Assembly (NCBI GenBank): GCA_947504205.1
Contig: CANNGL010000005.1
Coordinates: 180,751 to 244,750 of the forward strand
Reading direction: 5' to 3'
Source: an uncultured Litoreibacter sp.
Lineage (GTDB): Bacteria; Pseudomonadota; Alphaproteobacteria; Rhodobacterales; Rhodobacteraceae
DNA: 64,000 nt
Position numbers and translations under genes: made by a program. This document shows, in pieces, positions 1-64,000 of this stretch (position 1 is its first letter; every line of letters begins with the position of its first letter). The notes beneath the pieces were generated by a model. The model ran no database searches and was not told the origin of the DNA. It worked only from the letters and a program-made list of their open reading frames with translations.

Positions 1-359
1 GTTGACTTCCCAACGCCGCCCTTCCCCGAGGCGATCGCGATAATGCGGTCGACACCCGGAATTTTCTCGGGTCCGGTCGGTTCTGCCTTTGATCCGGCTT
101 TCAGATCTGGCGGTGCGCTGGGTTTGCTATGCGCAGTCATAACGATGGAAACCGAGGTCGCGCCAAGTGCCTTCAGTTTTTCCTCGGCTTCGGCTTTGGC
201 TTGCAGGTATGGCTCAGGACTTGCAACTTCCATTACGAAACGGACCGCATCCAGATCGACGTTGAGCGCTCGGACGAGGCCCGCTTCAACCAAATCGCTC
301 CCCGAAGGATCTTTGATACTCTTCAGACACTCCAGGACTTGTTCGCGTGTTATGCTCAC
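1..359 (-). CDS. Mrp/ApbC-family P-loop ATPase, N-terminal part (cut by window edge)
   Basis: This is the first ~119 residues of an Mrp/ApbC/NBP35-type protein, a soluble ATPase that carries or transfers Fe-S clusters. Translation from the GTG at 359 gives an N-terminal MIP18/DUF59-like domain (about residues 1-85) and a linker, then the deviant Walker A segment GKGGVGKS at the window edge. The GTG directly follows the TAA of the upstream gene (360-362), so the two are cotranscribed. An Fe-S loading factor fits beside a locus rich in Fe-S proteins. The rest of the ATPase domain lies outside the window, so membership is firm but the precise orthologue is not. Confidence 0.88.
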   Translation of the reverse strand, partial: MSITREQVLECLKSIKDPSGSDLVEAGLVRALNVDLDAVRFVMEVASPEPYLQAKAEAEEKLKALGATSVSIVMTAHSKPSAPPDLKAGSKAEPTGPEKIPGVDRIIAIASGKGGVGKS

Positions 360-551
360 TTATGGACCTTCAATCTTGCCGGTTACGACATGCTCCAGAT
401 CGACACCATTAATGGTCAGGACCATCTTTGCCTCGAAGCTCTTTCCCGTTGTCCCATCGCTCTTGCGCATCGCTTCTTCGATAGCCTGCTGCGAAGTGAC
501 CCCAACCTGCTTGAGGAATTTTCGCATCGACATGTTGAATTCGTCGCTCAT
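360..551 (-). CDS. Small DUF6494-like protein
   Basis: A 63-residue protein with no signal peptide or membrane segment. It starts MSDEFNMSMRKFLKQVGVTS and resembles the DUF6494 group of small alphaproteobacterial proteins, which have no known function. Its stop abuts the GTG of the Mrp-like ATPase gene, so both are read from a promoter between 552 and 640, facing away from the cytochrome gene at 641. The conserved look and tight coupling support a real gene. The function is unknown; an accessory role in Fe-S or formate dehydrogenase maturation is only a guess from position. Confidence 0.75.
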   Translation of the reverse strand: MSDEFNMSMRKFLKQVGVTSQQAIEEAMRKSDGTTGKSFEAKMVLTINGVDLEHVVTGKIEGP

Positions 552-640
552 GAGGGTGCTCCTGTTTGGCTCGAATATATTGACGTGCAGACCCTAGCGC
601 CCCTAGGCTGACATGCAACCTGACAGGTGCGCAGGATGCG

Positions 641-1390
641 ATGAATATGCGAAAGACGTTGTTCTTGATGCTGGTTTTACTGACCAATCCTGCTCTCGGG
701 CAGGAAAAGCAGTTTAAACTTCAAGCACCACCCACTTTGGTCGAAACTGGCTTTTTGCAGCATTTGTTGCCGCGGTTCTCGCTGAAAACCGGAATACGAA
801 TCCAGCTATCGGAAGGCGACGCTGATGCAAGCTTCGCCGAGACAGGGGTACCGGTATTTCGCCAAGACGAGACGGTTTGGCACCTTGAGAACGCTGGAGG
901 GGACTTCACCGATGCCTTCGAGGACTGGCTTTTGTCTGATGTTGGGAAACGAACCATTGAAAGCTTTGCCTCAAGTGCGGGTGGCCCGACCTTCAGCGCA
1001 GATGTCGAGGTTGTCGCTGAGGCGAAGGATACGCCACTGACCGGCGATGCTGCTTTGGGTGAGAAGATCAGCCTTGTTCAGTGTGGACGGTGTCATGTTG
1101 TGAACGAAACCAATCGGATGAACGCAATAGGCTCAACGCCTTCGTTCAGTTTAATGCGAACATTCGCGGACTGGCAGGAACGTTTCGAGACGTTCTTTCT
1201 TCTCAAGCCTCACCCCGCTTTTACTCAGGTAGAGGATGTAACTGAGCCATTTGCCGAACATCTTCCGTCGCCCATCGCGCCGGTTATGGTTTCGCTTGAA
1301 GAGATTGAAGCGATCACCGCCTATGTCGGGTCGATTGCGCCAGCCGATCTTGGCGCCCCAATCCAGTCCGGGGTGTTGCAGTCGCCCTAG
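641..1390 (+). CDS. Periplasmic c-type cytochrome with a TupA-like N-terminal segment
   Basis: A 249-residue exported protein. A signal peptide ends near residue 20 (NPALG). One haem c site, CGRCH, lies at residues 148-152 in the C-terminal half. The stretch 26-60 (PPTLVETGFLQHLLPRF and following) reads like the start of a tungstate-binding TupA protein, and residues 90-120 (EDWLLSDVGKRTIESF) like its C-terminal helix. It therefore looks like an internally deleted solute-binding domain fused to a mono-haem cytochrome domain. The gene stands alone, divergent from the DUF6494-like gene and convergent with the poly-ferredoxin gene. A role as electron acceptor for formate oxidation is inferred from context only. 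Confidence 0.8.
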   Translation: MNMRKTLFLMLVLLTNPALGQEKQFKLQAPPTLVETGFLQHLLPRFSLKTGIRIQLSEGDADASFAETGVPVFRQDETVWHLENAGGDFTDAFEDWLLSDVGKRTIESFASSAGGPTFSADVEVVAEAKDTPLTGDAALGEKISLVQCGRCHVVNETNRMNAIGSTPSFSLMRTFADWQERFETFFLLKPHPAFTQVEDVTEPFAEHLPSPIAPVMVSLEEIEAITAYVGSIAPADLGAPIQSGVLQSP

Positions 1391-1427
1391 TGAATGAGAA
1401 ATTCGAAACCCAGCACCTTCCTAGGAG

Positions 1428-3374
1428 TTAATGATCTTTGCGATCCGAAAGGTAGTCCGCCGTTGTGCGGACCTTAGGTCGGTCACCACCCTGAAACGGA
1501 TTGTCTTCCGAGTGGAATTGCGCCTGTATCCGGCAGTTGTCGCACATCTGAATCATTTTCGCGGCGGCCGGGTTCGAGAACATCGCATGATTGCCCGCGA
1601 GCTTTTCTGTGATCTTCTCGACTGTTGATTTCACACCGAACAAGGCCCCGCATTCAACGCAAGCAAAGGGTTCTTCTTCGTGCAAAACGGCTTGCGACAG
1701 CGCGGCATCGGTTAGGTTGAGCCGGGGTGTGAGCGTTATCGCTTTCTCGGGACAGATATTGCTACATAGCCCGCATTGCAGACAGGCATCTTCTTGAAAT
1801 CTGAGTTGCGGCATATCTGGATTGTCGCCCAAGGCGCCCGAAGGGCAAAGTGAGACGCAAGACAGGCACAAGGTGCAGGCGTCCGTATCTACTAGGACCG
1901 CGCCGTAAGGGGCGCCGTCTGGCAGGGTTATGATGTCGGCATCGGGTTGCAGCGCCTTTGCGGCCAATCTGGTGACTTGGCGACGCGAGCCCATCGGCAG
2001 AACTGGGTCGAAGGACAGCTGATCGTTCTTGGTGTCGTAGAGTAGGGCGCATAGCGTGTCAGGATCCGCTGGTGAGAGCGTTCCAATCGCTGCAGCGCCA
2101 GCAATACTGCGCGCAAGATCAACCTGAGTTTCAATAACATCCTGTTCGCTGCGCGGTGAGATCAAGATATCGACATGGCCAAAGCCGCAAGACAGCGCGG
2201 ACAATATTTCTGCGTGACCAAAGCTGGATAGCGCCTCAACCTCAAACGGGATTAAATGCGCTGGCAGTCCGCGCGCGAACCTTGCCGCGAAAGAGATCAT
2301 ATCGCGCCCATGCTTGGCATCATGCACAAGTAGGTGGGGATGCTCTCCGCCAGCACCCAGATAGGTGGAGGCCAAGGCGCTTAACCGTCGGAATACTGTG
2401 TCAACAGATGGTGCGTCATAGCTAATCGCGCCCGAGGGGCAGACCGAGGAACATGACCCGCATCCGGCGCAGACCATGGGGTCGATCGCTACATGCTCAC
2501 CCGCCGATGTTATCGCGCCGGTCGGGCAAACATTCAGACAGTTTGAGCAGGCCGGTTGCTCGGCCCTGCTATGAGCACACAGGCTTTCCTCTAATCGGAC
2601 ATACAAGGGTTTTTCGAAGGTGCCGACCAGCTGTGAAGCTTCCAAGGTAGCTTTAGCGACAGACGGGGCATGTGCCGGATCCGCTCGCAAATACCCTTCT
2701 CGCTTTTCAGGGGCAGGAAATAAGCTGGTCCCACCAGTCAAATCCAGAATTATGTCACAATCGGAGACGGCGTTTGCTGTCGGTTCCGACAAGGGAAAGC
2801 TGCCGCGACCACCCGGTATGACCTGTTGGAGCGCGTCGAAGTGAACTGTGAAACCTCCAAGTGCGCCTGCTGCTTTTCCAAGACGACCTACAACACAGTC
2901 GAACCGCCGATCGACGGGAATATCATCAGCACTAGCTAGCAGCACGGTTACGGCGAGAATGTCACAAAGCTCCGCAGCTGCTTGCAGCGCTGCATCGTCG
3001 CCCATGATCAGGCAGGTGCCCTCTGAAATCACATCGACCGATTTATTGACAGGCACAGACAAGGCTGCTTCTGCGGCCAACGCTGCCATCTTCGGTTGCG
3101 CGTCTCCTTCACCCCAACCAGCACGGTCTCGGAGGTCCACAAATCCGGGTTGATCGCACCCAAGCTCATCGGCAAGCTCTTCGAAGCGCACACGTTCCTG
3201 CTGACAGGCAACGATGACATCGCCTTGGGCTATCTCCTCGGCGGCGCTGGAGATCTGCTTGTCGCAAAGGCTGGTGTATATTTTGGAGCATGATAGGCCC
3301 GAGGACGCAGATAGTGCATCTGCATCCAAGTGCTGGCTTCCCAAGCAGTCACATAGCACCAGTTTTTTAGTCAT
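1428..3374 (-). CDS. Multi-cluster 4Fe-4S ferredoxin protein of the formate dehydrogenase locus
   Basis: A 648-residue cytoplasmic-looking protein without a signal peptide. It has two pairs of ferredoxin-type Cys motifs: the first pair around residues 276-312 (CSNCLNVCP, CAGCGSCSSVCP) and the second around 500-541 (CTLCLSCVSLCP, CLQCGLCSNICP). That predicts four 4Fe-4S clusters. Further CxxC pairs near the C-terminus (CVEC, CDNC) could bind zinc or another cluster. Proteins of this type are regularly encoded next to FDH3-type formate dehydrogenases and are thought to shuttle electrons or help maturation. It is transcribed away from the fdh genes, from the shared intergenic region 3375-3692. 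The exact redox partner is unknown. Confidence 0.88.
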   Translation of the reverse strand: MTKKLVLCDCLGSQHLDADALSASSGLSCSKIYTSLCDKQISSAAEEIAQGDVIVACQQERVRFEELADELGCDQPGFVDLRDRAGWGEGDAQPKMAALAAEAALSVPVNKSVDVISEGTCLIMGDDAALQAAAELCDILAVTVLLASADDIPVDRRFDCVVGRLGKAAGALGGFTVHFDALQQVIPGGRGSFPLSEPTANAVSDCDIILDLTGGTSLFPAPEKREGYLRADPAHAPSVAKATLEASQLVGTFEKPLYVRLEESLCAHSRAEQPACSNCLNVCPTGAITSAGEHVAIDPMVCAGCGSCSSVCPSGAISYDAPSVDTVFRRLSALASTYLGAGGEHPHLLVHDAKHGRDMISFAARFARGLPAHLIPFEVEALSSFGHAEILSALSCGFGHVDILISPRSEQDVIETQVDLARSIAGAAAIGTLSPADPDTLCALLYDTKNDQLSFDPVLPMGSRRQVTRLAAKALQPDADIITLPDGAPYGAVLVDTDACTLCLSCVSLCPSGALGDNPDMPQLRFQEDACLQCGLCSNICPEKAITLTPRLNLTDAALSQAVLHEEEPFACVECGALFGVKSTVEKITEKLAGNHAMFSNPAAAKMIQMCDNCRIQAQFHSEDNPFQGGDRPKVRTTADYLSDRKDH

Positions 3375-3692
3375 CTTGCTCCCCTTAGTGCGCGCAAGAC
3401 GCGGCCTTGGCTAAACCACAATGCGCAACGCAAGCTATTCGGGATTCGATCTCTGCGTAAACCAGTATTCTTTGCGATAAGGTTCTGGACAAAATGCTGC
3501 GCTTGCATTGGACCGTTACGGAATTGGTAAATAGGACGTACAATTGGGAGGATAGGCCAAGCTGAGTTGAGTGTATCGAGATACAACATTTCGCTGCAAC
3601 GCAGAGTGATTAAAAAGTGTTCATCAATTTGCCAAAAAAACCTTTCAGATCGTGAAATCATGATGCACCATCTCACCAGCTATAGGTGAGCC
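3375..3692. other. Divergent intergenic region of the formate dehydrogenase locus
   Basis: These 318 bases separate the poly-ferredoxin gene (minus strand) from the DUF3305 gene (plus strand) and must carry promoters for both. I see no convincing coding sequence. The stretch is more AT-rich than its flanks, especially 3600-3660. A TGG-N10-GC arrangement at 3486-3500 recalls a sigma-54 promoter but is too degenerate to call. Confidence 0.6.
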
Positions 3693-4265
3693 GTGGGAGA
3701 GACGTTGACCTCAGCCGATCAAAAATCGATTTCAATGCCGTTGGGGGTGGTCGTTCGCAGAACGCCTGGCGTGACCCGTTGGGCTGAGCATATTTGGTCG
3801 GCCGTGGCAGTGTTGCCCGGTGCCGGAGAGGCGAATTGGAAAGAACTGCGCTCTGAAGGCGACAGTGTAGAATTCCACGCCGCGACGCTGCCTTTGGAGT
3901 TGTTCCGGACAGATACCGAAGCCTACCTGCATGGTCTCTCTGCAAAGGTTCCTTGTATCTATGTGGTAATGCGTGAAGGTGTGGGCAAAGAGCCTCTTGA
4001 TGTGGCATTGGTCACAGCGTCGCCCTACGAGGCGCAGGACTATGCTGACACGGGCGAAGAGCTTGTTGAAAAGGTCCCAATGACCGAAGGACTTGCTGCG
4101 TGGATCCGCGACTATGTGAACGCGCATCATGCCGATGAGGTGTTCATCAAACGTCGGCGGGACAAAAAGCGTATCGATCTCAAGGAAGATGGTATCGGCG
4201 ATGCGCGCATTCGGCAGACTGCAGATGTATACCGCGCTCCCCAACGTAAGGAGACGGTGCATTGA
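3693..4265 (+). CDS. DUF3305 domain protein of the formate dehydrogenase operon
   Basis: A 190-residue soluble protein with the MPLGVVVRRTPGVTRWAEHIW start typical of DUF3305. Such proteins are found almost only beside FDH3-type formate dehydrogenases, usually followed by DUF3306 and a TorD-like chaperone, exactly as here. The GTG at 3693 is preceded by AGGTGAG. An ATG at 3735, closer to the family's usual start, is the alternative. The 3' end overlaps the next gene, so translation is coupled. The biochemical role is not established; assembly or maturation of the dehydrogenase is inferred from context. Confidence 0.85.
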   Translation: MGETLTSADQKSISMPLGVVVRRTPGVTRWAEHIWSAVAVLPGAGEANWKELRSEGDSVEFHAATLPLELFRTDTEAYLHGLSAKVPCIYVVMREGVGKEPLDVALVTASPYEAQDYADTGEELVEKVPMTEGLAAWIRDYVNAHHADEVFIKRRRDKKRIDLKEDGIGDARIRQTADVYRAPQRKETVH

Positions 4266-4882
4266 GCGTGCGGCAGGATTTCTGGAGTAGGCGTCGCGCC
4301 GAGGTGGCTTTGGAAGCAGAGCTTGAACTGGCCAATGCCGAGGCTCAGACCGCCGCTGAGGAGAGCAAAGCTCTTGAAGAGCAGTCTGACGAAGAAATTC
4401 TCATAGCTTTGGAATTACCTGATCCTGACACGCTTGAACACGGCGACGACTTTTCGGTCTTTATGGCCAAGGCTGTTCCTGATCGGATCAGGCGTCGTGC
4501 GTTACGCACGCTTTGGCTGTCTAACCCAGTGCTAGCCAATGTTGATCAATTGGTCGATTACGGCGAAGATTTCACCGACAGTGCAACTGTCGTCGAGAAC
4601 CTCCAGACTGCTTATCAGGTGGGTAAAGGCATGTTGAAGCATGTCGAGGAAATGGCCCGACAGGCGGCTGCTGCTGATGACGACGTAGAACAAGATCTTG
4701 CCCATGAGACTGATCTGGCGGACGTGGCGTTTGTTGATGATAGCGCAGATGAAGCGTTAGATGACGAGCCATTGGAGGCGGAAGATGATCGCGCCGAGGC
4801 TCTTGAACAAGATGCCGAGGACGAAGCAGTTGTTGTTGCTACGCCGCGCCGCATGAAATTCAGGGTGGAGGAGGTCGCGTGA
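4262..4882 (+). CDS. DUF3306 domain protein of the formate dehydrogenase operon
   Basis: A 206-residue protein. Residues ~1-110 carry the DUF3306 pattern (DFWSRRRAEV near the start, then LELPDPDTLEHGDDFSVFM and IRRRALRTLWLSNPV). The C-terminal third is very acidic and low in complexity, rich in Asp, Glu and Ala. It begins with TTG at 4262, overlapping the stop of the DUF3305 gene; a GTG at 4268 is an alternative. The next gene overlaps its stop in turn. The family is linked to formate dehydrogenase loci but has no defined activity. The acidic tail is probably disordered and may be a binding segment. Confidence 0.85.
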   Translation: MSVRQDFWSRRRAEVALEAELELANAEAQTAAEESKALEEQSDEEILIALELPDPDTLEHGDDFSVFMAKAVPDRIRRRALRTLWLSNPVLANVDQLVDYGEDFTDSATVVENLQTAYQVGKGMLKHVEEMARQAAAADDDVEQDLAHETDLADVAFVDDSADEALDDEPLEAEDDRAEALEQDAEDEAVVVATPRRMKFRVEEVA

Positions 4883-5484
4883 ACGCTGTCGCCGATATGA
4901 AGGTCGCCGATGAAGATGGCCTCAGGGCCGATCTCTACAATTTTGTGGGACTAATGCTATCGGCGCCACCAGATCAACTCCTTCTGGATCAATGCGCGGG
5001 CCTGAGCGGCGATGATAGTGAATTGGGCAAAGCAATCGCAGCTTTGTCACGAGTGGCGAAAGCGACCAAGCCAGCCAAGGTGGAAAGTGAATTCAACGCT
5101 TTATTCGTGGGCCTTGGGCGAGGCGAATTGCTGCCATATGCAAGTTACTACCTGACGGGTTTCCTCAATGAGAAGCCACTGGCCGCGTTGCGTGCCGATA
5201 TGGCTGCACGAGGTATAACGCGGGCCCCTAATGTTTATGAGCCCGAGGATAATATTGCTTCATTGATGGAGATGATGGGCGGGATGATAGTTGGCCGCTT
5301 TGGTGAGCCTGCTTCAATTGAAGTTCAGAAAACATTCTTCAACAAGCATATCGCATCTTGGGCAGAACACTTTTTTGCCGATTTGGAAGCTGCAAAGAAC
5401 TCGGTCCTTTACGCCTCGCTTGGCAGCGTGGGGAAGGCCTTTATGGAGATTGAACGCGAGGCGTTCAGAATGACGGCGGGTTAG
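4879..5484 (+). CDS. TorD/DmsD-family molecular chaperone
   Basis: A 201-residue all-helical cytoplasmic protein of the TorD family, the redox-enzyme maturation chaperones that bind the Tat leader of molybdo-enzymes and hold them until the cofactor is inserted. The family pattern YASYYLTGFLNEKPLAALR is at about 92-110 and a PEDNIASLMEMMGGM helix follows near 130. The start is GTG at 4879, overlapping the DUF3306 stop. Its place directly before the Tat-targeted FDH catalytic subunit makes it the likely dedicated chaperone of that subunit. Confidence 0.9.
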   Translation: MNAVADMKVADEDGLRADLYNFVGLMLSAPPDQLLLDQCAGLSGDDSELGKAIAALSRVAKATKPAKVESEFNALFVGLGRGELLPYASYYLTGFLNEKPLAALRADMAARGITRAPNVYEPEDNIASLMEMMGGMIVGRFGEPASIEVQKTFFNKHIASWAEHFFADLEAAKNSVLYASLGSVGKAFMEIEREAFRMTAG

Positions 5485-5539
5485 CTACTCGCGCATAACC
5501 GGCGGGGATGCCCGCCAACTACAAGGAGGGAGACATCCC

Positions 5540-5728
5540 ATGACCAAAGAAGTGGATGGCACAAATCGCCGCGACTTTCTGAAATTGGCCGGTACTGCCG
5601 CGCCTGTTGCCGCCGTGGCGGTTGCCAGCGGAACAACCGCAGCAGAAGCCCAGCCCGTCGATCTGACATCTGAAAAGATGCAAGACACTGCGCATACCCG
5701 CGCCTATCTCGACAGCGCCCGTTTCTAG
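5540..5728 (+). CDS. Small twin-arginine signal protein of the formate dehydrogenase operon
   Basis: A 62-residue protein that is almost wholly a twin-arginine leader: NRRDFLKLAGTAAPVAAVAV, then ASGTTAAEA, then only about 25 residues of mature sequence. A strong ribosome site (AAGGAGGG) sits just upstream at 5523-5530. Such tiny Tat proteins are a recognised part of formate dehydrogenase operons. They may ride along with the catalytic subunit or modulate Tat export, but no function is proven. It lies between the TorD-type chaperone gene and the alpha subunit gene, all on one strand. Confidence 0.85.
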   Translation: MTKEVDGTNRRDFLKLAGTAAPVAAVAVASGTTAAEAQPVDLTSEKMQDTAHTRAYLDSARF

Positions 5729-5845
5729 GACGCCGTTACCGACTATCCTTTGGACGACTGGTTGCGTGACGCCCGACTGTTCAGAGGCCCAAAAATAACC
5801 AAGCAAGCGAGGGGATTTCCCCGAGCACGCAAGGGAGGACCTAAA

Positions 5846-8821
5846 ATGCTAAGGAAAAAGACCAACGGGGTTGCGCGACGCCCCCAGCGGACCGGCATTC
5901 TATCTGACATCGCTGAAAAATCTGTTGATCGCCGTGCGTTCCTGCGTGGAAGCGGTTTGGCCATTGGTGGCCTTGCCGCGATTTCTGCCACAGGCGGATC
6001 AGTTACCGGGGCCACGGCCCAAACAGCCGCCAACGCCGCTGTCAACACCGTTAAATCAGTGTGCACACACTGTTCGGTCGGGTGTACCGTCGTTGCCGAA
6101 GTGTCGAACGGTGTCTGGACAGGCCAAGAGCCTGGCTGGGATAGCCCATTCAATCTTGGAGCACATTGCGCGAAGGGTGCTGCGGTTCGTGAACACGCCC
6201 ATGGCGAGCGCCGCCTGAAGTACCCGATGAAGAAAGAGGGTGGAGAGTGGAAACGTATCAGCTGGGATCAGGCGATCGACGAGATCGGCGACGGCATGAT
6301 GAATATCCGCGAAGAAAGCGGACCGGACTCGGTCTACTGGCTCGGCTCTGCGAAGCATAACAATGAGCAGGCATACCTGTTCCGTAAATTCGCCGCGTAC
6401 TGGGGGACGAACAATGTCGATCACCAGGCACGGATTTGTCATTCGACCACTGTGGCCGGGGTAGCCAACACATGGGGCTACGGCGCCATGACCAACAGCT
6501 ACAATGACATCCATAACTCCAAGGCAATCTTCATTATCGGCGGCAACCCTGCCGAGGCGCATCCTGTGTCCTTGCTTCACGTGCTGAAGGCGAAAGAGCA
6601 GAACAACGCTCCGCTGATTGTATGTGACCCACGGTTCACACGTACGGCCGCCCATGCCGATGAATATGTCCGCTTCCGTCCTGGCACCGATGTGGCGCTG
6701 GTATGGGGTATCTTGTGGCATATCTTCGAGAACGGTTGGGAGGACAAAGAGTTCATCCGCACCCGTGTCTGGGGCATGGATCAAATTCAGGAAGAAGTTG
6801 CCAAGTGGACCCCTGAGGAAGTTGAGCGTGTAACCGGAACACCCGGCTCACAGTTGCGCCGCGTTGCGCGTACCATGGCCAACAACCGTCCTGGTACGGT
6901 GATCTGGTGTATGGGTGGCACGCAGCACACCAACGGCAACAACAACACCCGTGCTTACTGCATCCTGCAACTGGCGCTTGGCAATATGGGCACATCTGGC
7001 GGCGGTACCAACATCTTCCGTGGCCACGACAACGTTCAAGGCGCGACAGATTTGGGCGTGCTATCCCACACATTGCCGGGCTATTATGGCCTCTCCGCAG
7101 GTTCATGGGCCCACTGGGCGCGTGTCTGGGGCGAGGATGGCGATTGGCTCAAAGGCCAATTCGCGATGACCAAGGATGCCGAGGGCAAGGACAAGTCGCT
7201 GCAACAACTCACTGGTATTCCGGTGTCGCGTTGGATTGATGGTGTTCTCGAAGACCCGGACAACATGGACAACCCCAACAAGGTTCGCGCCATGGTTCTT
7301 TGGGGTCACGCACCGAACTCGCAGACCCGCCAGAAGGAAATGAAGACCGCGATGGAACAGCTCGATATGCTGGTCGTCGTCGATCCATATCCAACAGTTT
7401 CTGCTGTGCTGCACGACCGGACTGACGGCGTTTACCTGTTGCCGGCCTGTACGCAGTTTGAAACCCGTGGCTCTGTCACCGCATCGAACCGCTCGTTCCA
7501 GTGGCGCGACAAAGTGGTTGATCCGCTCTTCGAAAGCCTTCCGGACGAGGTCATCATTGCCAAGTTCGCCAACAAGTTTGGTTGGGCTGACCGCTTCTTC
7601 CGCAATATCGAGATGGAAGATGCCGAGACGCCGAATGTTGAAAGCATCACGCGCGAATTCAACAAAGGCATGTGGACGATTGGCTATACTGGTCAGGATC
7701 CAGACCGGATCAAGATGCACATGGCCAATCAGCACACATTCGACAGAACCACACTGCAAGCTGTGGGTGGTCCTGCCGATGGTGACTACTATGGTTTGCC
7801 ATGGCCTTGTTGGGGTACAGCCGAGATGAAACATCCCGGCACGCCGAACCTTTATGACATGTCCAAACGTGTCTCTGAAGGTGGCCTGACCTTCCGTGCC
7901 CGCTTTGGTGTGGAACGCGACGGTGACAACCTGTTGGCAGAGGGCGTTGCCTCTTTGGATAGTGATATTCAGGACGGATATCCTGAATTCACCTACCAGA
8001 TGCTTAAAGATCTGGGCTGGCACACCGAGCTGACGCTGGAAGAAAGGGCTTACATTGCCCGGGCTGCAAGCGTTGAAGGTTTCGAGGACTACACTAAGGA
8101 GGTTGGCGAACAGTCGATGTCACCTTTCCCGTCGGACTATGACGACAAGGTGGCCAAGGTGAACTGGAAAACAGACCTTTCAGGTGGCATTCAGCGGGTT
8201 GCGATTGCCCATGAAATGGCGCCATTCGGCAACGCCAAGGCGCGCGCCGTTGTCTGGACTTTCCCAGATCCAGTGCCGGTTCACCGTGAGCCGCTCTACA
8301 CCAACCGCCGCGACCTTGTGGCTGACTACCCGACATATGAGGACAGGAAATTCTATCGTCTTCCGACCATGTATGCCTCGATCCAGAAACAGGATTTCAG
8401 CAAGGATTATCCAATGATCCTGACATCCGGTCGTCTGGTCGAATATGAGGGTGGTGGTGATGAAAGCCGGTCGAACCCTTGGTTGGCCGAGCTTCAGCAA
8501 GACATGTTCGTGGAGATCAACACCCGTGACGCCAACAACCTTGGTGTCAGGGATGGCGAGCAGGTTTGGGTCGAAGGGGCCGAAGGCGCCAAGGTCAAAG
8601 TGATGGCCATGGTGACCGAGCGGGTAGGTGAGGGCGTTGCCTTCATGCCTTTCCACTTTGGCGGTCATCTGGAAGGAGAGGACCTGAGGGGCAAATATCC
8701 CGATGGCGCCGATCCTTATGTGCTGGGCGAGAGCTCGAACACAGCTCAGACCTACGGCTATGATTCAGTAACCCAAATGCAGGAGACCAAGGCCACTCTC
8801 TGCAAAATCACAGCAGCTTAA
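5846..8821 (+). CDS. fdhA: Formate dehydrogenase, catalytic alpha subunit (Cys form, Tat-exported)
   Basis: A 991-residue molybdopterin oxidoreductase that oxidises formate to CO2 at a Mo- or W-bis-MGD centre. I chose ATG 5846 because GGGAGG lies just before it and the leader then has a normal length: DRRAFLRG with R29-R30 and a hydrophobic stretch to about 62. The N-terminal 4Fe-4S ligands are C73, C76, C80 and C108. The metal ligand is a cysteine, C199, in ARICHS rather than selenocysteine, followed by the Mo/W-pterin domains and the C-terminal molydop-binding domain. Eleven bases separate its stop from the beta subunit's ATG. The tungstate importer genes downstream raise the possibility of a tungsten enzyme. 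Confidence 0.96.
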   Translation: MLRKKTNGVARRPQRTGILSDIAEKSVDRRAFLRGSGLAIGGLAAISATGGSVTGATAQTAANAAVNTVKSVCTHCSVGCTVVAEVSNGVWTGQEPGWDSPFNLGAHCAKGAAVREHAHGERRLKYPMKKEGGEWKRISWDQAIDEIGDGMMNIREESGPDSVYWLGSAKHNNEQAYLFRKFAAYWGTNNVDHQARICHSTTVAGVANTWGYGAMTNSYNDIHNSKAIFIIGGNPAEAHPVSLLHVLKAKEQNNAPLIVCDPRFTRTAAHADEYVRFRPGTDVALVWGILWHIFENGWEDKEFIRTRVWGMDQIQEEVAKWTPEEVERVTGTPGSQLRRVARTMANNRPGTVIWCMGGTQHTNGNNNTRAYCILQLALGNMGTSGGGTNIFRGHDNVQGATDLGVLSHTLPGYYGLSAGSWAHWARVWGEDGDWLKGQFAMTKDAEGKDKSLQQLTGIPVSRWIDGVLEDPDNMDNPNKVRAMVLWGHAPNSQTRQKEMKTAMEQLDMLVVVDPYPTVSAVLHDRTDGVYLLPACTQFETRGSVTASNRSFQWRDKVVDPLFESLPDEVIIAKFANKFGWADRFFRNIEMEDAETPNVESITREFNKGMWTIGYTGQDPDRIKMHMANQHTFDRTTLQAVGGPADGDYYGLPWPCWGTAEMKHPGTPNLYDMSKRVSEGGLTFRARFGVERDGDNLLAEGVASLDSDIQDGYPEFTYQMLKDLGWHTELTLEERAYIARAASVEGFEDYTKEVGEQSMSPFPSDYDDKVAKVNWKTDLSGGIQRVAIAHEMAPFGNAKARAVVWTFPDPVPVHREPLYTNRRDLVADYPTYEDRKFYRLPTMYASIQKQDFSKDYPMILTSGRLVEYEGGGDESRSNPWLAELQQDMFVEINTRDANNLGVRDGEQVWVEGAEGAKVKVMAMVTERVGEGVAFMPFHFGGHLEGEDLRGKYPDGADPYVLGESSNTAQTYGYDSVTQMQETKATLCKITAA

Positions 8822-8833
8822 GGAGGAAAGACC

Positions 8834-9427
8834 ATGGCAAGAGCTAAGTTTCTCGTCGACGCCGAACGCTGCATTGAATGCAACGCATGCGTCACCGCCT
8901 GTAAGAACGAGCATGAAGTGCCTTGGGGCATTAACCGCCGGAAAGTCGTTACGATCAACGACGGCAGCCCGGGCGAACGGTCGATTTCAGTGGCTTGCAT
9001 GCACTGCTCCGATGCACCTTGTATGGCAGTCTGCCCAGTAGACTGCTTCTACCAGAACGAGGAAGGGGTGGTTCTTCACTCCAAAGACCTCTGCATTGGG
9101 TGTGGTTATTGCTTCTATGCGTGCCCCTTCGGCGCGCCGCAATATCCGCAGGCGGGTAATTTCGGATCACGCGGAAAGATGGACAAATGTACTTTCTGTG
9201 CGGGTGGACCTGAAGAAACCCATTCAACAGCCGAGTTTGCCAAATACGGACGCAATCGGATTGCAGAGGGCAAATTGCCGATCTGTGCCGAGATGTGTTC
9301 GACCAAGGCGCTGCTGGCTGGAGATGGCGATATCGTCTCAGGTATCTATCGCGAGCGCGTTGTTGCTCGTGGCTTTGGATCCGGCGCCTGGGGTTGGGGC
9401 ACAGCCTACGATCAAAAGGGCGGCTGA
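8834..9427 (+). CDS. fdh3B: Formate dehydrogenase FDH3 subunit beta (4Fe-4S)
   Basis: A 197-residue ferredoxin-like subunit that passes electrons from the alpha subunit towards the cytochrome. Cys groups lie at 13/16/19/23 (CIECNACVTAC), 55/58/63/67, 87/90/93/97 (CIGCGYCFYAC) and from 119/122 to the C-terminal CAEMC, enough for four 4Fe-4S clusters. Unlike E. coli FdnH it has no C-terminal membrane helix, which is normal for the FDH3 type. AGGAGG at 8821-8826 precedes the start. It is followed at once by a strong terminator, so the gamma subunit gene further on needs its own promoter. Confidence 0.95.
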   Translation: MARAKFLVDAERCIECNACVTACKNEHEVPWGINRRKVVTINDGSPGERSISVACMHCSDAPCMAVCPVDCFYQNEEGVVLHSKDLCIGCGYCFYACPFGAPQYPQAGNFGSRGKMDKCTFCAGGPEETHSTAEFAKYGRNRIAEGKLPICAEMCSTKALLAGDGDIVSGIYRERVVARGFGSGAWGWGTAYDQKGG

Positions 9428-9448
9428 TCTCTAGTACGACAAAAAAAG

Positions 9449-9475
9449 CGCCCCGGCTCAGCCGGGGCGTTTTTT
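9449..9475 (+). terminator. Rho-independent terminator after the fdh alpha-beta genes
   Basis: CGCCCCGGC and GCCGGGGCG form a perfect 9-bp stem around a TCA loop, followed by TTTTTTG. A run of seven A lies on the other side, so it can also serve the minus-strand gene ending at 9495. Confidence 0.95.
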
Positions 9476-9494
9476 GTTTGTGCGCAACATAAAC

Positions 9495-10955
9495 TTAGCG
9501 GATGGCGTCTCGCCCGATCAGGTGGCTAAACCCGATAAGATCCGCCTCCTTTGCCATCGCGCCTGCTTCGGTTCTGGTCAGTGGTGTTTTGGTACGCACG
9601 CGATAATAGCTGCTTGAGCTGTTGGGTTCTTCAACCGTGAATTCAACATTGGGGAAACTTCCAAAGGCTCCTTGCAAGCGTCGCATGGCACGATCAACGC
9701 TGGATTTTTCCCGAAATGCGCCGAGTTGAAGCCACCAGACTTTGCTCTCGATTTTGTTTAGGCACGCATCCAACGCACGAAAGGTGCCAATATCGCTGAG
9801 TTGGGAACCAACGGTTTGCCAACATTGCAACGTGCCGTTCGCAAGATCTGATGGCTCAAGCGATTGTCGCCGATTTCGTTCGCAATCTTGTGTAGAGTTC
9901 TGCAACAGGCCGGGGAAAATACGGTCGATCCTGATTGGATCGCGGTAATCCGGTTCCTCAGATCTTATCTGCTCCAAAATCCAAGGCTCTCCCTTAGCCT
10001 GCAGGATTTGTGACTGAAGTACTGGTTCGGCTGTCGCAATTTCTCTCAACCAAGCCAAGTTACCTTCGACATTAGGATCATTTGGGCTCTCAGCGCCCAC
10101 CAACCCAAACAATGCGGCGTGGTAAGCAACTTCATTGGTCAAACGCCAGCCATTCCGATTGTTGGCGAACATCGACAAAAGATCTGCTACTGACCCTTTT
10201 TCGCTGACCGAGGTGGCTCCAGCATCACCGAATGGCAGTGATCGTAACCGTTGCCCAGCGTCGCGCACCTCTAGTTTGGCTTCTGAAAAGGAGATGCTGC
10301 CTTCCCGAAACTCTGCGAGAGCTGTCGCAACGGCCAACGCGGCAGTGAACTGCTCGGATCTAATTGCGTAATAAGATCCTTCTGAAAGGCTATTGTCTTT
10401 GTTTAGCTCACGTAGGGACTGCAAAATCCCTCGTAGTTCAGTGGCGGTCGCATATTCGGCTTCACCACAATTGCCATAAGGCATTACACGACCCGCCGCG
10501 CGGGCCAGATCGAAATACCCTTCTTGAACATTGAAAGCCGCGCAATCTGCGAACCTAGCGGCCTGAAATGCCTCCTCTGTTGGTTCTGTCTGATAGGCTT
10601 TCCAATATTCGCTGAAATGCGCCCGCATGTCGCTCTGTAATGCCTCGGTTTGCTGACCCGGCAAACGATAGGGCGCGATACGGCACAGGACGCGGTCTAG
10701 CGATAGGATATCTTTTGGCTTATCTGCGCGCGCCTTCCATTCCTCGTAGATGCGTGCGAGCGCGGCTTGGCGTGCAAATGGATCGACATTTGCGAGTTCA
10801 TCAAGAAAAACCTCGACGGTCTTCTCATCACCACGATCAGCGCCCTTACCATTGAGTATCGCAAGATAATCGTCAATTGGAGTAGCTTCCACGGCGCAGG
10901 ACATGCCAAAGAAAGCGACTAGTACGCTCAGGGTCTTCCGAAACACTGCCGTCAT
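9495..10955 (-). CDS. Exported protein with C-terminal SPOR-like domain
   Basis: A 486-residue protein with a signal peptide ending near residue 24 (SCAVEA). A long, mainly helical middle of no recognised family follows, with several scattered Cys. The C-terminal ~80 residues (WWLQLGAFREKSSVDRAMRR onward, then YYRVRTKTPL) have the betaalphabeta pattern of a SPOR peptidoglycan-binding domain. The start overlaps the stop of the upstream gene (ATGA), so they form a two-gene operon on the minus strand inside the formate dehydrogenase locus. A cell-envelope role is inferred from the SPOR-like end. The body of the protein is unidentified. Confidence 0.8.
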   Translation of the reverse strand: MTAVFRKTLSVLVAFFGMSCAVEATPIDDYLAILNGKGADRGDEKTVEVFLDELANVDPFARQAALARIYEEWKARADKPKDILSLDRVLCRIAPYRLPGQQTEALQSDMRAHFSEYWKAYQTEPTEEAFQAARFADCAAFNVQEGYFDLARAAGRVMPYGNCGEAEYATATELRGILQSLRELNKDNSLSEGSYYAIRSEQFTAALAVATALAEFREGSISFSEAKLEVRDAGQRLRSLPFGDAGATSVSEKGSVADLLSMFANNRNGWRLTNEVAYHAALFGLVGAESPNDPNVEGNLAWLREIATAEPVLQSQILQAKGEPWILEQIRSEEPDYRDPIRIDRIFPGLLQNSTQDCERNRRQSLEPSDLANGTLQCWQTVGSQLSDIGTFRALDACLNKIESKVWWLQLGAFREKSSVDRAMRRLQGAFGSFPNVEFTVEEPNSSSSYYRVRTKTPLTRTEAGAMAKEADLIGFSHLIGRDAIR

Positions 10956-12031
10956 CCTTCTTCTTTACCAAACGACGTTACGTTGGGCTGGGATGTCACG
11001 AGGTTTCCGATCGGACGACAAAGCCGATCTCTCAAACGCTCTTCGGCAAGAAACAGATAGAATGACAGACGGAAATCTTCTGGATTGACCTTCAAGATCG
11101 ACATGATCAGCGGTTCGCTTTGACCTTGCTCGTAATAGAACAATTTCTGGGTCTCGTCGTTTTCAAGTCTTACGGTCAGGCCGTCCAACATGTTCGATGG
11201 CTGCGGTTCGGTCGAGGTTGACCATTCGCCGGGCATGACGATCTTTTCGAGCGAGTTGGTGTCCAGATTTGGATTTTTGCCAATCGCCACATCTGCTTTG
11301 ATCGACAACCCCCGCGAGCTGTGGAAGAAAATATCCTCAACCAGTTCCGCACGGTTTACGGCGGCCACGTTCGTCATGCTTTCGATAAGACGGTCAGCAA
11401 TGCTATCACGGAAGCTGTCGTCGGATAAAATAGCTGCGCGGTTTTGGTTCATGGCCTCAACAAGCGCGTTACCCGTGACGATGCCGTGGTCTTCAAAAAC
11501 CTTGGCAATCGCATCAGACATGGATTGCGGCTTTCTTTCTGGCTTCAGACTCGGGAGACCCATATAGAAAGCACCGCCCAGCATCAGGACGAGGACAAGA
11601 CCTCCAACCGCCTGTGCAGTTCCTTTTTTGAGTCCGGGGATATCGAAGGACGCCTGAACGTCTATATCGAAGAACGCGCTAACAGTCAGGCTGCATCCGA
11701 TGGCGAGCAATGCTGCTATCATTAAGCGAATAACATCGTAGCTGGATTCGTTCACGAAAGCCGCTGGTGCCAAGCTGGGTAAGAAGATCAAACCAAGTGG
11801 CAGGGCTGCAAGTATCAGACCAAAGAAACCACGCCGCCATTTCTCTCTGGGTTTTCGCCTTGGAGCTTCGCGCAGTGAGGCGAACTCATCCACCGGCTCC
11901 TCGGTTTTTGGGGCCTCGTCTTTGTTCGATTTTGCATCTTTAGGCGTATTTTCGCCTTCAGCCTTTGTGTTTGATTTTGCGTCGTCCTGATGATCGGGAT
12001 TCGAGTCTGAATTGGTTTTCTTTTTGCTCAT
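10952..12031 (-). CDS. Predicted inner-membrane protein, unknown function
   Basis: A 359-residue protein. The first ~70 residues are hydrophilic and rich in Lys, Asp and Asn (MSKKKTNSDSNPD onward). Three hydrophobic segments follow at roughly 70-92, 102-125 and 142-162, and the rest is a soluble, probably periplasmic domain. An in-frame ATG 72 bases upstream exists, but the sequence between is AT-rich and reads unlike a natural N-terminus, so 12031 is preferred. It is translationally coupled to the SPOR-like protein. I do not recognise the family. Confidence 0.75.
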   Translation of the reverse strand: MSKKKTNSDSNPDHQDDAKSNTKAEGENTPKDAKSNKDEAPKTEEPVDEFASLREAPRRKPREKWRRGFFGLILAALPLGLIFLPSLAPAAFVNESSYDVIRLMIAALLAIGCSLTVSAFFDIDVQASFDIPGLKKGTAQAVGGLVLVLMLGGAFYMGLPSLKPERKPQSMSDAIAKVFEDHGIVTGNALVEAMNQNRAAILSDDSFRDSIADRLIESMTNVAAVNRAELVEDIFFHSSRGLSIKADVAIGKNPNLDTNSLEKIVMPGEWSTSTEPQPSNMLDGLTVRLENDETQKLFYYEQGQSEPLIMSILKVNPEDFRLSFYLFLAEERLRDRLCRPIGNLVTSQPNVTSFGKEEG

Positions 12032-12213
12032 CGTAAAAAATCCAAAAAATATAAAAGTAGCGATTCTAAAAAACGAACCGAGTATCGGGACAAACGATAC
12101 CACAGACCGAGTAATTTGTTAAATTTGATAGGGTTGCTGCTAATTTCATGTTATCAAACCCTAGCTCGAGGTGTCCGCTTTCACGGGCTTGTATGGCCAA
12201 AAGAGAGGTTCAG

Positions 12214-13425
12214 ATGCAGATACGAATTTTCGCTCTGATCGTTGCGATTTGCATGTCGCTTTTTCCCGTAACTTCGGTCGCGCAAACCGCAGACGCTCCG
12301 GACGTTTCACGCGAAGCAACTGGAGGGGCGCAAACCCTTGAAGACATACTCGCGCGCCAACGCGGCGAGGTGGTCGATAACGGCTTTCGGAGTAGTGATA
12401 TTGGCAATCCCGACAGCGCTGCTGCGATGAGCGATCAACTTGGGACCTTGGGCGGGGCGTCTGATCCCGAGCTGTGGCGTGCGCTGCGCTTTGGTACCGC
12501 CGACATCCGGGCCTCGAACAACGGGCCTGCCGCCACGGTGCTTGTGCAAGATGGTGGTATGAAATGGCTTTTGTTCCGTGAGGGGCCGCTGACGACGTAT
12601 GGCGGCTACCTATTGATCGGCACACTGGTGGTTCTGGCGTTGTTTTTTCTGGTTCGGGGACGCATCAGAATTGATGGCGAGAAAACCGGACGAACAGTCG
12701 AGCGCTTCAAAGCTGTGGAACGTTTTGGTCATTGGCTGCTCGCGGGGTCTTTTATTCTGTTGGGTGTTACTGGTCTGGTCTCGCTCTTTGGTCGGAAGGT
12801 CATGATTCCGCTCTTCGGTCACGAGTCTTTTGCGGTTTTGGCAGGGGCGTCAAAGTGGATACATAACAATGTATCGTGGGCCTTCATGATCGCGCTGGTG
12901 ATGATTTTCGTGATGTGGGTCATTCATAACCTGCCCGATCGCACTGACATCAGCTGGATTCTCAAAGGCGGTGGCATCTTCACGAAAGACCACCCACCTG
13001 CAAAGAAATTCAATGCAGGCCAAAAGCTGATATTCTGGTCCGTCATTGTGCTGGGCGCTTCGATTTCTGTATCTGGCCTGGCGCTTCTGTTTCCTTTTGA
13101 AATCAATCTTTTTGCGGCCACGTTTGAAAAACTGAACAGCTTGGGTATTTCGTCGCTGCTTGGCTTGGGAGAACTTCCGACCGCGCTTGCACCCCACGAG
13201 GAGATGCAATATTCGCAGTTGTGGCACGCCATTGTAAGCTTTGTTCTGATGGCGATCATTCTGGCGCATATCTATATTGGCTCGGTCGGTATGGAAGGCG
13301 CTTATGATGCGATGGGCAGCGGCCAAGTTGAAGAACAATGGGCCCGCGAGCACCACGCGCTTTGGGTTGACGAAGTGAAGGCCAAGGAAAGCGCGACCAT
13401 CAAAGGCGCGACCCCAGCAGAGTAA
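12214..13425 (+). CDS. Formate dehydrogenase subunit gamma (cytochrome b556-type)
   Basis: A 403-residue membrane protein that anchors formate dehydrogenase and passes electrons to quinone. A signal peptide (to about 24) and ~100 periplasmic residues precede the membrane domain. One helix sits near 125-147, then the FDH gamma cytochrome b domain begins with VERFKAVERFGHWLLAGSFI, with histidines in helices (FGHW, KWIHNN, WVIHNLPDR, LWHAIV) as candidate haem b ligands. ATG 12214 is preceded by AGAGAGG. The long N-terminal extension is usual for this alphaproteobacterial form. The next gene starts right at its stop, so they are cotranscribed. Confidence 0.92.
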   Translation: MQIRIFALIVAICMSLFPVTSVAQTADAPDVSREATGGAQTLEDILARQRGEVVDNGFRSSDIGNPDSAAAMSDQLGTLGGASDPELWRALRFGTADIRASNNGPAATVLVQDGGMKWLLFREGPLTTYGGYLLIGTLVVLALFFLVRGRIRIDGEKTGRTVERFKAVERFGHWLLAGSFILLGVTGLVSLFGRKVMIPLFGHESFAVLAGASKWIHNNVSWAFMIALVMIFVMWVIHNLPDRTDISWILKGGGIFTKDHPPAKKFNAGQKLIFWSVIVLGASISVSGLALLFPFEINLFAATFEKLNSLGISSLLGLGELPTALAPHEEMQYSQLWHAIVSFVLMAIILAHIYIGSVGMEGAYDAMGSGQVEEQWAREHHALWVDEVKAKESATIKGATPAE

Positions 13426-14721
13426 ATGCCAAAGGCGCTTGTCATAGTGCTTTTGCTGTGTGCGCCCGCGGCGGCCCAGGACTTCTTTACTTTGAAGGGG
13501 CATGGCGGCCCCATCATGGATATCGAGGTATCAACCGATGGGAAGATCGCGACAGCGAGCTTCGACAACTCCGTAGGGCTTTGGTCGGGCCAAGAGCCGC
13601 GCTGGTTGGACGGCAATCGCGCGGCCGTAAACGCGTTGGCGTTTTTGAGTGATGGCACGGTGATCGCTGGCGGGGATGACTTTTCGGTTTGGCACTTGGG
13701 ATCCGATAAATCTGACGCAGTCCAGCTTGGTGAGCATAAAGGCAAGGTGACGTCATTGGCTGTCTCACCTGATGGAAATCTTGCAGCGTCGGGCAGTTGG
13801 GATGGCAGTATCGGGCTTTGGTCATTGTCTCAATTTGAAGAGATGGCTTCTCTACGCGGCCATAAACAAGGCGTGAATGATGTCGCGTTCAGTACTGACG
13901 GATCGCAGCTTTATTCGGCTTCTGTTGATGGCACGATCCGTGTCTGGGATGTTGTTTCGGGGCAGGAAATTCGGCAATTGGTAAAGCACGGCTTTGGCGT
14001 GAATGAACTAATAGTCAACGAACCCGAAGGCTGGTTAGCATATGGCGCCGTTGATGGCGGAACCCGCATCATCGACATAGCAACCGGGGCAGAAATTGCC
14101 GATTTTTCGCTTGATAGACGTCCTATTCTCGCGTTGGCGTATGATGCTGGCGGTCACCAACTGGCCGTTGGCGACGGCGAAGGGTACATCATGATCATCG
14201 ACACCAAGGCGATGAAAATCACACGAGACTTCCGAGCGACGCAAAGAGGGCCGATCTGGGCCCTCGCTTTTTCTACCAATGGTCAGAATATTCACGCGGG
14301 TGGCATAGAAGACATCATGTATTCCTGGCCTGTCGCTACGCTAGATGAACATGGCCAAATGGCAGGCAATGCGCGCAGTTTTCTAGTTGATCCCAACACG
14401 CTTCCCAACGGAGAGCGTCAATTCAAACGCAAATGCTCTATATGCCATACTTTGACGGCAGGAAGCGCGCGCAAGGCTGGTCCCAGCCTCTACCGTGTGT
14501 TTGGGCGTCAAGCCGGCACAGTGGCGGACTATGTCTATTCGGATACGCTGAACAAGTCCGATATCATCTGGTCAGCAGACACAATCAATGCTTTGTTCAA
14601 TGAGGGGCCGGATCACTATATCCCGGGAACGAAGATGCCTATGCAGCGCATTGCCAAGCAACAAGACCGAGACGACCTCATCGAATATCTAAGCACGGCT
14701 ACCGTGCAACGGGAGAATTGA
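13426..14721 (+). CDS. WD40 beta-propeller fused to a class I cytochrome c
   Basis: A 431-residue exported protein with a short signal peptide ending near AAAQ at 18. Residues ~20-305 form about seven WD40-like blades (SWDGSIGLWSL, SVDGTIRVWDV). The C-terminal ~110 residues are a mono-haem cytochrome c with CSICH at 337-341 and a probable distal Met in IPGTKMPM at 404. Its ATG follows the gamma subunit stop without a gap, so it belongs to the fdh gamma operon. It could act as a periplasmic electron acceptor or docking scaffold for the dehydrogenase. That is inference, though the domain assignments are clear. Confidence 0.9.
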   Translation: MPKALVIVLLLCAPAAAQDFFTLKGHGGPIMDIEVSTDGKIATASFDNSVGLWSGQEPRWLDGNRAAVNALAFLSDGTVIAGGDDFSVWHLGSDKSDAVQLGEHKGKVTSLAVSPDGNLAASGSWDGSIGLWSLSQFEEMASLRGHKQGVNDVAFSTDGSQLYSASVDGTIRVWDVVSGQEIRQLVKHGFGVNELIVNEPEGWLAYGAVDGGTRIIDIATGAEIADFSLDRRPILALAYDAGGHQLAVGDGEGYIMIIDTKAMKITRDFRATQRGPIWALAFSTNGQNIHAGGIEDIMYSWPVATLDEHGQMAGNARSFLVDPNTLPNGERQFKRKCSICHTLTAGSARKAGPSLYRVFGRQAGTVADYVYSDTLNKSDIIWSADTINALFNEGPDHYIPGTKMPMQRIAKQQDRDDLIEYLSTATVQREN

Positions 14722-14722
14722 A

Positions 14723-14851
14723 ATGAAAGCTATGCTGACCGCCTTCGTCGCGATTGCAATAATAGCGATTGGTTCCAATCTGGTCCTGAACCAAGCCGGA
14801 TTCTCCAGCCAAGAGCAGGGGGCCGGATCGGCGGTCCGGCTCGATAACTGA
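14723..14851 (+). CDS. 42-residue single-helix membrane peptide
   Basis: The open frame ATG 14723 to TGA 14851 encodes MKAMLTAFVAIAIIAIGSNL and 22 more residues (VLNQAGFSSQ, then a polar tail). It has one hydrophobic helix or signal anchor and a short hydrophilic end. GGGAG is placed 8-9 bases before the start. It sits one base after the WD40-cytochrome c gene and 33 bases before tupB, in the same orientation. It could be a small subunit of the oxidoreductase or of the transporter. The RBS, hydrophobic pattern and tight spacing support it, but nothing is known of its function. Confidence 0.6.
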   Translation: MKAMLTAFVAIAIIAIGSNLVLNQAGFSSQEQGAGSAVRLDN

Positions 14852-14884
14852 GCGTCGTTGCGACCGGATTAGGACGGCGTAGTA

Positions 14885-15589
14885 ATGAATGATATCTGGG
14901 CCGGAATTGAGGCTGCGTTCTGGCTGATCGTGACCCTTGATGGTGACCTGATCGATATCACCCTGCGATCGCTACAGGTTAGTGTCACGGCTCTTGTGAT
15001 AGCGTCCTGCATTGCATTGCCGCTCGGGACTTGGCTAGCAATCCGCCGCTTTAGATATCGCAGAGCGACCATTGCTACGCTGAACGCCCTGATGGGTTTG
15101 CCGCCAGTTGTTGTCGGATTGATTGTCTATCTGTTGCTCAGCCGCTCCGGTCCGTTTGGTGTGCTCGGATTGTTATTCACCCCGACAGCGATGATTATTG
15201 CTCAGGTCATTATCATTACACCCCTTATCGCCTCGATTACCCATCAGGCGATGCGCGAACTTTGGGCAGAGTACCACGACTTGCTTATTTCGCTGAATAC
15301 GACCAAGCGGCAGCGGGTCGCCACTTTGATTTGGGACGGGCGACGTACATTGCTGACAGCCTCGCTGGCCGGGTTTGGACGCGCGATCGGGGAGGTCGGT
15401 GCAATCATGATCGTGGGGGGCAATATCGACAATGCCACGCGCGTTCTGACTACCGCGATTGCACTTGAGACCGGCAAAGGCGATTTTGCATTGGCGCTTG
15501 GGTTGGGCTTCGTGCTGATTGCCCTCGCGCTTGCTGTCAACTTCGCTATTCACGCGCTGTCGCGCACGGAGCAGGAGGGCAGATGGTGA
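14885..15589 (+). CDS. tupB: Tungstate ABC transporter permease TupB
   Basis: A 234-residue inner-membrane permease with about five helices and the binding-protein-dependent transport motif ALMGLPPVVVGLIVYLLLSR. The cytoplasmic EAA-like loop is near residues 150-180 (FGRAIGEVGAIMIVGGNI), which is typical of TupB. It forms the pore of the high-affinity tungstate importer with TupC (ATPase) and TupA (binding protein). The stop overlaps the tupC start. Its place behind the fdh gamma genes suggests that tungstate supply is co-ordinated with formate dehydrogenase. Substrate choice rests on resemblance to TupB rather than ModB, which is also encoded in this window. Confidence 0.9.
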   Translation: MNDIWAGIEAAFWLIVTLDGDLIDITLRSLQVSVTALVIASCIALPLGTWLAIRRFRYRRATIATLNALMGLPPVVVGLIVYLLLSRSGPFGVLGLLFTPTAMIIAQVIIITPLIASITHQAMRELWAEYHDLLISLNTTKRQRVATLIWDGRRTLLTASLAGFGRAIGEVGAIMIVGGNIDNATRVLTTAIALETGKGDFALALGLGFVLIALALAVNFAIHALSRTEQEGRW

Positions 15590-16299
15590 CGCAACCGACG
15601 ACGCTTTCGCTCAAGAATGCCGTGGTGCGACGCCGGGGCAAGCAGATCCTTGGACCCATTGATCTGAACTTTCCCGCAAAGGGTTTCAGCATTGTGCTTG
15701 GCCCAAACGGTGCCGGGAAAACCACGCTGCTGAAGATATTGCATGGTGTTGAGCGCTTGTCCGAAGGTTCGCTGACCCTGTCTGCCCCGGATAAAGAGGT
15801 GAGGCAGAAACAGGCCTATGTCTTCCAGACGCCAATCATGTTGCGCCGATCAGTTCGCCAAAACCTTGCCTATCCTTTGGAGCTGATTGGCACTCCCAAA
15901 CCGGTCATCGCAGAAAAGGTGACAGACTGGGCGCATCGCATTGGCTTACAGGATGCCATGGATCGGCCCGCGCCGCGTCTGTCTGGCGGTGAAAAGCAGA
16001 AATTAGCGTTGGCCCGCGCCCTTATTCGAGAGCCGAACGTTCTGTTTCTGGACGAGCCATGTGCCAGTCTGGATGGAAAATCCACGCGCGAGATCGAGGC
16101 ACTGTTACTCAATGCTCATAGCGCTGGCACGCGTATTATCATGACAACGCATGATTTGGGTCAAGGACGGCGACTGGCAAGCGATGTTGTATTTCTTCTG
16201 AACGGTAAAGTGCACGATTCCGGACCTGCAGTTGAGTTTTTCTCTGGTCCAAGGACATCCGCTGCCAAAGCGTTTCTGAATGGAGATATCGTCGAATGA
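15583..16299 (+). CDS. tupC: Tungstate ABC transporter ATP-binding protein TupC
   Basis: A 238-residue ABC ATPase with Walker A GPNGAGKTT at about 40-48, the signature LSGGEKQ, Walker B VLFLDEP and the switch His in MTTHDLGQ. It energises tungstate import through TupB. It has no C-terminal TOBE/Mop domain, in contrast to ModC at 47526, and this matches TupC. Overlaps with tupB (7 bases) and tupA (ATGA) show translational coupling. Confidence 0.9.
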   Translation: MVTQPTTLSLKNAVVRRRGKQILGPIDLNFPAKGFSIVLGPNGAGKTTLLKILHGVERLSEGSLTLSAPDKEVRQKQAYVFQTPIMLRRSVRQNLAYPLELIGTPKPVIAEKVTDWAHRIGLQDAMDRPAPRLSGGEKQKLALARALIREPNVLFLDEPCASLDGKSTREIEALLLNAHSAGTRIIMTTHDLGQGRRLASDVVFLLNGKVHDSGPAVEFFSGPRTSAAKAFLNGDIVE

Positions 16300-17093
16300 T
16301 ACGAGCTATTTGTTTAATTGCAGCGTTCTGGACCACTGCTGTGTCGGCAGAGACCATGAAATTGGCGGTCACCACCAGTTTTCATAATTCGGGGCTGTCT
16401 GACGTGTTGTTGCCAGCAATTAAGCAAGACACGGGGTTGGATGTCCAGTTGCTCGTTGTCGGTACCGGGCAAGCCCTTAGATTGGGGCAAGCCGGTGATG
16501 TGGATGCCATCTTGGTGCACTCCAAGGCTGCTGAACAAGAATTTGTAGCCGAGGGGTACGGAACCAGACGCACAGAGATCATGTACAACGACTTTGTCTT
16601 GATCGGGCCTGCCTCTGATGACGCGAAACTGAGATCGGCGGAAAACGCCGCTGACGCATTGTCACGCATTGCCCGTGCAGAAAGTGAATTCGTCAGCCGC
16701 GGGGATGACAGCGGCACCCATAAAAAAGAACTGGCGTTGTGGAGCTCGGCGTCACTGGACCCGGAAGGGTTCGGAAGTTGGTACAAGGCGGTCGGGGCAG
16801 GTATGGGCGCCAGCTTGAACACCGCTGCGGGTCTGAATGCTTATATTTTGTCTGACAGAGCCAGCTGGCTGAACTTTGGGAATAAAGAAGAATTGGAGTT
16901 GTTGTTCTCGGGCGATAGCGTCTTGTTCAATCAATATGCTTACCTGCCCGTCAATCCTGCCAAACATCCTCATGTGAAGGCCGAGGCGGCCGATCAGCTT
17001 GAAGTTTGGCTGACATCTGCTCAAGCAGGTACTCTGATAAATTCCTACACGATAAACGGTGAAAAGCTGTTCGTGTTCAACGCCTTACAATAA
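16296..17093 (+). CDS. tupA: Tungstate-binding periplasmic protein TupA
   Basis: A 265-residue exported solute-binding protein with a signal peptide ending near SAET. The TupA hallmarks are TTSFHNSGL at ~28-36 (the oxyanion-binding TTS), GTGQALRLGQAGDVDAILVH, and later SRGDDSGTHKKEL and NTAAGLNAYILSDRA. The protein captures tungstate in the periplasm for TupBC. It is the last gene of the run, and 96 bases without an obvious strong terminator follow before the sugar genes. Confidence 0.92.
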   Translation: MIRAICLIAAFWTTAVSAETMKLAVTTSFHNSGLSDVLLPAIKQDTGLDVQLLVVGTGQALRLGQAGDVDAILVHSKAAEQEFVAEGYGTRRTEIMYNDFVLIGPASDDAKLRSAENAADALSRIARAESEFVSRGDDSGTHKKELALWSSASLDPEGFGSWYKAVGAGMGASLNTAAGLNAYILSDRASWLNFGNKEELELLFSGDSVLFNQYAYLPVNPAKHPHVKAEAADQLEVWLTSAQAGTLINSYTINGEKLFVFNALQ

Positions 17094-17189
17094 GCTCAGT
17101 GTTACGACCAAATAAGAGCGCTTTCCTTTTCGGCGGTGAAACAGTGATCGTCCTTGCTGGCTGCTGAGTGGTGGCGATAGGGTTGGCTT

Positions 17190-18176
17190 ATGACAGCCAA
17201 TTCCTCACCGCGGTTCGCCGCCCGTCTAAATGCTTTCAAAATTGGAGCTGAAAGCTACTGGCCGGGTAAAAACAAAATTAGGACTGCTGACTTGCTGGCG
17301 CGTGCAAGCACTGCCGGTTTGAATGCGGCTGATCTGAATTATCCGGATCACTTTGTTGATGATACGCCCGGTGATCTGAACCAAGCGCTCGCAGATAGTG
17401 GCATGGTGTTGAATGGCATGGCGATGCGATACTACACCGATCCGGGTTATAAGCTTGGCGCTTTCACGCATCCCGATGCGGTGGTGCGGCGCGCAGCGAT
17501 CGATAAAACCAAGCGCGGACTGGACGTCTTGGCGGAAATGGGTGGAAATCTGATGACGCTGTGGATGGGTCAAGACGGTTTCGATTATTCTTTTCAGATG
17601 GATTATGCCAAGGCTTGGGACCACACAATTGAGGCGGTGGCCGAGGTGGCTGACCACAACCCGGCCATCGACATAGCGCTCGAATACAAGCCAAATGAAC
17701 CGCGTGCATTTGCAATGATGCCGGATGCTGCAACCACGTTATTGGCCATCAAGGACATTGGTCGTGACAATACCGGCGTGACGCTTGATTTCGCGCATGT
17801 CCTTTATGCAGATGAAATGCCCGCATTTGCGGCGGCTTTGATTGCGCGTCACTCACGGATCCTCGGCGTGCATCTGAACGATGGCTACGGCAAATGGGAT
17901 AATGGCTTGATGGTTGGTGCGGTGCATCCGATCCAGACCGTCGAACTTCTCGTCGAGTTGGAGCGGGCAGGGTATGATGGCACAATCTATTTTGACACGT
18001 TTCCTGATCATTCTGGTCTCGATCCGGTAGAGGAAGCGCGCACCAACATCGAAGTTGTGCAGCGCCTTCGCGCCATCTCCGAGGGTTTGGTTGAGAACGA
18101 AACGCTCAAGGCGGCGATTGCCAGACAAGATGCACCAACGGCAATGCGTTTAGTCCAGATGGCGATGCTCAAGTGA
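17190..18176 (+). CDS. Sugar isomerase/epimerase-type TIM-barrel protein
   Basis: A 328-residue soluble protein of the xylose isomerase-like TIM-barrel superfamily. Typical elements are ALEYKPNEPRA (metal-binding Glu strand), GVTLDFAHVLYA (metal-binding Asp/His) and GVHLNDGYGKWDNGLMVGAVHP. It probably interconverts ketose or aldose sugars or their phosphates. It resembles the L-rhamnose isomerase/sugar epimerase branch, but I cannot fix the substrate. Its stop overlaps the GTG of the PfkB kinase gene, so isomerase and kinase are produced together. Confidence 0.82.
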   Translation: MTANSSPRFAARLNAFKIGAESYWPGKNKIRTADLLARASTAGLNAADLNYPDHFVDDTPGDLNQALADSGMVLNGMAMRYYTDPGYKLGAFTHPDAVVRRAAIDKTKRGLDVLAEMGGNLMTLWMGQDGFDYSFQMDYAKAWDHTIEAVAEVADHNPAIDIALEYKPNEPRAFAMMPDAATTLLAIKDIGRDNTGVTLDFAHVLYADEMPAFAAALIARHSRILGVHLNDGYGKWDNGLMVGAVHPIQTVELLVELERAGYDGTIYFDTFPDHSGLDPVEEARTNIEVVQRLRAISEGLVENETLKAAIARQDAPTAMRLVQMAMLK

Positions 18177-19018
18177 CGTTGCTGGTTGCCGGATCGCTCC
18201 ACCTCGATGTGATGGTGGAGGCTCCGCATCTGCCGGCATTGGATGAAACGGTTACAGGAACTGATGTCCGCTACGTATTTGGAGGCAAAGGGGGCAATCA
18301 AGCGGTCGCTGCTGCAAAGATGGGTGCAAAGGTTTCGTTTGCTGGCCGCGCCGGGACGGACCAATTTGGCGACATTATTAGGGAAACCCTTGAGCGCGCG
18401 GGAATAGATCTTTCGCTATTGCAGCGTGATCCTGGGCCGAGCGGCATGAGCGCGGCCATCGTTGATGCGCGGGGAGAGTACGGTGCGGTAATCGTATCGG
18501 CGGCAAATCAACATATTGATGGCGCGCAGATCGAGATGCCGGCCGATACGAAACTGGTGTTGCTGCAAAACGAAATCCCCGAGGCGGTCAATCTGAGAGT
18601 GGCGCGAGAGGCGCGTGAAATGAGTGCCAAAGTCTGGCTGAACGCCGCACCTGCGCGGGAGCTGTCAGCAGCCATGATCGATTTGGTCGACCTGCTAATC
18701 GTCAACAAAGTGGAGGTAGAAAGCTATAGTGCCCTCACCAACGCGCTGGAGATGTTGACGACGCTTGGCTCTCAAGGAGTGGATTATCTTGGTGCGCATT
18801 ACCCCGCCTTTCCTACGACGATTGTCTCGACCCACGGGGCAGGGGACATGTTCGTGGGGGCATTGGCGGCTCGGGTTATCGCCGGCGAAAGCATCGCGGC
18901 AGCGCTGCCCTTTGCGCAAGCGGCTGCTGCACTGCTGGTGGGGGCAACACAGGCGGAGCGTGAAGCGCTGTCCGTCGAGAAAGTGCTTCGATTTATTGAA
19001 GTTCAGGACAGCCTGTAA
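18173..19018 (+). CDS. PfkB-family sugar kinase (ribokinase-like)
   Basis: A 281-residue kinase. The N-terminal PfkB signature is FGGKGGNQAVAAAKMGAKVSF (first 20: FGGKGGNQAVAAAKMGAKVS) near 38-58, and the C-terminal THGAGDMFVGAL holds the catalytic Asp of GAGD. It transfers phosphate from ATP to a sugar or sugar acid. The GTG start at 18173 overlaps the isomerase stop. The 3' end overlaps by 16 bases the convergent amidohydrolase gene. It is shorter and divergent from the second PfkB kinase at 41169, so the two probably act on different intermediates. Confidence 0.87.
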   Translation: MTLLVAGSLHLDVMVEAPHLPALDETVTGTDVRYVFGGKGGNQAVAAAKMGAKVSFAGRAGTDQFGDIIRETLERAGIDLSLLQRDPGPSGMSAAIVDARGEYGAVIVSAANQHIDGAQIEMPADTKLVLLQNEIPEAVNLRVAREAREMSAKVWLNAAPARELSAAMIDLVDLLIVNKVEVESYSALTNALEMLTTLGSQGVDYLGAHYPAFPTTIVSTHGAGDMFVGALAARVIAGESIAAALPFAQAAAALLVGATQAEREALSVEKVLRFIEVQDSL

Positions 19019-19845
19019 AACCGCGCGGCGGAGCCGCCAAAAATTTCTGATCGTTCCTCAGTGCTAAGATGTGCCGTCAGCGCCTGTGCCGTCTTCAACC
19101 AGCTATCGTACTCTGCCTGCAGTTTTACAACGGGCCAGTCTGACCCCCACATCACGCGGTTAGCTCCGAAGATCGTTAATACGTGATCAGCGAAGGGTTT
19201 TAGGTCATCCAATCCCCATCCATCATCGGCCTCGGTCACAAGACCTGAAAACTTACAATAGCCTTTTGTTTCGTCCGCCAGCCGGGACATACCATCGGCC
19301 CAGTTGCCAAACGCCTCCCGTCCGGCCATTGCATCGCGTATTTGTGGCTTCATGCAGTGATCATAAACAACGCGCATATCCGGATATTGCTTCATCAACG
19401 TGAGGAAGTTTGGCAGATGCTGTGGAAACCCCAGAGCATCGAAGCTCAGGTCGAGTTCATTGATGGTGCGGTATGCCCACTGCACATCGTCGCGCAACAT
19501 CCAATTGACGTCAGGAATATCCTGTATCATCGGGCGCACGCCCAAGAATTTTGGATGGTTGGCGAGGCGTTTCAGATGCAGCTTTTGGCTTTCGTCTTCA
19601 AAGTTCACCCATCCGACTACGCCTTTGATGCTGTCAGTCGCGTCAGCGAGTCCCAGCATATACTCGGTCTCTTCCACCGTTGCAGCGGCTTGCACAAGGA
19701 TTGTTCCGGCGATTCCATGCTCTTCCAGGTGAGCGGCCAGATCGTTTGGCGCATATGCCTGATATAGGATTGGGTTGTCCTTCGGCATCCAGTCATAATC
19801 GCCGCGATCAGGTTGCCAGAAATGCTGATGTGCATCGATCCTCAT
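19003..19845 (-). CDS. Amidohydrolase-2 family sugar lactonase (L-fuconolactonase-like)
   Basis: A 280-residue metal-dependent hydrolase of the amidohydrolase 2 family. It has the DAHQHFW start (metal His pair), a WMP tract, YDHCMKPQI with the conserved His, FSGLVTEA and VMWGSDWPV with the catalytic Asp. Relatives hydrolyse sugar lactones such as L-fuconolactone or L-rhamnono-lactone, or act on dicarboxylate lactones. The start overlaps the stop of the aldo/keto reductase gene. That fits a dehydrogenase-then-lactonase sequence of sugar oxidation. The substrate is inferred from the neighbouring reductase and FucU. Confidence 0.85.
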   Translation of the reverse strand: MRIDAHQHFWQPDRGDYDWMPKDNPILYQAYAPNDLAAHLEEHGIAGTILVQAAATVEETEYMLGLADATDSIKGVVGWVNFEDESQKLHLKRLANHPKFLGVRPMIQDIPDVNWMLRDDVQWAYRTINELDLSFDALGFPQHLPNFLTLMKQYPDMRVVYDHCMKPQIRDAMAGREAFGNWADGMSRLADETKGYCKFSGLVTEADDGWGLDDLKPFADHVLTIFGANRVMWGSDWPVVKLQAEYDSWLKTAQALTAHLSTEERSEIFGGSAARFYRLS

Positions 19846-20870
19846 GTTGGGGCATCGCTGCGCAACAGGCCTTGTGCCTTGAGATCATCCCACAGCGCTG
19901 ACGGTATATCTGCTTGAGCGGCTTGCAAGTTGCCCTCCATCTCGGATACGCCCTGACCACCGGGGATAACGGCGACATGGGCCGGATGCAGCAGAGGAAA
20001 CTGGAACGCTGCGTCCACCATACGCACATTGTGACCGCTGCACACCGCCTCAATCGCGCTCACTCTGTCAATGATATCTTGGGGGGCAGGTTCGTAATTA
20101 TAGAAAGCTCCGGGTTTGGCACCGGTTGCGAGGATGCCAGAGTTGTAGGGACCACCTGTGACAATTCCGATGCCCCGCGCCTCACATAGGGGCAGAAAGC
20201 TGTCGAGCGCTTTTTGTTCCAAAAGGGTGTATCTGCCTGCCAGCAGAAACAGATCGAAATCGCCGCGCTCGGCAAGCGTTTGGCAGACTTCCCATTCGTT
20301 TATGCCACCGCCGATTGCTTTAATCAGTCCCTGATCCCTCAGAGAGATCATTGCGTCATACCCACGCCCGCCAAAGAACTCCTCGATGCGCATATCCGAG
20401 ACCTCTTTGGAGCCGTGCGAGAAGATGCACAGATCATGCACATAAAGAATATCGATCCGATCCACGCCAAGTCTCGAAAACGAGTGCTCGAATGATCGCA
20501 TTACGCCGTCATAGGTATAGTCATATTGCTCCCTACGCTGGGGTACTTCGAACCATTTGCCTTCGCCGGAGCGATGTTCTGGGGCACAGGCCTGTATCAG
20601 CCGACCTACTTTACTTGACAGCACGTATTCATCGCGCGGTTTCCCACGTAGAAACGGGTTTAGCCGGGTCTCAGACAGACCCAGACCATAAAGCGGTGCT
20701 GTGTCAAAATATCGGACGCCACCGTCCCATGCTGCATCAAGCGTCGCGCGGGCATCGTCGTCTGAAATGGCCTTGTAAAGATTACCGAGCGGTGCTGTCC
20801 CAAACCCCAGTTCTGTGAATGTCAGACCGCCATTACCGATCCTGTCCCAATGTCGTGTTTTCAATCCCAT
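19842..20870 (-). CDS. Aldo/keto reductase (L-fucose / D-threo-aldose 1-dehydrogenase-like)
   Basis: A 342-residue NAD(P)-dependent aldo/keto reductase with DTAPLYGLGLSETRL (catalytic Asp and Tyr), LSSKVGR (Lys) and ILYVHDL (His) in canonical order. The closest match by eye is the D-threo-aldose 1-dehydrogenase/pyridoxal 4-dehydrogenase branch, which oxidises L-fucose and similar aldoses to lactones. ATG 20870 has GGAGAG 5-10 bases upstream; an in-frame ATG 30 bases earlier lacks one. It is coupled to the lactonase-like gene and divergent from the BtpA-family gene, with a 92-base shared promoter region. Confidence 0.87.
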   Translation of the reverse strand: MGLKTRHWDRIGNGGLTFTELGFGTAPLGNLYKAISDDDARATLDAAWDGGVRYFDTAPLYGLGLSETRLNPFLRGKPRDEYVLSSKVGRLIQACAPEHRSGEGKWFEVPQRREQYDYTYDGVMRSFEHSFSRLGVDRIDILYVHDLCIFSHGSKEVSDMRIEEFFGGRGYDAMISLRDQGLIKAIGGGINEWEVCQTLAERGDFDLFLLAGRYTLLEQKALDSFLPLCEARGIGIVTGGPYNSGILATGAKPGAFYNYEPAPQDIIDRVSAIEAVCSGHNVRMVDAAFQFPLLHPAHVAVIPGGQGVSEMEGNLQAAQADIPSALWDDLKAQGLLRSDAPT

Positions 20871-20962
20871 GCCGCTCTCCGATTTTCTCTCTGACAGCAT
20901 AGCGCAGTTTCTCTTTGCCTGAACAGATCGCCAGACTTAATGTTGATATTGAGGGAGATGTC

Positions 20963-21763
20963 ATGACAGCCAATTTCAAACGCGTATTCGGCGAAGCGAA
21001 GCCGGTAATCGGCATGGTACATATTGGTGCGCTGCCCGGTACGCCGTTGTTCGACCCGTCTTTTGACTTATTGGCGGCGGCACGCGCTGATCTATTGGCA
21101 TTGCAAGAGGCTGGTTTCGATGCCGTCATGTTCGGCAACGAGAATGATCGCCCGTATGAATTCAACGTCGATACTGTGTCGACTGCGACGATGGCTACCC
21201 TCATCGGCCAACTGAAAGCCGAGATCACTGTGCCCTTTGGGGTCAATGTCTTATGGGACCCGATGTCTTCTATCGCGTTGGGTGCGGCCACCGGTGCAGC
21301 CTTTGTGCGCGAAATTTTTACCGGCACTTATGCCTCTGACATGGGGCCGTGGACGCCTGATGCCGGCAAGGCCATGCGGTACCGGGATAGACTGGGCCGG
21401 TCTGATATGGCGATGCTCTATAACGTCTCTGCTGAGTTTGCTCATTCGCTCGATCAGCGCCCGCTGCCAGATCGGGCCCGCAGCGCCGTCTTTTCATCCA
21501 TTCCCGACGCTGTTCTGGTTTCTGGCCAGATCACAGGTGAAGCCGCCGCGCTCTCTGACCTGGAGGCCGTCAAGGCCGTGTTGCCGGATATCGCCGTGAT
21601 GGCCAATACCGGTGTGAAACATGAAACGGTTGCGGACGTCCTGTCCATCGCGGATGGCTGCATCGTCGGCTCTTCCCTCAAGATTGATGGCGACACTTGG
21701 AAGTCGATTGATCCAGAACGCGCGCGTGATTTCATGGCGCGCGCCAAGAAGGCCCGCTCATGA
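20963..21763 (+). CDS. BtpA/SgcQ-family TIM-barrel protein
   Basis: A 266-residue protein of the BtpA family (IGMVHIGALPGTP near residue 18, FGNENDRPY, VNVLWDP, FVREIFTG, SGQITGE, NTGVKHETV). Family members include cyanobacterial BtpA, linked to photosystem I stability, and E. coli SgcQ from a cryptic sugar operon. A TIM-barrel enzyme acting on a sugar-derived compound is likely, but the reaction is unknown. GAGGGAGA lies 5-12 bases before ATG 20963. It is coupled to the M42 gene by ATGA, mirroring the SgcQ-SgcX pairing in E. coli. Confidence 0.88.
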   Translation: MTANFKRVFGEAKPVIGMVHIGALPGTPLFDPSFDLLAAARADLLALQEAGFDAVMFGNENDRPYEFNVDTVSTATMATLIGQLKAEITVPFGVNVLWDPMSSIALGAATGAAFVREIFTGTYASDMGPWTPDAGKAMRYRDRLGRSDMAMLYNVSAEFAHSLDQRPLPDRARSAVFSSIPDAVLVSGQITGEAAALSDLEAVKAVLPDIAVMANTGVKHETVADVLSIADGCIVGSSLKIDGDTWKSIDPERARDFMARAKKARS

Positions 21764-22854
21764 AGGGCCGACTAAAGCAGGACCTTATGGACCTTATGCT
21801 CGTGCCCGGCCTATCGGGTTATGAGGATCGAGTGCGCCGCGATTTGCGGGACCGATTGCAAAAGATTGGTGTCGAAAGCCGATCAGATCGTCTTGGCAAC
21901 CTCGTTGCGGAGTTCCCAGGCGAGGGACCCAAGGTGATGTTGTTCGCGCATATGGACCAGTTGGGATTTGTAGTCCGCCGTATTGAAAGCGACGGACTGA
22001 TCCGGCTGGAGCGTTTGGGCGGTGTTCCAGAACGGGCGTTGGCGGCCCAAGAGGTATTGATATGCGTCGGCGAAGGGCGAGACATGCGAGGTGTGATCGC
22101 AAACAAGAGTCACCATGCCACTAGTCCAGACGAAAAGTATCGAGTGACACCCTATGCGGACCTCTATGTCGATGTTGGTTTGTCTTCGGCCTCAGAGGTG
22201 GAGGCGGCTGGTATAAGGATTGGCACGCCCGTGGTTTATGCGCCCAATGCTACTCAGTTGGAGCAGGATCGCATCATGGGTACCAGCGTCGATGACCGGG
22301 CTGGTTGCGCAGTTCTGCTGGAAATGGCGCGGTTGCTGAAGGACCGGGATTCCGGCCCTCCCGTTCATCTCGCGTTTACTGTGCAGGAGGAGTTCAACCT
22401 ACGTGGCGCACTGCCTCTGGCACAGCAAATCGAGCCTGATATCGCTATTCAGCTGGATCTCGTTCTGGCGACTGACACGCCAGATATGACTGCGCGGGGC
22501 GACGTGGCTCTTGGAGGTGGGCCGGGGATCAGCCTCTATTCATTCCACGGTCGCGGGACGCTGAATGGCGTTATTCCGCATCCTGCATTGGTGAGTTTGT
22601 TTGAAAGCACCGCTGATGCCAAGAATATCCCGTTGCAAAGAAGCGCGCATATCGGGGTGCTGACGGACCTGTCCTACGTTCAGCTCGTGGGCGAAGGCGT
22701 GGCGTCAATCGACATGGGTTTTCCGATGCGCTATTCCCATTCCGCGCGTGAATTGTGTGACCTGAATGATCTTGTTTCACTTACACAACTCCTCGACGCG
22801 GCGCTTGCTGGGATAACCCCTGAATTCTCGCTCAATCGGGACGACTACACCTGA
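21760..22854 (+). CDS. M42-family metallohydrolase (SgcX/FrvX-like)
   Basis: A 364-residue M42 metallopeptidase-family protein. Metal and catalytic residues are visible: H64 and D66 in AHMDQ, D179 in SVDDRAG, E210-E211 in VQEEFN, an Asp in LATDTPD and H327 in RYSHSARE. Members are annotated as aminopeptidases or endoglucanase M-like enzymes. E. coli SgcX and FrvX are encoded in sugar operons, where their true substrates are unknown. It overlaps the genes on both sides (BtpA and FGGY). A hydrolase or deacylase acting on a sugar derivative is a reasonable inference. Confidence 0.88.
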   Translation: MKGRLKQDLMDLMLVPGLSGYEDRVRRDLRDRLQKIGVESRSDRLGNLVAEFPGEGPKVMLFAHMDQLGFVVRRIESDGLIRLERLGGVPERALAAQEVLICVGEGRDMRGVIANKSHHATSPDEKYRVTPYADLYVDVGLSSASEVEAAGIRIGTPVVYAPNATQLEQDRIMGTSVDDRAGCAVLLEMARLLKDRDSGPPVHLAFTVQEEFNLRGALPLAQQIEPDIAIQLDLVLATDTPDMTARGDVALGGGPGISLYSFHGRGTLNGVIPHPALVSLFESTADAKNIPLQRSAHIGVLTDLSYVQLVGEGVASIDMGFPMRYSHSARELCDLNDLVSLTQLLDAALAGITPEFSLNRDDYT

Positions 22855-24341
22855 TGGAGTATACGCTTGGCATTGATATTGGAACCTATGAAACCAAGGG
22901 TGTCTTGGTTGACGCACAGGGAAATATCCCTGCGCAGGCGTCGCGCCGCCACAAGATGCTCGTGCCGCAACCCGGTTGGGCCGAACATAGGCCTGAGGAA
23001 GACTGGTGGGGCGATTTTGTCTTTGTCTGCAAAGCCATCCTAAAAGAAAGCGAAGTCGATCCCGGCGATATCAAGGCAGTGGGGTGCAGCGCTATTGGGC
23101 CTTGTATGCTGCCTGTGGATGATACCGGCGCGCCGTTGATGAACGGGGTGCTTTATGGCGTTGATGGGCGCGCTGAAACCGAAGTCAGAGAGCTGACGGA
23201 TCGCATTGGCGAAGAGACGATTGTTTCACGCTGTGGAAATGCGCTTACGTCCCAATCTGTAGGGCCAAAAATTCTTTGGCTGAAACGGACCCGGCCTGAC
23301 ATCTATGAACGAACCGCCCATATTTTGACTGCAACGAGTTTCTTGGTGCAGCGCCTCACGGACGAGGTGGTTATAGACCACTACACTGCGGCCAATTTCT
23401 CACCGCTCTACGACGTCGACAAACAGTCTTGGGTTGAAGATCTTGCGGACGATATCCTGCCGCTGGAAAAGTTGCCGAAGCTCATGTGGTCGAATGAAAT
23501 TGCCGGACACATCACGGACAAAGCCGCCGAGGAAACCGGACTTCTTCGAGGTACACCGGTTACGGCAGGCACAATCGATGCGGCGGCCGAGGCTTTATCG
23601 GTCGGCGTCGATCAGGCGGGTGACATGATGATGATGTATGGCTCGACCATCTTCATCATCATCCGTACGAAAGCCCGGATCGCAGACCCACGTATCTGGT
23701 ATGCACCGTGGTTGTTTGAAGGCGAACACGCATCGATGGCAGGTCTTGCAACATCGGGCACCTTGACCCACTGGTTCCGAGACCAGTTTGCACGCGATCT
23801 TGATCCAAGTGATGCTTTTGCCACCTTGGCCGCTCAAGCAGAACAATCACAGGCAGGTGCGAATGGCTTGCTGATGCTCCCATATTTTTCTGGAGAGCGG
23901 ACCCCCATCCATGATGTGAATGCGAAGGGTACTTTCTTTGGCTTGAACCTGACCCACACGCGCGGTGACATGTACCGGGCGCTGATCGAAGGGATTGCGC
24001 ATGGTACGCGCCATGTGACCAGCACATTTGCAGATATTGGTCAGGTGCCCACGAGACTGTTGGCGGTCGGTGGAGGCACCAATAACGCGCTGTGGCTACA
24101 AGCAACCTCTGATATCACCGGCATCGATCAGATTGTCTGCGAAAAGACTGTCGGCGCCAGCTATGGTGATGCTTTCCTGGCTGCTCTCGCCTTGGGTAGC
24201 GTCGCAAGGGGCGAGATTTCGGACTGGAACCCTGCTGCTCAAACGATATCTTCACGTCCTGATCCGGTTTACGAGAAAGCACATCTGCTCTTCAGAAGGC
24301 TTTATGAACAGACAAAAGATATTGCTGCGGAGCTTACTTGA
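22854..24341 (+). CDS. FGGY-family carbohydrate kinase
   Basis: A 495-residue kinase of the FGGY family (xylulokinase, ribulokinase, glycerol kinase group). The ATPase-fold phosphate 1 motif TLGIDIGTYETKG is at residues 4-16. GTIDAAAEAL with the catalytic Asp lies near 243-252, and the C-terminal phosphate/adenosine motif LLAVGGGTNNALWLQ near 400. It phosphorylates a sugar or polyol of unknown identity. It starts one base into the M42 stop and its 3' end overlaps the convergent permease gene by 8 bases. It is the third gene of the BtpA-M42-FGGY operon. Confidence 0.9.
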   Translation: MEYTLGIDIGTYETKGVLVDAQGNIPAQASRRHKMLVPQPGWAEHRPEEDWWGDFVFVCKAILKESEVDPGDIKAVGCSAIGPCMLPVDDTGAPLMNGVLYGVDGRAETEVRELTDRIGEETIVSRCGNALTSQSVGPKILWLKRTRPDIYERTAHILTATSFLVQRLTDEVVIDHYTAANFSPLYDVDKQSWVEDLADDILPLEKLPKLMWSNEIAGHITDKAAEETGLLRGTPVTAGTIDAAAEALSVGVDQAGDMMMMYGSTIFIIIRTKARIADPRIWYAPWLFEGEHASMAGLATSGTLTHWFRDQFARDLDPSDAFATLAAQAEQSQAGANGLLMLPYFSGERTPIHDVNAKGTFFGLNLTHTRGDMYRALIEGIAHGTRHVTSTFADIGQVPTRLLAVGGGTNNALWLQATSDITGIDQIVCEKTVGASYGDAFLAALALGSVARGEISDWNPAAQTISSRPDPVYEKAHLLFRRLYEQTKDIAAELT

Positions 24342-25248
24342 CGGCTCCTGCGGCCATGCCCTTGATGATATATTTTTCAAGGAAGATCGCGACGATAACC
24401 AAAGGGAGGATTGCAGCCGAAGACAGCGCGGCCATCGACCACCAATTTATCCCCTGTGACCCGGTTTGAGAGGCCACCATGACTGGAAGAGTTTTTGCAT
24501 CCGTGGCTGTTAGTAGCGCTGCAAAGAAATATTCATTCCAGCACAAGACCAGCGACAGGATAAATGCTGCAACCATGCCGGGAAGTGCGATTGGCAGCAC
24601 GATCTGAATAAACGCCCCCCAAATGCCCAAACCATCGACCAATGCGGCTTCCTCCAGCTCAATTGGAATGCCCTGAAACTGATCACGCATGATCCAGATA
24701 ACGATGGGCAGAACCATCAGGGTATAGAGCAGGATCAACCCAATACGGCTGTCCAGCAAACCCAGAGACTTATAGAGAACCAGAAAGGGAAGGGCCAAAA
24801 CCACGGGCGGCAGGATCATCTGGCTGAGGAAGAAAAACGAGATGTCCGAGTTCCGCATGAAACCGAAACGGTAATTGAACCGGGACAGTCCGTAGGCGGC
24901 CAAGGATCCTAAGACAACAGCGAGGGCTGACGCGGATAAGGCCACGATCGTACTGTTCCAGAACCGTTTGAGGAATTCTTCACGCACGGTTGAAACTTCA
25001 CCAATCAGCCTTGGAGACAAGCCCAGCGACTCCCAGCCCTTCCATTTGGGCGTGAAGTCCCACCAAGGCACCAAATTTCCTTTCATCACGTCGGGTGCCA
25101 ATTTGAAGGACGTTGTGATCGTCCAGAAGATCGGAAACAGACAGATCGCAGCCCATGTCAAAAGCGCCGCGTAGATCGCAATTCGGCTGGCCCACCATTT
25201 GGTGCGTATGCGCCGATCGGCCTCGTGATCCTTGAAAATGGCGGTCAT
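24334..25248 (-). CDS. Sugar ABC transporter permease, MalG type
   Basis: A 304-residue inner-membrane protein with six predicted helices. The EAA loop EEAALVDGLGIWGAFIQIVLP (key part EEAALVDGLG) near 207-227 contacts the ATPase. Together with the permease gene it overlaps (ATGA at 25245-25248), it forms the channel of a CUT1-type sugar importer. The matching binding protein (37817) and ATPase (39659) are more than 11 kb away. I infer one transporter because no other binding protein, ATPase or permease of this class occurs in the window. Confidence 0.92.
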   Translation of the reverse strand: MTAIFKDHEADRRIRTKWWASRIAIYAALLTWAAICLFPIFWTITTSFKLAPDVMKGNLVPWWDFTPKWKGWESLGLSPRLIGEVSTVREEFLKRFWNSTIVALSASALAVVLGSLAAYGLSRFNYRFGFMRNSDISFFFLSQMILPPVVLALPFLVLYKSLGLLDSRIGLILLYTLMVLPIVIWIMRDQFQGIPIELEEAALVDGLGIWGAFIQIVLPIALPGMVAAFILSLVLCWNEYFFAALLTATDAKTLPVMVASQTGSQGINWWSMAALSSAAILPLVIVAIFLEKYIIKGMAAGAVK

Positions 25249-26348
25249 GCTGGTCGCTCCATCCAGCGGCTGACGAGCTTCAAAAGAAGCGTCACAAAGA
25301 TGATGATGAGAACCAGATAGACAATCGCTAGAAGCGTGCCGTATCCCACATTTGAGCGATCTCGATACTCTCTGAAGATAAAGCTGGTTACTGAATCCGT
25401 AGCTCCCCCGGGGCCGCCCGAAGTCACGTTGATTATGATGTCCGCCAGTTTCAGTTTGAAAATGATCCGGATCACGATCGCCGTAACCGAGACGGGCAGC
25501 ATCAGCGGAAAGATCACTTCCTTGAAGCTTTGCCAGCCGGTAGCCCCGTCTACTTTGGACGCTTCAATGACCTCGCGGGGTAATGCCTGAAGGCCGGCAA
25601 GAAGCATGATCATCATAAATGGGATGAAGGTCCACGCATCCATCGCCATGATCATAAAGCGGGCTATTTCTGGCGTTCCAAAGAAGCTTGGCTCCATGCC
25701 CAGTTCGCGTATCAGTCGGGAGATCGGTCCGAACCGAACCTCCAACATCGATTTGCCGATCATCCATGAGACGGCAACGGGGCTCAGCATAAGCGGCAGC
25801 AGAAAGACAACGCGGAAGAACTTTCGTGCCCTGATTTGCGCGTTCAGCAACAGCGCCAGCCCAAAGGCAATAACGTATTCAACGCTGACGCCCAAAACAT
25901 AATAGACCATGTTTTTAAGGGCGTTCCAGTAGAATCCATCGTTCCACATCTCGACGACATTGTCCCAACCATTGGGCTGCGGGCCGGCAGCAGAGGCGAG
26001 GTTCCAATCTGTAAATGAGATGTAGAGAGCAAAGATCAGAGGGAACACGACCAAGCTGATCACAAATAGTGCAGCGGGTAAGACAAAGAGCGTGCGCTTT
26101 CCCTTTTCACCGTTCACCATGACCTGTGCGACGCAAAGCGCTGTCGCCCAAAGCATGTAGGCGTAGAGCACGGGACGCCATGTCTCGAAGCCGTTGGCAA
26201 GGCGACCGGTTTCATGGGCCATCTGCCACAAGGCCAAAGCACCGCAGAGCAGCGCGGTGCCCCAAACCATCAGCTTGCCGAGCTTCTTGCGGCTCTCTGA
26301 TATGTTGTCGGCCGTGACTGTATGGAGAAGATCGCCTTCGGTGTTCAT
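25245..26348 (-). CDS. Sugar ABC transporter permease, MalF type (long N-terminal region)
   Basis: A 367-residue permease. The ~90 N-terminal residues carry two additional hydrophobic segments, before the usual six-helix core with its EAA loop EASKVDGATGWQSFKEVIFP near residues 260-280. It is somewhat longer than most MalF/UgpA-type partners because of this N-terminal region. It is coupled to the MalG-type gene. In typical CUT1 operons the binding-protein gene lies directly upstream; here accessory DNA starts instead. Confidence 0.9.
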   Translation of the reverse strand: MNTEGDLLHTVTADNISESRKKLGKLMVWGTALLCGALALWQMAHETGRLANGFETWRPVLYAYMLWATALCVAQVMVNGEKGKRTLFVLPAALFVISLVVFPLIFALYISFTDWNLASAAGPQPNGWDNVVEMWNDGFYWNALKNMVYYVLGVSVEYVIAFGLALLLNAQIRARKFFRVVFLLPLMLSPVAVSWMIGKSMLEVRFGPISRLIRELGMEPSFFGTPEIARFMIMAMDAWTFIPFMMIMLLAGLQALPREVIEASKVDGATGWQSFKEVIFPLMLPVSVTAIVIRIIFKLKLADIIINVTSGGPGGATDSVTSFIFREYRDRSNVGYGTLLAIVYLVLIIIFVTLLLKLVSRWMERPA

Positions 26349-26887
26349 CAGGACAGGCTAGCCGGGGCGGGTCACGTTGTTAAGAGCTAAGTCGTGATTG
26401 GACCGGCTGATCTTTTGCGGGGGGTGAGTGGTGGTAGTGGCACCGTACGGTGCGCGGAGTTTATCTGCGGCCAAGACACCGCATCGCCCTTGTTTTCAAG
26501 CAAAACCCGCGTCTGCCCTGCGTATGGCTGGGCGTATGGCTACCCGTATGGCTCCGGTCTGGCAATCGGTGCGCCTGCGCACAGAATGGTTCTTCTCTGG
26601 GTTCGGCTCTAGACCAGCACACACTGAAGTCATTCAGGATCGACCTTCCGCGGATAGCCGCTTTGCGGACGGTTGACGTCTGTTTGTGAAAGGCCGCGCT
26701 GCATGCGGTGCGAAAATGTTCACGCGTCCCAAAGCCGACGCGCGATTGGCCAGACTACACAAAGGAAGCATCGCCGTTGGACCTGCGTTTTTACAAAACA
26801 GACTCCAGGGTGTCGCAAAAGTTTTGAGGAGCGCCCGTAGCACTTGCCCCAGTCAGACCCCATTCGGGGGTCCAGCAGGAGCAAGAA
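26349..26887. other. 539-base non-coding region at the left edge of the accessory block
   Basis: I find no reading frame here that looks like a protein. Three overlapping frames exist but are low-complexity and lack ribosome sites. It must hold the promoter for the minus-strand permeases and the promoter for phoX. The region marks the junction between the sugar operon and the accessory block and may contain decayed sequence. No Pho box close to the usual consensus was seen. Confidence 0.55.
26521..26556. repeat. Three tandem 12-bp units (CGTATGGCTNNN)
   Basis: CGTATGGCT occurs at 26521, 26533 and 26545, each followed by a different triplet (GGG, ACC, CCG), giving an exact 12-bp period. It lies in the non-coding junction between the permease gene and phoX. 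Its function is unknown; it could be replication slippage or a protein-binding array. Confidence 0.7.
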
Positions 26888-28813
26888 ATGTCCCAAATCG
26901 ATTATGATGAGCTGTCTTTCGACGATGAAGACGAGATGAAATTCCCGCGCCCCGAGGTGCAGGGCTTTGACCAGGTAGTCGAGCGCGCGGTGTCCCGGCG
27001 TGGATTTCTGGGTGGTGCTCTGGCGTTTGGCTCTGGGGCTGCAGTGATGGGCGCGGGGCTTTTGAATGGCACTTCCGCTTTGGCGACGCAGGCCTCTCGC
27101 TTTGCCTTTGATCAGCTTGCGCCACAGACCGACGGCACGGTGCATGTGCCTGCGGGATATGCCTGGGACGTGTTGGTGCGGTGGGGGGATCCGCTCTTTA
27201 GCGATGCGCCTGCCTTTGATAGTGATGCTGGCGTCCCAACCGAGGGATCCGACCGGGTGTTTGGCGAAAACACCGACGGGATGGAGCTGTTTCATCAGCG
27301 CGGCACCGAGCTTTTGGTGGTCAATTCCGAATATGTGAACCCCAAGATCAACCTGCCGGCGGAGCAAGAGGGCAAGCCCGTCTCCCTCGACGATGTGACC
27401 CGGTTGCAGAACTTCCAAGGTGTCACTGTCATGGAAGTGGCAGAAGGTGATGCGGGCTGGGAGGTTGTTGTCGACAGTCCCTATAACCGTCGCATTCACC
27501 ACCGCACGCCCATGGCCATCGATGGTCCGGCCGCGGGGCATGATCTGCTGAAGACCGCCGCCGATCCCACCGGGACGCAATCGCTTGGTACCTTCAACAA
27601 TTGTGGATCAGGCCGGACACCATGGGGTACCTATCTGACCTGTGAAGAGAACTTCAATGGCTACTTTGGCACCAGCGAAGAGCCTGCATTGGATGCGGTT
27701 CATGCCGACGGGTTCAAGCGCTATGGCGTGTCGACCAAGGTGGATCCCGGCCGCTACAACTACCATGGATTCGATCCTCGCTTTGACATTTCCCAGAACC
27801 CCAACGAGCCGCACCGTGCGGGGTATATCGTTGAGATTGATCCCTGGAATCCCGATGCGACCCCGGTCAAGCACACGGCGCTGGGTCGGTTCAAGCATGA
27901 GAACGCGGCTTATGCGCTGGCTCCCGGCGGACAGGTTGTTGTCTACATGGGCGACGACGAGCGTGGCGAATACATGTACAAATGGGTCAGCCGCGATGTC
28001 TATGTGCCCGGCGGCGATACGTCGACGCTGCTCAGCGAGGGGCAGTTGCACGTGGCAAAGTTCAACGACGATGGCACGGGCACCTGGCTGGCGCTCACGC
28101 CTGAAGACACGGGCATGGCCGAGGCCGAGATCGCGATCTTTACCCGGATGGCAGGCACCGCTGTCAGCGCCACGACGATGGACCGGCCCGAGTGGATCGC
28201 GGTCAATCCCACTGTCGTGGAGGGCTATTGCTGTCTGACCAACAATTCTCGCCGCGGCGCGTTGGATGACGATGGCAATGTGCGCACCAATGCGGCAGGA
28301 GAACCGATGATCCCTAATGCGCCCAACCCGCGCGAAATCAACCGCTATGGTCAGATCGTGCGCTGGCGGCCGCATAATGATGATCACGCGGCCTCGACGT
28401 TCGATTGGGATCTCTATGTGATGGCCGGCAACCCGACAGTGCATACCGATGGGCTCTATGCGGGCACCGCCAATATCAACGCGGGCAATATGTTCAACTC
28501 GCCCGACGGCATGCAGTTTGACAGCTCGGGCCTGCTGTGGATCCAGACCGATGGCGACGACGACAACGAAGGGGATTTCCTTGGCATGGGGAACAACCAG
28601 ATGCTGGCCGGTGATCCGGTGACAGGCGAGATCCGCCGCTTTCTGACCGGTCCGAATGGGTCGGAGGTCACTGGCCTGACATGGTCTGCCGACCGGCGGA
28701 CCATGTTTGTCGGGATCCAACACCCCGCAGCACCCTTCCCCGATGGTGAAGGCGCCTTACCGCGGTCGTCCATCGTGACGGTCAAGCGCGCGGACAACGC
28801 ATTGGTTGGGTAA
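26888..28813 (+). CDS. phoX: PhoX-family (DUF839) alkaline phosphatase, Tat-exported
   Basis: A 641-residue secreted phosphatase-family protein. The N-terminus is acidic, then a twin-arginine leader SRRGFLGGALAFGSGAAVMG has R37-R38. The rest shows the PhoX/DUF839 pattern: NCGSGRTPWGTYLTCEENFNG (key part GRTPWGTYLTCEEN), YNYHGFDPRF, GDDERGEYMYKWVS, EWIAVNPTV and FNSPDGMQFDSSGLLWIQTDG (key part NSPDG). PhoX enzymes are Ca/Fe-dependent periplasmic phosphomonoesterases used to gain phosphate from organic esters, common in marine bacteria. AGCAGGAGCAAG precedes the ATG. It is a single gene ended by a hairpin. Whether it is phosphate-regulated is not visible. Confidence 0.9.
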   Translation: MSQIDYDELSFDDEDEMKFPRPEVQGFDQVVERAVSRRGFLGGALAFGSGAAVMGAGLLNGTSALATQASRFAFDQLAPQTDGTVHVPAGYAWDVLVRWGDPLFSDAPAFDSDAGVPTEGSDRVFGENTDGMELFHQRGTELLVVNSEYVNPKINLPAEQEGKPVSLDDVTRLQNFQGVTVMEVAEGDAGWEVVVDSPYNRRIHHRTPMAIDGPAAGHDLLKTAADPTGTQSLGTFNNCGSGRTPWGTYLTCEENFNGYFGTSEEPALDAVHADGFKRYGVSTKVDPGRYNYHGFDPRFDISQNPNEPHRAGYIVEIDPWNPDATPVKHTALGRFKHENAAYALAPGGQVVVYMGDDERGEYMYKWVSRDVYVPGGDTSTLLSEGQLHVAKFNDDGTGTWLALTPEDTGMAEAEIAIFTRMAGTAVSATTMDRPEWIAVNPTVVEGYCCLTNNSRRGALDDDGNVRTNAAGEPMIPNAPNPREINRYGQIVRWRPHNDDHAASTFDWDLYVMAGNPTVHTDGLYAGTANINAGNMFNSPDGMQFDSSGLLWIQTDGDDDNEGDFLGMGNNQMLAGDPVTGEIRRFLTGPNGSEVTGLTWSADRRTMFVGIQHPAAPFPDGEGALPRSSIVTVKRADNALVG

Positions 28814-28822
28814 TTGCTCCAC

Positions 28823-28850
28823 CGCCTCAAGCGCCCTTGCGCTTGAGGCG
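28823..28850 (+). terminator. Strong hairpin after phoX
   Basis: CGCCTCAAGCGC pairs perfectly with GCGCTTGAGGCG around a CCTT loop (12-bp stem). No T-run follows, so termination may be imperfect or may need Rho. It lies between phoX and a convergent gene. Confidence 0.6.
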
Positions 28851-28897
28851 CCACTTCTGGGGGTGACGGCTGGTTTTGGCTGCGGATTTGATGTGAC

Positions 28898-29566
28898 CTA
28901 CGAGATCAGCGCTTCGCTTAGATGATACTGTATTACATCGAAATCGCCAAAATCTGCCTCGGACCGACCGACCATAATATCCTTGTGCGTGCCGGTGACG
29001 GTTGTCGCGCGCAACACCGGCTCGTCCCACACATGGTCGTTTCGGGTTCTACGGCGGGGGATGACACTGAGGTCTTTCAAATCTTCGGATCTGATTTTCA
29101 CGCTAGGTTGCAGGGGTATTGGATGGTGGTGCAATGAAAGATAGCGGCTGTTGGCCTCAATCGTGACGCGGTTAAACCAGCAAAAGACGGCAAAGAGTGT
29201 CGCGCCCCCACCAATGATTAACTTAAATACAAGGGGGATAATGGTGAAAGACGCCGGTGCTCCGGTTGAGGCGATGAGCCCGGAAAACGCAAAGAAAAGG
29301 ACAATGCTGAAAACGGCAAAGACACCTATGAAGGCTACGATGACCGCATCCACTGTCTTGCGCAGTGGGATGGAAATAGAAACGCCCCCGCGATCATGCG
29401 TGACAGTGTATTTCGCATCCAGATCAGGCAGGTCTTGATCAGGGTGCAGCTTCTTTGCGACATCGGGGTAAACGGTTCCGCAATACTTACAGCTCGTCCC
29501 GAAATTGCGCGGCACACCGCAAGACGTACAATTTAAAGTGGTGTCGGTTTCTGCAGAAGGTGGCAT
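28898..29566 (-). CDS. Zinc-ribbon protein with two membrane helices
   Basis: A 222-residue protein with two CxxC pairs (CTSCG and CKYCG) near residues 12-30, forming a double-Cys zinc ribbon. Two hydrophobic segments follow at about 75-100 and 108-132, and then a ~90-residue cytoplasmic domain (RYLSLHHHPIPLQP onward). ATG 29566 is the best start. An in-frame GTG just upstream is possible, and longer frames would overlap the neighbouring gene. It is separated by 71 bases from the upstream gene on the same strand. No function is recognised. Confidence 0.7.
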   Translation of the reverse strand: MPPSAETDTTLNCTSCGVPRNFGTSCKYCGTVYPDVAKKLHPDQDLPDLDAKYTVTHDRGGVSISIPLRKTVDAVIVAFIGVFAVFSIVLFFAFSGLIASTGAPASFTIIPLVFKLIIGGGATLFAVFCWFNRVTIEANSRYLSLHHHPIPLQPSVKIRSEDLKDLSVIPRRRTRNDHVWDEPVLRATTVTGTHKDIMVGRSEADFGDFDVIQYHLSEALIS

Positions 29567-29637
29567 TACACTCACGCGATCAGGACCGGTCCATACCTTT
29601 GTAACAATCTGCGCGAAAACCGAAAGAGACCGTTCTG

Positions 29638-30204
29638 CTAATCGTCCCGTCGCCAGATGAAAAGGTCGCTGCGATCCAACCAAATGAGCGATCTGCCCGA
29701 CCAAGAAAACCCAAAGGCAATCGGTAGGCCTTCGGATTTCTTCAACACATGAAAACTTGCATCCTTATTGAAGCGATCCCAGCGAGGATCCACGAAATAG
29801 ATCGAGGCCCCTGGACGCTGAACCACACTGTATGAGGTCGGCCAACTTATTTGCAGTATGTCGATTGTCCAACCATCTGACGTCGATCGCCTTAGCCCAC
29901 CGCCATCATCTCCGGCCATTGGTATCGGGCGCCCACCCGTTCTGTCTAATCTGTCGGCTTCCAGTCGTTCAGGGTTGTATCCGGACTCGTTGCGATTTCG
30001 ATAAACCCTGCTGCCCGTTGCTGTGTCAAAGACACCTTGGCCGTTTGAACTCACGACAAGCAAGTCATCGGTTGCCGGATCAAAACCTGCGGCGGTCGCT
30101 CCTCCAGCTGAAACCGCAGCCACCAACTGCCACGGAGGCGCGCTGTCCGCAATCGGCGCAGTCTCTAGAGCATCGATTAACGCATGATAGAGCGTGTTTT
30201 CCAT
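29638..30204 (-). CDS. Hypothetical protein, possibly beta-rich
   Basis: A 188-residue soluble protein without a signal peptide. Short repeated beta-strand-like segments (DLLVVSSNGQGVFDTATG, SIYFVDPRWDRF, LIWLDRSDLFIW) suggest a propeller-like or WD-type fold fragment. It lies upstream of the zinc-ribbon membrane protein on the same strand, so the two may be one operon. I recognise no family, and no function is proposed. Confidence 0.65.
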   Translation of the reverse strand: MENTLYHALIDALETAPIADSAPPWQLVAAVSAGGATAAGFDPATDDLLVVSSNGQGVFDTATGSRVYRNRNESGYNPERLEADRLDRTGGRPIPMAGDDGGGLRRSTSDGWTIDILQISWPTSYSVVQRPGASIYFVDPRWDRFNKDASFHVLKKSEGLPIAFGFSWSGRSLIWLDRSDLFIWRRDD

Positions 30205-30361
30205 TTCCTAAATTTAACTCGATAGCTAGTAAACCGGAACAGGTATTCGCGCGGTGCGCAGCATTCGCAATGGCGTAGACACCGAGTTGTTGTCGGTTTA
30301 TTTTTGCTCACGAAAGCCTCCGTTCAGATAATCCGTGTGAATCGCCAACGAAGATCGTTTC

Positions 30362-30868
30362 ATGTCGCCAAAGTCACCAACTCTGCATTTGATATGCGGC
30401 AAGATCGCATCAGGGAAATCCACGCTGACGGCCCAACTTGGCGCACAGGACAACTCAATCGTGATTGCCGAAGACGACTGGTTAGACACGCTCTATGCCG
30501 ATCAGATGACGTCGATCTCAGACTACGTCCGGTGCATGTCGAAATTGCGCAAGGTTATTGGCCCTCATGTTGTTACTTTGCTCAATTCAGGCGTGTCGGT
30601 TGTGTTGGACTTTCAAGCTAACACCATTGAGTCCCGTAATTGGATGCGACGCATATTGGATCAGACAAACGCAGCTCATGAGATGCACGTGTTGGATGTG
30701 CCAGACGAGGTCTGCTTGGCGCGGTTACATGCGCGTAACGCCAAAGGCGACCATCCGTTTTCCGCAACCGAGGAGCAGTTTCATCTGATATCCAAGCACT
30801 TCGTTGCCCCCTCGTCAGATGAGGGATTCAATATCGTATTGCACAAGCCGGGCGTGGATATTGAGTAA
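30362..30868 (+). CDS. Small P-loop kinase (AAA_33-like)
   Basis: A 168-residue soluble P-loop protein. Walker A GKIASGKST is at residues 13-21, followed by VIAEDDWLDTLY, SVVLDFQANT (Walker B-like strand) and a C-terminal LID-type ARLHARNAKGDH with Arg residues. This layout fits the small kinase group of the AAA_33 type, whose members phosphorylate small molecules such as antibiotics, nucleosides or RNA ends. The substrate is unknown. It is a lone gene with its own upstream region in the accessory block; an antibiotic-modifying role is possible but unproven. Confidence 0.75.
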   Translation: MSPKSPTLHLICGKIASGKSTLTAQLGAQDNSIVIAEDDWLDTLYADQMTSISDYVRCMSKLRKVIGPHVVTLLNSGVSVVLDFQANTIESRNWMRRILDQTNAAHEMHVLDVPDEVCLARLHARNAKGDHPFSATEEQFHLISKHFVAPSSDEGFNIVLHKPGVDIE

Positions 30869-31324
30869 CTTGGACGTTTGCTTCTCTCGCAGCATGGGCC
30901 AATAAAGGTTCATGGCTGACTTGCGGGAGTGCGGCGGTCGAAAGATCATGGGTTCGTCCGGCAAATGGTGGAGATCGGATGTGAAGTCGCCCATCGCCTA
31001 CAGAGATCGTCTGCGTCTCGGCCTCCGGTCCCTTGATCCGCATATCCTCGACAAGGCGCCGACTCTGCTTCGGTGCAGACCGATCCGTTATTGGCCCCTC
31101 CCGTCATCGGATTGAGAAAGCTCCAATCTTCAGACGGCGAGCGCATCAATAAAATCGCAGCAGTTTGATCAATGCGCGTCACTCGGCGCAAGCGCCAATA
31201 CCGAGAGGGCGGTCTCGGTATTATATTCAATTCGATACGGTCCAAGTCCGCTTTGCTGGCGAGTGCGCAGGGCCGAGGGAACCAGCCCTGCGCATTTTCA
31301 AAACTCTGAAGTCTTTGAAATGCC
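30869..31324. other. 456-base region without a convincing gene
   Basis: Several overlapping short frames on both strands exist (for example a 131-codon minus-strand frame at 30946-31341), but they lack ribosome sites, have unusual composition and look like chance. A GGCGCAAGCGCC inverted repeat lies near 31177-31190. It may contain a decayed gene or the 3' untranslated parts of the flanking genes. Confidence 0.5.
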
Positions 31325-31759
31325 TTAGAAGTCCTTCGCAAACTTCATCCGGCTTAGTTCGGTCAAGGTGTAGTCGCGCGCGTCGACGCCCAATTGAGAC
31401 GCCAGCGCCTGCTCGCCGGGCGAGACGTGGCCAGCCGCCATCGGGCGCTTGCCATGAAGCTTGTTCATTTCCACTTCAATGACGGAGGCCTTTCCTGTGC
31501 TTTTAGCGGCCATCATCCGCACGATCTCGGAATGTGAGTAGTCGTCTGTCGAGACTGCGGCGCGCGCTGCCAAGGCAAGATGCGCAATTGTTGGCCCTGA
31601 GAGCGACTTGCGGCGTTCGATGGCGTCGAGCCGACTCTTTTGACCGTGAATCTCGGCAGGGGAAACCCCAGAACCACGCTCGTCCGTAACGGACTGGGCA
31701 GGTGCAGAGGTGCAGATCGCTGCAAGGCCGAGCGTTGTGAAGAAAATTTGTTTGAACAT
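31325..31759 (-). CDS. Small exported hypothetical protein
   Basis: A 144-residue protein. ATG 31759 is preceded by AGGAGAG at the right distance and opens a good signal peptide (FKQIFFTTLGLAAICTSAPA). The mature part contains two related segments, DDYSHSEIVRMMAAKSTGK and DARDYTLTELSRMKFA, each with the pattern Y-[ST]-x-[ST]-E-[IL]-x-R-M. That suggests an internal duplication. It is divergent from the SARP-like regulator gene, and the direct-repeat ladder at 31822-31892 lies between them, so the regulator may control it. Function unknown. Confidence 0.75.
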   Translation of the reverse strand: MFKQIFFTTLGLAAICTSAPAQSVTDERGSGVSPAEIHGQKSRLDAIERRKSLSGPTIAHLALAARAAVSTDDYSHSEIVRMMAAKSTGKASVIEVEMNKLHGKRPMAAGHVSPGEQALASQLGVDARDYTLTELSRMKFAKDF

Positions 31760-31821
31760 TGGGAACTCTCCTCTTTTTTGTGCGCCAAACATCAGGCGCT
31801 GCAACACCGTGCCAAACTGTC

Positions 31822-31892
31822 TGGGAACGAAGCGGGCCCAATTTGGGGATTTAACGGGAACATCGCCGGTGTGACCGGGAAAAAAGCGGGAA
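31822..31892. promoter_or_regulatory. Ladder of (C/T)GGG direct repeats on an 11-bp period
   Basis: (C/T)GGG starts at 31822, 31833, 31844 and 31855, exactly 11 bp apart, and again at 31876 and 31887, also 11 bp apart. A weaker CCGG lies at 31866-31869. Four units extend to [CT]GGGAA (31822, 31855, 31876, 31887). One-turn spacing places all sites on the same face of DNA. The array lies in the divergent promoter region of a SARP-like regulator and a small exported protein. SARP proteins are known to bind short direct repeats spaced 11 or 22 bp, so this is a candidate operator. Confidence 0.6.
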
Positions 31893-31960
31893 TACGAAAC
31901 CAGAGCCGGTCCCTCGATTTGGAGATTTTGGGATTCTGTACGATATTACCTAGATTATTA

Positions 31961-33619
31961 GTGATCAGGAAAATTGTTTTGGATACGCATTATCGCCTTA
32001 GTCTTTGGGGAACGTTACGGTTAATTGATCCGTCTGGAAAAGACGTTTCCCCAAAGGGAGCAAAGGCTCAGGGATTATTGGCAATTCTTGCCACCCGTAA
32101 AGGCTGTCCCATGAGTAGGTCGGCCCTCCAAGACTTGCTTTGGAGCGACCGCGGACCAACGCACGGGCGTGACTCGCTCAAGAAGTGTATTGCGGCTCTT
32201 CGGAAATGCTTTGGTGAAGATGGTCAATATGTCATTGAGACCAGTGGCGGCCCGGTCGCGTTGAACATGTCCATGGTCTCGGTCGACCTGTTTGAAACGG
32301 GAGCAACTGGCTCAGGTCAAATCGGGCCGTGTCAGTTTCTTGACGGCATTGATGTCCGCGACCCCGAATTCGAGGACTGGCTACGGGCTATCCGACGTTC
32401 GCTTGACACACCTGACAACCACGGCACGATCCTGCACGGTCAGTCGGCGCGACAGCAATTTCACGTTGCATTGATGCCTCCCGTGACAGCATCATCTGAT
32501 GATTTCGCGATGCTTCTGGCGGAGTTGCTTTTCGACCGCATAGCTATAGCAATGCGCAGCTACGATGTTTTTAAAATACTTGATTTCCGGAAGGCGCGGG
32601 AGAACGAAGTACGCGGTGCCGATATCGTTCTTGAACTCCGGGCCCTAACACTGGGCGATGAGGTTTCGCTGAACCTGATGGCGCGTCAATTGCCGGATAA
32701 CGAAATTGTTTGGGGACATCGCCAGTCTTTGCCCAAAAGTGGCGTGGTTTCCTCACGGATAGGCACGTTGGTGGTTGAGGTCGTTGACGCTATGGCTTTA
32801 GCTTTCCGGCGCACACACGGATTAGGTTCCGAACGTAATCGTGCAGCGCAGCACGCAATGGACGGTATCGAGCGCATCTTTCGAATTCGAGATGAGCAAC
32901 TCGATAGTGCCGCGGCTTCGCTTCGGGCAGCCATCGACCTCGACCCATCGCGCTCCACCTATCGGGCGTGGTACGCGTTTCTACACGCGTTTCGGTTGGA
33001 GAACTCGAAAGGTGCGAACCTAGGCGATCTGCGCCGATATACCCATGACATTGCTCGACAGGCGCTCGAGATTGATCCGCACAATCCGGTAACGCGCTCG
33101 CTTCTTGCGCATGTTTATGCCTTTGTGGCGCAAGACTTCGGACGGGCCCATGCCATGCTCGACCCGCTTCAGGGTAAAACACCGGATATTCCGTTCTATT
33201 TCATGTCTCGGGCGATGTTGGATATCTACTCAGGGCGGATGGAAGCCGCTCGTCAGGCTATCCGACCTCTGGAGGACTATCCGTCCAACGGCATTGGTGC
33301 CGGTATGATCCTGACGACACGCAGCATGGCCGAGCTAGGTTGTGGGAATGTACATAAGTCCATCGCGCTGGCTGAGCATGCCCGGCAAACGCGCGTCGAA
33401 CCGGACGTATTCTACGAACCGAACTTAAGGTATCTTGTTGCCGGCCAAGTTCGCGTCGGCAACTTTGCACGCGCGCGAGAGGTTTTGGGCACATTACAAG
33501 AGCAGTCGCCCGAGCACTACACCGATGCGCTGGCCAGCCGCGCCTTCATGACGCCAAGCCGCCACGTGGCGGAGATGATGCCCTCACCAGAGCAACTGCC
33601 TCGCTTGCTGGCAAACTGA
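31961..33619 (+). CDS. SARP-like transcriptional regulator with C-terminal TPR-type domain
   Basis: About 552 residues. The N-terminus (from YRLSLWGTLRLIDPSGKDV near residue 11) is an OmpR/SARP-type winged helix: KGAKAQGLLAILATRKG, SRSALQDLLWSDRG, then SLKKCIAALRKCFGEDGQYV. A middle region (FAMLLAELLFDRIAIAMRSYDVF) resembles that found in adenylate-cyclase-like/TPR regulators. From ~300 on there are helical repeats of TPR type (AAASLRAAIDLDPSRSTYRAW, RQALEIDPHNPVTRSLLAHV, key parts given). GTG 31961 is my preferred start; GTG 31871 and TTG 31979 are alternatives and no clear ribosome site is seen. It precedes the PAP2 and protease genes by 17 bases and likely regulates them. Confidence 0.78.
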   Translation: MIRKIVLDTHYRLSLWGTLRLIDPSGKDVSPKGAKAQGLLAILATRKGCPMSRSALQDLLWSDRGPTHGRDSLKKCIAALRKCFGEDGQYVIETSGGPVALNMSMVSVDLFETGATGSGQIGPCQFLDGIDVRDPEFEDWLRAIRRSLDTPDNHGTILHGQSARQQFHVALMPPVTASSDDFAMLLAELLFDRIAIAMRSYDVFKILDFRKARENEVRGADIVLELRALTLGDEVSLNLMARQLPDNEIVWGHRQSLPKSGVVSSRIGTLVVEVVDAMALAFRRTHGLGSERNRAAQHAMDGIERIFRIRDEQLDSAAASLRAAIDLDPSRSTYRAWYAFLHAFRLENSKGANLGDLRRYTHDIARQALEIDPHNPVTRSLLAHVYAFVAQDFGRAHAMLDPLQGKTPDIPFYFMSRAMLDIYSGRMEAARQAIRPLEDYPSNGIGAGMILTTRSMAELGCGNVHKSIALAEHARQTRVEPDVFYEPNLRYLVAGQVRVGNFARAREVLGTLQEQSPEHYTDALASRAFMTPSRHVAEMMPSPEQLPRLLAN

Positions 33620-33636
33620 AATCTTGGAGCGTGACT

Positions 33637-34605
33637 ATGACCAGTGGATCAAAATCGAAACCCGAGAAGAACTGTGCCTACACAGAGACGTCCTATCTGT
33701 CCTCAAACCTTCGGCTCACGCGCCGCGGCGATCTTGTGGGATTTCGCCAAGAAAAGGGCAAAAAGGAGGATGGGCCGCGCGCGAACATGACGCTTTCATT
33801 AGCTGTCGCCTTGGCGGGGCCTCAAGCCCAAGCCCAAGCCCAAGCCCAAGCGCAAGCCCAAGCTCAGGCCCAAGCGCAGGCACAGGCTCAGGCTCAGGCC
33901 CAAGCGCAAGCATCTGCAATTAACGGTGAGCCATTGCTTCAGCCGACGGACTCCGTTCTTGCGACATGGCCGGAATTAAGGGAGCAGGCACTTCTGACTA
34001 TTCTCAAATGCGTTGATCCGGACCCTGAGAGGCTGCCACTTCGACTTCCGCCCGGATCAGGAAGCGGTTTGGAAGCGGAATGTGTCGAATTGCGAAAGAT
34101 GGAAAAGATCCTGCGAAAGGACGATCTGCGCCAGCATGAGGTGACGCGGCAAGTGACGTCCGCGACCAACATGGACATGTTGCGACCATTAGGCATCGAA
34201 GAGCTAGGCGGGTTTCCGGCAACTCGCGATCTGATCCGGACTGTGATGCAGATCACAGAACGTATTGGTTATCTGTACAAATTACGATACGCGCGACCAC
34301 GCCCGAATTTCGTGGACACGAGGTTGCGGCCGTTTCTGTCGAACCCGCCGCACTTGTCCTACCCTTCGAACCATTCCTTCCAAAATTTTTCGGTAGCCCA
34401 CGCTATCAACCGTGCGATTCCGGAGGTGCGCGGAGCGCAAGAGCTGTTCTTTGTCGCGCAGCGCATCGCGGAGAACCGCGAATATGCCGGGATACACTAC
34501 AAGTCAGATACCGACGCAGGCCGCGATTTGGCGGCGAAGTTCGCTCCATTTCTGTTTCAGATTTGCCGGTACGAGATGTTGGCCGCGCAGCGCGAATGGT
34601 ACTAA
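33637..34605 (+). CDS. PAP2-superfamily phosphatase with (Gln-Ala)15 tract
   Basis: A 322-residue protein with all three PAP2 acid phosphatase/haloperoxidase motifs in order: K215-x6-R222-P223, P243-S-N-H246 and R281-x5-H287-x3-D291. The latter two His are the catalytic pair. Residues 63-92 are fifteen perfect Gln-Ala pairs, and the ~50 residues before them are basic and hydrophilic. Residues 51-62 are only weakly hydrophobic, so export is uncertain. TTGGAG lies 8 bases before ATG 33637. It is the middle gene of a regulator-PAP2-protease operon. The substrate is unknown: it could be a phospho-ester or vanadate-dependent chemistry, as both share this fold. Confidence 0.85.
   Translation: MTSGSKSKPEKNCAYTETSYLSSNLRLTRRGDLVGFRQEKGKKEDGPRANMTLSLAVALAGPQAQAQAQAQAQAQAQAQAQAQAQAQAQAQASAINGEPLLQPTDSVLATWPELREQALLTILKCVDPDPERLPLRLPPGSGSGLEAECVELRKMEKILRKDDLRQHEVTRQVTSATNMDMLRPLGIEELGGFPATRDLIRTVMQITERIGYLYKLRYARPRPNFVDTRLRPFLSNPPHLSYPSNHSFQNFSVAHAINRAIPEVRGAQELFFVAQRIAENREYAGIHYKSDTDAGRDLAAKFAPFLFQICRYEMLAAQREWY
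33823..33912 (+). repeat. Fifteen tandem CAR-GCN hexamers encoding (Gln-Ala)15
   Basis: A 90-bp in-frame hexamer array. Early copies are nearly identical (CAAGCC), later ones vary at third codon positions (CAG, GCG, GCT, GCA). The variation implies some age or selection on the protein, while the homogeneous 5' end suggests recent slippage. The copy number can change by slippage without breaking the frame. Confidence 0.95.
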
Positions 34606-34618
34606 GGGAGGAAGTGAG

Positions 34619-36334
34619 ATGGCTGGAAAGAGTTCTGGTTCGATGGCGTCGACGAAAAAGAATGCAAAAGGTCAAAACAGCAAAGAGGATCACCGCGCGG
34701 CACAATTGGATGAGAGGCAGTCTCCGGATCCTGATTTGGAGTACGGGTTATTCTATCTTTGGCATCTTGCTGCGATAGGATTGATCGAATGGAAGCGCAA
34801 CGGCAAGGGTGAGAAGGTAACGGAATCAAAATGTTGGTTAGTTCCAGGGAAACACAAAGGCGACGAGAAGATCACGGTCGCGATCATCGACAACGGGTGT
34901 GCCGAGGATCACCCTAACCTCAGTACCGACCGGATCAACCACGTTGAATTTTTCGCATATCCACAGGCTGCATTCTATCTGACTGACGGAAAACCCCACG
35001 CGGAAGAACTCATGCCAATCGACGAGCTTTCTTTTGCTAGGGAATTGAAAGATGAGGTGAACACGGCGTTAGAGCTTCCACGCGAAACAAGCCTGTCCCT
35101 CACTCTGGCTGAATATCTGGGCGAAAAGGATCCGTATAAAGAAATCCAGAACCCTTCCCATCGCTTTGCGTCGCACGGCACGGCTTGCGCCGGTTTAGTC
35201 GGCGGCTGTGCAACAAAGGAAGGGGATCCGTCAGCGCCACCGGATAATCCGTGGGCCATCGACTATTCAGGGGTCGATCCTTTCGCGCATATCTTGGCGA
35301 TCAATACCGTATACAATCATGAATATTGGCCGATGATCGCTGCTCTCGTATATGCCGCGCGTTCGTGCGCCGATGTCATTCTGATCCCGCGCGCGGTTGA
35401 CGACATGGCACCTCCTGCATTCACGGACGTAACGGATTTTCCATCTGCCAGCGATGATCCGCGCCACACACGTTTTCAGGAAGACACGCGTCGGTTTCGC
35501 GACAAGCAGCTTTTCGAAACAATCCTGAGGGTGATCTGCAAACATGTCCCGACTGTTGTGGCGGCCGGGAACACCGGCATTGGCGAGATGGCATATCCGG
35601 CCCGGCTTTCCACGCTTGCAAGCAGCAATGAGGACTTTCCGCTGATCACGGTAGGTGCCGTAACCGCGAGAGGTTTGCGCGCATCATATTCAGCCGGATC
35701 AAATGGGATGGTCGGCACCAAGTCGCCATTTATCTATGCCCCCAGCAACGACCACGAAACCATGACTCAGGACTTCCAGCGGTACGATGACCTGTCTTGG
35801 CGGGCTCGAAATACGCTGTCGGAAGCAGCACTGAAAAGCTATCAGGACGAACCACCATTCCTAGGTCGCCTAGAGGCCCCATTGTGCGATGCCCCCGAAG
35901 GCTCCCCACCTGAGAATGATTTCAGCCCGTATGGTATTCTCGCGATCGATATCCCCGGCCCGTGGGGATATGATAACACTGTTGGTGAGGCGCGGGATCT
36001 TGAAGATCCGTTGGCAGAATACAAACTCGACGACCCTCAGAACGTAAAGTGCCAGTCAAGATATCAGGAAAATCAACCCCGATCACTCTACGCGCTCTTT
36101 GGTGGCACATCGGCTGCGAGCGCAATCGTGGCCGGGACGATCTCTCAGATGATCCGCAGCAGTGGCAAGGGAAGTTTGAGCCGCGATGCCATAACCGACA
36201 AGTTGAGAGACACTTGGGGCAATCCTCTGAACATGGAGGAGCGCGATGCGAACGGAAGGTACGGCAAGGAGGTCGAAGGCGGTCTGACAAACGTTTTACG
36301 TGCGGCCTGCGCGATCAAGCCCACGAGTTCCTAG
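34619..36334 (+). CDS. S8 (subtilisin-type) serine protease
   Basis: A 571-residue S8 peptidase with the catalytic triad D91 (VAIIDNGCAEDHPNL), H186 (RFASHGTACAGLVGG) and S498 (LFGGTSAASAIVAG), plus oxyanion N318 (VVAAGNTG). There is no signal peptide; the first ~40 residues are hydrophilic, so the enzyme is probably cytoplasmic or exported by another route. A 95-residue insertion separates the D and H motifs, and about 130 extra residues precede the Ser motif. ATG 34619 is preceded by GGGAGGAAG. It lies 13 bases after the PAP2 gene. Target proteins are unknown. Confidence 0.9.
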   Translation: MAGKSSGSMASTKKNAKGQNSKEDHRAAQLDERQSPDPDLEYGLFYLWHLAAIGLIEWKRNGKGEKVTESKCWLVPGKHKGDEKITVAIIDNGCAEDHPNLSTDRINHVEFFAYPQAAFYLTDGKPHAEELMPIDELSFARELKDEVNTALELPRETSLSLTLAEYLGEKDPYKEIQNPSHRFASHGTACAGLVGGCATKEGDPSAPPDNPWAIDYSGVDPFAHILAINTVYNHEYWPMIAALVYAARSCADVILIPRAVDDMAPPAFTDVTDFPSASDDPRHTRFQEDTRRFRDKQLFETILRVICKHVPTVVAAGNTGIGEMAYPARLSTLASSNEDFPLITVGAVTARGLRASYSAGSNGMVGTKSPFIYAPSNDHETMTQDFQRYDDLSWRARNTLSEAALKSYQDEPPFLGRLEAPLCDAPEGSPPENDFSPYGILAIDIPGPWGYDNTVGEARDLEDPLAEYKLDDPQNVKCQSRYQENQPRSLYALFGGTSAASAIVAGTISQMIRSSGKGSLSRDAITDKLRDTWGNPLNMEERDANGRYGKEVEGGLTNVLRAACAIKPTSS

Positions 36335-36722
36335 CCCATCTCGACTCACCCTACAATTCGGTTGGCAGTCTTGATCATATAAAGTTCTCTTAAGATCATT
36401 TGCGACTACGCTGTATCAGCGGACCAATGCATAATGCTTTGATACGTCAGAATTAAAGACCGCTACTGCCACATGTTGGAGCAGTGTTTAGTCATTGGGT
36501 CAGGATCGGCCTCAACCTGTGCATGTCGGCCATCCAGCATCTGCCGCCATTTGTCTTAGGTGCGACATCGGGAAGTTTAGGCTCATGGCGCAACCTCCGG
36601 CCATCGAAAGATCGAGGTTTCGGCTGTCTTTGCGACAGATGGTGCGGCTCTGCTGCCGCTCGCCAAACTCGGCTATTTTCGGTAAACTCTGGTTCAGCCT
36701 CATACACTGGGAAGCCGCTAAA
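36335..36722. other. 388-base region without a convincing gene
   Basis: Only short, shadow-like frames are present. An in-frame extension of the downstream gene back to 36495 adds 76 Cys/Arg-rich residues that look non-coding. It should hold the promoter of the gene at 36723. No strong terminator for the protease gene was found. Confidence 0.5.
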
Positions 36723-37145
36723 ATGACCGCCAAATCATCACCCGAAGACGTTAAATTCAAGGATCGCTTTGAAGCAGGCAAAGTGCCACCTGCTGATTTT
36801 CATCACCGGGAACACTTGAAGCTCGTTTACGTTTATCTCTGCGAAAGCGACGTTCAGGCAGCGAACGACCGAATGTGTGTTTCGCTCAGGAAGTTTCTGA
36901 AGGATAACGATGTTCCAGCCTCAAAGTATCACGAGACATTGACAATGTCGTGGGTGCAAGCGGTAAAGCACTTCATGGTAAAAGCGGGTGCACCAAATTC
37001 TTTCGAAGAGTTCATCGCGGCTGATGAACGACTGCTGGACACAAGCATCATGCTGACCCACTACGAAAAAGACACGCTGTTCTCAGAACGCGCCCGCACC
37101 GAATTTGTTCAGCCTGATGTCGAACCAATTCCGCAGCACATCTGA
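36723..37145 (+). CDS. Small uncharacterised protein with FxHHxxHL motif
   Basis: A 140-residue soluble protein. The best-conserved-looking part is DFHHREHLKLVYVYL at about residues 23-37. Its FxHRxHLxxxxxxL pattern occurs in a group of small bacterial proteins of unknown function. The downstream helix WVQAVKHFM and the acidic segment FEEFIAADERLLD complete a helical domain. The adjacent His residues could bind metal. It is convergent with the DUF4304-like gene, and no function is assigned. Confidence 0.7.
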   Translation: MTAKSSPEDVKFKDRFEAGKVPPADFHHREHLKLVYVYLCESDVQAANDRMCVSLRKFLKDNDVPASKYHETLTMSWVQAVKHFMVKAGAPNSFEEFIAADERLLDTSIMLTHYEKDTLFSERARTEFVQPDVEPIPQHI

Positions 37146-37157
37146 AGCTTTGTTTAG

Positions 37158-37640
37158 TTACTTATTGGGATTCAAGCGGACTTTGATCGCTCTTTGGACT
37201 TTGCGGACATAGCGGACCCAAACATTGCCGGGTGGAGCAGGGTCCGAGAACCAAGGTTCGAGTTCATCCTCAACGTAGAGAACCATTTCCTCCAAACAGC
37301 GCTCGTAAGTGCTCCATGTCTTTGCGTTAAATCGGTGATGGTAGCAATAGCCATCCGCCTTTCGAACCGAGGCGTCGTTGTGAAAGAAGCGATTTCGTTT
37401 GTCAGGAGCGATCGCGCTTGAAACCCAAGCTTCCACTCGTATGTCTACAGAAAAGTCTGTCGTGGCTCCATAGGTGCTTCCACGGCGAAAAAGATAGATA
37501 TACTCTAGCAGTTCTCCTCTTTCGCGAACCCATTTTCGAGCTCCGGATTTCCTGAAATTTCGAGTAGCTAGATGTTGATGAAGATCAGCGCATATTCTTT
37601 TCATACCGGCGGCAACAACACCAGAGAACTCAGATGGCAT
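37158..37640 (-). CDS. DUF4304-like hypothetical protein
   Basis: A 160-residue soluble protein with the layout of DUF4304: an N-terminal helix ending in HLATRNFRKSGARKWVRERG, a beta strand LLEYIYLFRRG, and DFSVDIRVEAW. Such proteins are short, widely distributed and uncharacterised, and sometimes neighbour toxin/immunity genes. A second in-frame ATG at 37604 would shorten it by 12 residues. It lies at the right edge of the accessory block, 13 bases from the convergent FxHHxxHL gene. Confidence 0.65.
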   Translation of the reverse strand: MPSEFSGVVAAGMKRICADLHQHLATRNFRKSGARKWVRERGELLEYIYLFRRGSTYGATTDFSVDIRVEAWVSSAIAPDKRNRFFHNDASVRKADGYCYHHRFNAKTWSTYERCLEEMVLYVEDELEPWFSDPAPPGNVWVRYVRKVQRAIKVRLNPNK

Positions 37641-37761
37641 TCCACAATGCTCCGCATTAGTATCGAGAACGCGATAGTACGACAGGAATTCCGAGCGGTA
37701 AACTCGCGCTCATTGCGCTTCGGAATGTCTACAATGGGCCTTTATCTGCCCTTCGTTCCAC

Positions 37762-37800
37762 ACAAAGAAACGGCCCCATAAACCGGGGCCGTTTCTTTGT
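37762..37800 (-). terminator. Strong terminator after the sugar-binding-protein gene
   Basis: A perfect 16-bp stem (37762-37777 with 37785-37800) encloses a 7-base loop. It starts 16 bases after the end of the minus-strand binding-protein gene. Symmetrical A/T-rich arms could terminate both directions. Hairpins here are common between binding-protein and permease genes, where they lower permease expression. Confidence 0.92.
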
Positions 37801-37816
37801 TGGGTTCAGGCAGGAA

Positions 37817-39442
37817 TTACATTCCCAGCGATGCTTTGTAGACGGCGATTTGGCTGTCGCGGCCGATTTGGTCGGTGATCTTCTCCCAAGCAGCGGCAAT
37901 TGCGTCCGCGGTTTCCTGAGCCGAGCCATATTGACCAGCATAGCCTTTCGCCAACTCATCTTCCGCGACCGAGTAGTATTGGAAGATACCCGGAATACGC
38001 GGCTCGATGGCGGCGTTGGGGTGGTTGTAGCTGTCGGCGTTCGAGCCAAGGTAGTCTTCGACATAGGCGCGGTCATAGCCTGCCTCTTCCCATTCCTCGA
38101 ACTGGAAGTGGGAGTTGCGGTAAGGCTGGAAGCCCGAAGGATAGGCAGATGCCCAAAGTGACAGGTCCTTACCACCCAGATGAGCGGCGGCAGACCACGC
38201 AGCCTTCTTCTTCTTCTCATCGCCCTCGACCGTGGCCATGACGTAAACGCCCCAGCCGATATAGGCCATATTTGGCGCCTCATTCATCGTGTCTTCCCAA
38301 GTGCCGCTTTGCGCATTGTAGACGCGGTCAGAGGCTGGGTTCATGCCGAAGCCGACAACATCACCAACGACGGACGTATCAGAGGTGCGTGCCGATGAGC
38401 CTACGTCGCCCCACCACATCAGCATCGAGCCGGTGCCAGCCAAGAACTGCTGGAACGCTGTGGTGCCCGGATCGGCATTGATCTGGTCTGCGGGGTAGGC
38501 GCCCGCCTCGATCAGATCCATGACGTCCTGGATCGCTTGAACCCAAGCCGGGTTGTTGACCATCGGCTTCATTGTTTCGGGTTCGAACAACCATGCCGGG
38601 CTGTTTGGATGCTTCGCGTAAGCCGATGCGCGGTTTTCGAGGAAGTAGAACCCAAATCCGCCCCAACCTTTCAGTGGGTCAAGATAGCCGTGGGCAGGCA
38701 GTCCGGTCAGCGGGTCTTCCTTGCCGATGAGGTCTTTCGAGACCTGATTGATTTCCTGCCACGTCTTCGGGACTTCGCTTCCGGCAATGCCATCATCGCC
38801 GAAATAGTCCTTCCGATAGGCAAAGGTGTGGCAGTCGCCGTCAATGGAAACGCGATAGGTTTTGCCATCCCACGTACCCACAGGCGCTTTGAGGTAATCA
38901 ACATAGTCGTCCATGTCGATCTGCTCTTTGACCCAATCCGGCATCTCGGACGCCAGGCCTTTGCCCAGCACGTCCCCTTCGAACGGGGCGCCCATCTCGA
39001 TGATGTCGAAATCCACGGTGCCGGTCGCAATCGATTGTTGCAGGCGCGCGTTATAGTCGGCTTGTGCGAGGTCGATCCAGTTGATCTTGGCGCCGGTATA
39101 AGCCTCCCACGGTTTCAGGAAGCCACGGAACAGGAAGTTGTGCAGGTTCTGGTTGTTCAGGCCCATGAAGGTCAGCTCGACACCTGCAAATTCTCCCTCT
39201 GCGACGTTTTCCTTGGTGGCCCCAAGACACATTTCACCAACTTTTTGCCAATCGCTATCGGTTGGCGATCCGGCACCCACGCCAGGTATCTTTAGAATTT
39301 CTGCGCGTACATTGGCGTGTCCATCCGCCTTTGCGCCGCCCGGCATCATCGCCATGGCACCCACTGCCGCAGTCCCTTGCAGCATCTGGCGGCGGTTCAT
39401 TTTCTGTGCCGCCTTGATGTAATTATAGAGTTCGACTTTCAT
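37817..39442 (-). CDS. Sugar ABC transporter substrate-binding protein
   Basis: A 541-residue periplasmic binding protein of the family 1 (CUT1) type. N-terminal residues 1-17 precede MNRRQMLQGTAAVGAMAMMP, a twin-arginine-like leader. The mature part shows GVELTFMGLNNQNLHNFLF, INWIDLAQADYNARLQ, FDIIEMGAPFEGDVLG, GKTYRVSIDGDCHTFAYRKD and GTGSMLMWWGDVG. ATG 39442 has GGGAGG at proper spacing; the ATG six bases earlier lies too close. It is larger than most (~400-440 residues), which is seen in a subgroup of these proteins. It presumably serves the permeases at 24334-26348. Confidence 0.9.
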   Translation of the reverse strand: MKVELYNYIKAAQKMNRRQMLQGTAAVGAMAMMPGGAKADGHANVRAEILKIPGVGAGSPTDSDWQKVGEMCLGATKENVAEGEFAGVELTFMGLNNQNLHNFLFRGFLKPWEAYTGAKINWIDLAQADYNARLQQSIATGTVDFDIIEMGAPFEGDVLGKGLASEMPDWVKEQIDMDDYVDYLKAPVGTWDGKTYRVSIDGDCHTFAYRKDYFGDDGIAGSEVPKTWQEINQVSKDLIGKEDPLTGLPAHGYLDPLKGWGGFGFYFLENRASAYAKHPNSPAWLFEPETMKPMVNNPAWVQAIQDVMDLIEAGAYPADQINADPGTTAFQQFLAGTGSMLMWWGDVGSSARTSDTSVVGDVVGFGMNPASDRVYNAQSGTWEDTMNEAPNMAYIGWGVYVMATVEGDEKKKKAAWSAAAHLGGKDLSLWASAYPSGFQPYRNSHFQFEEWEEAGYDRAYVEDYLGSNADSYNHPNAAIEPRIPGIFQYYSVAEDELAKGYAGQYGSAQETADAIAAAWEKITDQIGRDSQIAVYKASLGM

Positions 39443-39543
39443 GTGCATCCTCCCAGGAAAAGCGTCAAATCGTACTAGGTGAGAAGATGGCAGGCACAGA
39501 AATTTCTTTAGTTTTTTGAACAGGCTGTGCCGGATGATCCCCC

Positions 39544-39557
39544 ACTAAGAGTTTAGT
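39544..39557. promoter_or_regulatory. Short palindrome in the divergent sugar-transport promoter region
   Basis: ACTAA-GAGT-TTAGT lies in the 216-base region between the binding-protein gene and the ATPase gene. It could be an operator for both divergent units. No regulator gene is found in the sugar cluster, so the protein would come from elsewhere. Arms of five bases can occur by chance. Confidence 0.35.
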
Positions 39558-39658
39558 ATGATCGAGATTTACCTTAAGTCAACAAAAGCCGTATGCGGCG
39601 TGGACAGCACAATTTTCATTCACTAGCATCAAAGTCTGACTGGGGAGGATGCCGCACG

Positions 39659-40708
39659 ATGGCAGACGTAAAAATTCAGGATGTTCGCAAATCCTACGGT
39701 GCTGTCGAAGTCATCCACGGACTTGATGTCGACATTGCGGATGGCGAGTTTGTTGCGCTGGTCGGACCATCGGGCTGCGGCAAATCCACGTTGCTGCGGA
39801 TGATTGCGGGACTTGAGCCGATCAACGGTGGCACCATCGCAATCGGGGATCGTGTGGTGAACAATCTGCCGCCAGCGCAACGAGACATTGCGATGGTCTT
39901 TCAAACCTACGCTTTGTACCCGCACAAGTCTGTTGCCGAAAACATGGGCTTCGCTCTCAAGGTGGCAAAGGCTGACAGTGCCGAGATCGACCGCCGAGTA
40001 AAGGAGGCGGCCGAGATTTTAAGCCTGACGGACTATCTGGATCGTAAACCTCGCCACCTGTCGGGGGGGCAACGACAGCGCGTTGCGATGGGGCGCGCTA
40101 TTGTGCGCGACCCGCAGGTGTTTCTCTTTGATGAGCCGCTTTCCAACCTTGATGCGAAGCTGCGCATTCAAATGCGAACCGAAATCAAGGAATTGCATCA
40201 GCGGCTCAAGACGACCACCGTTTTTGTAACTCACGATCAGATCGAAGCCATGACCCTCGCGGATCGCATCGTGGTCATGCAGGATGGTCGGATCGAGCAG
40301 GTGGGCTCCCCATTGGAGCTTTACGATAACCCTGCCAACGAGTTTGTCGCTACCTTTATCGGGGCACCGTCGATGAACCTGCTTTCAGGCGAGATGGCGG
40401 GGGGAAAGGTCAGCGTCGGGGGGCACCAGTTCAGTGGTCCAAGCGGGACTGGGGCCGTAAAGCTGGGTGTGCGGCCCGAGCATTTGATCTTGTCTGATGC
40501 CGGTCTGCCGATGGAAGTGAAGGTCGTGGAACCGACGGGGTCTGAAACGATGGTCTTTCTCAAATTTGAAGGCCAAGATGTAACGGCAGTTTTCCGAGAG
40601 CGGCACGCGTTCCAAAGTGGTGAGGTGATACATCTTCAGCCTGACCCCGATCACATTCATCTGTTCGACGCTTCGACCGGTGTTTCGCTAACGAGTTCGA
40701 TTCCTTAG
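39659..40708 (+). CDS. Sugar ABC transporter ATP-binding protein (UgpC/MalK type)
   Basis: A 349-residue ABC ATPase: Walker [10 protein letters not shown] near 38-46, signature [15 protein letters not shown], Walker [13 protein letters not shown], and H-loop [12 protein letters not shown]. The C-terminal TOBE-type domain (residues ~235-349) is typical of MalK/UgpC. GGGGAGG precedes ATG 39659. It is the first gene of an operon with FucU and a ribokinase, divergent from the binding protein. It energises the CUT1 importer. Confidence 0.93.
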
Positions 40709-40718
40709 GAGGATACAT

Positions 40719-41165
40719 ATGCTTAAAGGACTTGATCCTATTTTGAATGCTGACGTGCTCTATGCCTTGCGCGCGATGGGGCACGGGGATGATCTGATCA
40801 TCGCTGACACCAACTTTCCATCCGATAGCGTTGCGCGAGAAACTGTTCTGGGTGAGATACTGCGCATTGATCGCCCGGCGGCAGAGGTCGTAAGCGCCGT
40901 GCTGTCCGTTTACCCGATTGATACATTCGTAGATGACGCTGCCGCGCGCATGGAAGTTGTTGGAGAGCCTGACAGCATTTTGCCGGTCATGAGCGAGGTC
41001 CAAGCCAAAGTGGATGCGGTGGATGGTCCCAAAATGATCGGCATCGAACGATACGCTTTCTATGAGCGGGCCAAGAAGGCCTATGCAGTTATCCAAACGG
41101 GGGAACGTCGCTTTTATGGCTGCTTTGCATTTCGCAAGGGCGTCGTGCCGCCGGACGAGGGGTAA
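40719..41165 (+). CDS. fucU: RbsD/FucU-family sugar mutarotase
   Basis: A 148-residue cytoplasmic mutarotase that interconverts alpha/beta forms of a pyranose. The signature GHGDDLIIADTNFPS with its catalytic His is at residues 23-37, and the C-terminal FYERAKKAYAVIQTGE and RFYGCF pattern favours FucU over RbsD. AGGAGG lies 7 bases before ATG. It sits between the ABC ATPase and ribokinase genes. The FucU likeness, the aldo/keto reductase and the lactonase all suggest a 6-deoxy sugar such as L-fucose as the imported substrate. Confidence 0.85.
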   Translation: MLKGLDPILNADVLYALRAMGHGDDLIIADTNFPSDSVARETVLGEILRIDRPAAEVVSAVLSVYPIDTFVDDAAARMEVVGEPDSILPVMSEVQAKVDAVDGPKMIGIERYAFYERAKKAYAVIQTGERRFYGCFAFRKGVVPPDEG

Positions 41166-41168
41166 ACG

Positions 41169-42077
41169 ATGGGCAAGGTTGTTATCCTAGGGGTTTTCGT
41201 TGCCGATACCTCCTATCGCGCGGATCGTATGCCGCGGATGGGGGAAACGATCCTTGGCAACTCATTCGCCCTTGGCCCCGGGGGCAAAGGTTCCAATCAA
41301 GCGGTTGCCTGTTCCAGGATCGGTGCGGAAACCCATATGATTTCGAAGCTGGGCCGCGACGATTTTGCAAAGATGGCTCTAGAGACGTGGAAAGAAGCGG
41401 GTGTGGTGGCTCACGCGGATCAGGTCGGCGATAGCTATACGGGTGCAGCTTATATTTTCGTCGAAGAGCAAAGTGGCGATAACGCTATCATCATCGCGCC
41501 GGGGGCTGCCGCCCTGATAAGCGAGGCAGATGTAGATGCAAACGCGGATCTCATAGCCGGTGCGGATGTCTTCGTCACCCAATTGGAACAGCCGATGGGT
41601 GCAGCTTTGCGTGGCCTTGAAATCGCGCGTAATGCAGGGGTCAAAACCATACTTAATCCCGCCCCGGCGGCGGACTTGCCAGAAGGTATGCTGGCCCTTT
41701 GCGATTACGTGACACCGAATGAAACTGAATGCGAAGCATTGACCGGTGTAGCCGTCGACACCGAGGACGACGCGGCTCGCGCCAGCGAGGCGTTACAAAA
41801 ACTTGGTGTCAGGCATCCGATCATCACTATGGGCGAACGCGGGGTTTATTTGCACGGCCACGGGATGGTTGCTGCGATTTCCGCGGGGCCTGTTGTGGAG
41901 ACTACCGGTGCGGGCGATGCTTTCAATGGTGGCTTTGCAGCGGCCCTAGCTGAAGGCAAGACAACGCAAGAGGCTGTCTTGATTGGGTGTGCGACCGCAG
42001 GCATTTCGGTCACCCGTCCGGGAACCGCGCCGTCAATGCCTTCGCGTGCGGAGGTTGACGCGCTTCTACGTCGCTGA
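41169..42077 (+). CDS. Ribokinase-like PfkB sugar kinase
   Basis: A 302-residue PfkB kinase with full ribokinase features: GPGGKGSNQAVACSRIGA near 38-55, NPAPAADLPEGML, TPNETECEALTG, TMGERGVYLH, and TTGAGDAFNGGFAAAL with the catalytic Asp. It would phosphorylate ribose or a related sugar. It starts 3 bases after fucU. The second PfkB gene (18173) shares only the family motifs, so two distinct phosphorylation steps are likely. Confidence 0.9.
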   Translation: MGKVVILGVFVADTSYRADRMPRMGETILGNSFALGPGGKGSNQAVACSRIGAETHMISKLGRDDFAKMALETWKEAGVVAHADQVGDSYTGAAYIFVEEQSGDNAIIIAPGAAALISEADVDANADLIAGADVFVTQLEQPMGAALRGLEIARNAGVKTILNPAPAADLPEGMLALCDYVTPNETECEALTGVAVDTEDDAARASEALQKLGVRHPIITMGERGVYLHGHGMVAAISAGPVVETTGAGDAFNGGFAAALAEGKTTQEAVLIGCATAGISVTRPGTAPSMPSRAEVDALLRR

Positions 42078-42080
42078 ACG

Positions 42081-42698
42081 TCAGAAAATCTTGTGCTCTT
42101 TCGCAAGCAGGGCGGCCTGGGTGCGATTGCTTACCTTCAATTTTGCCAGCAGGTTTTTGACGTGGAGTTTAACGGTGACTTCCTGAATGCCGAGCTTGCG
42201 CGCGATCTCTTTGTTGGCAAGACCTTTGCAGAGTTGCTCAAGGGTCTCCATCTCGCGCGCTGAGAGTTCGGTGAAGGGCGTCTTCAGGATTGCAGCCGGA
42301 GGAGCGGCGGCGAAGTCGAACGGGAAATAGCGTTCTCCGGATATGATCAGCTTGATCGCGTTGATCAGAGCTTCTGCGGTTAATGACTTCGGTAAAAAGC
42401 CGACCGCGCCATGCTCCATTGCAGCCGTGGCCACGTCTCTTTCGGCAACCCCTGAAAGCAGTGCTACTTTTGTCTGCGGAAATTCGCGGCGGTATTCATC
42501 CAGTCCGCGCAGGCCGTTCATCCCCGGCATGTGATAGTCGAGTATCACCAGATCAATAGTGTTTTCGCTGCGGGACGCCTCCAAGGCGAGCGGCAAGTCG
42601 GCCACGACTTTTACGGAAAACGTGTCAACTTTGTTGAGATAGGCCGCGATAGTTTCGCGAACCAGATCATGGTCATCTGCTATCAGGATGAGAGGCAT
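42081..42698 (-). CDS. NarL/FixJ-family response regulator
   Basis: A 205-residue regulator. The receiver domain has acidic pocket D8-D9, phospho-acceptor D54 (VILDYHMPGMNG) and Lys near 104 (LPKSLTAE). The LuxR-type helix-turn-helix is at ~140-200 (ELSAREMETLEQLCKGLANK, EIARKLGIQEVTVKLHVKNL). ATG 42698 gives a normal start; an in-frame ATG 36 bases earlier only adds an odd leader. It is divergent from the genes for a sulfite-oxidase-fold protein and a hybrid kinase, the expected GacS-type partner. A 7-2-7 palindrome lies 64 bases upstream. Confidence 0.92.
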   Translation of the reverse strand: MPLILIADDHDLVRETIAAYLNKVDTFSVKVVADLPLALEASRSENTIDLVILDYHMPGMNGLRGLDEYRREFPQTKVALLSGVAERDVATAAMEHGAVGFLPKSLTAEALINAIKLIISGERYFPFDFAAAPPAAILKTPFTELSAREMETLEQLCKGLANKEIARKLGIQEVTVKLHVKNLLAKLKVSNRTQAALLAKEHKIF

Positions 42699-42761
42699 AA
42701 TGTTATTCGGCTTCGGTTGGCACGCATGAGGCAAAAATAGATAAAATCTGGAATGTTCTAC

Positions 42762-42777
42762 CTATACTTGAGTATAG
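42762..42777. promoter_or_regulatory. Perfect 7-2-7 inverted repeat, candidate NarL-type operator
   Basis: CTATACT-TG-AGTATAG is a perfect palindrome in the 153-base intergenic region between the response regulator and the divergent oxidoreductase-fold/kinase genes. NarL-family dimers are known to bind two heptamers as an inverted repeat with 2-bp spacing, which is the geometry seen here. The heptamer differs from the E. coli NarL consensus. Autoregulation is the simplest reading. Confidence 0.6.
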
Positions 42778-42851
42778 TCCCCTATTCCAATGCCATTCAC
42801 ACGCTTTAAGCTCAGCGTGTATTTATGAGTAATCGCCTACGAGGAAGCGGC

Positions 42852-43346
42852 ATGCCAATACTCCACCACTCACGGCTAACCGCCAGTATATTGGCATGCA
42901 TGTGGCTGCAGGGAGCGCCGGCGATTGCGCAGTCTGCGGCGGTTTTGGAACTTCATTCGAAACCGTCGCAGACTGAACCACATCACTTTTCTCTGGAAGG
43001 TCTGGATGAACTTCATCAAGTTGAGTTCTCGACCACTACCCTTTGGACTGACGGAACAGTTACCTTTTCAGGTGTTCCGCTAAAGGCTCTGCTGGAGGAG
43101 GTGGAGTTTCAGGGGCAAACTGTCGAGCTGGTTGCCCTCAACGACTATTCGATATCGCTGCCGATAGATGAGATCGAAGATGAGGTGCCTATCGTTGCGA
43201 CGCGGATGGACGGCGCACCTATGTCTGTTCGGATGAAAGGGCCGTTTTGGCTGGTCTTTCCTTATGACCGCCACCCAAAATACCGCACGGATACGATGTA
43301 CGCACGTAGCATCTGGCAGTTGTTCAGAATAAAGGCCGTGGATTAA
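42852..43346 (+). CDS. Periplasmic sulfite-oxidase-fold protein lacking the Mo-ligand Cys
   Basis: A 164-residue exported protein. The signal peptide ends near GAPAIAQSA. The body follows the molybdopterin oxidoreductase (SUOX) fold pattern: FSGVPLKALLEE, ALNDYSISLPIDEI, PIVATRMDGAPMSVR, GPFWLVFPYD. The mature part has no cysteine, so it cannot bind Moco in the usual way. ATG 42852 follows GAGGAAG; an ATG 27 bases upstream lacks such a site. It lies 36 bases before the hybrid kinase gene. It may serve as that kinase's periplasmic partner; this is inference from adjacency. Confidence 0.8.
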   Translation: MPILHHSRLTASILACMWLQGAPAIAQSAAVLELHSKPSQTEPHHFSLEGLDELHQVEFSTTTLWTDGTVTFSGVPLKALLEEVEFQGQTVELVALNDYSISLPIDEIEDEVPIVATRMDGAPMSVRMKGPFWLVFPYDRHPKYRTDTMYARSIWQLFRIKAVD

Positions 43347-43382
43347 AGGGTTTGGCATTTCTATGCTGAGCGAAATTGATCC

Positions 43383-45932
43383 ATGGCAGCTCCGAGTTCA
43401 CACATGCATCTCTACCGCACAGCAGTTCTGGTGGGCCTTGCAGCGCTGATCGCTCTGTTTGTTGCGATGAGCATTTCGCTCCTTTTTCAGCTGCGGGATT
43501 TGCAAACCTCCGAAGGCGAAAGCATGCAGTGGAGCATCACTCAGGTCGACACCGAGTTGGCCAGTTTTCACGCAGCGCTGTCCACTGAGATTGGTAAAAC
43601 GCCGCCGGACATTGATGAGATCAAACTGCGGTTGGACATTGTTTTGAACCGGTTGGATATCCTGCAATCTGGTCGTGCGGCTGCGGTGCTGTCAGAGAAT
43701 GCGCGCTCCTCTGACATGCTGGCGCAACTTTTGGACTATGCGAACCGCATTGCGGCGATTTCTGACAAAGCGGGTGATCCGACGTCGGGAGATCTCGATG
43801 AGCTTCTCGCGTTGACGCAGAGTGCGCGACCGTTGGGGCGTCAGCTGGCGCTATCGGGATTGCGTGCCACGGCTCGACAAGCCGAGGTTCGACGCGCCGA
43901 GTTTGCGCAGCAATTGCGCTGGACCGGCAGTGTGGCAATCGCACTGCTGTTGTTGATGGTCTGCCTGCTGCTTGTTCTCAACACGATGCTTAAACGTGCT
44001 GATGCACGCGACCGGGCGCTTTTGATCTCTTCGCGTAAGCTCGCCTCCACGGTGTCGGCTTCGCTGGATGCGATCATTGCGATGGACGAGGACGGGAAGA
44101 TCGTGGATTTCAACGAAGCGGCGGAAGATATGTTTGGCTGGTCTGCGGAAGAAATTCTGGGTCGCGATGTGATTGGAACGATTATCCCTTCCAGCACCGA
44201 AAAACCAAGATTGAAAGAAATGGCCCACCCCGCGCAAGGCGAGGCTGCGGGATCAACTGACAAACGTCGACACGAAATCAGCGCGTGCCGAAAGACCGGC
44301 GAAGCGTTTCCAGTGGAGCTGAACATTACGTCCTTCATGGAGGAAGGTGATCTCAAGTTCGTCATGTATCTGCGCGACATCACTGCGCGGAAAGCCAATG
44401 AGCAAAAGTTGATAGATGCTCGTGTCCGAGCCGAACAGACGGACAGGGCGAAGTCGAAATTTCTGACGATCATGAGCCACGAAATGAGGACGCCACTCAA
44501 CGGTGTGTTGGGTGTTTTGGACTTACTCAAGACTAAAAAACTGACATCGGAACAATCGCGTTATCTCGATATCGCGATTGCGTCGAGCGAAGTGCTATTG
44601 GAGCATGTGAATGAAACGCTCGATGTCACGCGCGCTGAAACGGGTGATTTGGTTCTCGTGCCAAGCCACTGTGAATTGGATGTTTTGATCGCCAACATAG
44701 CCGATGTCCTGCGGCCTCTCGCGGCTGAGAAAGGTCTGGAGCTTGTTCAGAGTGTGGAGGCGATTGAGGCGCAGTTTTTTTGGGGGGATGGGAACCGTAT
44801 TCGCCAGATTCTGACAAATCTGGTGGGCAATGCGATCAAGTTCACCGAACACGGTCAGGTTTCGATATCCGTGCGCGCTGAGCATGACATTGAGACCTCG
44901 GAAATCTGGATTGGTGTCACAGATACTGGCCCCGGTATTCCCCCCGATCTGCAAGACAGGATATTTGACGATTTTGCTGCGTTCGCAGAGCCGAACGGTC
45001 GCCAGTCCAGAGGTGACGGGTTGGGGTTGGCTATTTCAAAACAGATCGCGCAGCGCATGGGTGGAGATATTTCGCTTCAAAAGAGTGACGACAGCGGCAG
45101 TGTCTTTTGCTTATATCTCAAGCTTCCGAATGTGCTGCCCGGCGAGACCGCTCAAGCGACGAATGAGATTGAGCTTGTGGCGGCGGGCGCGGACACGGTG
45201 GAGAAACACATCCTGATCGTGGAAGACAATGCGATCAACCGAAATGTTCTGTGCGAGATGCTTGTGGGCATGGGGCACGACGTAGCGACAGCTTCTGACG
45301 GCTTGGACGCGATGACGATGTCGGATCAATCTCGTTTTGATGTGATTTTCATGGATATCAGCATTCCACATCTGGATGGCATCGAAGTGACCCGCCGCAT
45401 CCGAGGCGGGGACGGGCCAAATCGAGCAACACCGATCGTCGGTGTGACAGCGCATGGGCAAGACGAGTATCGTGCCATTGCGGTTGAGGCAGGGATGAGC
45501 CGGTTTCATACCAAGCCCATCCGCTATGCCGAGCTTGGTCAGATATTATCATCGATTGGGTCCGACACGACGGCTCAGGAACCAATGATAGATCGCGGTG
45601 GCGCACTTCAGGAGCTGTACAACGCGCTTGGTTCTGAAAAGACACGATCGGTCGTCGCTGAGTTCGAAGAACAGTTGCAAGAGTTCTTACAGGGTTTGGA
45701 GCGCGAACCTCAGGCAAATGGAGCCATGGGCCTGGCGAAACAGGCTCACAACCTGAAGGGCGCTGCCGCCATGCTGGGATTTTCAGAGTTGGAGACACTC
45801 CTTGCAGAGTATGAAGGCCCCACAACTGAGCAACGATCAGCCCATGAGTCCAAACTGGCTGGGCGGCTGGGTAAGATCGCAAAGCAAGTGGTTTCGGATG
45901 CAGAGGTGATGCTCGATAAGTTTGGCCAGTGA
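43383..45932 (+). CDS. Hybrid sensor histidine kinase (PAS-HisKA-HATPase-REC-HPt)
   Basis: An 849-residue membrane kinase of GacS/BarA layout. TM helices lie at ~13-35 and ~181-202, flanking a ~145-residue helical periplasmic domain. A PAS domain follows at ~215-335 (DAIIAMDEDGKIVDFNEAAE), then HisKA with H366 (IMSHEMRTPLNG), HATPase with NLVGNAIKF (N483) and DTGPGIP, a receiver with D658 (VIFMDISIPHLDG) and an HPt domain with H789 (QAHNLKGAAAML). Phosphate would run H366-D658-H789 to the divergent NarL-type regulator's D54. The ligand is unknown; the adjacent exported SUOX-fold protein is a candidate sensor component. Confidence 0.94.
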   Translation: MAAPSSHMHLYRTAVLVGLAALIALFVAMSISLLFQLRDLQTSEGESMQWSITQVDTELASFHAALSTEIGKTPPDIDEIKLRLDIVLNRLDILQSGRAAAVLSENARSSDMLAQLLDYANRIAAISDKAGDPTSGDLDELLALTQSARPLGRQLALSGLRATARQAEVRRAEFAQQLRWTGSVAIALLLLMVCLLLVLNTMLKRADARDRALLISSRKLASTVSASLDAIIAMDEDGKIVDFNEAAEDMFGWSAEEILGRDVIGTIIPSSTEKPRLKEMAHPAQGEAAGSTDKRRHEISACRKTGEAFPVELNITSFMEEGDLKFVMYLRDITARKANEQKLIDARVRAEQTDRAKSKFLTIMSHEMRTPLNGVLGVLDLLKTKKLTSEQSRYLDIAIASSEVLLEHVNETLDVTRAETGDLVLVPSHCELDVLIANIADVLRPLAAEKGLELVQSVEAIEAQFFWGDGNRIRQILTNLVGNAIKFTEHGQVSISVRAEHDIETSEIWIGVTDTGPGIPPDLQDRIFDDFAAFAEPNGRQSRGDGLGLAISKQIAQRMGGDISLQKSDDSGSVFCLYLKLPNVLPGETAQATNEIELVAAGADTVEKHILIVEDNAINRNVLCEMLVGMGHDVATASDGLDAMTMSDQSRFDVIFMDISIPHLDGIEVTRRIRGGDGPNRATPIVGVTAHGQDEYRAIAVEAGMSRFHTKPIRYAELGQILSSIGSDTTAQEPMIDRGGALQELYNALGSEKTRSVVAEFEEQLQEFLQGLEREPQANGAMGLAKQAHNLKGAAAMLGFSELETLLAEYEGPTTEQRSAHESKLAGRLGKIAKQVVSDAEVMLDKFGQ

Positions 45933-46142
45933 GTGCTTTTGCCGGGTGAGGAGTGCTACGACAAAATGGCTGCTCCCGATATCTGGAACAGCGCGATGTT
46001 GACCGGTCCATGACTTCATGTCAGCGTCTCATGTTTAGCACGGAGACAGTTTTGTTAACTTATCTGACCCGCAGAACATATCGCTCCGATGAACACCGGG
46101 AGCTGCTGCGAGGTCAGTTATACGCCGACACGCGTTTTATCG

Positions 46143-46847
46143 ATGAATAGTGGTTTATGCTCTCGCCGATTTGTCTTGGCTGGGCTGGCAGGGCTTGCCG
46201 CACAGTCTTCGTTGGCAGGTGATCTACCCATCGTGTTCGCTGCGGCAAGCCTGAAAGCCGTTCTCGATGACATCTTGTCCGGGCAGAATGTTGCTATCTC
46301 CTATGGCGGGAGCGGTCTTCTGGCGCGGCAAATCTCGCTGGGCGCTCCGGCTGATTTATTTATCTCAGCCAATGTCGAATGGATGGATGCTGTTTCCGGC
46401 GTCGCCATTCCAGATACCCGACGCGACCTGCTGTCGAACCGCCTGGCCTTGGTCGGTCGAGGTTCGGGCCACTTGGACAAGCTAAACGACACTGACAGGA
46501 TCGTAACGGGTCTGACTGATGCGGTTCCGCTTGGGCAATACACAAAGACTGCGCTGCAAAATCTGGGCCATTGGGAACGATTGAGCCCGAACCTGATTGA
46601 GGTAGAAAACTCTCAATTGGCGCTGGCTTATGTTCTGAGAGGTGAAGTCCCTTTTGGGCTGTTGTACAGCTCGGACATTGTTGGTCAGGATGATTTGAAA
46701 GTATTGCAGGTCTTACCTGAAACCTCCCATCCCCCCATCCGGTATCCCATGGTTTTGTTGTCGGAGCGGGCACGCTCGATCTATGAGATGTTGCTGAGCG
46801 AACGTGCGCGTCGTCTGTTCAACGCATATGGGTTTGGGGTGATCTGA
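46143..46847 (+). CDS. modA: Molybdate-binding periplasmic protein ModA
   Basis: A 234-residue binding protein. A leader CSRRFVLAGLAGLAAQSSLA precedes the ModA core: VFAAASLKAVLDDIL (oxyanion-binding Ser), SYGGSGLLARQISLGAPADL, and ENSQLALAYVLRGEVPFGLLY. It delivers molybdate to ModBC. ATG 46143 lacks a clear ribosome site. An in-frame ATG at 46089 would add 18 odd residues before the leader, so 46143 is preferred with caution. Two bases separate its stop from modB. No obvious ModE box was seen upstream. Confidence 0.9.
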   Translation: MNSGLCSRRFVLAGLAGLAAQSSLAGDLPIVFAAASLKAVLDDILSGQNVAISYGGSGLLARQISLGAPADLFISANVEWMDAVSGVAIPDTRRDLLSNRLALVGRGSGHLDKLNDTDRIVTGLTDAVPLGQYTKTALQNLGHWERLSPNLIEVENSQLALAYVLRGEVPFGLLYSSDIVGQDDLKVLQVLPETSHPPIRYPMVLLSERARSIYEMLLSERARRLFNAYGFGVI

Positions 46848-46848
46848 G

Positions 46849-47529
46849 ATGTTGGGTTTAGGTGAGCAAGAGTGGATGGCCGTAGCGTTGTCGCTGAAGG
46901 TGTCGTTCTGGGCCACGATCTGCTGTTTGCCGGTTGCACTTTGGATCGCGTTTGTGCTGGCGCGGAAGGACTTCTTTGGAAAGTCCGTGCTCAACGCTTT
47001 GACCTTCTTGCCATTGGTCATGCCGCCGGTGGTGACAGGGTATCTTTTGCTCATGACGTTTGGGACCCAAGGGCTTGTCGGGTCTGCCTTGCAAAACATC
47101 GGGATCGTATTTGCCTTCCGCTGGACCGGCGCGGCGCTAGCGGCTGCGGTTATGGCGCTACCTCTTATGGTTCGGGCGATGCGTCTTGGATTTGAGGCAA
47201 TCGACCCGCGTCTGGAAGAAGCTGCACAGTCGCTTGGTGGATCGCCATTCTGGGTTTTCGTCAGTGTCACCCTGCCGCTGAGCGGTCCGGCAATTTTGGC
47301 TGCGATGGTTCTCGGTTTCGCGAAGGCATTGGGCGAATTTGGAGCAACAATTACCTTTGTCGCCGCTATTCCTGGAGAGACACAAACGCTACCCACTGCC
47401 ATCTATAGCTTTCTGCAAATACCGGGGGGTGAAACGGCTGCTGTTCCGCTTGTGATCATTTCGATAGGTATTGCTTTGGTGGCTGTGCTGGCCTCCGAGT
47501 GGTTGGCATCACGGATGCGCAAAAGATGA
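46849..47529 (+). CDS. modB: Molybdate ABC transporter permease ModB
   Basis: A 226-residue inner-membrane permease with five predicted helices. Typical ModB motifs are LNALTFLPLVMPPVVTGYLLL, the EAA loop EEAAQSLGGSPFWVFVSVTLP (key part EEAAQSLGGS) near 123, and GFAKALGEFGATITFVAAIPG. It overlaps modC by ATGA. With ModA and ModC it imports molybdate, needed for the cofactor of formate dehydrogenase if that enzyme uses Mo. Confidence 0.93.
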   Translation: MLGLGEQEWMAVALSLKVSFWATICCLPVALWIAFVLARKDFFGKSVLNALTFLPLVMPPVVTGYLLLMTFGTQGLVGSALQNIGIVFAFRWTGAALAAAVMALPLMVRAMRLGFEAIDPRLEEAAQSLGGSPFWVFVSVTLPLSGPAILAAMVLGFAKALGEFGATITFVAAIPGETQTLPTAIYSFLQIPGGETAAVPLVIISIGIALVAVLASEWLASRMRKR

Positions 47530-48623
47530 GCCTTGTCGCGCATATCAGCCATCGCTTCGATGGTTTCGAGCTGGATGCCGAGCTGAAGATGAAGGCTGGG
47601 GTCACGGCGCTTTCAGGGCCATCCGGTGCGGGCAAGACGACAATTATCAGGGCCATCGCGGGGCTATTTGCTCCTGAAAAAGCGCATATCGAGGTGGATG
47701 GTCAGGTCTTGACCGATACGGACCGGTCGACTTTCGTGCCACCTCACAAAAGGCGCATTGGATTGGTGTTTCAGGATGCTCGTCTGTTCCCGCATTTGTC
47801 GGTCGAGAAAAACTTGCTCTATGGGCAAAGGTTTTCCGCACGAAAGCGCGAAGTGGCACCCATTGCTGACATGCTCGGTATCTCTGAACTTCTCCAGCGG
47901 AGGCCAGGATCTCTTTCCGGCGGTGAAACGCAGCGGGTCGCCTTGGGGCGCGCTCTGCTTTCAGACCCGCAACTTCTTTTGATGGATGAGCCCCTGGCCG
48001 CACTGGACGATGAGCGAAAGGCGGTGATTTTGCCTTATCTCGAACGCATACGGTCCGAAGGAGGGCCACCGATATTGTATGTGTCTCATGCCATGGATGA
48101 GATATTGCGATTGGCGGATAATATCGTTCTCTTGCGAAACGGAAGAACGGTGCGATCCGGGGAGCTGAGCGAGATATTGTCCGATCCAGCGGCGGTGCCT
48201 GATCTGGGGCCGCGCGCGGCGGGCGCTTTGCTCAAGGCCCGGTTGGTCAAGCGGGATGCTGGCGACGGCGTGTCCGAGCTGGAAACATCGGCCGGCAAGT
48301 TATACCTCCCAATTCGGCCGGAACAGGAGGGTGCGATGATGCGCGTTCGGATCTCTGCCTCCGATGTGATGTTGAGCCGTGATCGACCAGACAAGATATC
48401 GGCTCTGAATATTCTGAAAGCAGAGATTACCAGCATCCATGAAGGGCAGGGGCCGGGTGTTGCCGTGGCATTAACCTCTGGAAGCGACCGCCTTTTGGCC
48501 AGAATTACACGGCGCTCTGCAAAACTGATGGGACTCAGGGCTGGTATGAGTTGTTATGCGGTCATCAAGTCAGTTTCGGTTGCACCGGGCGATATTCTTA
48601 CGGATCGGAACACGACGATATGA
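47526..48623 (+). CDS. modC: Molybdate ABC transporter ATP-binding protein ModC
   Basis: A 365-residue ABC ATPase: Walker A GPSGAGKTT near 31-39, signature LSGGETQRVALGRAL, Walker B LLLMDEPLAALD, and H-loop YVSHAMDE. The C-terminal ~75 residues form the Mop/TOBE oxyanion-binding domain (NILKAEITSIHEGQGPGVAV), which allows molybdate feedback. ATG 47526 overlaps the modB stop. Its own stop overlaps the ATG of the next, metabolically unrelated gene. Confidence 0.93.
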   Translation: MSLVAHISHRFDGFELDAELKMKAGVTALSGPSGAGKTTIIRAIAGLFAPEKAHIEVDGQVLTDTDRSTFVPPHKRRIGLVFQDARLFPHLSVEKNLLYGQRFSARKREVAPIADMLGISELLQRRPGSLSGGETQRVALGRALLSDPQLLLMDEPLAALDDERKAVILPYLERIRSEGGPPILYVSHAMDEILRLADNIVLLRNGRTVRSGELSEILSDPAAVPDLGPRAAGALLKARLVKRDAGDGVSELETSAGKLYLPIRPEQEGAMMRVRISASDVMLSRDRPDKISALNILKAEITSIHEGQGPGVAVALTSGSDRLLARITRRSAKLMGLRAGMSCYAVIKSVSVAPGDILTDRNTTI

Positions 48624-51600
48624 GTTGGCAATTCTGGGTTGATCGGGGCGGCACCTTTACGGATGTCGTTGCCAAAGCCCCTGACGGCGCGCTTTCGACA
48701 CTCAAGCTGCTGAGTGAAAACCCACAGCACTATCAAGACGCTGCGGTCGAGGGCATACGACGGGCGCTTGACCTGAGCCCGGACGATCCTCTTTCTGAAG
48801 AAGACATAGGCGCAGTGAAGATGGGTACAACCGTCGCTACCAACGCCTTGCTGGAGCGGAAGGGTGACAAGACCCTCCTGTTGATAACGGAAGGTCTGAA
48901 GGACCTGCTGAAAATTGGGTATCAAAACCGACCTCAGCTTTTTGAACTTCAAATCAATCGACCGTCCGTACTTTATGCCGATGTCGCTGAAGTGCCCGGG
49001 CGTCTGGACGCTGCAGGCTTGGAAATTGCTCCGCTGAATGAAGCTAGAGCACGGGAAGCACTGCGAGCCGCCTATGACGATGGCATTCGCTCCGTCGCTG
49101 TCGCGTTCATGCATGCCTATCTCAACCCGTCTCACGAAATACGTATCGGACAGATTGCGCGCGATATTGGATTCACACAGATTTCTCTATCCAGCGAGAC
49201 CTCGAAGCTGATCAAATTGGTCGGGCGCGGCGACACCACTGTTGTCGATGCCTATCTCTCGCCCATCCTGCGGCGCTATGTCGATCAGGTTGCAAGTGCG
49301 CTGGGCGGCGGACAGCCTGCGGACAAACGGCTGTTTTTCATGCAGTCGAATGGGGGCCTCACGCAGGCGCGGTTGTTTCAGGGGCGTGACGCAATCCTTT
49401 CGGGACCGGCGGGTGGTGTCGTGGGCATGGTCAAAACAGCCGAGGCCGCTGGTTTTGACAAGCTGATAGGGTTCGATATGGGCGGCACGTCGACTGACGT
49501 ATGCCATTATTCGGGCGAATATGAGCGCAGCTTCGAAACCCAAGTTGCGGGTGTGCGAATGCGGGCCCCGATGATGAATATCCATACGGTTGCTGCAGGC
49601 GGTGGCTCGATCCTGACCTTTCGCGATGGTCGCTATCAGGTCGGCCCGGAAAGTGCTGGGGCCAGTCCCGGACCAGCGTGTTACCGACGTGGTGGCCCGC
49701 TGACAGTGACCGATTGCAACGTCATGCTTGGCACGCTCAACCCGGATCACTTTCCACCGATATTTGGTCCGGATGCTGACCAGCCTCTCGACGTGGCGAC
49801 CGTGCAGGAAAAGTTCAACCGACTTGCCGCTGAAATCGCTGCTGAAACCGGACGAGAGCAGCTAAGTGCCACAGAGACCGCAGAGGGATTCCTGAAGATT
49901 GCGGTTCAAAATATGGCACGAGCGATCAAAAAGATCAGTGTGGAGCGTGGTTATGATGTCACCAGATATACACTGAACTGCTTTGGTGGGGCTGGCGGGC
50001 AACATGCCTGTCTCGTCGCCGATGCCCTGCGCATGAAAACGGTTTTTATCCATCCCTTTGCAGGCGTTTTGTCCGCCTTCGGTATGGGGCTTGCCGACGT
50101 CAGGGCGTTGCGGGAGGCACAGTTTGACCGACCGGCCACCGATGTTGATGCCGCCGGAGACCGGCTCGATGAGATGGCAAAGGACGCAACCTCGGAAGTC
50201 GCCTCGCAAGGTGTCGATGCCGCGCAGATATCCGTAACGCGCCGCGCGCATCTGCGTTATCCGGGGGCGCATCAAAGCCTTGCGGTGACATTCGGGTCCA
50301 CAGCGCAAATGGTGGCGGAGTTTGAGACAGCACACCAGACAAGATACGGATTTGCGGCCCGCACCGACGACGTTCTGATCGAAATGTTGAGCGTTGAAGC
50401 GGTGGGCGCAGGCGATCACCTCCAGGTCTCTAAGGACGCGAAGACCGGGGGCGTCCCTGAGCCAAGTGCTTTCGTCACTCTTGCATGCGGGCCTTCACCA
50501 CTGTTCCAACGTGACAACCTGAAACCCGGGCAAGTCGTGAAAGGGCCTGCGATTATCACCGAAGCGACCGGCACCAACGTTGTCGAAGCAGGATGGACCG
50601 GCGAGCTGGATGTCGGCGGAAACTTGATTTTGCGGCGCACAGAAGAGATCGATACCGATAGCGCCTTGGGCACAGAAGCTGACCCTGTGATGCTCGAAGT
50701 GTTCAACAACCTGTTCATGTCTATCGCAGAGCAGATGGGGTCCACGCTTCAAAACACCTCTTATTCGGTAAATATCAAGGAGCGTCTCGACTTTTCCTGC
50801 GCGCTATTTGATGCGACGGGCGCTTTGGTGGCGAATGCGCCGCATGTGCCGGTCCACTTGGGCTCGATGTCTGACAGTGTTCGAAAAGTGGCCGAGTTGA
50901 ATGCGGGTCAGATGCGTCCCGGCGATGCGTTCATGCTGAATGCACCGTTCAACGGCGGCACTCATTTGCCAGATGTCACTGTGATCACCCCGGTTTTTGA
51001 CCCGAATGGAGACGACATTCTGTTTTACGTCGGATCCCGCGGCCACCATGCGGATATTGGTGGTCGAACTCCCGGCTCTGCCCCTCCTGACAGTGTGCAT
51101 ATCGAGGAAGAAGGCGTCGTCATCGACAATTTCAGGATCGTCGAGCAAGGCACATTTTTGGAGGAGAAGACCCGCAGGCTTCTGGCCTCCGGCAAATATC
51201 CATGTCGGAACATTAACGAGAACATCAAGGATCTCGAAGCGCAGATCGCGGCCAATGCGACGGGCATCAAAGAAGTCCACCGCATGATCGCCAATTTCGG
51301 GCTTGAGACGGTGCTGGCCTACATGACCCACGTGCAAAACAACGCTGAAGCATCGGTGCGCCGGGTTATCACCCAACTCAAAGACGGGACATTCACGTAT
51401 CCGCTTGATTTCGGCCAACAGATCAAGGTCACGGTGCGTGTTGATGCGGAAAACGGCGCGGCTGAGATCGACTTCACCGGTACGTCGCCTCAAGGGCCTA
51501 ACAATTACAACGCCCCGCGCGCTATCTGCAATGCTGTCGTGCTCTATGTTTTTCGAACTTTGGTCGGCAGCGACATTCCGTTGAACGAAGGATGCCTCAA

Positions 51601-52207
51601 GCCGCTGAAAATTACCGCGCCAAAAGGATCGATGATCAACCCTGAATACCCGGCGGCGGTCATAGCGGGAAACACGGAAGTCAGTCAAAATATCTGCGAC
51701 TGCTTGATCGGTGCCTTGGGCGTCATGGCGGGGTCGCAGGCCACGATGAACAACTTCGTCTGGGGCAACGACAATTTTCAGAACTACGAGACAATTGCAG
51801 GAGGATCAGGTGCTGGGCCGGGTTTCGACGGAACATCTGCGACCCAAGTTCACATGACCAACACGCTGATGACCGATCCTGAAGTCCTTGAAACCAGATT
51901 TCCTGTCCGTGTCGAAGAATTCTCAATTCGAGACGGGTCGGGTGGCGCTGGTCGCTGGCATGGTGGGGATGGCGCGCGTCGAGTCCTGCGTTTTCTAGAC
52001 GATGTGACCGTGACGACCCTGTGCTCTCATCGGGTTGTTCCGCCGTTTGGTGGCGATGCAGGACAGCCGGGGCAGGTTGGCGCCGATACGGTTATTCGTT
52101 CCGATGGGTCGCGCGAACCGCAGGCCGGAAACACGGAAGTTCAACTCAGAGCGGGCGATGCATTTGAAATGCTGACACCGGGTGGTGGTGGCTGGGGTGC
52201 CACCTGA
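48620..52207 (+). CDS. 5-oxoprolinase / hydantoinase A-B fusion
   Basis: A 1195-residue ATP-dependent enzyme joining HyuA-type (residues ~1-680) and HyuB-type (~690-1190) halves. HyuA begins WVDRGGTFTDVVA and shows MGTTVATNALLERKG, GFDMGGTSTDVCHY and AAGGGSILTF. HyuB shows LDFSCALFD, GTHLPDVTVITPVF, HHADIGGRTPGS and the glycine-rich C-terminus TPGGGGWG. The single-chain form is typical of 5-oxoprolinase, which opens 5-oxoproline to glutamate. Hydantoinase activity is the alternative. ATG 48620 overlaps the modC stop, so it is translationally coupled to molybdate uptake genes. Confidence 0.92.
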   Translation: MSWQFWVDRGGTFTDVVAKAPDGALSTLKLLSENPQHYQDAAVEGIRRALDLSPDDPLSEEDIGAVKMGTTVATNALLERKGDKTLLLITEGLKDLLKIGYQNRPQLFELQINRPSVLYADVAEVPGRLDAAGLEIAPLNEARAREALRAAYDDGIRSVAVAFMHAYLNPSHEIRIGQIARDIGFTQISLSSETSKLIKLVGRGDTTVVDAYLSPILRRYVDQVASALGGGQPADKRLFFMQSNGGLTQARLFQGRDAILSGPAGGVVGMVKTAEAAGFDKLIGFDMGGTSTDVCHYSGEYERSFETQVAGVRMRAPMMNIHTVAAGGGSILTFRDGRYQVGPESAGASPGPACYRRGGPLTVTDCNVMLGTLNPDHFPPIFGPDADQPLDVATVQEKFNRLAAEIAAETGREQLSATETAEGFLKIAVQNMARAIKKISVERGYDVTRYTLNCFGGAGGQHACLVADALRMKTVFIHPFAGVLSAFGMGLADVRALREAQFDRPATDVDAAGDRLDEMAKDATSEVASQGVDAAQISVTRRAHLRYPGAHQSLAVTFGSTAQMVAEFETAHQTRYGFAARTDDVLIEMLSVEAVGAGDHLQVSKDAKTGGVPEPSAFVTLACGPSPLFQRDNLKPGQVVKGPAIITEATGTNVVEAGWTGELDVGGNLILRRTEEIDTDSALGTEADPVMLEVFNNLFMSIAEQMGSTLQNTSYSVNIKERLDFSCALFDATGALVANAPHVPVHLGSMSDSVRKVAELNAGQMRPGDAFMLNAPFNGGTHLPDVTVITPVFDPNGDDILFYVGSRGHHADIGGRTPGSAPPDSVHIEEEGVVIDNFRIVEQGTFLEEKTRRLLASGKYPCRNINENIKDLEAQIAANATGIKEVHRMIANFGLETVLAYMTHVQNNAEASVRRVITQLKDGTFTYPLDFGQQIKVTVRVDAENGAAEIDFTGTSPQGPNNYNAPRAICNAVVLYVFRTLVGSDIPLNEGCLKPLKITAPKGSMINPEYPAAVIAGNTEVSQNICDCLIGALGVMAGSQATMNNFVWGNDNFQNYETIAGGSGAGPGFDGTSATQVHMTNTLMTDPEVLETRFPVRVEEFSIRDGSGGAGRWHGGDGARRVLRFLDDVTVTTLCSHRVVPPFGGDAGQPGQVGADTVIRSDGSREPQAGNTEVQLRAGDAFEMLTPGGGGWGAT

Positions 52208-52322
52208 GCATCAAATGCAACGGTCCCAGACAAGGGAAGTTGAAGGCTTCTCGGATCGAAAAACGTGTGTTAATGTTCTGAAATAACAAACCAAAAACAA
52301 AAAAAATTGAGCAGGTTTGACA

Positions 52323-53399
52323 ATGTTGGCGAAAGAACGTCAGGGCATCTATGTCCTGCGCATTGAGCAATCACGTCTGGATGGCCAGCCGTGTGATGCT
52401 TCCTCTTGTCCTAAAGTTGGGCAGGTTTGGAGCTGGGAAGGAACCTCTGTTCGATTGGATGGGCCTCCGTCGACGCTGCTTCTGGGTAGTGCGATCGGCG
52501 CGGAGCATTTGAGCCGACGGGCGGCCCGTGTCGTCCGGCGGAAGCTCGATGTTGTTAGTCCACCGATGGCAGAGGAATTCGTTGATCCCTTCCATGACCC
52601 GCATCACTCCAAAAAAGAGCCGGGATTTACCGTAAGCGATGGCGAGACGCATTATCTGATTGTGCCTTTGCAGTCGCCAAACAGCGCCCAGATGTTGCTT
52701 TCGTTTCCCGACGGATTGCCGCCTGCTGGATGTGACTTTCGGGTTGTCAGAGTTCCCAAGGAGGAAGATATCGTTCACCGCTCCCACGATATGGGCGGCG
52801 ATGTGATCTGCTTTTCAAAGGGTACACGAATTCGTTGTGACAGGGTTGACCGGCCCGTTGAAAACCTTGTGCCGGGTGATTTGGTGCAAACCAAAGATGA
52901 CGGCTTGCAGGAAGTGCTGTGGATTGGCCAGCGTCGTATGTCCGGTGCGCGCTTGTTCGCCATCCCGCAACTTCGCCCTGTTCGGTTGCGCGCAAATGCC
53001 ATTGATAGCGATATTCCTGACGCTGATCTGCTCGTCTCGCCGCATCATCGCATTTTGTTGGAAGGCGCACAGGCGCAGGCTTTATTCAACCAATCCGAGG
53101 TTCTGGTGTCGGCCATCGACCTGATCGATGATCAAAACGTATTTGTCGATCATTCGGTCAAAGAGGTTTGGTACTATCACTTGCTCTTGCAGAACCACAG
53201 CATTCTTTGGGCGAATGGGGTGCAGACCGAAAGCTATCATCCGGCGAATACGACGCTGAAAACTGTCGATCCGGATCAACGAGCGCTGTTGCTTGCACTG
53301 TTTCCCGAGATCAAGCGGGACCCACACGCTTATGGTCCCTTTGCGCGTCGCAATGTGAACACCTCGGAAGCCGCTATTTTGAAACACGCGATCCACTAG
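52323..53399 (+). CDS. Hint-domain (hedgehog/intein-like) protein
   Basis: A 358-residue protein whose C-terminal ~195 residues form a Hint module. It starts with the nucleophile-like C163 in GDVICFSKGTRIRC, then VENLVPGDLVQT, LWIGQR, VRLRANAI, LLVSPHHRILLEG and WANGVQTESYHPANT. The ~150 N-terminal residues are unlike known families (QVWSWEGTSVRLDGPPSTLLLG). Such proteins are frequent in Rhodobacteraceae; self-cleavage may occur but the usual C-terminal splice residues are absent. ATG 52323 follows GAGCAGG. It is a single gene before rpsD. Confidence 0.88.
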   Translation: MLAKERQGIYVLRIEQSRLDGQPCDASSCPKVGQVWSWEGTSVRLDGPPSTLLLGSAIGAEHLSRRAARVVRRKLDVVSPPMAEEFVDPFHDPHHSKKEPGFTVSDGETHYLIVPLQSPNSAQMLLSFPDGLPPAGCDFRVVRVPKEEDIVHRSHDMGGDVICFSKGTRIRCDRVDRPVENLVPGDLVQTKDDGLQEVLWIGQRRMSGARLFAIPQLRPVRLRANAIDSDIPDADLLVSPHHRILLEGAQAQALFNQSEVLVSAIDLIDDQNVFVDHSVKEVWYYHLLLQNHSILWANGVQTESYHPANTTLKTVDPDQRALLLALFPEIKRDPHAYGPFARRNVNTSEAAILKHAIH

Positions 53400-53432
53400 A
53401 GATTGCCGCGGCATACCGGAGAAACGAGAGTG

Positions 53433-53460
53433 TTGACTCTGGTCTCAAGCCTTTTATAAG
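53433..53460 (+). promoter_or_regulatory. Sigma-70-type promoter for rpsD
   Basis: TTGACT (53433-53438) and TATAAG (53455-53460) are separated by 16 bases and lie about 108 bases before the rpsD start. This leaves a ~100-base leader that could host S4 autoregulation. Confidence 0.7.
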
Positions 53461-53567
53461 CGCGGCTTCATTGGTGTTGGTGGACCTCGCAAGGGGAACC
53501 CTGTCATTCCGGCAAAATCCGGAAAGAGGACAACGCCCTTCGAAACCTGAACGAAGGAGATCAGCAA

Positions 53568-54188
53568 GTGACGAAACGTACTGCTGCCAAATACAAAATT
53601 GACCGCCGGATGGGCGAAAACATCTGGGGTCGTCCAAAATCCCCAGTTAACCGCCGTGAATATGGCCCAGGCCAACATGGTCAGCGCCGCAAGGGTAAAC
53701 TGTCTGATTTCGGCCTGCAGTTGCGCGCCAAGCAGAAGCTGAAAGGCTACTATGGCGACCTGACTGAAAAGCAATTCAAGCGAATTTATATCGAAGCGGC
53801 TCGTGTTAAGGGCGATACAGGCGAAAACCTGATCGGTCTTCTGGAGCGGCGTCTGGATGCAGTTGTCTATCGCGCGAAATTCGTACCGACCATTTTCGCA
53901 GCCCGTCAGTTTGTGAACCACGGCCACGTCAAGGTGAATGGCCAGAAGGTCAACATCCCGTCCTACCGCGTGAAAGAGGGTGACGTGATTGAAGTGCGTG
54001 ACCGTTCCAAGCAGATGGCTTTGGTTCTGGAAGCTGCTCAATTGCCAGAGCGCGATGTGCCTGAGTATATCGAGGCAGATCACTCCAAAATGACAGCGAC
54101 GTTTGTGCGCACACCTGGTCTGGGCGACGTGCCTTATCCGGTGATGATGGAACCAAACCTCGTGATCGAATACTACGCGCAGAACTAA
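53568..54188 (+). CDS. rpsD: 30S ribosomal protein S4
   Basis: A 206-residue ribosomal protein S4, which binds 16S rRNA early in 30S assembly. S4 features are seen throughout: [49 protein letters not shown] and the S4 RNA-binding domain [40 protein letters not shown]. The start is GTG at 53568 with AAGGAGAT upstream. A strong terminator follows. Cys zinc ligands are absent, so this is the zinc-independent form. Confidence 0.97.
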
Positions 54189-54210
54189 ATTCTGCCAATT
54201 GGGACAGTGG

Positions 54211-54240
54211 AAGGCCGCCTTTTGGGCGGCCTTTTCTTTT
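54211..54240 (+). terminator. Rho-independent terminator after rpsD
   Basis: AAGGCCGCC pairs with GGCGGCCTT around a 5-base loop, followed by TTCTTTT. Confidence 0.92.
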
Positions 54241-54369
54241 TGCGGCTTATTGTTTCCAACTCCGCACCATTGAACCGGTTTTGCCCTAATTCAGCCTGAA
54301 TTAATGGCGATCAAACGCCTAACACGGGTGAGGGCTGATCTCGCCTGTCTGTTCTATGAGGTGGATCAC

Positions 54370-55545
54370 ATGGCGAAAACAGTTTCAAAATCACAGCGTA
54401 TTCTCGTGGCCCCACCGCCGCCACCCGAAATCCCAGTGGCCGCGGCGACGGTAGAAGTGGCGAAGAAATATGGCGTCAGCCCGTTGAAGCAGCTTCGTGA
54501 ATTCACCTCGCTTTACCTTGGCCCGACCAAGCTTGCTTCCAATGAATATTACGCGGCTCAAGTGTACCGGGACGACTTGGACAAAGAAGCGAAGCGGCAG
54601 TTCGTCGGGGAGAAAAGTAACCTGACCCTGAACAAACGTTTGTCTCCTCCAGAGATTGCCCGTCGTAGCGATTTTCTGCGAGACAAAGTGCTGGTTGCCG
54701 CTCTTCTGGGGCAATTGGGGCTGAGCGCCACCCACACGCAGGCTGTGTTTTCGCAAAACCGTGGCTTCGGGAACATTCCCACGTTGCGCGATGCGGAGCA
54801 GATTTCGGAGTTTCTGAAGACCAAAGCCGCATACCCAATCTTCGGGAAGCCGGTGAGTGGTTCAAAAAGCGTGGGATCGGCACTGTTTAAGGAATTTGAT
54901 CCCGAGACCAGCCTGATCACACTCGGAAACGGCCGTACGGCAAACCTCTATAAGCTGTCTGAAGAGATTGTTCGCGATTATCCGCGGGGTTTTGTTTTTC
55001 AGGATGCGGTACAGCAAGACGAAACGGTGTCAGACGTCATAGGCAATGCGCTTGGATGCTTGCGCGTCGTGACAGTGATGAAGGAGAGCACACCAAGCGT
55101 CCTATATTCCGTTTGGAAAATCCCGGCACCTGATGCGATGTCCGACAACTTCTGGCAATCCGGTAGTATGCTTGGCGAAGTCGATGTGGATACTGGCCGC
55201 GTCTGTCAGGTTCGCCGCGGTACTGGCTTAAAAACCGAAAACCTTGAGGTGCACCCTGAAAGTGGGAAGGCCATGGTTGGTTTCGAGATTCCGCGCTGGT
55301 CAGAGGTTGTTGATCTGGCGAAAGCCGCGCATGCAATTTCACCTGAAAATGGCGTTCTGGGTTGGGACATTGGTTTGGCCCAAGACGGTCCGGTGGTGAT
55401 CGAATGCAATTCGAACCCGTTCCATTCGCTCTATCAATTGGCGACGGGGAAGGGGGTTTTGAACGGTGAGTTCAAACCCGTCTTTGACAAGATCATCGAC
55501 CGCAACAAAGACATTCTGTCGGCACTTTCGAAGGCCAAGACGTAG
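54370..55545 (+). CDS. Sugar-transfer-associated ATP-grasp-like protein
   Basis: A 391-residue soluble protein resembling the sugar-transfer-associated ATP-grasp group. Regions matching the fold are YPIFGKPVSGSKSVGSALF (ATP-binding Lys strand), GFVFQDAVQQDETV, VLYSVWKIPA, GEVDVDTGRV and GWDIGLAQDGPVVIECNSNP, the last carrying the metal-binding Glu and Asn. A Pro-rich stretch is near the N-terminus. ATG 54370 follows GAGGTGG; an upstream ATG at 54304 has no clear site. The substrate is unknown, and it may act in surface polysaccharide or peptide-type ligation. Confidence 0.75.
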   Translation: MAKTVSKSQRILVAPPPPPEIPVAAATVEVAKKYGVSPLKQLREFTSLYLGPTKLASNEYYAAQVYRDDLDKEAKRQFVGEKSNLTLNKRLSPPEIARRSDFLRDKVLVAALLGQLGLSATHTQAVFSQNRGFGNIPTLRDAEQISEFLKTKAAYPIFGKPVSGSKSVGSALFKEFDPETSLITLGNGRTANLYKLSEEIVRDYPRGFVFQDAVQQDETVSDVIGNALGCLRVVTVMKESTPSVLYSVWKIPAPDAMSDNFWQSGSMLGEVDVDTGRVCQVRRGTGLKTENLEVHPESGKAMVGFEIPRWSEVVDLAKAAHAISPENGVLGWDIGLAQDGPVVIECNSNPFHSLYQLATGKGVLNGEFKPVFDKIIDRNKDILSALSKAKT

Positions 55546-55605
55546 CTAACAGGCCTGAAGCAGTGCACGGGTGGGTTGGTCGTTCCAGCCCGACCCGAGA
55601 GCGAA

Positions 55606-56244
55606 TTAGTTGAGGCGCGATTGTCTGCTTGAGTCGGCATGCAAGTCGGCCGCTCCTTCATATTCGCTTATCTGCAAATCCCTGTTTATCGACTGAACCT
55701 GCTGCAAGGAGCTCAACGCGCCGGACAAAAGGATTTGCAAGGCGTTGGTCTCATGCCTCGACAACTGATCGTCGGATTGTTGCAAGAGATGTTCCATCGT
55801 TGTGAGTGAGCCGCGCAGTTGCGATAGGAAATAGGCGTTGTCAGACTTCTTGCGTCCCTGAACCAAGACGCGAAGCGCGGTTCCGACAATACGATCCGGT
55901 CGACCGTTACCGCATGCGAGCGGGTGAAGCGTTGTATCAAAGGTCATTGCTGTGCCGTCGATCGTCAAAACCTCCCTGTAGCTGTTTGGAAGGTTCGACG
56001 ACAAGCAGTCCTTGTAGTGCTTCATGACGGCCTTGGCTTCTGCTGGTTTTGATAGCAACTCGGCAGGCGTCCGACCACGGGCGAATGCATTGGTGAGACC
56101 GGTGATACGTGTATGGGCCGCGTTCAAAGCGATTACCCGAAATTCGCCATCCTGTTCCAGATCGACCACAAAAACCGGCACCGAGATCAGGTCTATGCTT
56201 GCCTTCAACGATTGGGGTTCGTTGTCACAAAAGATTTTGGTCAT
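55606..56244 (-). CDS. PAS-domain protein without output domain
   Basis: A 212-residue protein. A PAS fold spans about 15-135 (SVPVFVVDLEQDGEFRVIAL, NAAHTRITGLTN, REVLTIDGTAMTFDTTLHPL, RIVGTALRVL), followed by a helical segment (NAYFLSQLRGSLTTMEHLLQ, QLSRHETNALQILLSGALSS). There is no kinase, GGDEF or HTH domain, so it may act through protein contacts. The helical part resembles a dimerisation helix pair without the phospho-acceptor His. It is a single gene. Confidence 0.75.
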   Translation of the reverse strand: MTKIFCDNEPQSLKASIDLISVPVFVVDLEQDGEFRVIALNAAHTRITGLTNAFARGRTPAELLSKPAEAKAVMKHYKDCLSSNLPNSYREVLTIDGTAMTFDTTLHPLACGNGRPDRIVGTALRVLVQGRKKSDNAYFLSQLRGSLTTMEHLLQQSDDQLSRHETNALQILLSGALSSLQQVQSINRDLQISEYEGAADLHADSSRQSRLN

Positions 56245-56318
56245 AATGCTCGGTCTGCCTGCGCAATCTCCAGCGAGGCTAGGCGCAAACACTTAACTAC
56301 AACTTAATGATCGGGGGC

Positions 56319-57086
56319 TTAAACGCGTGCCTCCAAGCCTGCCAATGCGCGACCCTCTGGCGTTTTAAGGGTGAAATCCGTGCCAAGGAACGCATCTGCT
56401 TCTTGGCTTGGAGTTGAGAGGAACGCGATCGCCTTTGCGACATCTTCCGCTGGAATATGGGCGTCTGGATCGAGCTGGCTGACGGGGTTGATCCCGGAGG
56501 CTTTGATCTGGATTTGCATATCAGTCGCCACAGTGCCGGGCGACAGACCCATAATACGAATACCTTGATCCCCTAATTCCTTGTGACCGCATTTTGTGAG
56601 GGACAAGACAGCGGCTTTGGTCGCGCAATAGTGGCTCCAGCCTTCCAACGCCCCGGTGGCCGCTCCGGAGGAGATGTTGATAATGGTCCCGGACCCCCGC
56701 TGCAGCATGTGACCCAGAACTGCGCGATAGCCATAATACACGCCCTTCAGGTTCACATCGACAACTGTGCTCCATTCGGCGGGATCGCTGTCTTCAATGC
56801 GGGATATCGGGTCGATCAAACCGGCATTGTTGACCAGTATATCGACGCTTCCAAACCTCTCCAGTGTTTTGCCAACCAGTGTTTCAACATCGCTGTAGGT
56901 TGCCACGTCACACGGTATCGCTACGGCCTTTGCACCGATCTCTGACGCAATCTGCTCGATTGCCTCACGGCTGCGGGCAGCAAGGCTGACATTGCAGCCC
57001 AAGGACTCCAGATGGCGCGCCGTTGCTGCACCGACGCCTCGGCTGGCACCGGTTATGATCGCGGTCTTGCCGGAGAGTGAGTTCAT
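56319..57086 (-). CDS. Short-chain dehydrogenase/reductase
   Basis: A 255-residue classical SDR. The NAD(P) motif TGASRGVG is at 12-19, NNAG at 86-89 and the catalytic set S140, Y153, K157. ATG 57086 is preceded by AAAGGAA; an in-frame ATG 84 bases earlier adds an unlikely hydrophilic leader. It is divergent from the LysR-type gene, the usual arrangement for a regulated target. The substrate cannot be told; a 3-oxoacyl- or sugar-type reductase is possible. Confidence 0.9.
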   Translation of the reverse strand: MNSLSGKTAIITGASRGVGAATARHLESLGCNVSLAARSREAIEQIASEIGAKAVAIPCDVATYSDVETLVGKTLERFGSVDILVNNAGLIDPISRIEDSDPAEWSTVVDVNLKGVYYGYRAVLGHMLQRGSGTIINISSGAATGALEGWSHYCATKAAVLSLTKCGHKELGDQGIRIMGLSPGTVATDMQIQIKASGINPVSQLDPDAHIPAEDVAKAIAFLSTPSQEADAFLGTDFTLKTPEGRALAGLEARV

Positions 57087-57203
57087 CGTATCGTTCCTTT
57101 CGGGGCCGTTTGGCAGCACGTGTCGCTGAGTGATGGTTTGTTGGTTAGTGTGGTCCGTTGTTGGGGTCACGGCAAATCTTTAGCGCGCTCATATGCTGCA
57201 ATA

Positions 57204-57221
57204 AATGAATTGTTTTTCATT
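57204..57221. promoter_or_regulatory. Inverted repeat in the SDR-LysR intergenic region
   Basis: AATGAA and TTCATT (arms of six, spacer of six) lie 2-3 bases before the larger palindrome at 57224. Together the two sites resemble the paired activation/recognition sites of LysR-type regulators. Confidence 0.45.
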
Positions 57222-57223
57222 AT

Positions 57224-57246
57224 ATTAATGCTGATATTGCATTAAT
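57224..57246. promoter_or_regulatory. Palindromic LysR-type operator overlapping the lysR start
   Basis: ATTAATGC-TGATATT-GCATTAAT has perfect 8-bp arms and a 7-base spacer. Its right arm includes the first two bases of the ATG at 57245. A bound regulator would block its own translation start region and promoter, so autorepression is likely, with control of the divergent SDR gene. Confidence 0.7.
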
Positions 57247-58180
57247 GGACATCAATACACTCAGGTTGCTAAATGACGTGGCGCGGCTGGGAAGCTTTGC
57301 AGCAGCGGCACGATACCGTGAAACCGATCCTTCGATCGTGTCCCGGCAAGTCGCGTCCGCCGAAGCGGAACTCGGGCTTCGTATTTTTCAACGTAGTACG
57401 CGCAGGCTGGCCTTAACCGAGGATGGTGCGGCCTATCTCGACAAGATTGCCCCGGCGCTGGTGATGTTAGAGGAAGCGCATGACGCTGTTGGTGTCCAAC
57501 GCGACGCACTTGTCGGAACTGTGCGTTTGGCAACATCCGTGGCGTTTGCACATGATGTCTTGATCCCGCAACTTAGCGTGTTTCGGGAGGAGTATCCGGG
57601 CATTCAGCTGGAGCTGATATTGAACGACGACCGCACCGACCTTCTTGAGCAAGGAATTGATATTGCGATCAGGTTGTCGCCCGCGCCCGAGGGCGATCTT
57701 ATCAGTCGCAAGCTGTTTTCCACGGCTTATCGAGTTTGTGCGAGTTCAGACTGGGTGCAGACCAATAGGGTATTGCGTGATCCCAGAGCGTTGTCAGACG
57801 TAACCTGCCTGACCTATGCGATGCCGGGTTTGCGGACGACCTGGAAATTTCAAGACGAAGATAGCAAGTACTTCGAGGTACAAATCAAAAACGACCTCGC
57901 AGTTTCAAACCCGCTTGCCTTACGAGAAGCCGCCCGGCAGGGTTTGGGGCCTGCGTTGTTGGCTGACTGGCTTGTTGCGGGTGATTTGAACAAGGGTGCG
58001 CTGGTTGATCTCTTCCCGACACACCGCGCGACCATCACTACGTTTGATACTTCGGCGTGGCTGCTTTTCCCGTCTCGCACTTACCTGCCTCGGCGTAGCC
58101 GCGCAGTGATCGATTTCCTGATCGATCAGTTGGGCGGGCTGTCTGACCCGAAAAAACAAAAGCTCTCGCCAACCACCTGA
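57245..58180 (+). CDS. LysR-family transcriptional regulator
   Basis: A 311-residue LysR regulator. The winged HTH is at residues 3-62 (LRLLNDVARLGSFAAAARYR, SIVSRQVASAEAELGLRIFQ, RSTRRLALTEDG), with an effector-binding domain from ~90. It likely controls the divergent SDR gene and perhaps the downstream MFS transporter, 20 bases away. The ATG overlaps a perfect palindrome and lacks a ribosome site, which suggests leaderless or weak translation. The effector is unknown. Confidence 0.92.
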   Translation: MDINTLRLLNDVARLGSFAAAARYRETDPSIVSRQVASAEAELGLRIFQRSTRRLALTEDGAAYLDKIAPALVMLEEAHDAVGVQRDALVGTVRLATSVAFAHDVLIPQLSVFREEYPGIQLELILNDDRTDLLEQGIDIAIRLSPAPEGDLISRKLFSTAYRVCASSDWVQTNRVLRDPRALSDVTCLTYAMPGLRTTWKFQDEDSKYFEVQIKNDLAVSNPLALREAARQGLGPALLADWLVAGDLNKGALVDLFPTHRATITTFDTSAWLLFPSRTYLPRRSRAVIDFLIDQLGGLSDPKKQKLSPTT

Positions 58181-58200
58181 AACAGGCGTAGAGCGAAGAT

Positions 58201-59445
58201 ATGCTCGGTGACACTATCAAACGCGTCGGTCTGGACGAAGCCAGGCAATTGCCATTTCATCGTCAGCCAGTCTTCTTGCTGTTTCTGATGGCCTTTGCGA
58301 TGCCGATTGCCTTTTCTGTGTGGTCGGCTTTGCTGAACAACTTTGTCATCGAGGCTGCAGGGTTTACCGGTGTCGAGATTGGCTGGTTGCACACCGTGCG
58401 CGAAATACCCGGCTTTTTCGCGATCGGCGTGATCTTTCTGATTATCTTCATTCGAGAGCAGGTTTTGGGCCTCATCTCGCTCGTATTGCTTGGCGTCGCC
58501 AGCGGTTTGACCGCTTATTTCCCGACGTTTGGAGGGTTGCTGACGCTTACGCTGCTCAGTTCAATTGGATTTCACTACTACGAAACCGTCAATCAATCGC
58601 TGCAATTGCAATGGCTGAAAAAAGAGGAAGCGCCACAGGCATTGGGATGGATCACCGCTGTGGGATCCTTCGCCTCATTGATCGCCTATGGTCTGCTAGT
58701 CGTGACGTGGAAGAGTTTCGATCTGAGCTATGAGTTCGTGTATATGACGTCAGGGGGCATTTGTGTCGCTGTCGCCATCTTCTGTTTCTTCTATTACCCG
58801 CAATTTGAAGCACCGAACCCGCAAATCAAAAAGATGATCCTGCGGAAGCGCTACTGGCTTTATTATCTGCTGCAATTCATGTCTGGAGCGCGCCGCCAGA
58901 TCTTCATCGTTTTCGCGGCGTTCATGATGGTCGAACGCTTTGGATTCGAGGTGCATGAGGTCACAGCGCTGTTTCTTATCAACTACGTCGCGAACATGAT
59001 CTTTGCGCCTCTGATCGGAAGAGCCATTGGGGTTTACGGCGAGCGGAACATGCTGATTGTCGAGTATGTCGGTCTCACCCTGGTCTTCCTCGCCTATGGT
59101 GGCATCTATTACTTTGGATGGGGCGTGATCGTTGGTGCTGTGCTCTACGTCGCCAATCATCTTTTCTTTTCCATGGCGTTTGCGATCAAAACATATTTTC
59201 AGAAGATTGCGGATCCGCAGGATATTGCGCCGACTGCCGCAGTCGCCTTCACGATAAATCATATTGCCGCAGTCTTTTTACCCGCGTTGCTCGGGTACCT
59301 TTGGGTTGTGTCGCCAGGTGGCGTGTTTGTTTTGGCGGCCATGATGGCAGCAACCTCGCTGGGGCTGGCATGCCTGATCCCCCGTGATCCTTGTCCAGGA
59401 AATGAAACCCTGTTCTCACGATTTGTTGCGCGACCGGCAGAATAG
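58201..59445 (+). CDS. MFS transporter
   Basis: A 414-residue membrane protein with about twelve predicted helices in the major facilitator pattern. It starts with a 20-residue cytoplasmic tail (MLGDTIKRVGLDEARQLPFH) and has a central loop with charged residues (YPQFEAPNPQIKKMILRKRY) between helices 6 and 7. The substrate is not evident. It follows the LysR gene by 20 bases on the same strand, so co-expression is likely. It might export or import the compound handled by the SDR. Confidence 0.87.
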   Translation: MLGDTIKRVGLDEARQLPFHRQPVFLLFLMAFAMPIAFSVWSALLNNFVIEAAGFTGVEIGWLHTVREIPGFFAIGVIFLIIFIREQVLGLISLVLLGVASGLTAYFPTFGGLLTLTLLSSIGFHYYETVNQSLQLQWLKKEEAPQALGWITAVGSFASLIAYGLLVVTWKSFDLSYEFVYMTSGGICVAVAIFCFFYYPQFEAPNPQIKKMILRKRYWLYYLLQFMSGARRQIFIVFAAFMMVERFGFEVHEVTALFLINYVANMIFAPLIGRAIGVYGERNMLIVEYVGLTLVFLAYGGIYYFGWGVIVGAVLYVANHLFFSMAFAIKTYFQKIADPQDIAPTAAVAFTINHIAAVFLPALLGYLWVVSPGGVFVLAAMMAATSLGLACLIPRDPCPGNETLFSRFVARPAE

Positions 59446-59496
59446 GAAATCTGTGGGGCCGACCTATATCTGAGATATCAAAACTGGAGGTTTGGG

Positions 59497-60147
59497 ATGT
59501 TCCTTTTTCAGAAGAAGAAAATGCAGATGGTTGATGCAGATAGCGCGCTCGCGGGGCGCGATACACCACTCCCGACCGCAGAAACACATTTTGTGAATGG
59601 GCGCCCGCTCACTCTGGACGTGCCCGAGGGCATGGAGGTGGCCATGTTTGGCATGGGGTGCTTCTGGGGCGTTGAACGCATGTTTTGGAACATCGACGGG
59701 GTCTATCTGACGATGGTTGGGTATGCGGGTGGCTACACGCCCAACGCGACCTATGAGGAAGTTTGTTCCGGCCAAAGCGGTCATAATGAGGTGGTGCGCG
59801 TCGTCTACGATCCCAAGATCGTTTCATATGATGAGCTGCTGCAGATCTTTTGGGAAGGTCATGATCCGACCCAAGGGATGCGGCAGGGCAATGATATGGG
59901 CACGCAGTATCGCTCTGGGATTTACACATTCACCGATGCGCAGCAGGACGCTGCTGTCGCCAGCAAAGCGGCTTTTCAGCCACGCCTGACGGCTGCCGGT
60001 TATGGACCGATCACGACGGAGATATTGGCGGCGCCTGAATTCTTCTTCGCTGAGGATTATCATCAGCAGTACTTGGAAAAGAACCCCAACGGCTATTGCG
60101 GTATTGGCGGGACAGGCGTGACCTGTCCGATTGGTGTGGGCGCCTAA
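59497..60147 (+). CDS. msrA: Peptide-methionine (S)-S-oxide reductase MsrA
   Basis: A 216-residue MsrA that reduces the S-epimer of methionine sulfoxide. The catalytic C55 is in [10 protein letters not shown], with [37 protein letters not shown] and [20 protein letters not shown] (key parts) in order; the C-terminal Cys residues can recycle the enzyme. GGAGG precedes the ATG. The N-terminus has a 45-residue extension without a signal peptide. It is followed by small inverted repeats and prmA. Confidence 0.95.
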
Positions 60148-60249
60148 GAGAAGTTGGTGGTTTAGCGGCTCATCCCTCTGTCATTTTGAGGCGTTGACGC
60201 CTTGGAGTGGGCTGCGTAAGCCCAACTACGAATTCCAAGGACCAACGGC

Positions 60250-61119
60250 ATGCCGACATTTACTGCACTGACAACCCTCATGGGAGAAGCTCCGGCTCAG
60301 AAACTGGGGGAGGCCATGGAAATTCTGGATCCCGCCCCGACAGGGGTCGGGGTCTTCGAAGTCGAAGACGGATCAGGCCTTTGGGAGGTTGGAGGTTATT
60401 TCATCGAGAGCCCCGATGGTGTTGCCCTGGACATTCTTGCGGCCGCGCACGGTGCTAAACCTTTCTCCATTTCCGAACTGCCAGAAACTGATTGGGTGGC
60501 GCACGTAAAGCGGGAACTGTCGCCGGTCGAGGCTGGGCGATTCTTTGTTTATGGCTCCCATGACGCTGAAAAAGTGCCTTCGGGCCGAATCGCGTTGCTG
60601 ATTGAGGCCGCGATGGCTTTTGGCACGGGCCATCATGGAACGACGCTTGGATGCTTGCAGCTCTTTGACGATCTTCTGAATTCAGGGGTGCGACCACAGT
60701 CAGTCGCCGACATTGGATGCGGAACAGCGGTTCTGGCCATGGCCGCAGCCGCGGAGCTTGATGTCACTGCTATCGCAAGCGATATCGATCAAGTCGCCGT
60801 GGATGTCGCCAGAGTAAATGCGGACGCCAACGGTTTGTCTCATAAGATCAAATGCTTGGAAGCTGCAGGTTTCGATCATCCTGAGATCGTAAAGGCCGGC
60901 CCGTTTGATCTAATTTTCGCCAATATCCTGAAAGGCCCGCTATTGGAGTTGGCCCCAGATATGGCCAAAAACTGCATGGATGGCGGGACGATAATCCTCT
61001 CTGGGTTGCTGTTGGAGCAGGCCGAGGACACGATCGCGACCTACAAAAAACACGGATTCAGACTGTCGCAAAGACGCGACAATCACGAGTGGACTGCTCT
61101 TATGTTCATAAAAAGCTAG
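60250..61119 (+). CDS. prmA: Ribosomal protein L11 methyltransferase PrmA
   Basis: A 289-residue SAM-dependent methyltransferase that modifies L11. The PrmA pattern AFGTGHHGTTLGCLQLFD is near 122-139, motif I VADIGCGTAVLAMAAA near 156-171, and FDLIFANILKGPLLELAP near 218. The N-terminal domain is more divergent, as is usual in alphaproteobacteria. It ends 75 bases before a small membrane protein gene. Confidence 0.92.
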   Translation: MPTFTALTTLMGEAPAQKLGEAMEILDPAPTGVGVFEVEDGSGLWEVGGYFIESPDGVALDILAAAHGAKPFSISELPETDWVAHVKRELSPVEAGRFFVYGSHDAEKVPSGRIALLIEAAMAFGTGHHGTTLGCLQLFDDLLNSGVRPQSVADIGCGTAVLAMAAAAELDVTAIASDIDQVAVDVARVNADANGLSHKIKCLEAAGFDHPEIVKAGPFDLIFANILKGPLLELAPDMAKNCMDGGTIILSGLLLEQAEDTIATYKKHGFRLSQRRDNHEWTALMFIKS

Positions 61120-61194
61120 GAATCCGTTAGGTCAACGAGCGGATTTTTGCTATGTCATAGTCTGTTGGAGCCCAAGGGAAATTGGGGAACATTT

Positions 61195-61542
61195 GTGGCA
61201 GATGTGAACAAGGACCGCTTTGAAGCGCGTCTGAAAGCAATTGAAAGCAAGTCGAAGCCTGGCCAGCGGACGGAATCCAGGGTGACTGATGACGGCCTTG
61301 TTGTCGAAGTGGCCAAGGCTGATCGCAGAAATATTTTCCCGATCAAAGGGCTGATCACAGCCGGGATCGTGCTGGTGGCTTTGAAAGGTTTTCTCTTTGC
61401 CCAACTTGGCGAGGCTGAATACCTCGGACGGATCGAGCAGCTGTCAAAAGGCTCTACCATCGAAGTTGGCGCTGCATTTCTGCTTGATGCAGATCCTGCA
61501 ACCCGCGCTATTGCGTCATTGCTTAGCCCGACCTTCCGTTAA
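61195..61542 (+). CDS. Small single-helix membrane protein
   Basis: A 115-residue protein with a charged, helical N-terminus (KDRFEARLKAIESKSKPGQR), one hydrophobic segment at ~52-73 (GLITAGIVLVALKGFLFAQL) and a short C-terminal domain. GTG 61195 after GGGGAAC is the chosen start; a GTG nine bases later or a longer form from 61147 is possible. It is conserved in type with small membrane proteins near prmA in relatives, but I cannot name a family. Confidence 0.65.
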   Translation: MADVNKDRFEARLKAIESKSKPGQRTESRVTDDGLVVEVAKADRRNIFPIKGLITAGIVLVALKGFLFAQLGEAEYLGRIEQLSKGSTIEVGAAFLLDADPATRAIASLLSPTFR

Positions 61543-61551
61543 CGAAAAAGA

Positions 61552-61570
61552 CCACGCGATTGCGTGGCCT
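61552..61570. terminator. Bidirectional terminator
   Basis: CCACGC and GCGTGG form a short stem, flanked by AAAAAG on one side and CCTTT on the other, between the convergent small membrane protein gene and the DUF1127 gene. Confidence 0.7.
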
Positions 61571-61596
61571 TTCATTTACCAGAATATAACATTGGT

Positions 61597-61794
61597 TTAG
61601 AAGTTCGCGATGTCGCCGCGGTTCAAACCGATGTCAGCAAGCTCACGAGCTGTCAGTACGCTCAATGCCTTGCGAGTAACGCGGCGATCATTCCACGCAA
61701 TAACTGCGCCGAACAGAGTTTCGAAGAGGCCAGATGCACGCGCGCCGAAGCGGACGCCATCGTTCAGGCCACGAGTGTTGTCGAGAAGTGCCAT
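61597..61794 (-). CDS. DUF1127 small Arg-rich protein
   Basis: A 65-residue protein with the DUF1127 C-terminus: AWNDRRVTRKALSVLTAREL followed by ADIGLNRGDIANF. Members are abundant small alphaproteobacterial proteins; in Agrobacterium and Rhodobacter such proteins are linked to RNA maturation and stress or phosphate responses. A GACCTG-type site precedes the start weakly. It is a single gene with its promoter in 61795-61900. Confidence 0.85.
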   Translation of the reverse strand: MALLDNTRGLNDGVRFGARASGLFETLFGAVIAWNDRRVTRKALSVLTARELADIGLNRGDIANF

Positions 61795-62120
61795 TTGACA
61801 GGTCCTTTTTGTAAAGTGCTGATCATTTCAGCAGAATTTCGTTCTGATCGGCATTTAGGATGCGAAAGTGTCTCCCACAAGACGGATTTCTGCATGTCCC
61901 CTATGCAATTGCAGCATAGCTTCGAATGATCTTCAATTTGTTGAAATTAAGGCAGAAATTTCAATTCGGGGCGTCGGAAATGAACCGAGAGGCGTCGAAT
62001 TTCTGCTTCCGAATCTGAACTAGTGAGGTGGCAGCTGAAAAAACAGGTAATTTCGTTTTCTTGGCAAATGTTCGCGTTTCGTGCTAGGTGTGCTTGCAAT
62101 AATAATAACAGGGGCATGCC
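61795..62120. other. 326-base intergenic region between DUF1127 and ruvC
   Basis: It holds the divergent promoters of the DUF1127 gene and ruvC. An AT-rich tract (61920-62110) includes CTTGCAATAATAATAACA before the ruvC start. A small RNA is possible but I see no clear hairpin-plus-T-run. No protein-coding frame is supported. Confidence 0.5.
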
Positions 62121-62627
62121 ATGCGCGTGTTGGGCATTGATCCGGGTCTCAGAAACCTTGGATGGGGCGTGATTGAAGCGGATGGATCGCGGATCCGTCA
62201 TATCGGAAATGGTGTATGCAAGTCGCAGCCGGGGCCACTGGCGGGCCGGTTGCTCGACCTTCATCAAAAGCTGACCAAGGTCGTCGAAACTTTTGCACCC
62301 GACGTGGCCGCTGTTGAGCAAACCTTTGTGAACAAGGACGGTGCAGGAACGCTCAAACTCGGTCAAGCGCGAGGGATCGCGATGCTGGTGCCTGCACAAG
62401 CTGGTCTGGATGTTGGCGAATATGCTCCAAATACGGTCAAGAAGACCGTGGTGGGGGTTGGCCACGCCGCGAAGCAACAGATCGACCATATGGTTCGCCT
62501 CCAACTGCCCGGTGTGGAGATTGATGGCCCTGATGCGGCCGATGCGCTGGCCATTGCGCTCTGCCACGCCTTTCATTTGCGCGCTGGCAACGGATTGGAA
62601 GCCGCTTTGAAACGGGCAACAGCATGA
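62121..62627 (+). CDS. ruvC: Holliday junction resolvase RuvC
   Basis: A 168-residue endonuclease that cuts Holliday junctions. Catalytic acids are visible: D7 ([13 protein letters not shown]), E66 (AAVEQTFV) and the Asp pair in [11 protein letters not shown]. It overlaps ruvA by ATGA. A normal-length member. Confidence 0.97.
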
Positions 62628-63259
62628 TCGGGAAGTTGACCGGCATTTTGGACTATCGCGGCTCAGATCATGTCATGATCGACGTCGGCGGTATTGGGTA
62701 TGTCGTTTTCTGCTCGGACCGTACCTTGGCGGCTCTTCCAGCTTCAGGCCAGCCAGTTTCGCTCTATACGGATTTGCTGGTGCGTGAGGACCTTCTGCAA
62801 TTGTTTGGGTTTCGCACACCGATCGAGAAAGAGTGGCACAAACTGCTGATGTCGGTTCAAGGCATCGGGGCAAAAGCCTCAATGGCCATTCTATCCACGC
62901 TGGGCGCGGAGGGGGTGTCACGCGCCGTCACGCTTGGGGACTGGAACGCGATCAAAGCTGCAAAGGGTGTGGGACCGAAGACCGCTCAGAAGGTGGTCTT
63001 GGATCTGAAGGACAAGGCCCCCGGTATTATGGCGATCGGCGGCAGCATGCCCGAAGCACTGGGTGATTTAGAAGCGTCTATTGTCATAGAAGCGCCGACA
63101 GATACGGCAGCCCAAGCTGAGGCGCTGTCGGCACTGGTCAATCTTGGCTATTCTCAGGGGGACGCAGCTTCGGCGGTTGCGCAGGCTTCCAGCGAAAACA
63201 ATGATGGCACACAAGCGCTGATCAGAGCAGCGCTAAAACTGCTTGCGCCCAAGAGCTGA
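62624..63259 (+). CDS. ruvA: Holliday junction branch-migration protein RuvA
   Basis: A 211-residue RuvA. The N-terminal OB fold is [20 protein letters not shown], the helix-hairpin-helix pair [13 protein letters not shown] and [20 protein letters not shown], and domain III (residues ~150-208) ends in [10 protein letters not shown], which binds RuvB. It tetramerises on the junction DNA. Confidence 0.97.
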
Positions 63260-63299
63260 TATCGCCAGTGACATCATACGTTTCAAATAAGTCCGTCAT

Positions 63300-64000
63300 A
63301 TGAGTGAACCTGACCCAACACTTAGGCCAGAAAAACGTCCCGAGGACGCGGATCGCGCGCTGCGTCCGCAGGGCCTTGATGAGTTCATTGGTCAGGCAGA
63401 GGCGAGATCAAATCTCAAAGTGTTTATCGAAAGTGCCCGGACCCGCGGTGAGGCGATGGACCATACGCTCTTTTATGGGCCGCCCGGGCTGGGCAAGACG
63501 ACATTGGCGCAGATCATGGCGCGAGAGTTGGGTGTGAACTACCGCATGACGTCAGGGCCGGTGCTGGCCAAAGCGGGTGATCTTGCGGCCATCCTGACCA
63601 ACCTTGAAGCGCGGGATGTGCTTTTCATAGATGAAATTCACCGATTGAACCCAGTTGTCGAAGAGGTTTTATACCCGGCGCTGGAAGACTTCGAACTCGA
63701 TCTTGTAATTGGGGAAGGACCTGCGGCCCGAACGGTCAGGATCGAGTTGCAGCCTTTCACGCTTGTTGGCGCCACCACGCGATTGGGACTTCTGACGACC
63801 CCGTTACGAGATCGCTTTGGCATTCCAACCCGTCTGCAGTTTTACACGGTTTCCGAGCTTGAGCAGATCGTGGCCCGCGGTGCAAAGCTTATGGGCGTTA
63901 ACGCTGATGAAGCAGGTATCACCGAGATCGCGACCCGCGCACGGGGCACACCTCGGATTGCAGGGCGTCTTTTGCGACGGGTCGTCGACTTTGCCTTGGT
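63300..64000 (+). CDS. ruvB: Holliday junction helicase RuvB, N-terminal part (cut by window end)
   Basis: The first ~233 residues of RuvB, an AAA+ hexameric motor driving branch migration. Starting at ATG 63300: the leader [32 protein letters not shown], Walker [10 protein letters not shown], Walker [13 protein letters not shown], sensor 1 [12 protein letters not shown], the arginine finger region LRDRFG, and the start of the sensor 2 helix [13 protein letters not shown]. The reading frame continues open to the window edge, so the C-terminal winged helix is missing. There are 40 bases between ruvA and ruvB. Confidence 0.96.

Follow-up and report, generated by a model that had tools for sequence, protein, structure and literature searches.

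In the window (the entire 64,000-nucleotide stretch that was analysed), the region in front of a predicted winged-helix regulator gene carries a ladder of seven head-to-tail repeat units spaced about one helical turn apart. We interpret this ladder, with a probability of roughly 0.8 based on sequence comparison, as a multi-unit direct-repeat operator that would be bound by the product of 31979–33619 and would activate the operon encoding the regulator, a PAP2-domain protein and an S8 family protease; given that the operon includes the regulator gene, the regulator would control itself too. The ladder is best read as a variation on a known operator type, unusually long. The relevant features are as follows.

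31822..31898, plus strand: candidate operator ladder, seven head-to-tail units (from the sequence, shuffles, and GGGAA/GTGAA units in relatives)
Ladder units 1–4, plus strand: GGGAACGAAGC (31823), GGGCCCAATTT (31834), GGGGATTTAAC (31845), GGGAACATCGC (31856)
Ladder units 5–7, plus strand: CGGTGTGACC (31867, weak, 10 bp), GGGAAAAAAGC (31877), GGGAATACGAA (31888)
31877..31892, plus strand: core 16-mer GGGAAAAAAGCGGGAA, identical in the upstream region of L167
31919..31924, plus strand: putative −35 box TTGGAG, 31 bp past the last repeat start, matching TTGACA at only 3 of 6 positions
31942..31947, plus strand: putative −10 box GATATT, 17 bp past the putative −35 box, matching TATAAT at 4 of 6 positions
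31967..31970, plus strand: putative Shine-Dalgarno sequence AGGA of the regulator gene, from the sequence
31979..33619, plus strand: regulator with winged-helix, alpha/beta and TPR domains, start TTG 31979, alternative GTG 31961 (from Pfam, AlphaFold2, Foldseek and alignment with relatives)
33631..34605, plus strand: PAP2-domain protein bearing a (QA)n dipeptide repeat at its N-terminus (Pfam PF01569, translation, and a family profile with the window among its seeds)
34412..36334, plus strand: S8 subtilisin-like protease ORF (Pfam PF00082, and a family profile with the window among its seeds); the true start is likely the in-frame ATG near 34619, past the PAP2 stop
31325..31759, minus strand: divergent small protein MFKQIFF..., 144 residues, an ORF taken as exported in the original prediction

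The original prediction described a YGGG ladder beyond chance expectation, and the sequence bears this out: YGGG starts at 31822, 31833, 31844, 31855, 31876 and 31887, with CCGG at 31866. The steps are 11, 11, 11, 11, 10 and 11 bp, so the last two units are 1 base off the phase of the first five. The four YGGG pairs at 11 bp were matched by 0 of 20,000 dinucleotide shuffles of 31808–31960, and opening the count to all periods of 6–30 bp again gave 0 of 20,000. Scored as a ladder of seven GGGAA units placed 10 or 11 bp apart, the region reaches 29 out of 35, a value equalled by none of 20,000 base shuffles (maximum 26), and is the top-scoring place on either strand of the whole window. The units have GGGAA in common and differ in the remainder, i.e., they are not recent duplicates.

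Runs of YGGG at this spacing are nevertheless at background level in genomes: three in a row were found 7 times in the genome of the window vs 9 times in the reversed control, and four in a row 11 times, in 11 of 61 genomes (its own included), vs 13 in the reversed control. The motif-free 4-mer autocorrelation of the ladder region at a shift of 11 is unremarkable as well (equalled in 323 of 5,000 shuffles). Thus, the ladder on its own is suggestive at most, and the case for it rests on location, number of copies and conservation. Five of the ten other four-in-a-row sites were inspected by eye, and none of these five appeared to precede a regulator of this kind. In another alphaproteobacterial genome (L150:1501-1537, minus strand), TGGGACA recurs at 11-bp intervals, flanked by two ORFs that by eye resemble phage-type integrases, perhaps as an arm-site array. 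Pairs of GGGAA at 11 bp number 11 in the window's own genome vs 2 in the reversed control, and 35 vs 19 in four genomes together. Because 9 of the 10 other pairs in the own genome fall within stop-free frames of at least 120 codons, we claim no regulon; the sole other pair outside such frames (L199, C3:403275-403290) is a possible second target.

The view of the ladder as a helically phased operator of the downstream winged-helix regulator, which was part of the original prediction, is supported by conservation of the 11-bp period upstream of homologues, though not of every homologue. Among 64 non-redundant upstream regions of homologues, with the window left out, 27 contain a GTNAA direct pair at 11 bp on either strand, compared with 31 of 2,801 flank windows (1.1%); AT-rich flank windows are richer in such pairs (52 of 1,524, or 3.4%, with the windows overlapping). 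The pairs are forward in 7 and reverse in 22 of the 64 loci, and at each of the remaining spacings between 6 and 40 bp, a pair is present in 0–4 loci. A motif-free repeat test, in which 7-mers alike at 6 of 7 positions were sought in the region from −175 to −30, gave 27 of 64 loci at 11 bp vs 4–12 at each other spacing from 8 to 30. The GTNAA form was picked after part of the 64 regions had been viewed, and only held-out regions are free of that choice; because the motif was shaped on this set, it was tested on loci fetched later (24 loci read and 5 near-duplicates removed, leaving 19). Of these held-out loci, 7 of 19 carry the GTNAA pair at 11 bp, with at most one at any other spacing, or 7 of 18 after removal of L182, a partial match counted as a miss among the 19 although its region falls within the gene. 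The motif-free test is weaker in this set (a repeat at 11 bp in 10 of the 19, at 10 bp in 7, at 23 bp in 6 and at other spacings in 0–4). The remaining 37 of the 64 regions, including those of a rhizobial group, are without a GTNAA pair at 11 bp, and the 11-bp repeat is absent from the rhizobial group in phylogenetic footprinting of 12 aligned loci.

A search for the exact YGGG ladder upstream of the first 101 homologues yields two single pairs only (L007 and L091), both on the reverse strand; since the unit differs by clade, a search of the homologues with YGGG alone is misleading. The repeat-bearing relatives mostly have 2–3 units, compared with 6–7 in the window. Judged by eye in an alignment of ten loci, the repeat block, which contains GTGAAAAAAGTGTGAAGG, is among the two best-conserved upstream blocks in seven relatives from the window's own genus (L019-L024 and L030), the other being closer to the gene; the repeat block is missing in L016 and L017 and partial in L025. 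In L104, L076 and their kin, a CAAC element precedes the first CGTNAA repeat by approximately 10 bp; by eye, it is a third, weaker unit and may overlap the regulator's own −35 box. A strong 9-bp periodicity upstream of family members was traced to the tripeptide repeats encoded by the divergent PAP2 gene and set aside.

The window forms a clade with L166 and L167 (support 97/97), the nearest relatives found, with protein identity of at most 41% (41% for L166). In both, PAP2 and S8 genes lie downstream of the regulator on the same strand, and the PAP2 proteins contain (MA)n and (QA)n repeats. The regulator is preceded by GGGAA units at 11 bp in all three cases, namely five contiguous units in L167 (the third being GGGCG), two in L166 and seven in the window. 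The core 16-mer is the longest substring common to the window and L167, compared with at most 11 in 100 shuffles. The units of the sister group are GTGAA or mixed (L123, L124 and L125, where GTGAA/GGGAA units are in the forward orientation) or GTCAA/GTTAA (L165), and no repeat unit was seen upstream in L164, which belongs to the wider clade. The unit thereby tracks the regulator clade, with GGGAA in the window, L166, L167 and partly L123, and GTGAA in L124, L125, L013 and L019.

The orientation of the repeats is linked to the location of the PAP2 gene. With the GKNAA form, the 15 loci that have PAP2 on the regulator strand (window included) show forward repeats in 6, both orientations in 1, reverse in 1 and none in 7, whereas the 34 loci with divergent PAP2 show reverse repeats in 17, both in 1, forward in 2 and none in 14; the 16 loci with no placed PAP2 have reverse repeats in 2 and none in 14. 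Fisher's test on forward and reverse loci gives p = 0.0008 for GKNAA and 0.003 for strict GTNAA, with the qualification that related sequences are non-independent and that the link between forward repeats and the same strand depends on two clades. The repeats tend to point at PAP2, i.e., apparently at the regulator-PAP2 operon when both are on the same strand and at PAP2 itself when it is divergent. This tracking makes the regulator-PAP2-protease operon a likely target and so favors the control of the PAP2/protease operon proposed originally.

The distance to the promoter also follows a rule in many relatives. In 15 of the 19 loci with reverse repeats, a TTGAC box is found 30–32 bp past the last repeat start (expectation, 0.0008 per position), but in only 2 of the 6 held-out reverse loci. 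The −35-like box has a similar offset in the window (TTGGAG, 31), L167 (TTGACA, 32) and L124 (TTGATT, 31), but the offset varies in the window's own clade (TTTACG at 19 in L123, TTGACG at 36 in L125 and TTGACA at 44 in L165). All promoters here are predicted.

The regulator itself matches Trans_reg_C of Pfam below the cut-off (23.2 vs 26.2 bits), and TPRs were also found. Its AlphaFold2 model (mean pLDDT of 85 for the whole protein and 88 for the N-terminal part) consists of a winged helix (residues ~1–105), a helix (129–143), an alpha/beta domain (~161–280) and TPR helices; the motif RDPEFEDW (127–134) is invariant across 42 family proteins and is not so in L123-L125. In Foldseek searches, the N-terminal model matches AfsR (8hvr_I, E 1.3e-5) and EmbR (2ff4_A; 102 columns, 2.6 A, 24% identity), and its alpha/beta part matches the lipoprotein GNA1162, PelC, TolB and CsgG. 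The top Foldseek match of the whole model is the periplasmic domain of CadC (E 1.7e-6), a loose fit with a TM score of 0.25 of the query and an rmsd of 17.9. By sequence, the best PDB match is the ToxR DNA-binding domain (weak, E 0.007), and the match to the HilA family of NCBIfam is weak as well (17.8 bits vs a cut-off of 589). No BTAD domain was detected in the window regulator at E 0.001 or in the 42 family members, the window included, at E 0.01, and there is no clear membrane segment (the best 19-residue Kyte-Doolittle mean is 1.5).

These features resemble those of several known systems. SARP regulators share the OmpR-type winged helix with the window regulator, and their operators, as described for AfsR and OtcR, are direct repeats one helical turn (11 bp) apart near the controlled genes; the 11-bp spacing of the ladder is one of the two, 11 or 22 bp, that characterize them. 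In Streptomyces coelicolor, AfsR binds the afs box with one protomer per 11-bp repeat, the box being centred at −29.5, compared with −61.5 for CAP class I sites (PMC10936776). The afs box and the oxy promoters of OtcR have two repeats, with the 3′ repeat lying 8 bp away from the −10 box and the 5′ repeat over the −35 box (PMC10936776, PMC4393881). Unlike the SARP operators in those accounts, the window ladder has seven units and is placed upstream of a −35-like box. Moreover, the window regulator has an alpha/beta domain and TPRs in place of the BTAD. Therefore, of the SARP label given in the original prediction, the DNA-binding fold and the 11-bp spacing stand, whereas the domain definition, given that BTAD was not found, and the position of the repeats in relatives, upstream of the −35-like box, do not fit it.

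ToxR is membrane-bound, and the window regulator, with no clear membrane segment, differs in this respect from ToxR and CadC-like proteins. The ToxR-type tox box, TNAAA-N5-TNAAA (PMC8517210), is likewise a direct-repeat site for an OmpR-type winged helix; it has a 10-bp period and an AT-rich unit, in contrast to the 11-bp period and GGGAA unit of the ladder. The domain order, that is, a winged helix followed by an alpha/beta domain and helical repeats, may correspond to that of CadC/HilA-like proteins, with the loose fit of the CadC match as the counterpoint.

By analogy with AfsR on two repeats, we infer that the regulator binds with one winged-helix protomer on every 11-bp unit (G[T/G]GAA, or GGGAA in the window), so that the protomers would be arrayed head to tail along a single face of the DNA. 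In the window, this would produce a row of six or seven protomers that stops some three helical turns short of the −35 box, and the bound regulator would probably be an upstream (class I-like) activator, rather than a repressor, of the regulator-PAP2-S8 protease operon. Binding is expected to be cooperative, and more units would give a steeper response.

In those 15 of the 19 reverse loci, the repeats lie upstream of the −35-like box at a fixed distance and not over it, and the region upstream of −35 is the usual position of activators. Together with the tracking of the PAP2 gene by repeat orientation, this argues against the possibility that the regulator uses the ladder for (auto)repression, which we consider unlikely, though it draws on the same sequence evidence and position alone leaves the sign unfixed; in part of the divergent group, the CAAC upstream of the repeats sits, by eye, where the −35 box of the regulator could be. 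It appears improbable that a different regulator or a nucleoid protein, rather than the product of the neighboring gene, recognizes the ladder, or that the ladder works by intrinsic bending at phased A-/G-tracts. Phased GGGAA/AAAAAA tracts could indeed bend DNA, but the GTNAA pairs at 11 bp that are present in 27 of 64 upstream regions of this family are rare elsewhere on the same contigs (31 of 2,801), and the repeat unit changes together with the regulator clade.

The shuffles, the recurrence of GGGAA units in L166 and L167, the nearest relatives found, despite their low protein identity, the likeness of the units in GGGAA only and the replication of the 11-bp period in held-out loci make it very improbable that the ladder is a functionless product of chance or of local tandem duplication, a reading with which the background frequency of YGGG runs, both four-in-a-row in 61 genomes and three-in-a-row in the own genome, would agree. 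We give the least credence to a coding origin, with the regulator starting upstream of 31822 or at GTG 31871, the alternative start raised originally. The reading frame of the regulator is open from 31640 on, but homologues align only from about TTG 31979, and the 11-bp period shifts the frame at every unit, i.e., is not a codon repeat; hence the region is most likely non-coding, as the original prediction had assumed. TTG 31979, with AGGA at 31967–31970, gives an N-terminus resembling those of the relatives, and it lies 8–11 residues ahead of the first conserved glycine, as a start codon does in L124 and L125.

Homologues of the regulator were found in 28 of 41 genomes among relatives (E 0.001), in 8 of the 394 family genomes searched (E 1e-35) and in 29 of 390 from the order (E 1e-50, with the profile of the window's clade), the own genome being included in each count, and at no fewer than 76 loci in a wider search of genome contigs. 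A second orthologue at E 1e-20 was found neither in the 2 genomes searched from the genus of G176 nor in the 9 from that of G042. Among 65 non-redundant loci, the window being one of them, 50 encode a PAP2-domain protein next to the regulator, mostly with di- or tripeptides repeated at its N-terminus, and by our reading 48 of the 50 also encode an S8 protease; the profiles for this neighbor search were seeded from some of the very loci scanned, and Pfam was applied to ten chosen proteins. In 15 loci, the window among them, the PAP2 gene lies downstream of the regulator and shares its strand; it is divergent in 34 and placed otherwise in L095. Most of these PAP2 proteins start with perfect repeats, and the unit varies by genome, with more than 25 different units by our reading (QA in the window; SR, SK, NK, MA, GGV, NSQ, NHQ, NAE, GYS and others elsewhere). 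The codons of the QA repeat in the window are mixed (CAA/CAG and GCC/GCG/GCT/GCA), and this variety speaks for selection on the protein and not for slippage alone. Loci with a repeat-bearing PAP2 include L123, L125, L104, L076, L090, L050, L191 and L192. In a library of anti-phage proteins, the PAP2 protein had a single weak match, to ZorG (E 0.0044), located on its repeat, and this candidate was set aside.

A broader reading, which we offer tentatively and consider somewhat doubtful, is that the ladder controls an undescribed conserved alphaproteobacterial module composed of a cytoplasmic winged-helix/alpha-beta/TPR regulator, a repeat-containing PAP2 protein and a subtilisin-like protease. 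In such a module, the protease might process the repeat-PAP2 protein or be processed with it, and the number of 11-bp units could be a dial on a one-face regulator filament. In the open-licence papers searched, as judged by title and the start of the abstract, we found no such proteobacterial regulator, operator or module. The ladder thus offers a candidate operator, with rules of orientation and distance, for a widespread regulator family outside actinobacteria, as well as a handle on the strange repeat-PAP2/protease module next to these regulators. Naturally occurring ladders of 2, 3, 5 and 7 units in phase would be a ready series for relating operator length to cooperativity.

The suggestion that the ladder also controls the divergent exported protein found no support. 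In L123 and L125, that side of the regulator is occupied by an animal-type haem peroxidase gene (L123:9576-11390, Pfam An_peroxidase; L125:9450-11288, by eye), and in L191, by eye, by other genes; the MFKQIFF ORF was not seen beside the regulator in these three relatives, all inspected by eye. The 144-residue protein (31325–31759) has no Pfam match. It ends in the motif YTLTELSRM, and an akin sequence, YSLSELGQI, is present in a small ORF on the other strand upstream of the L191 regulator.
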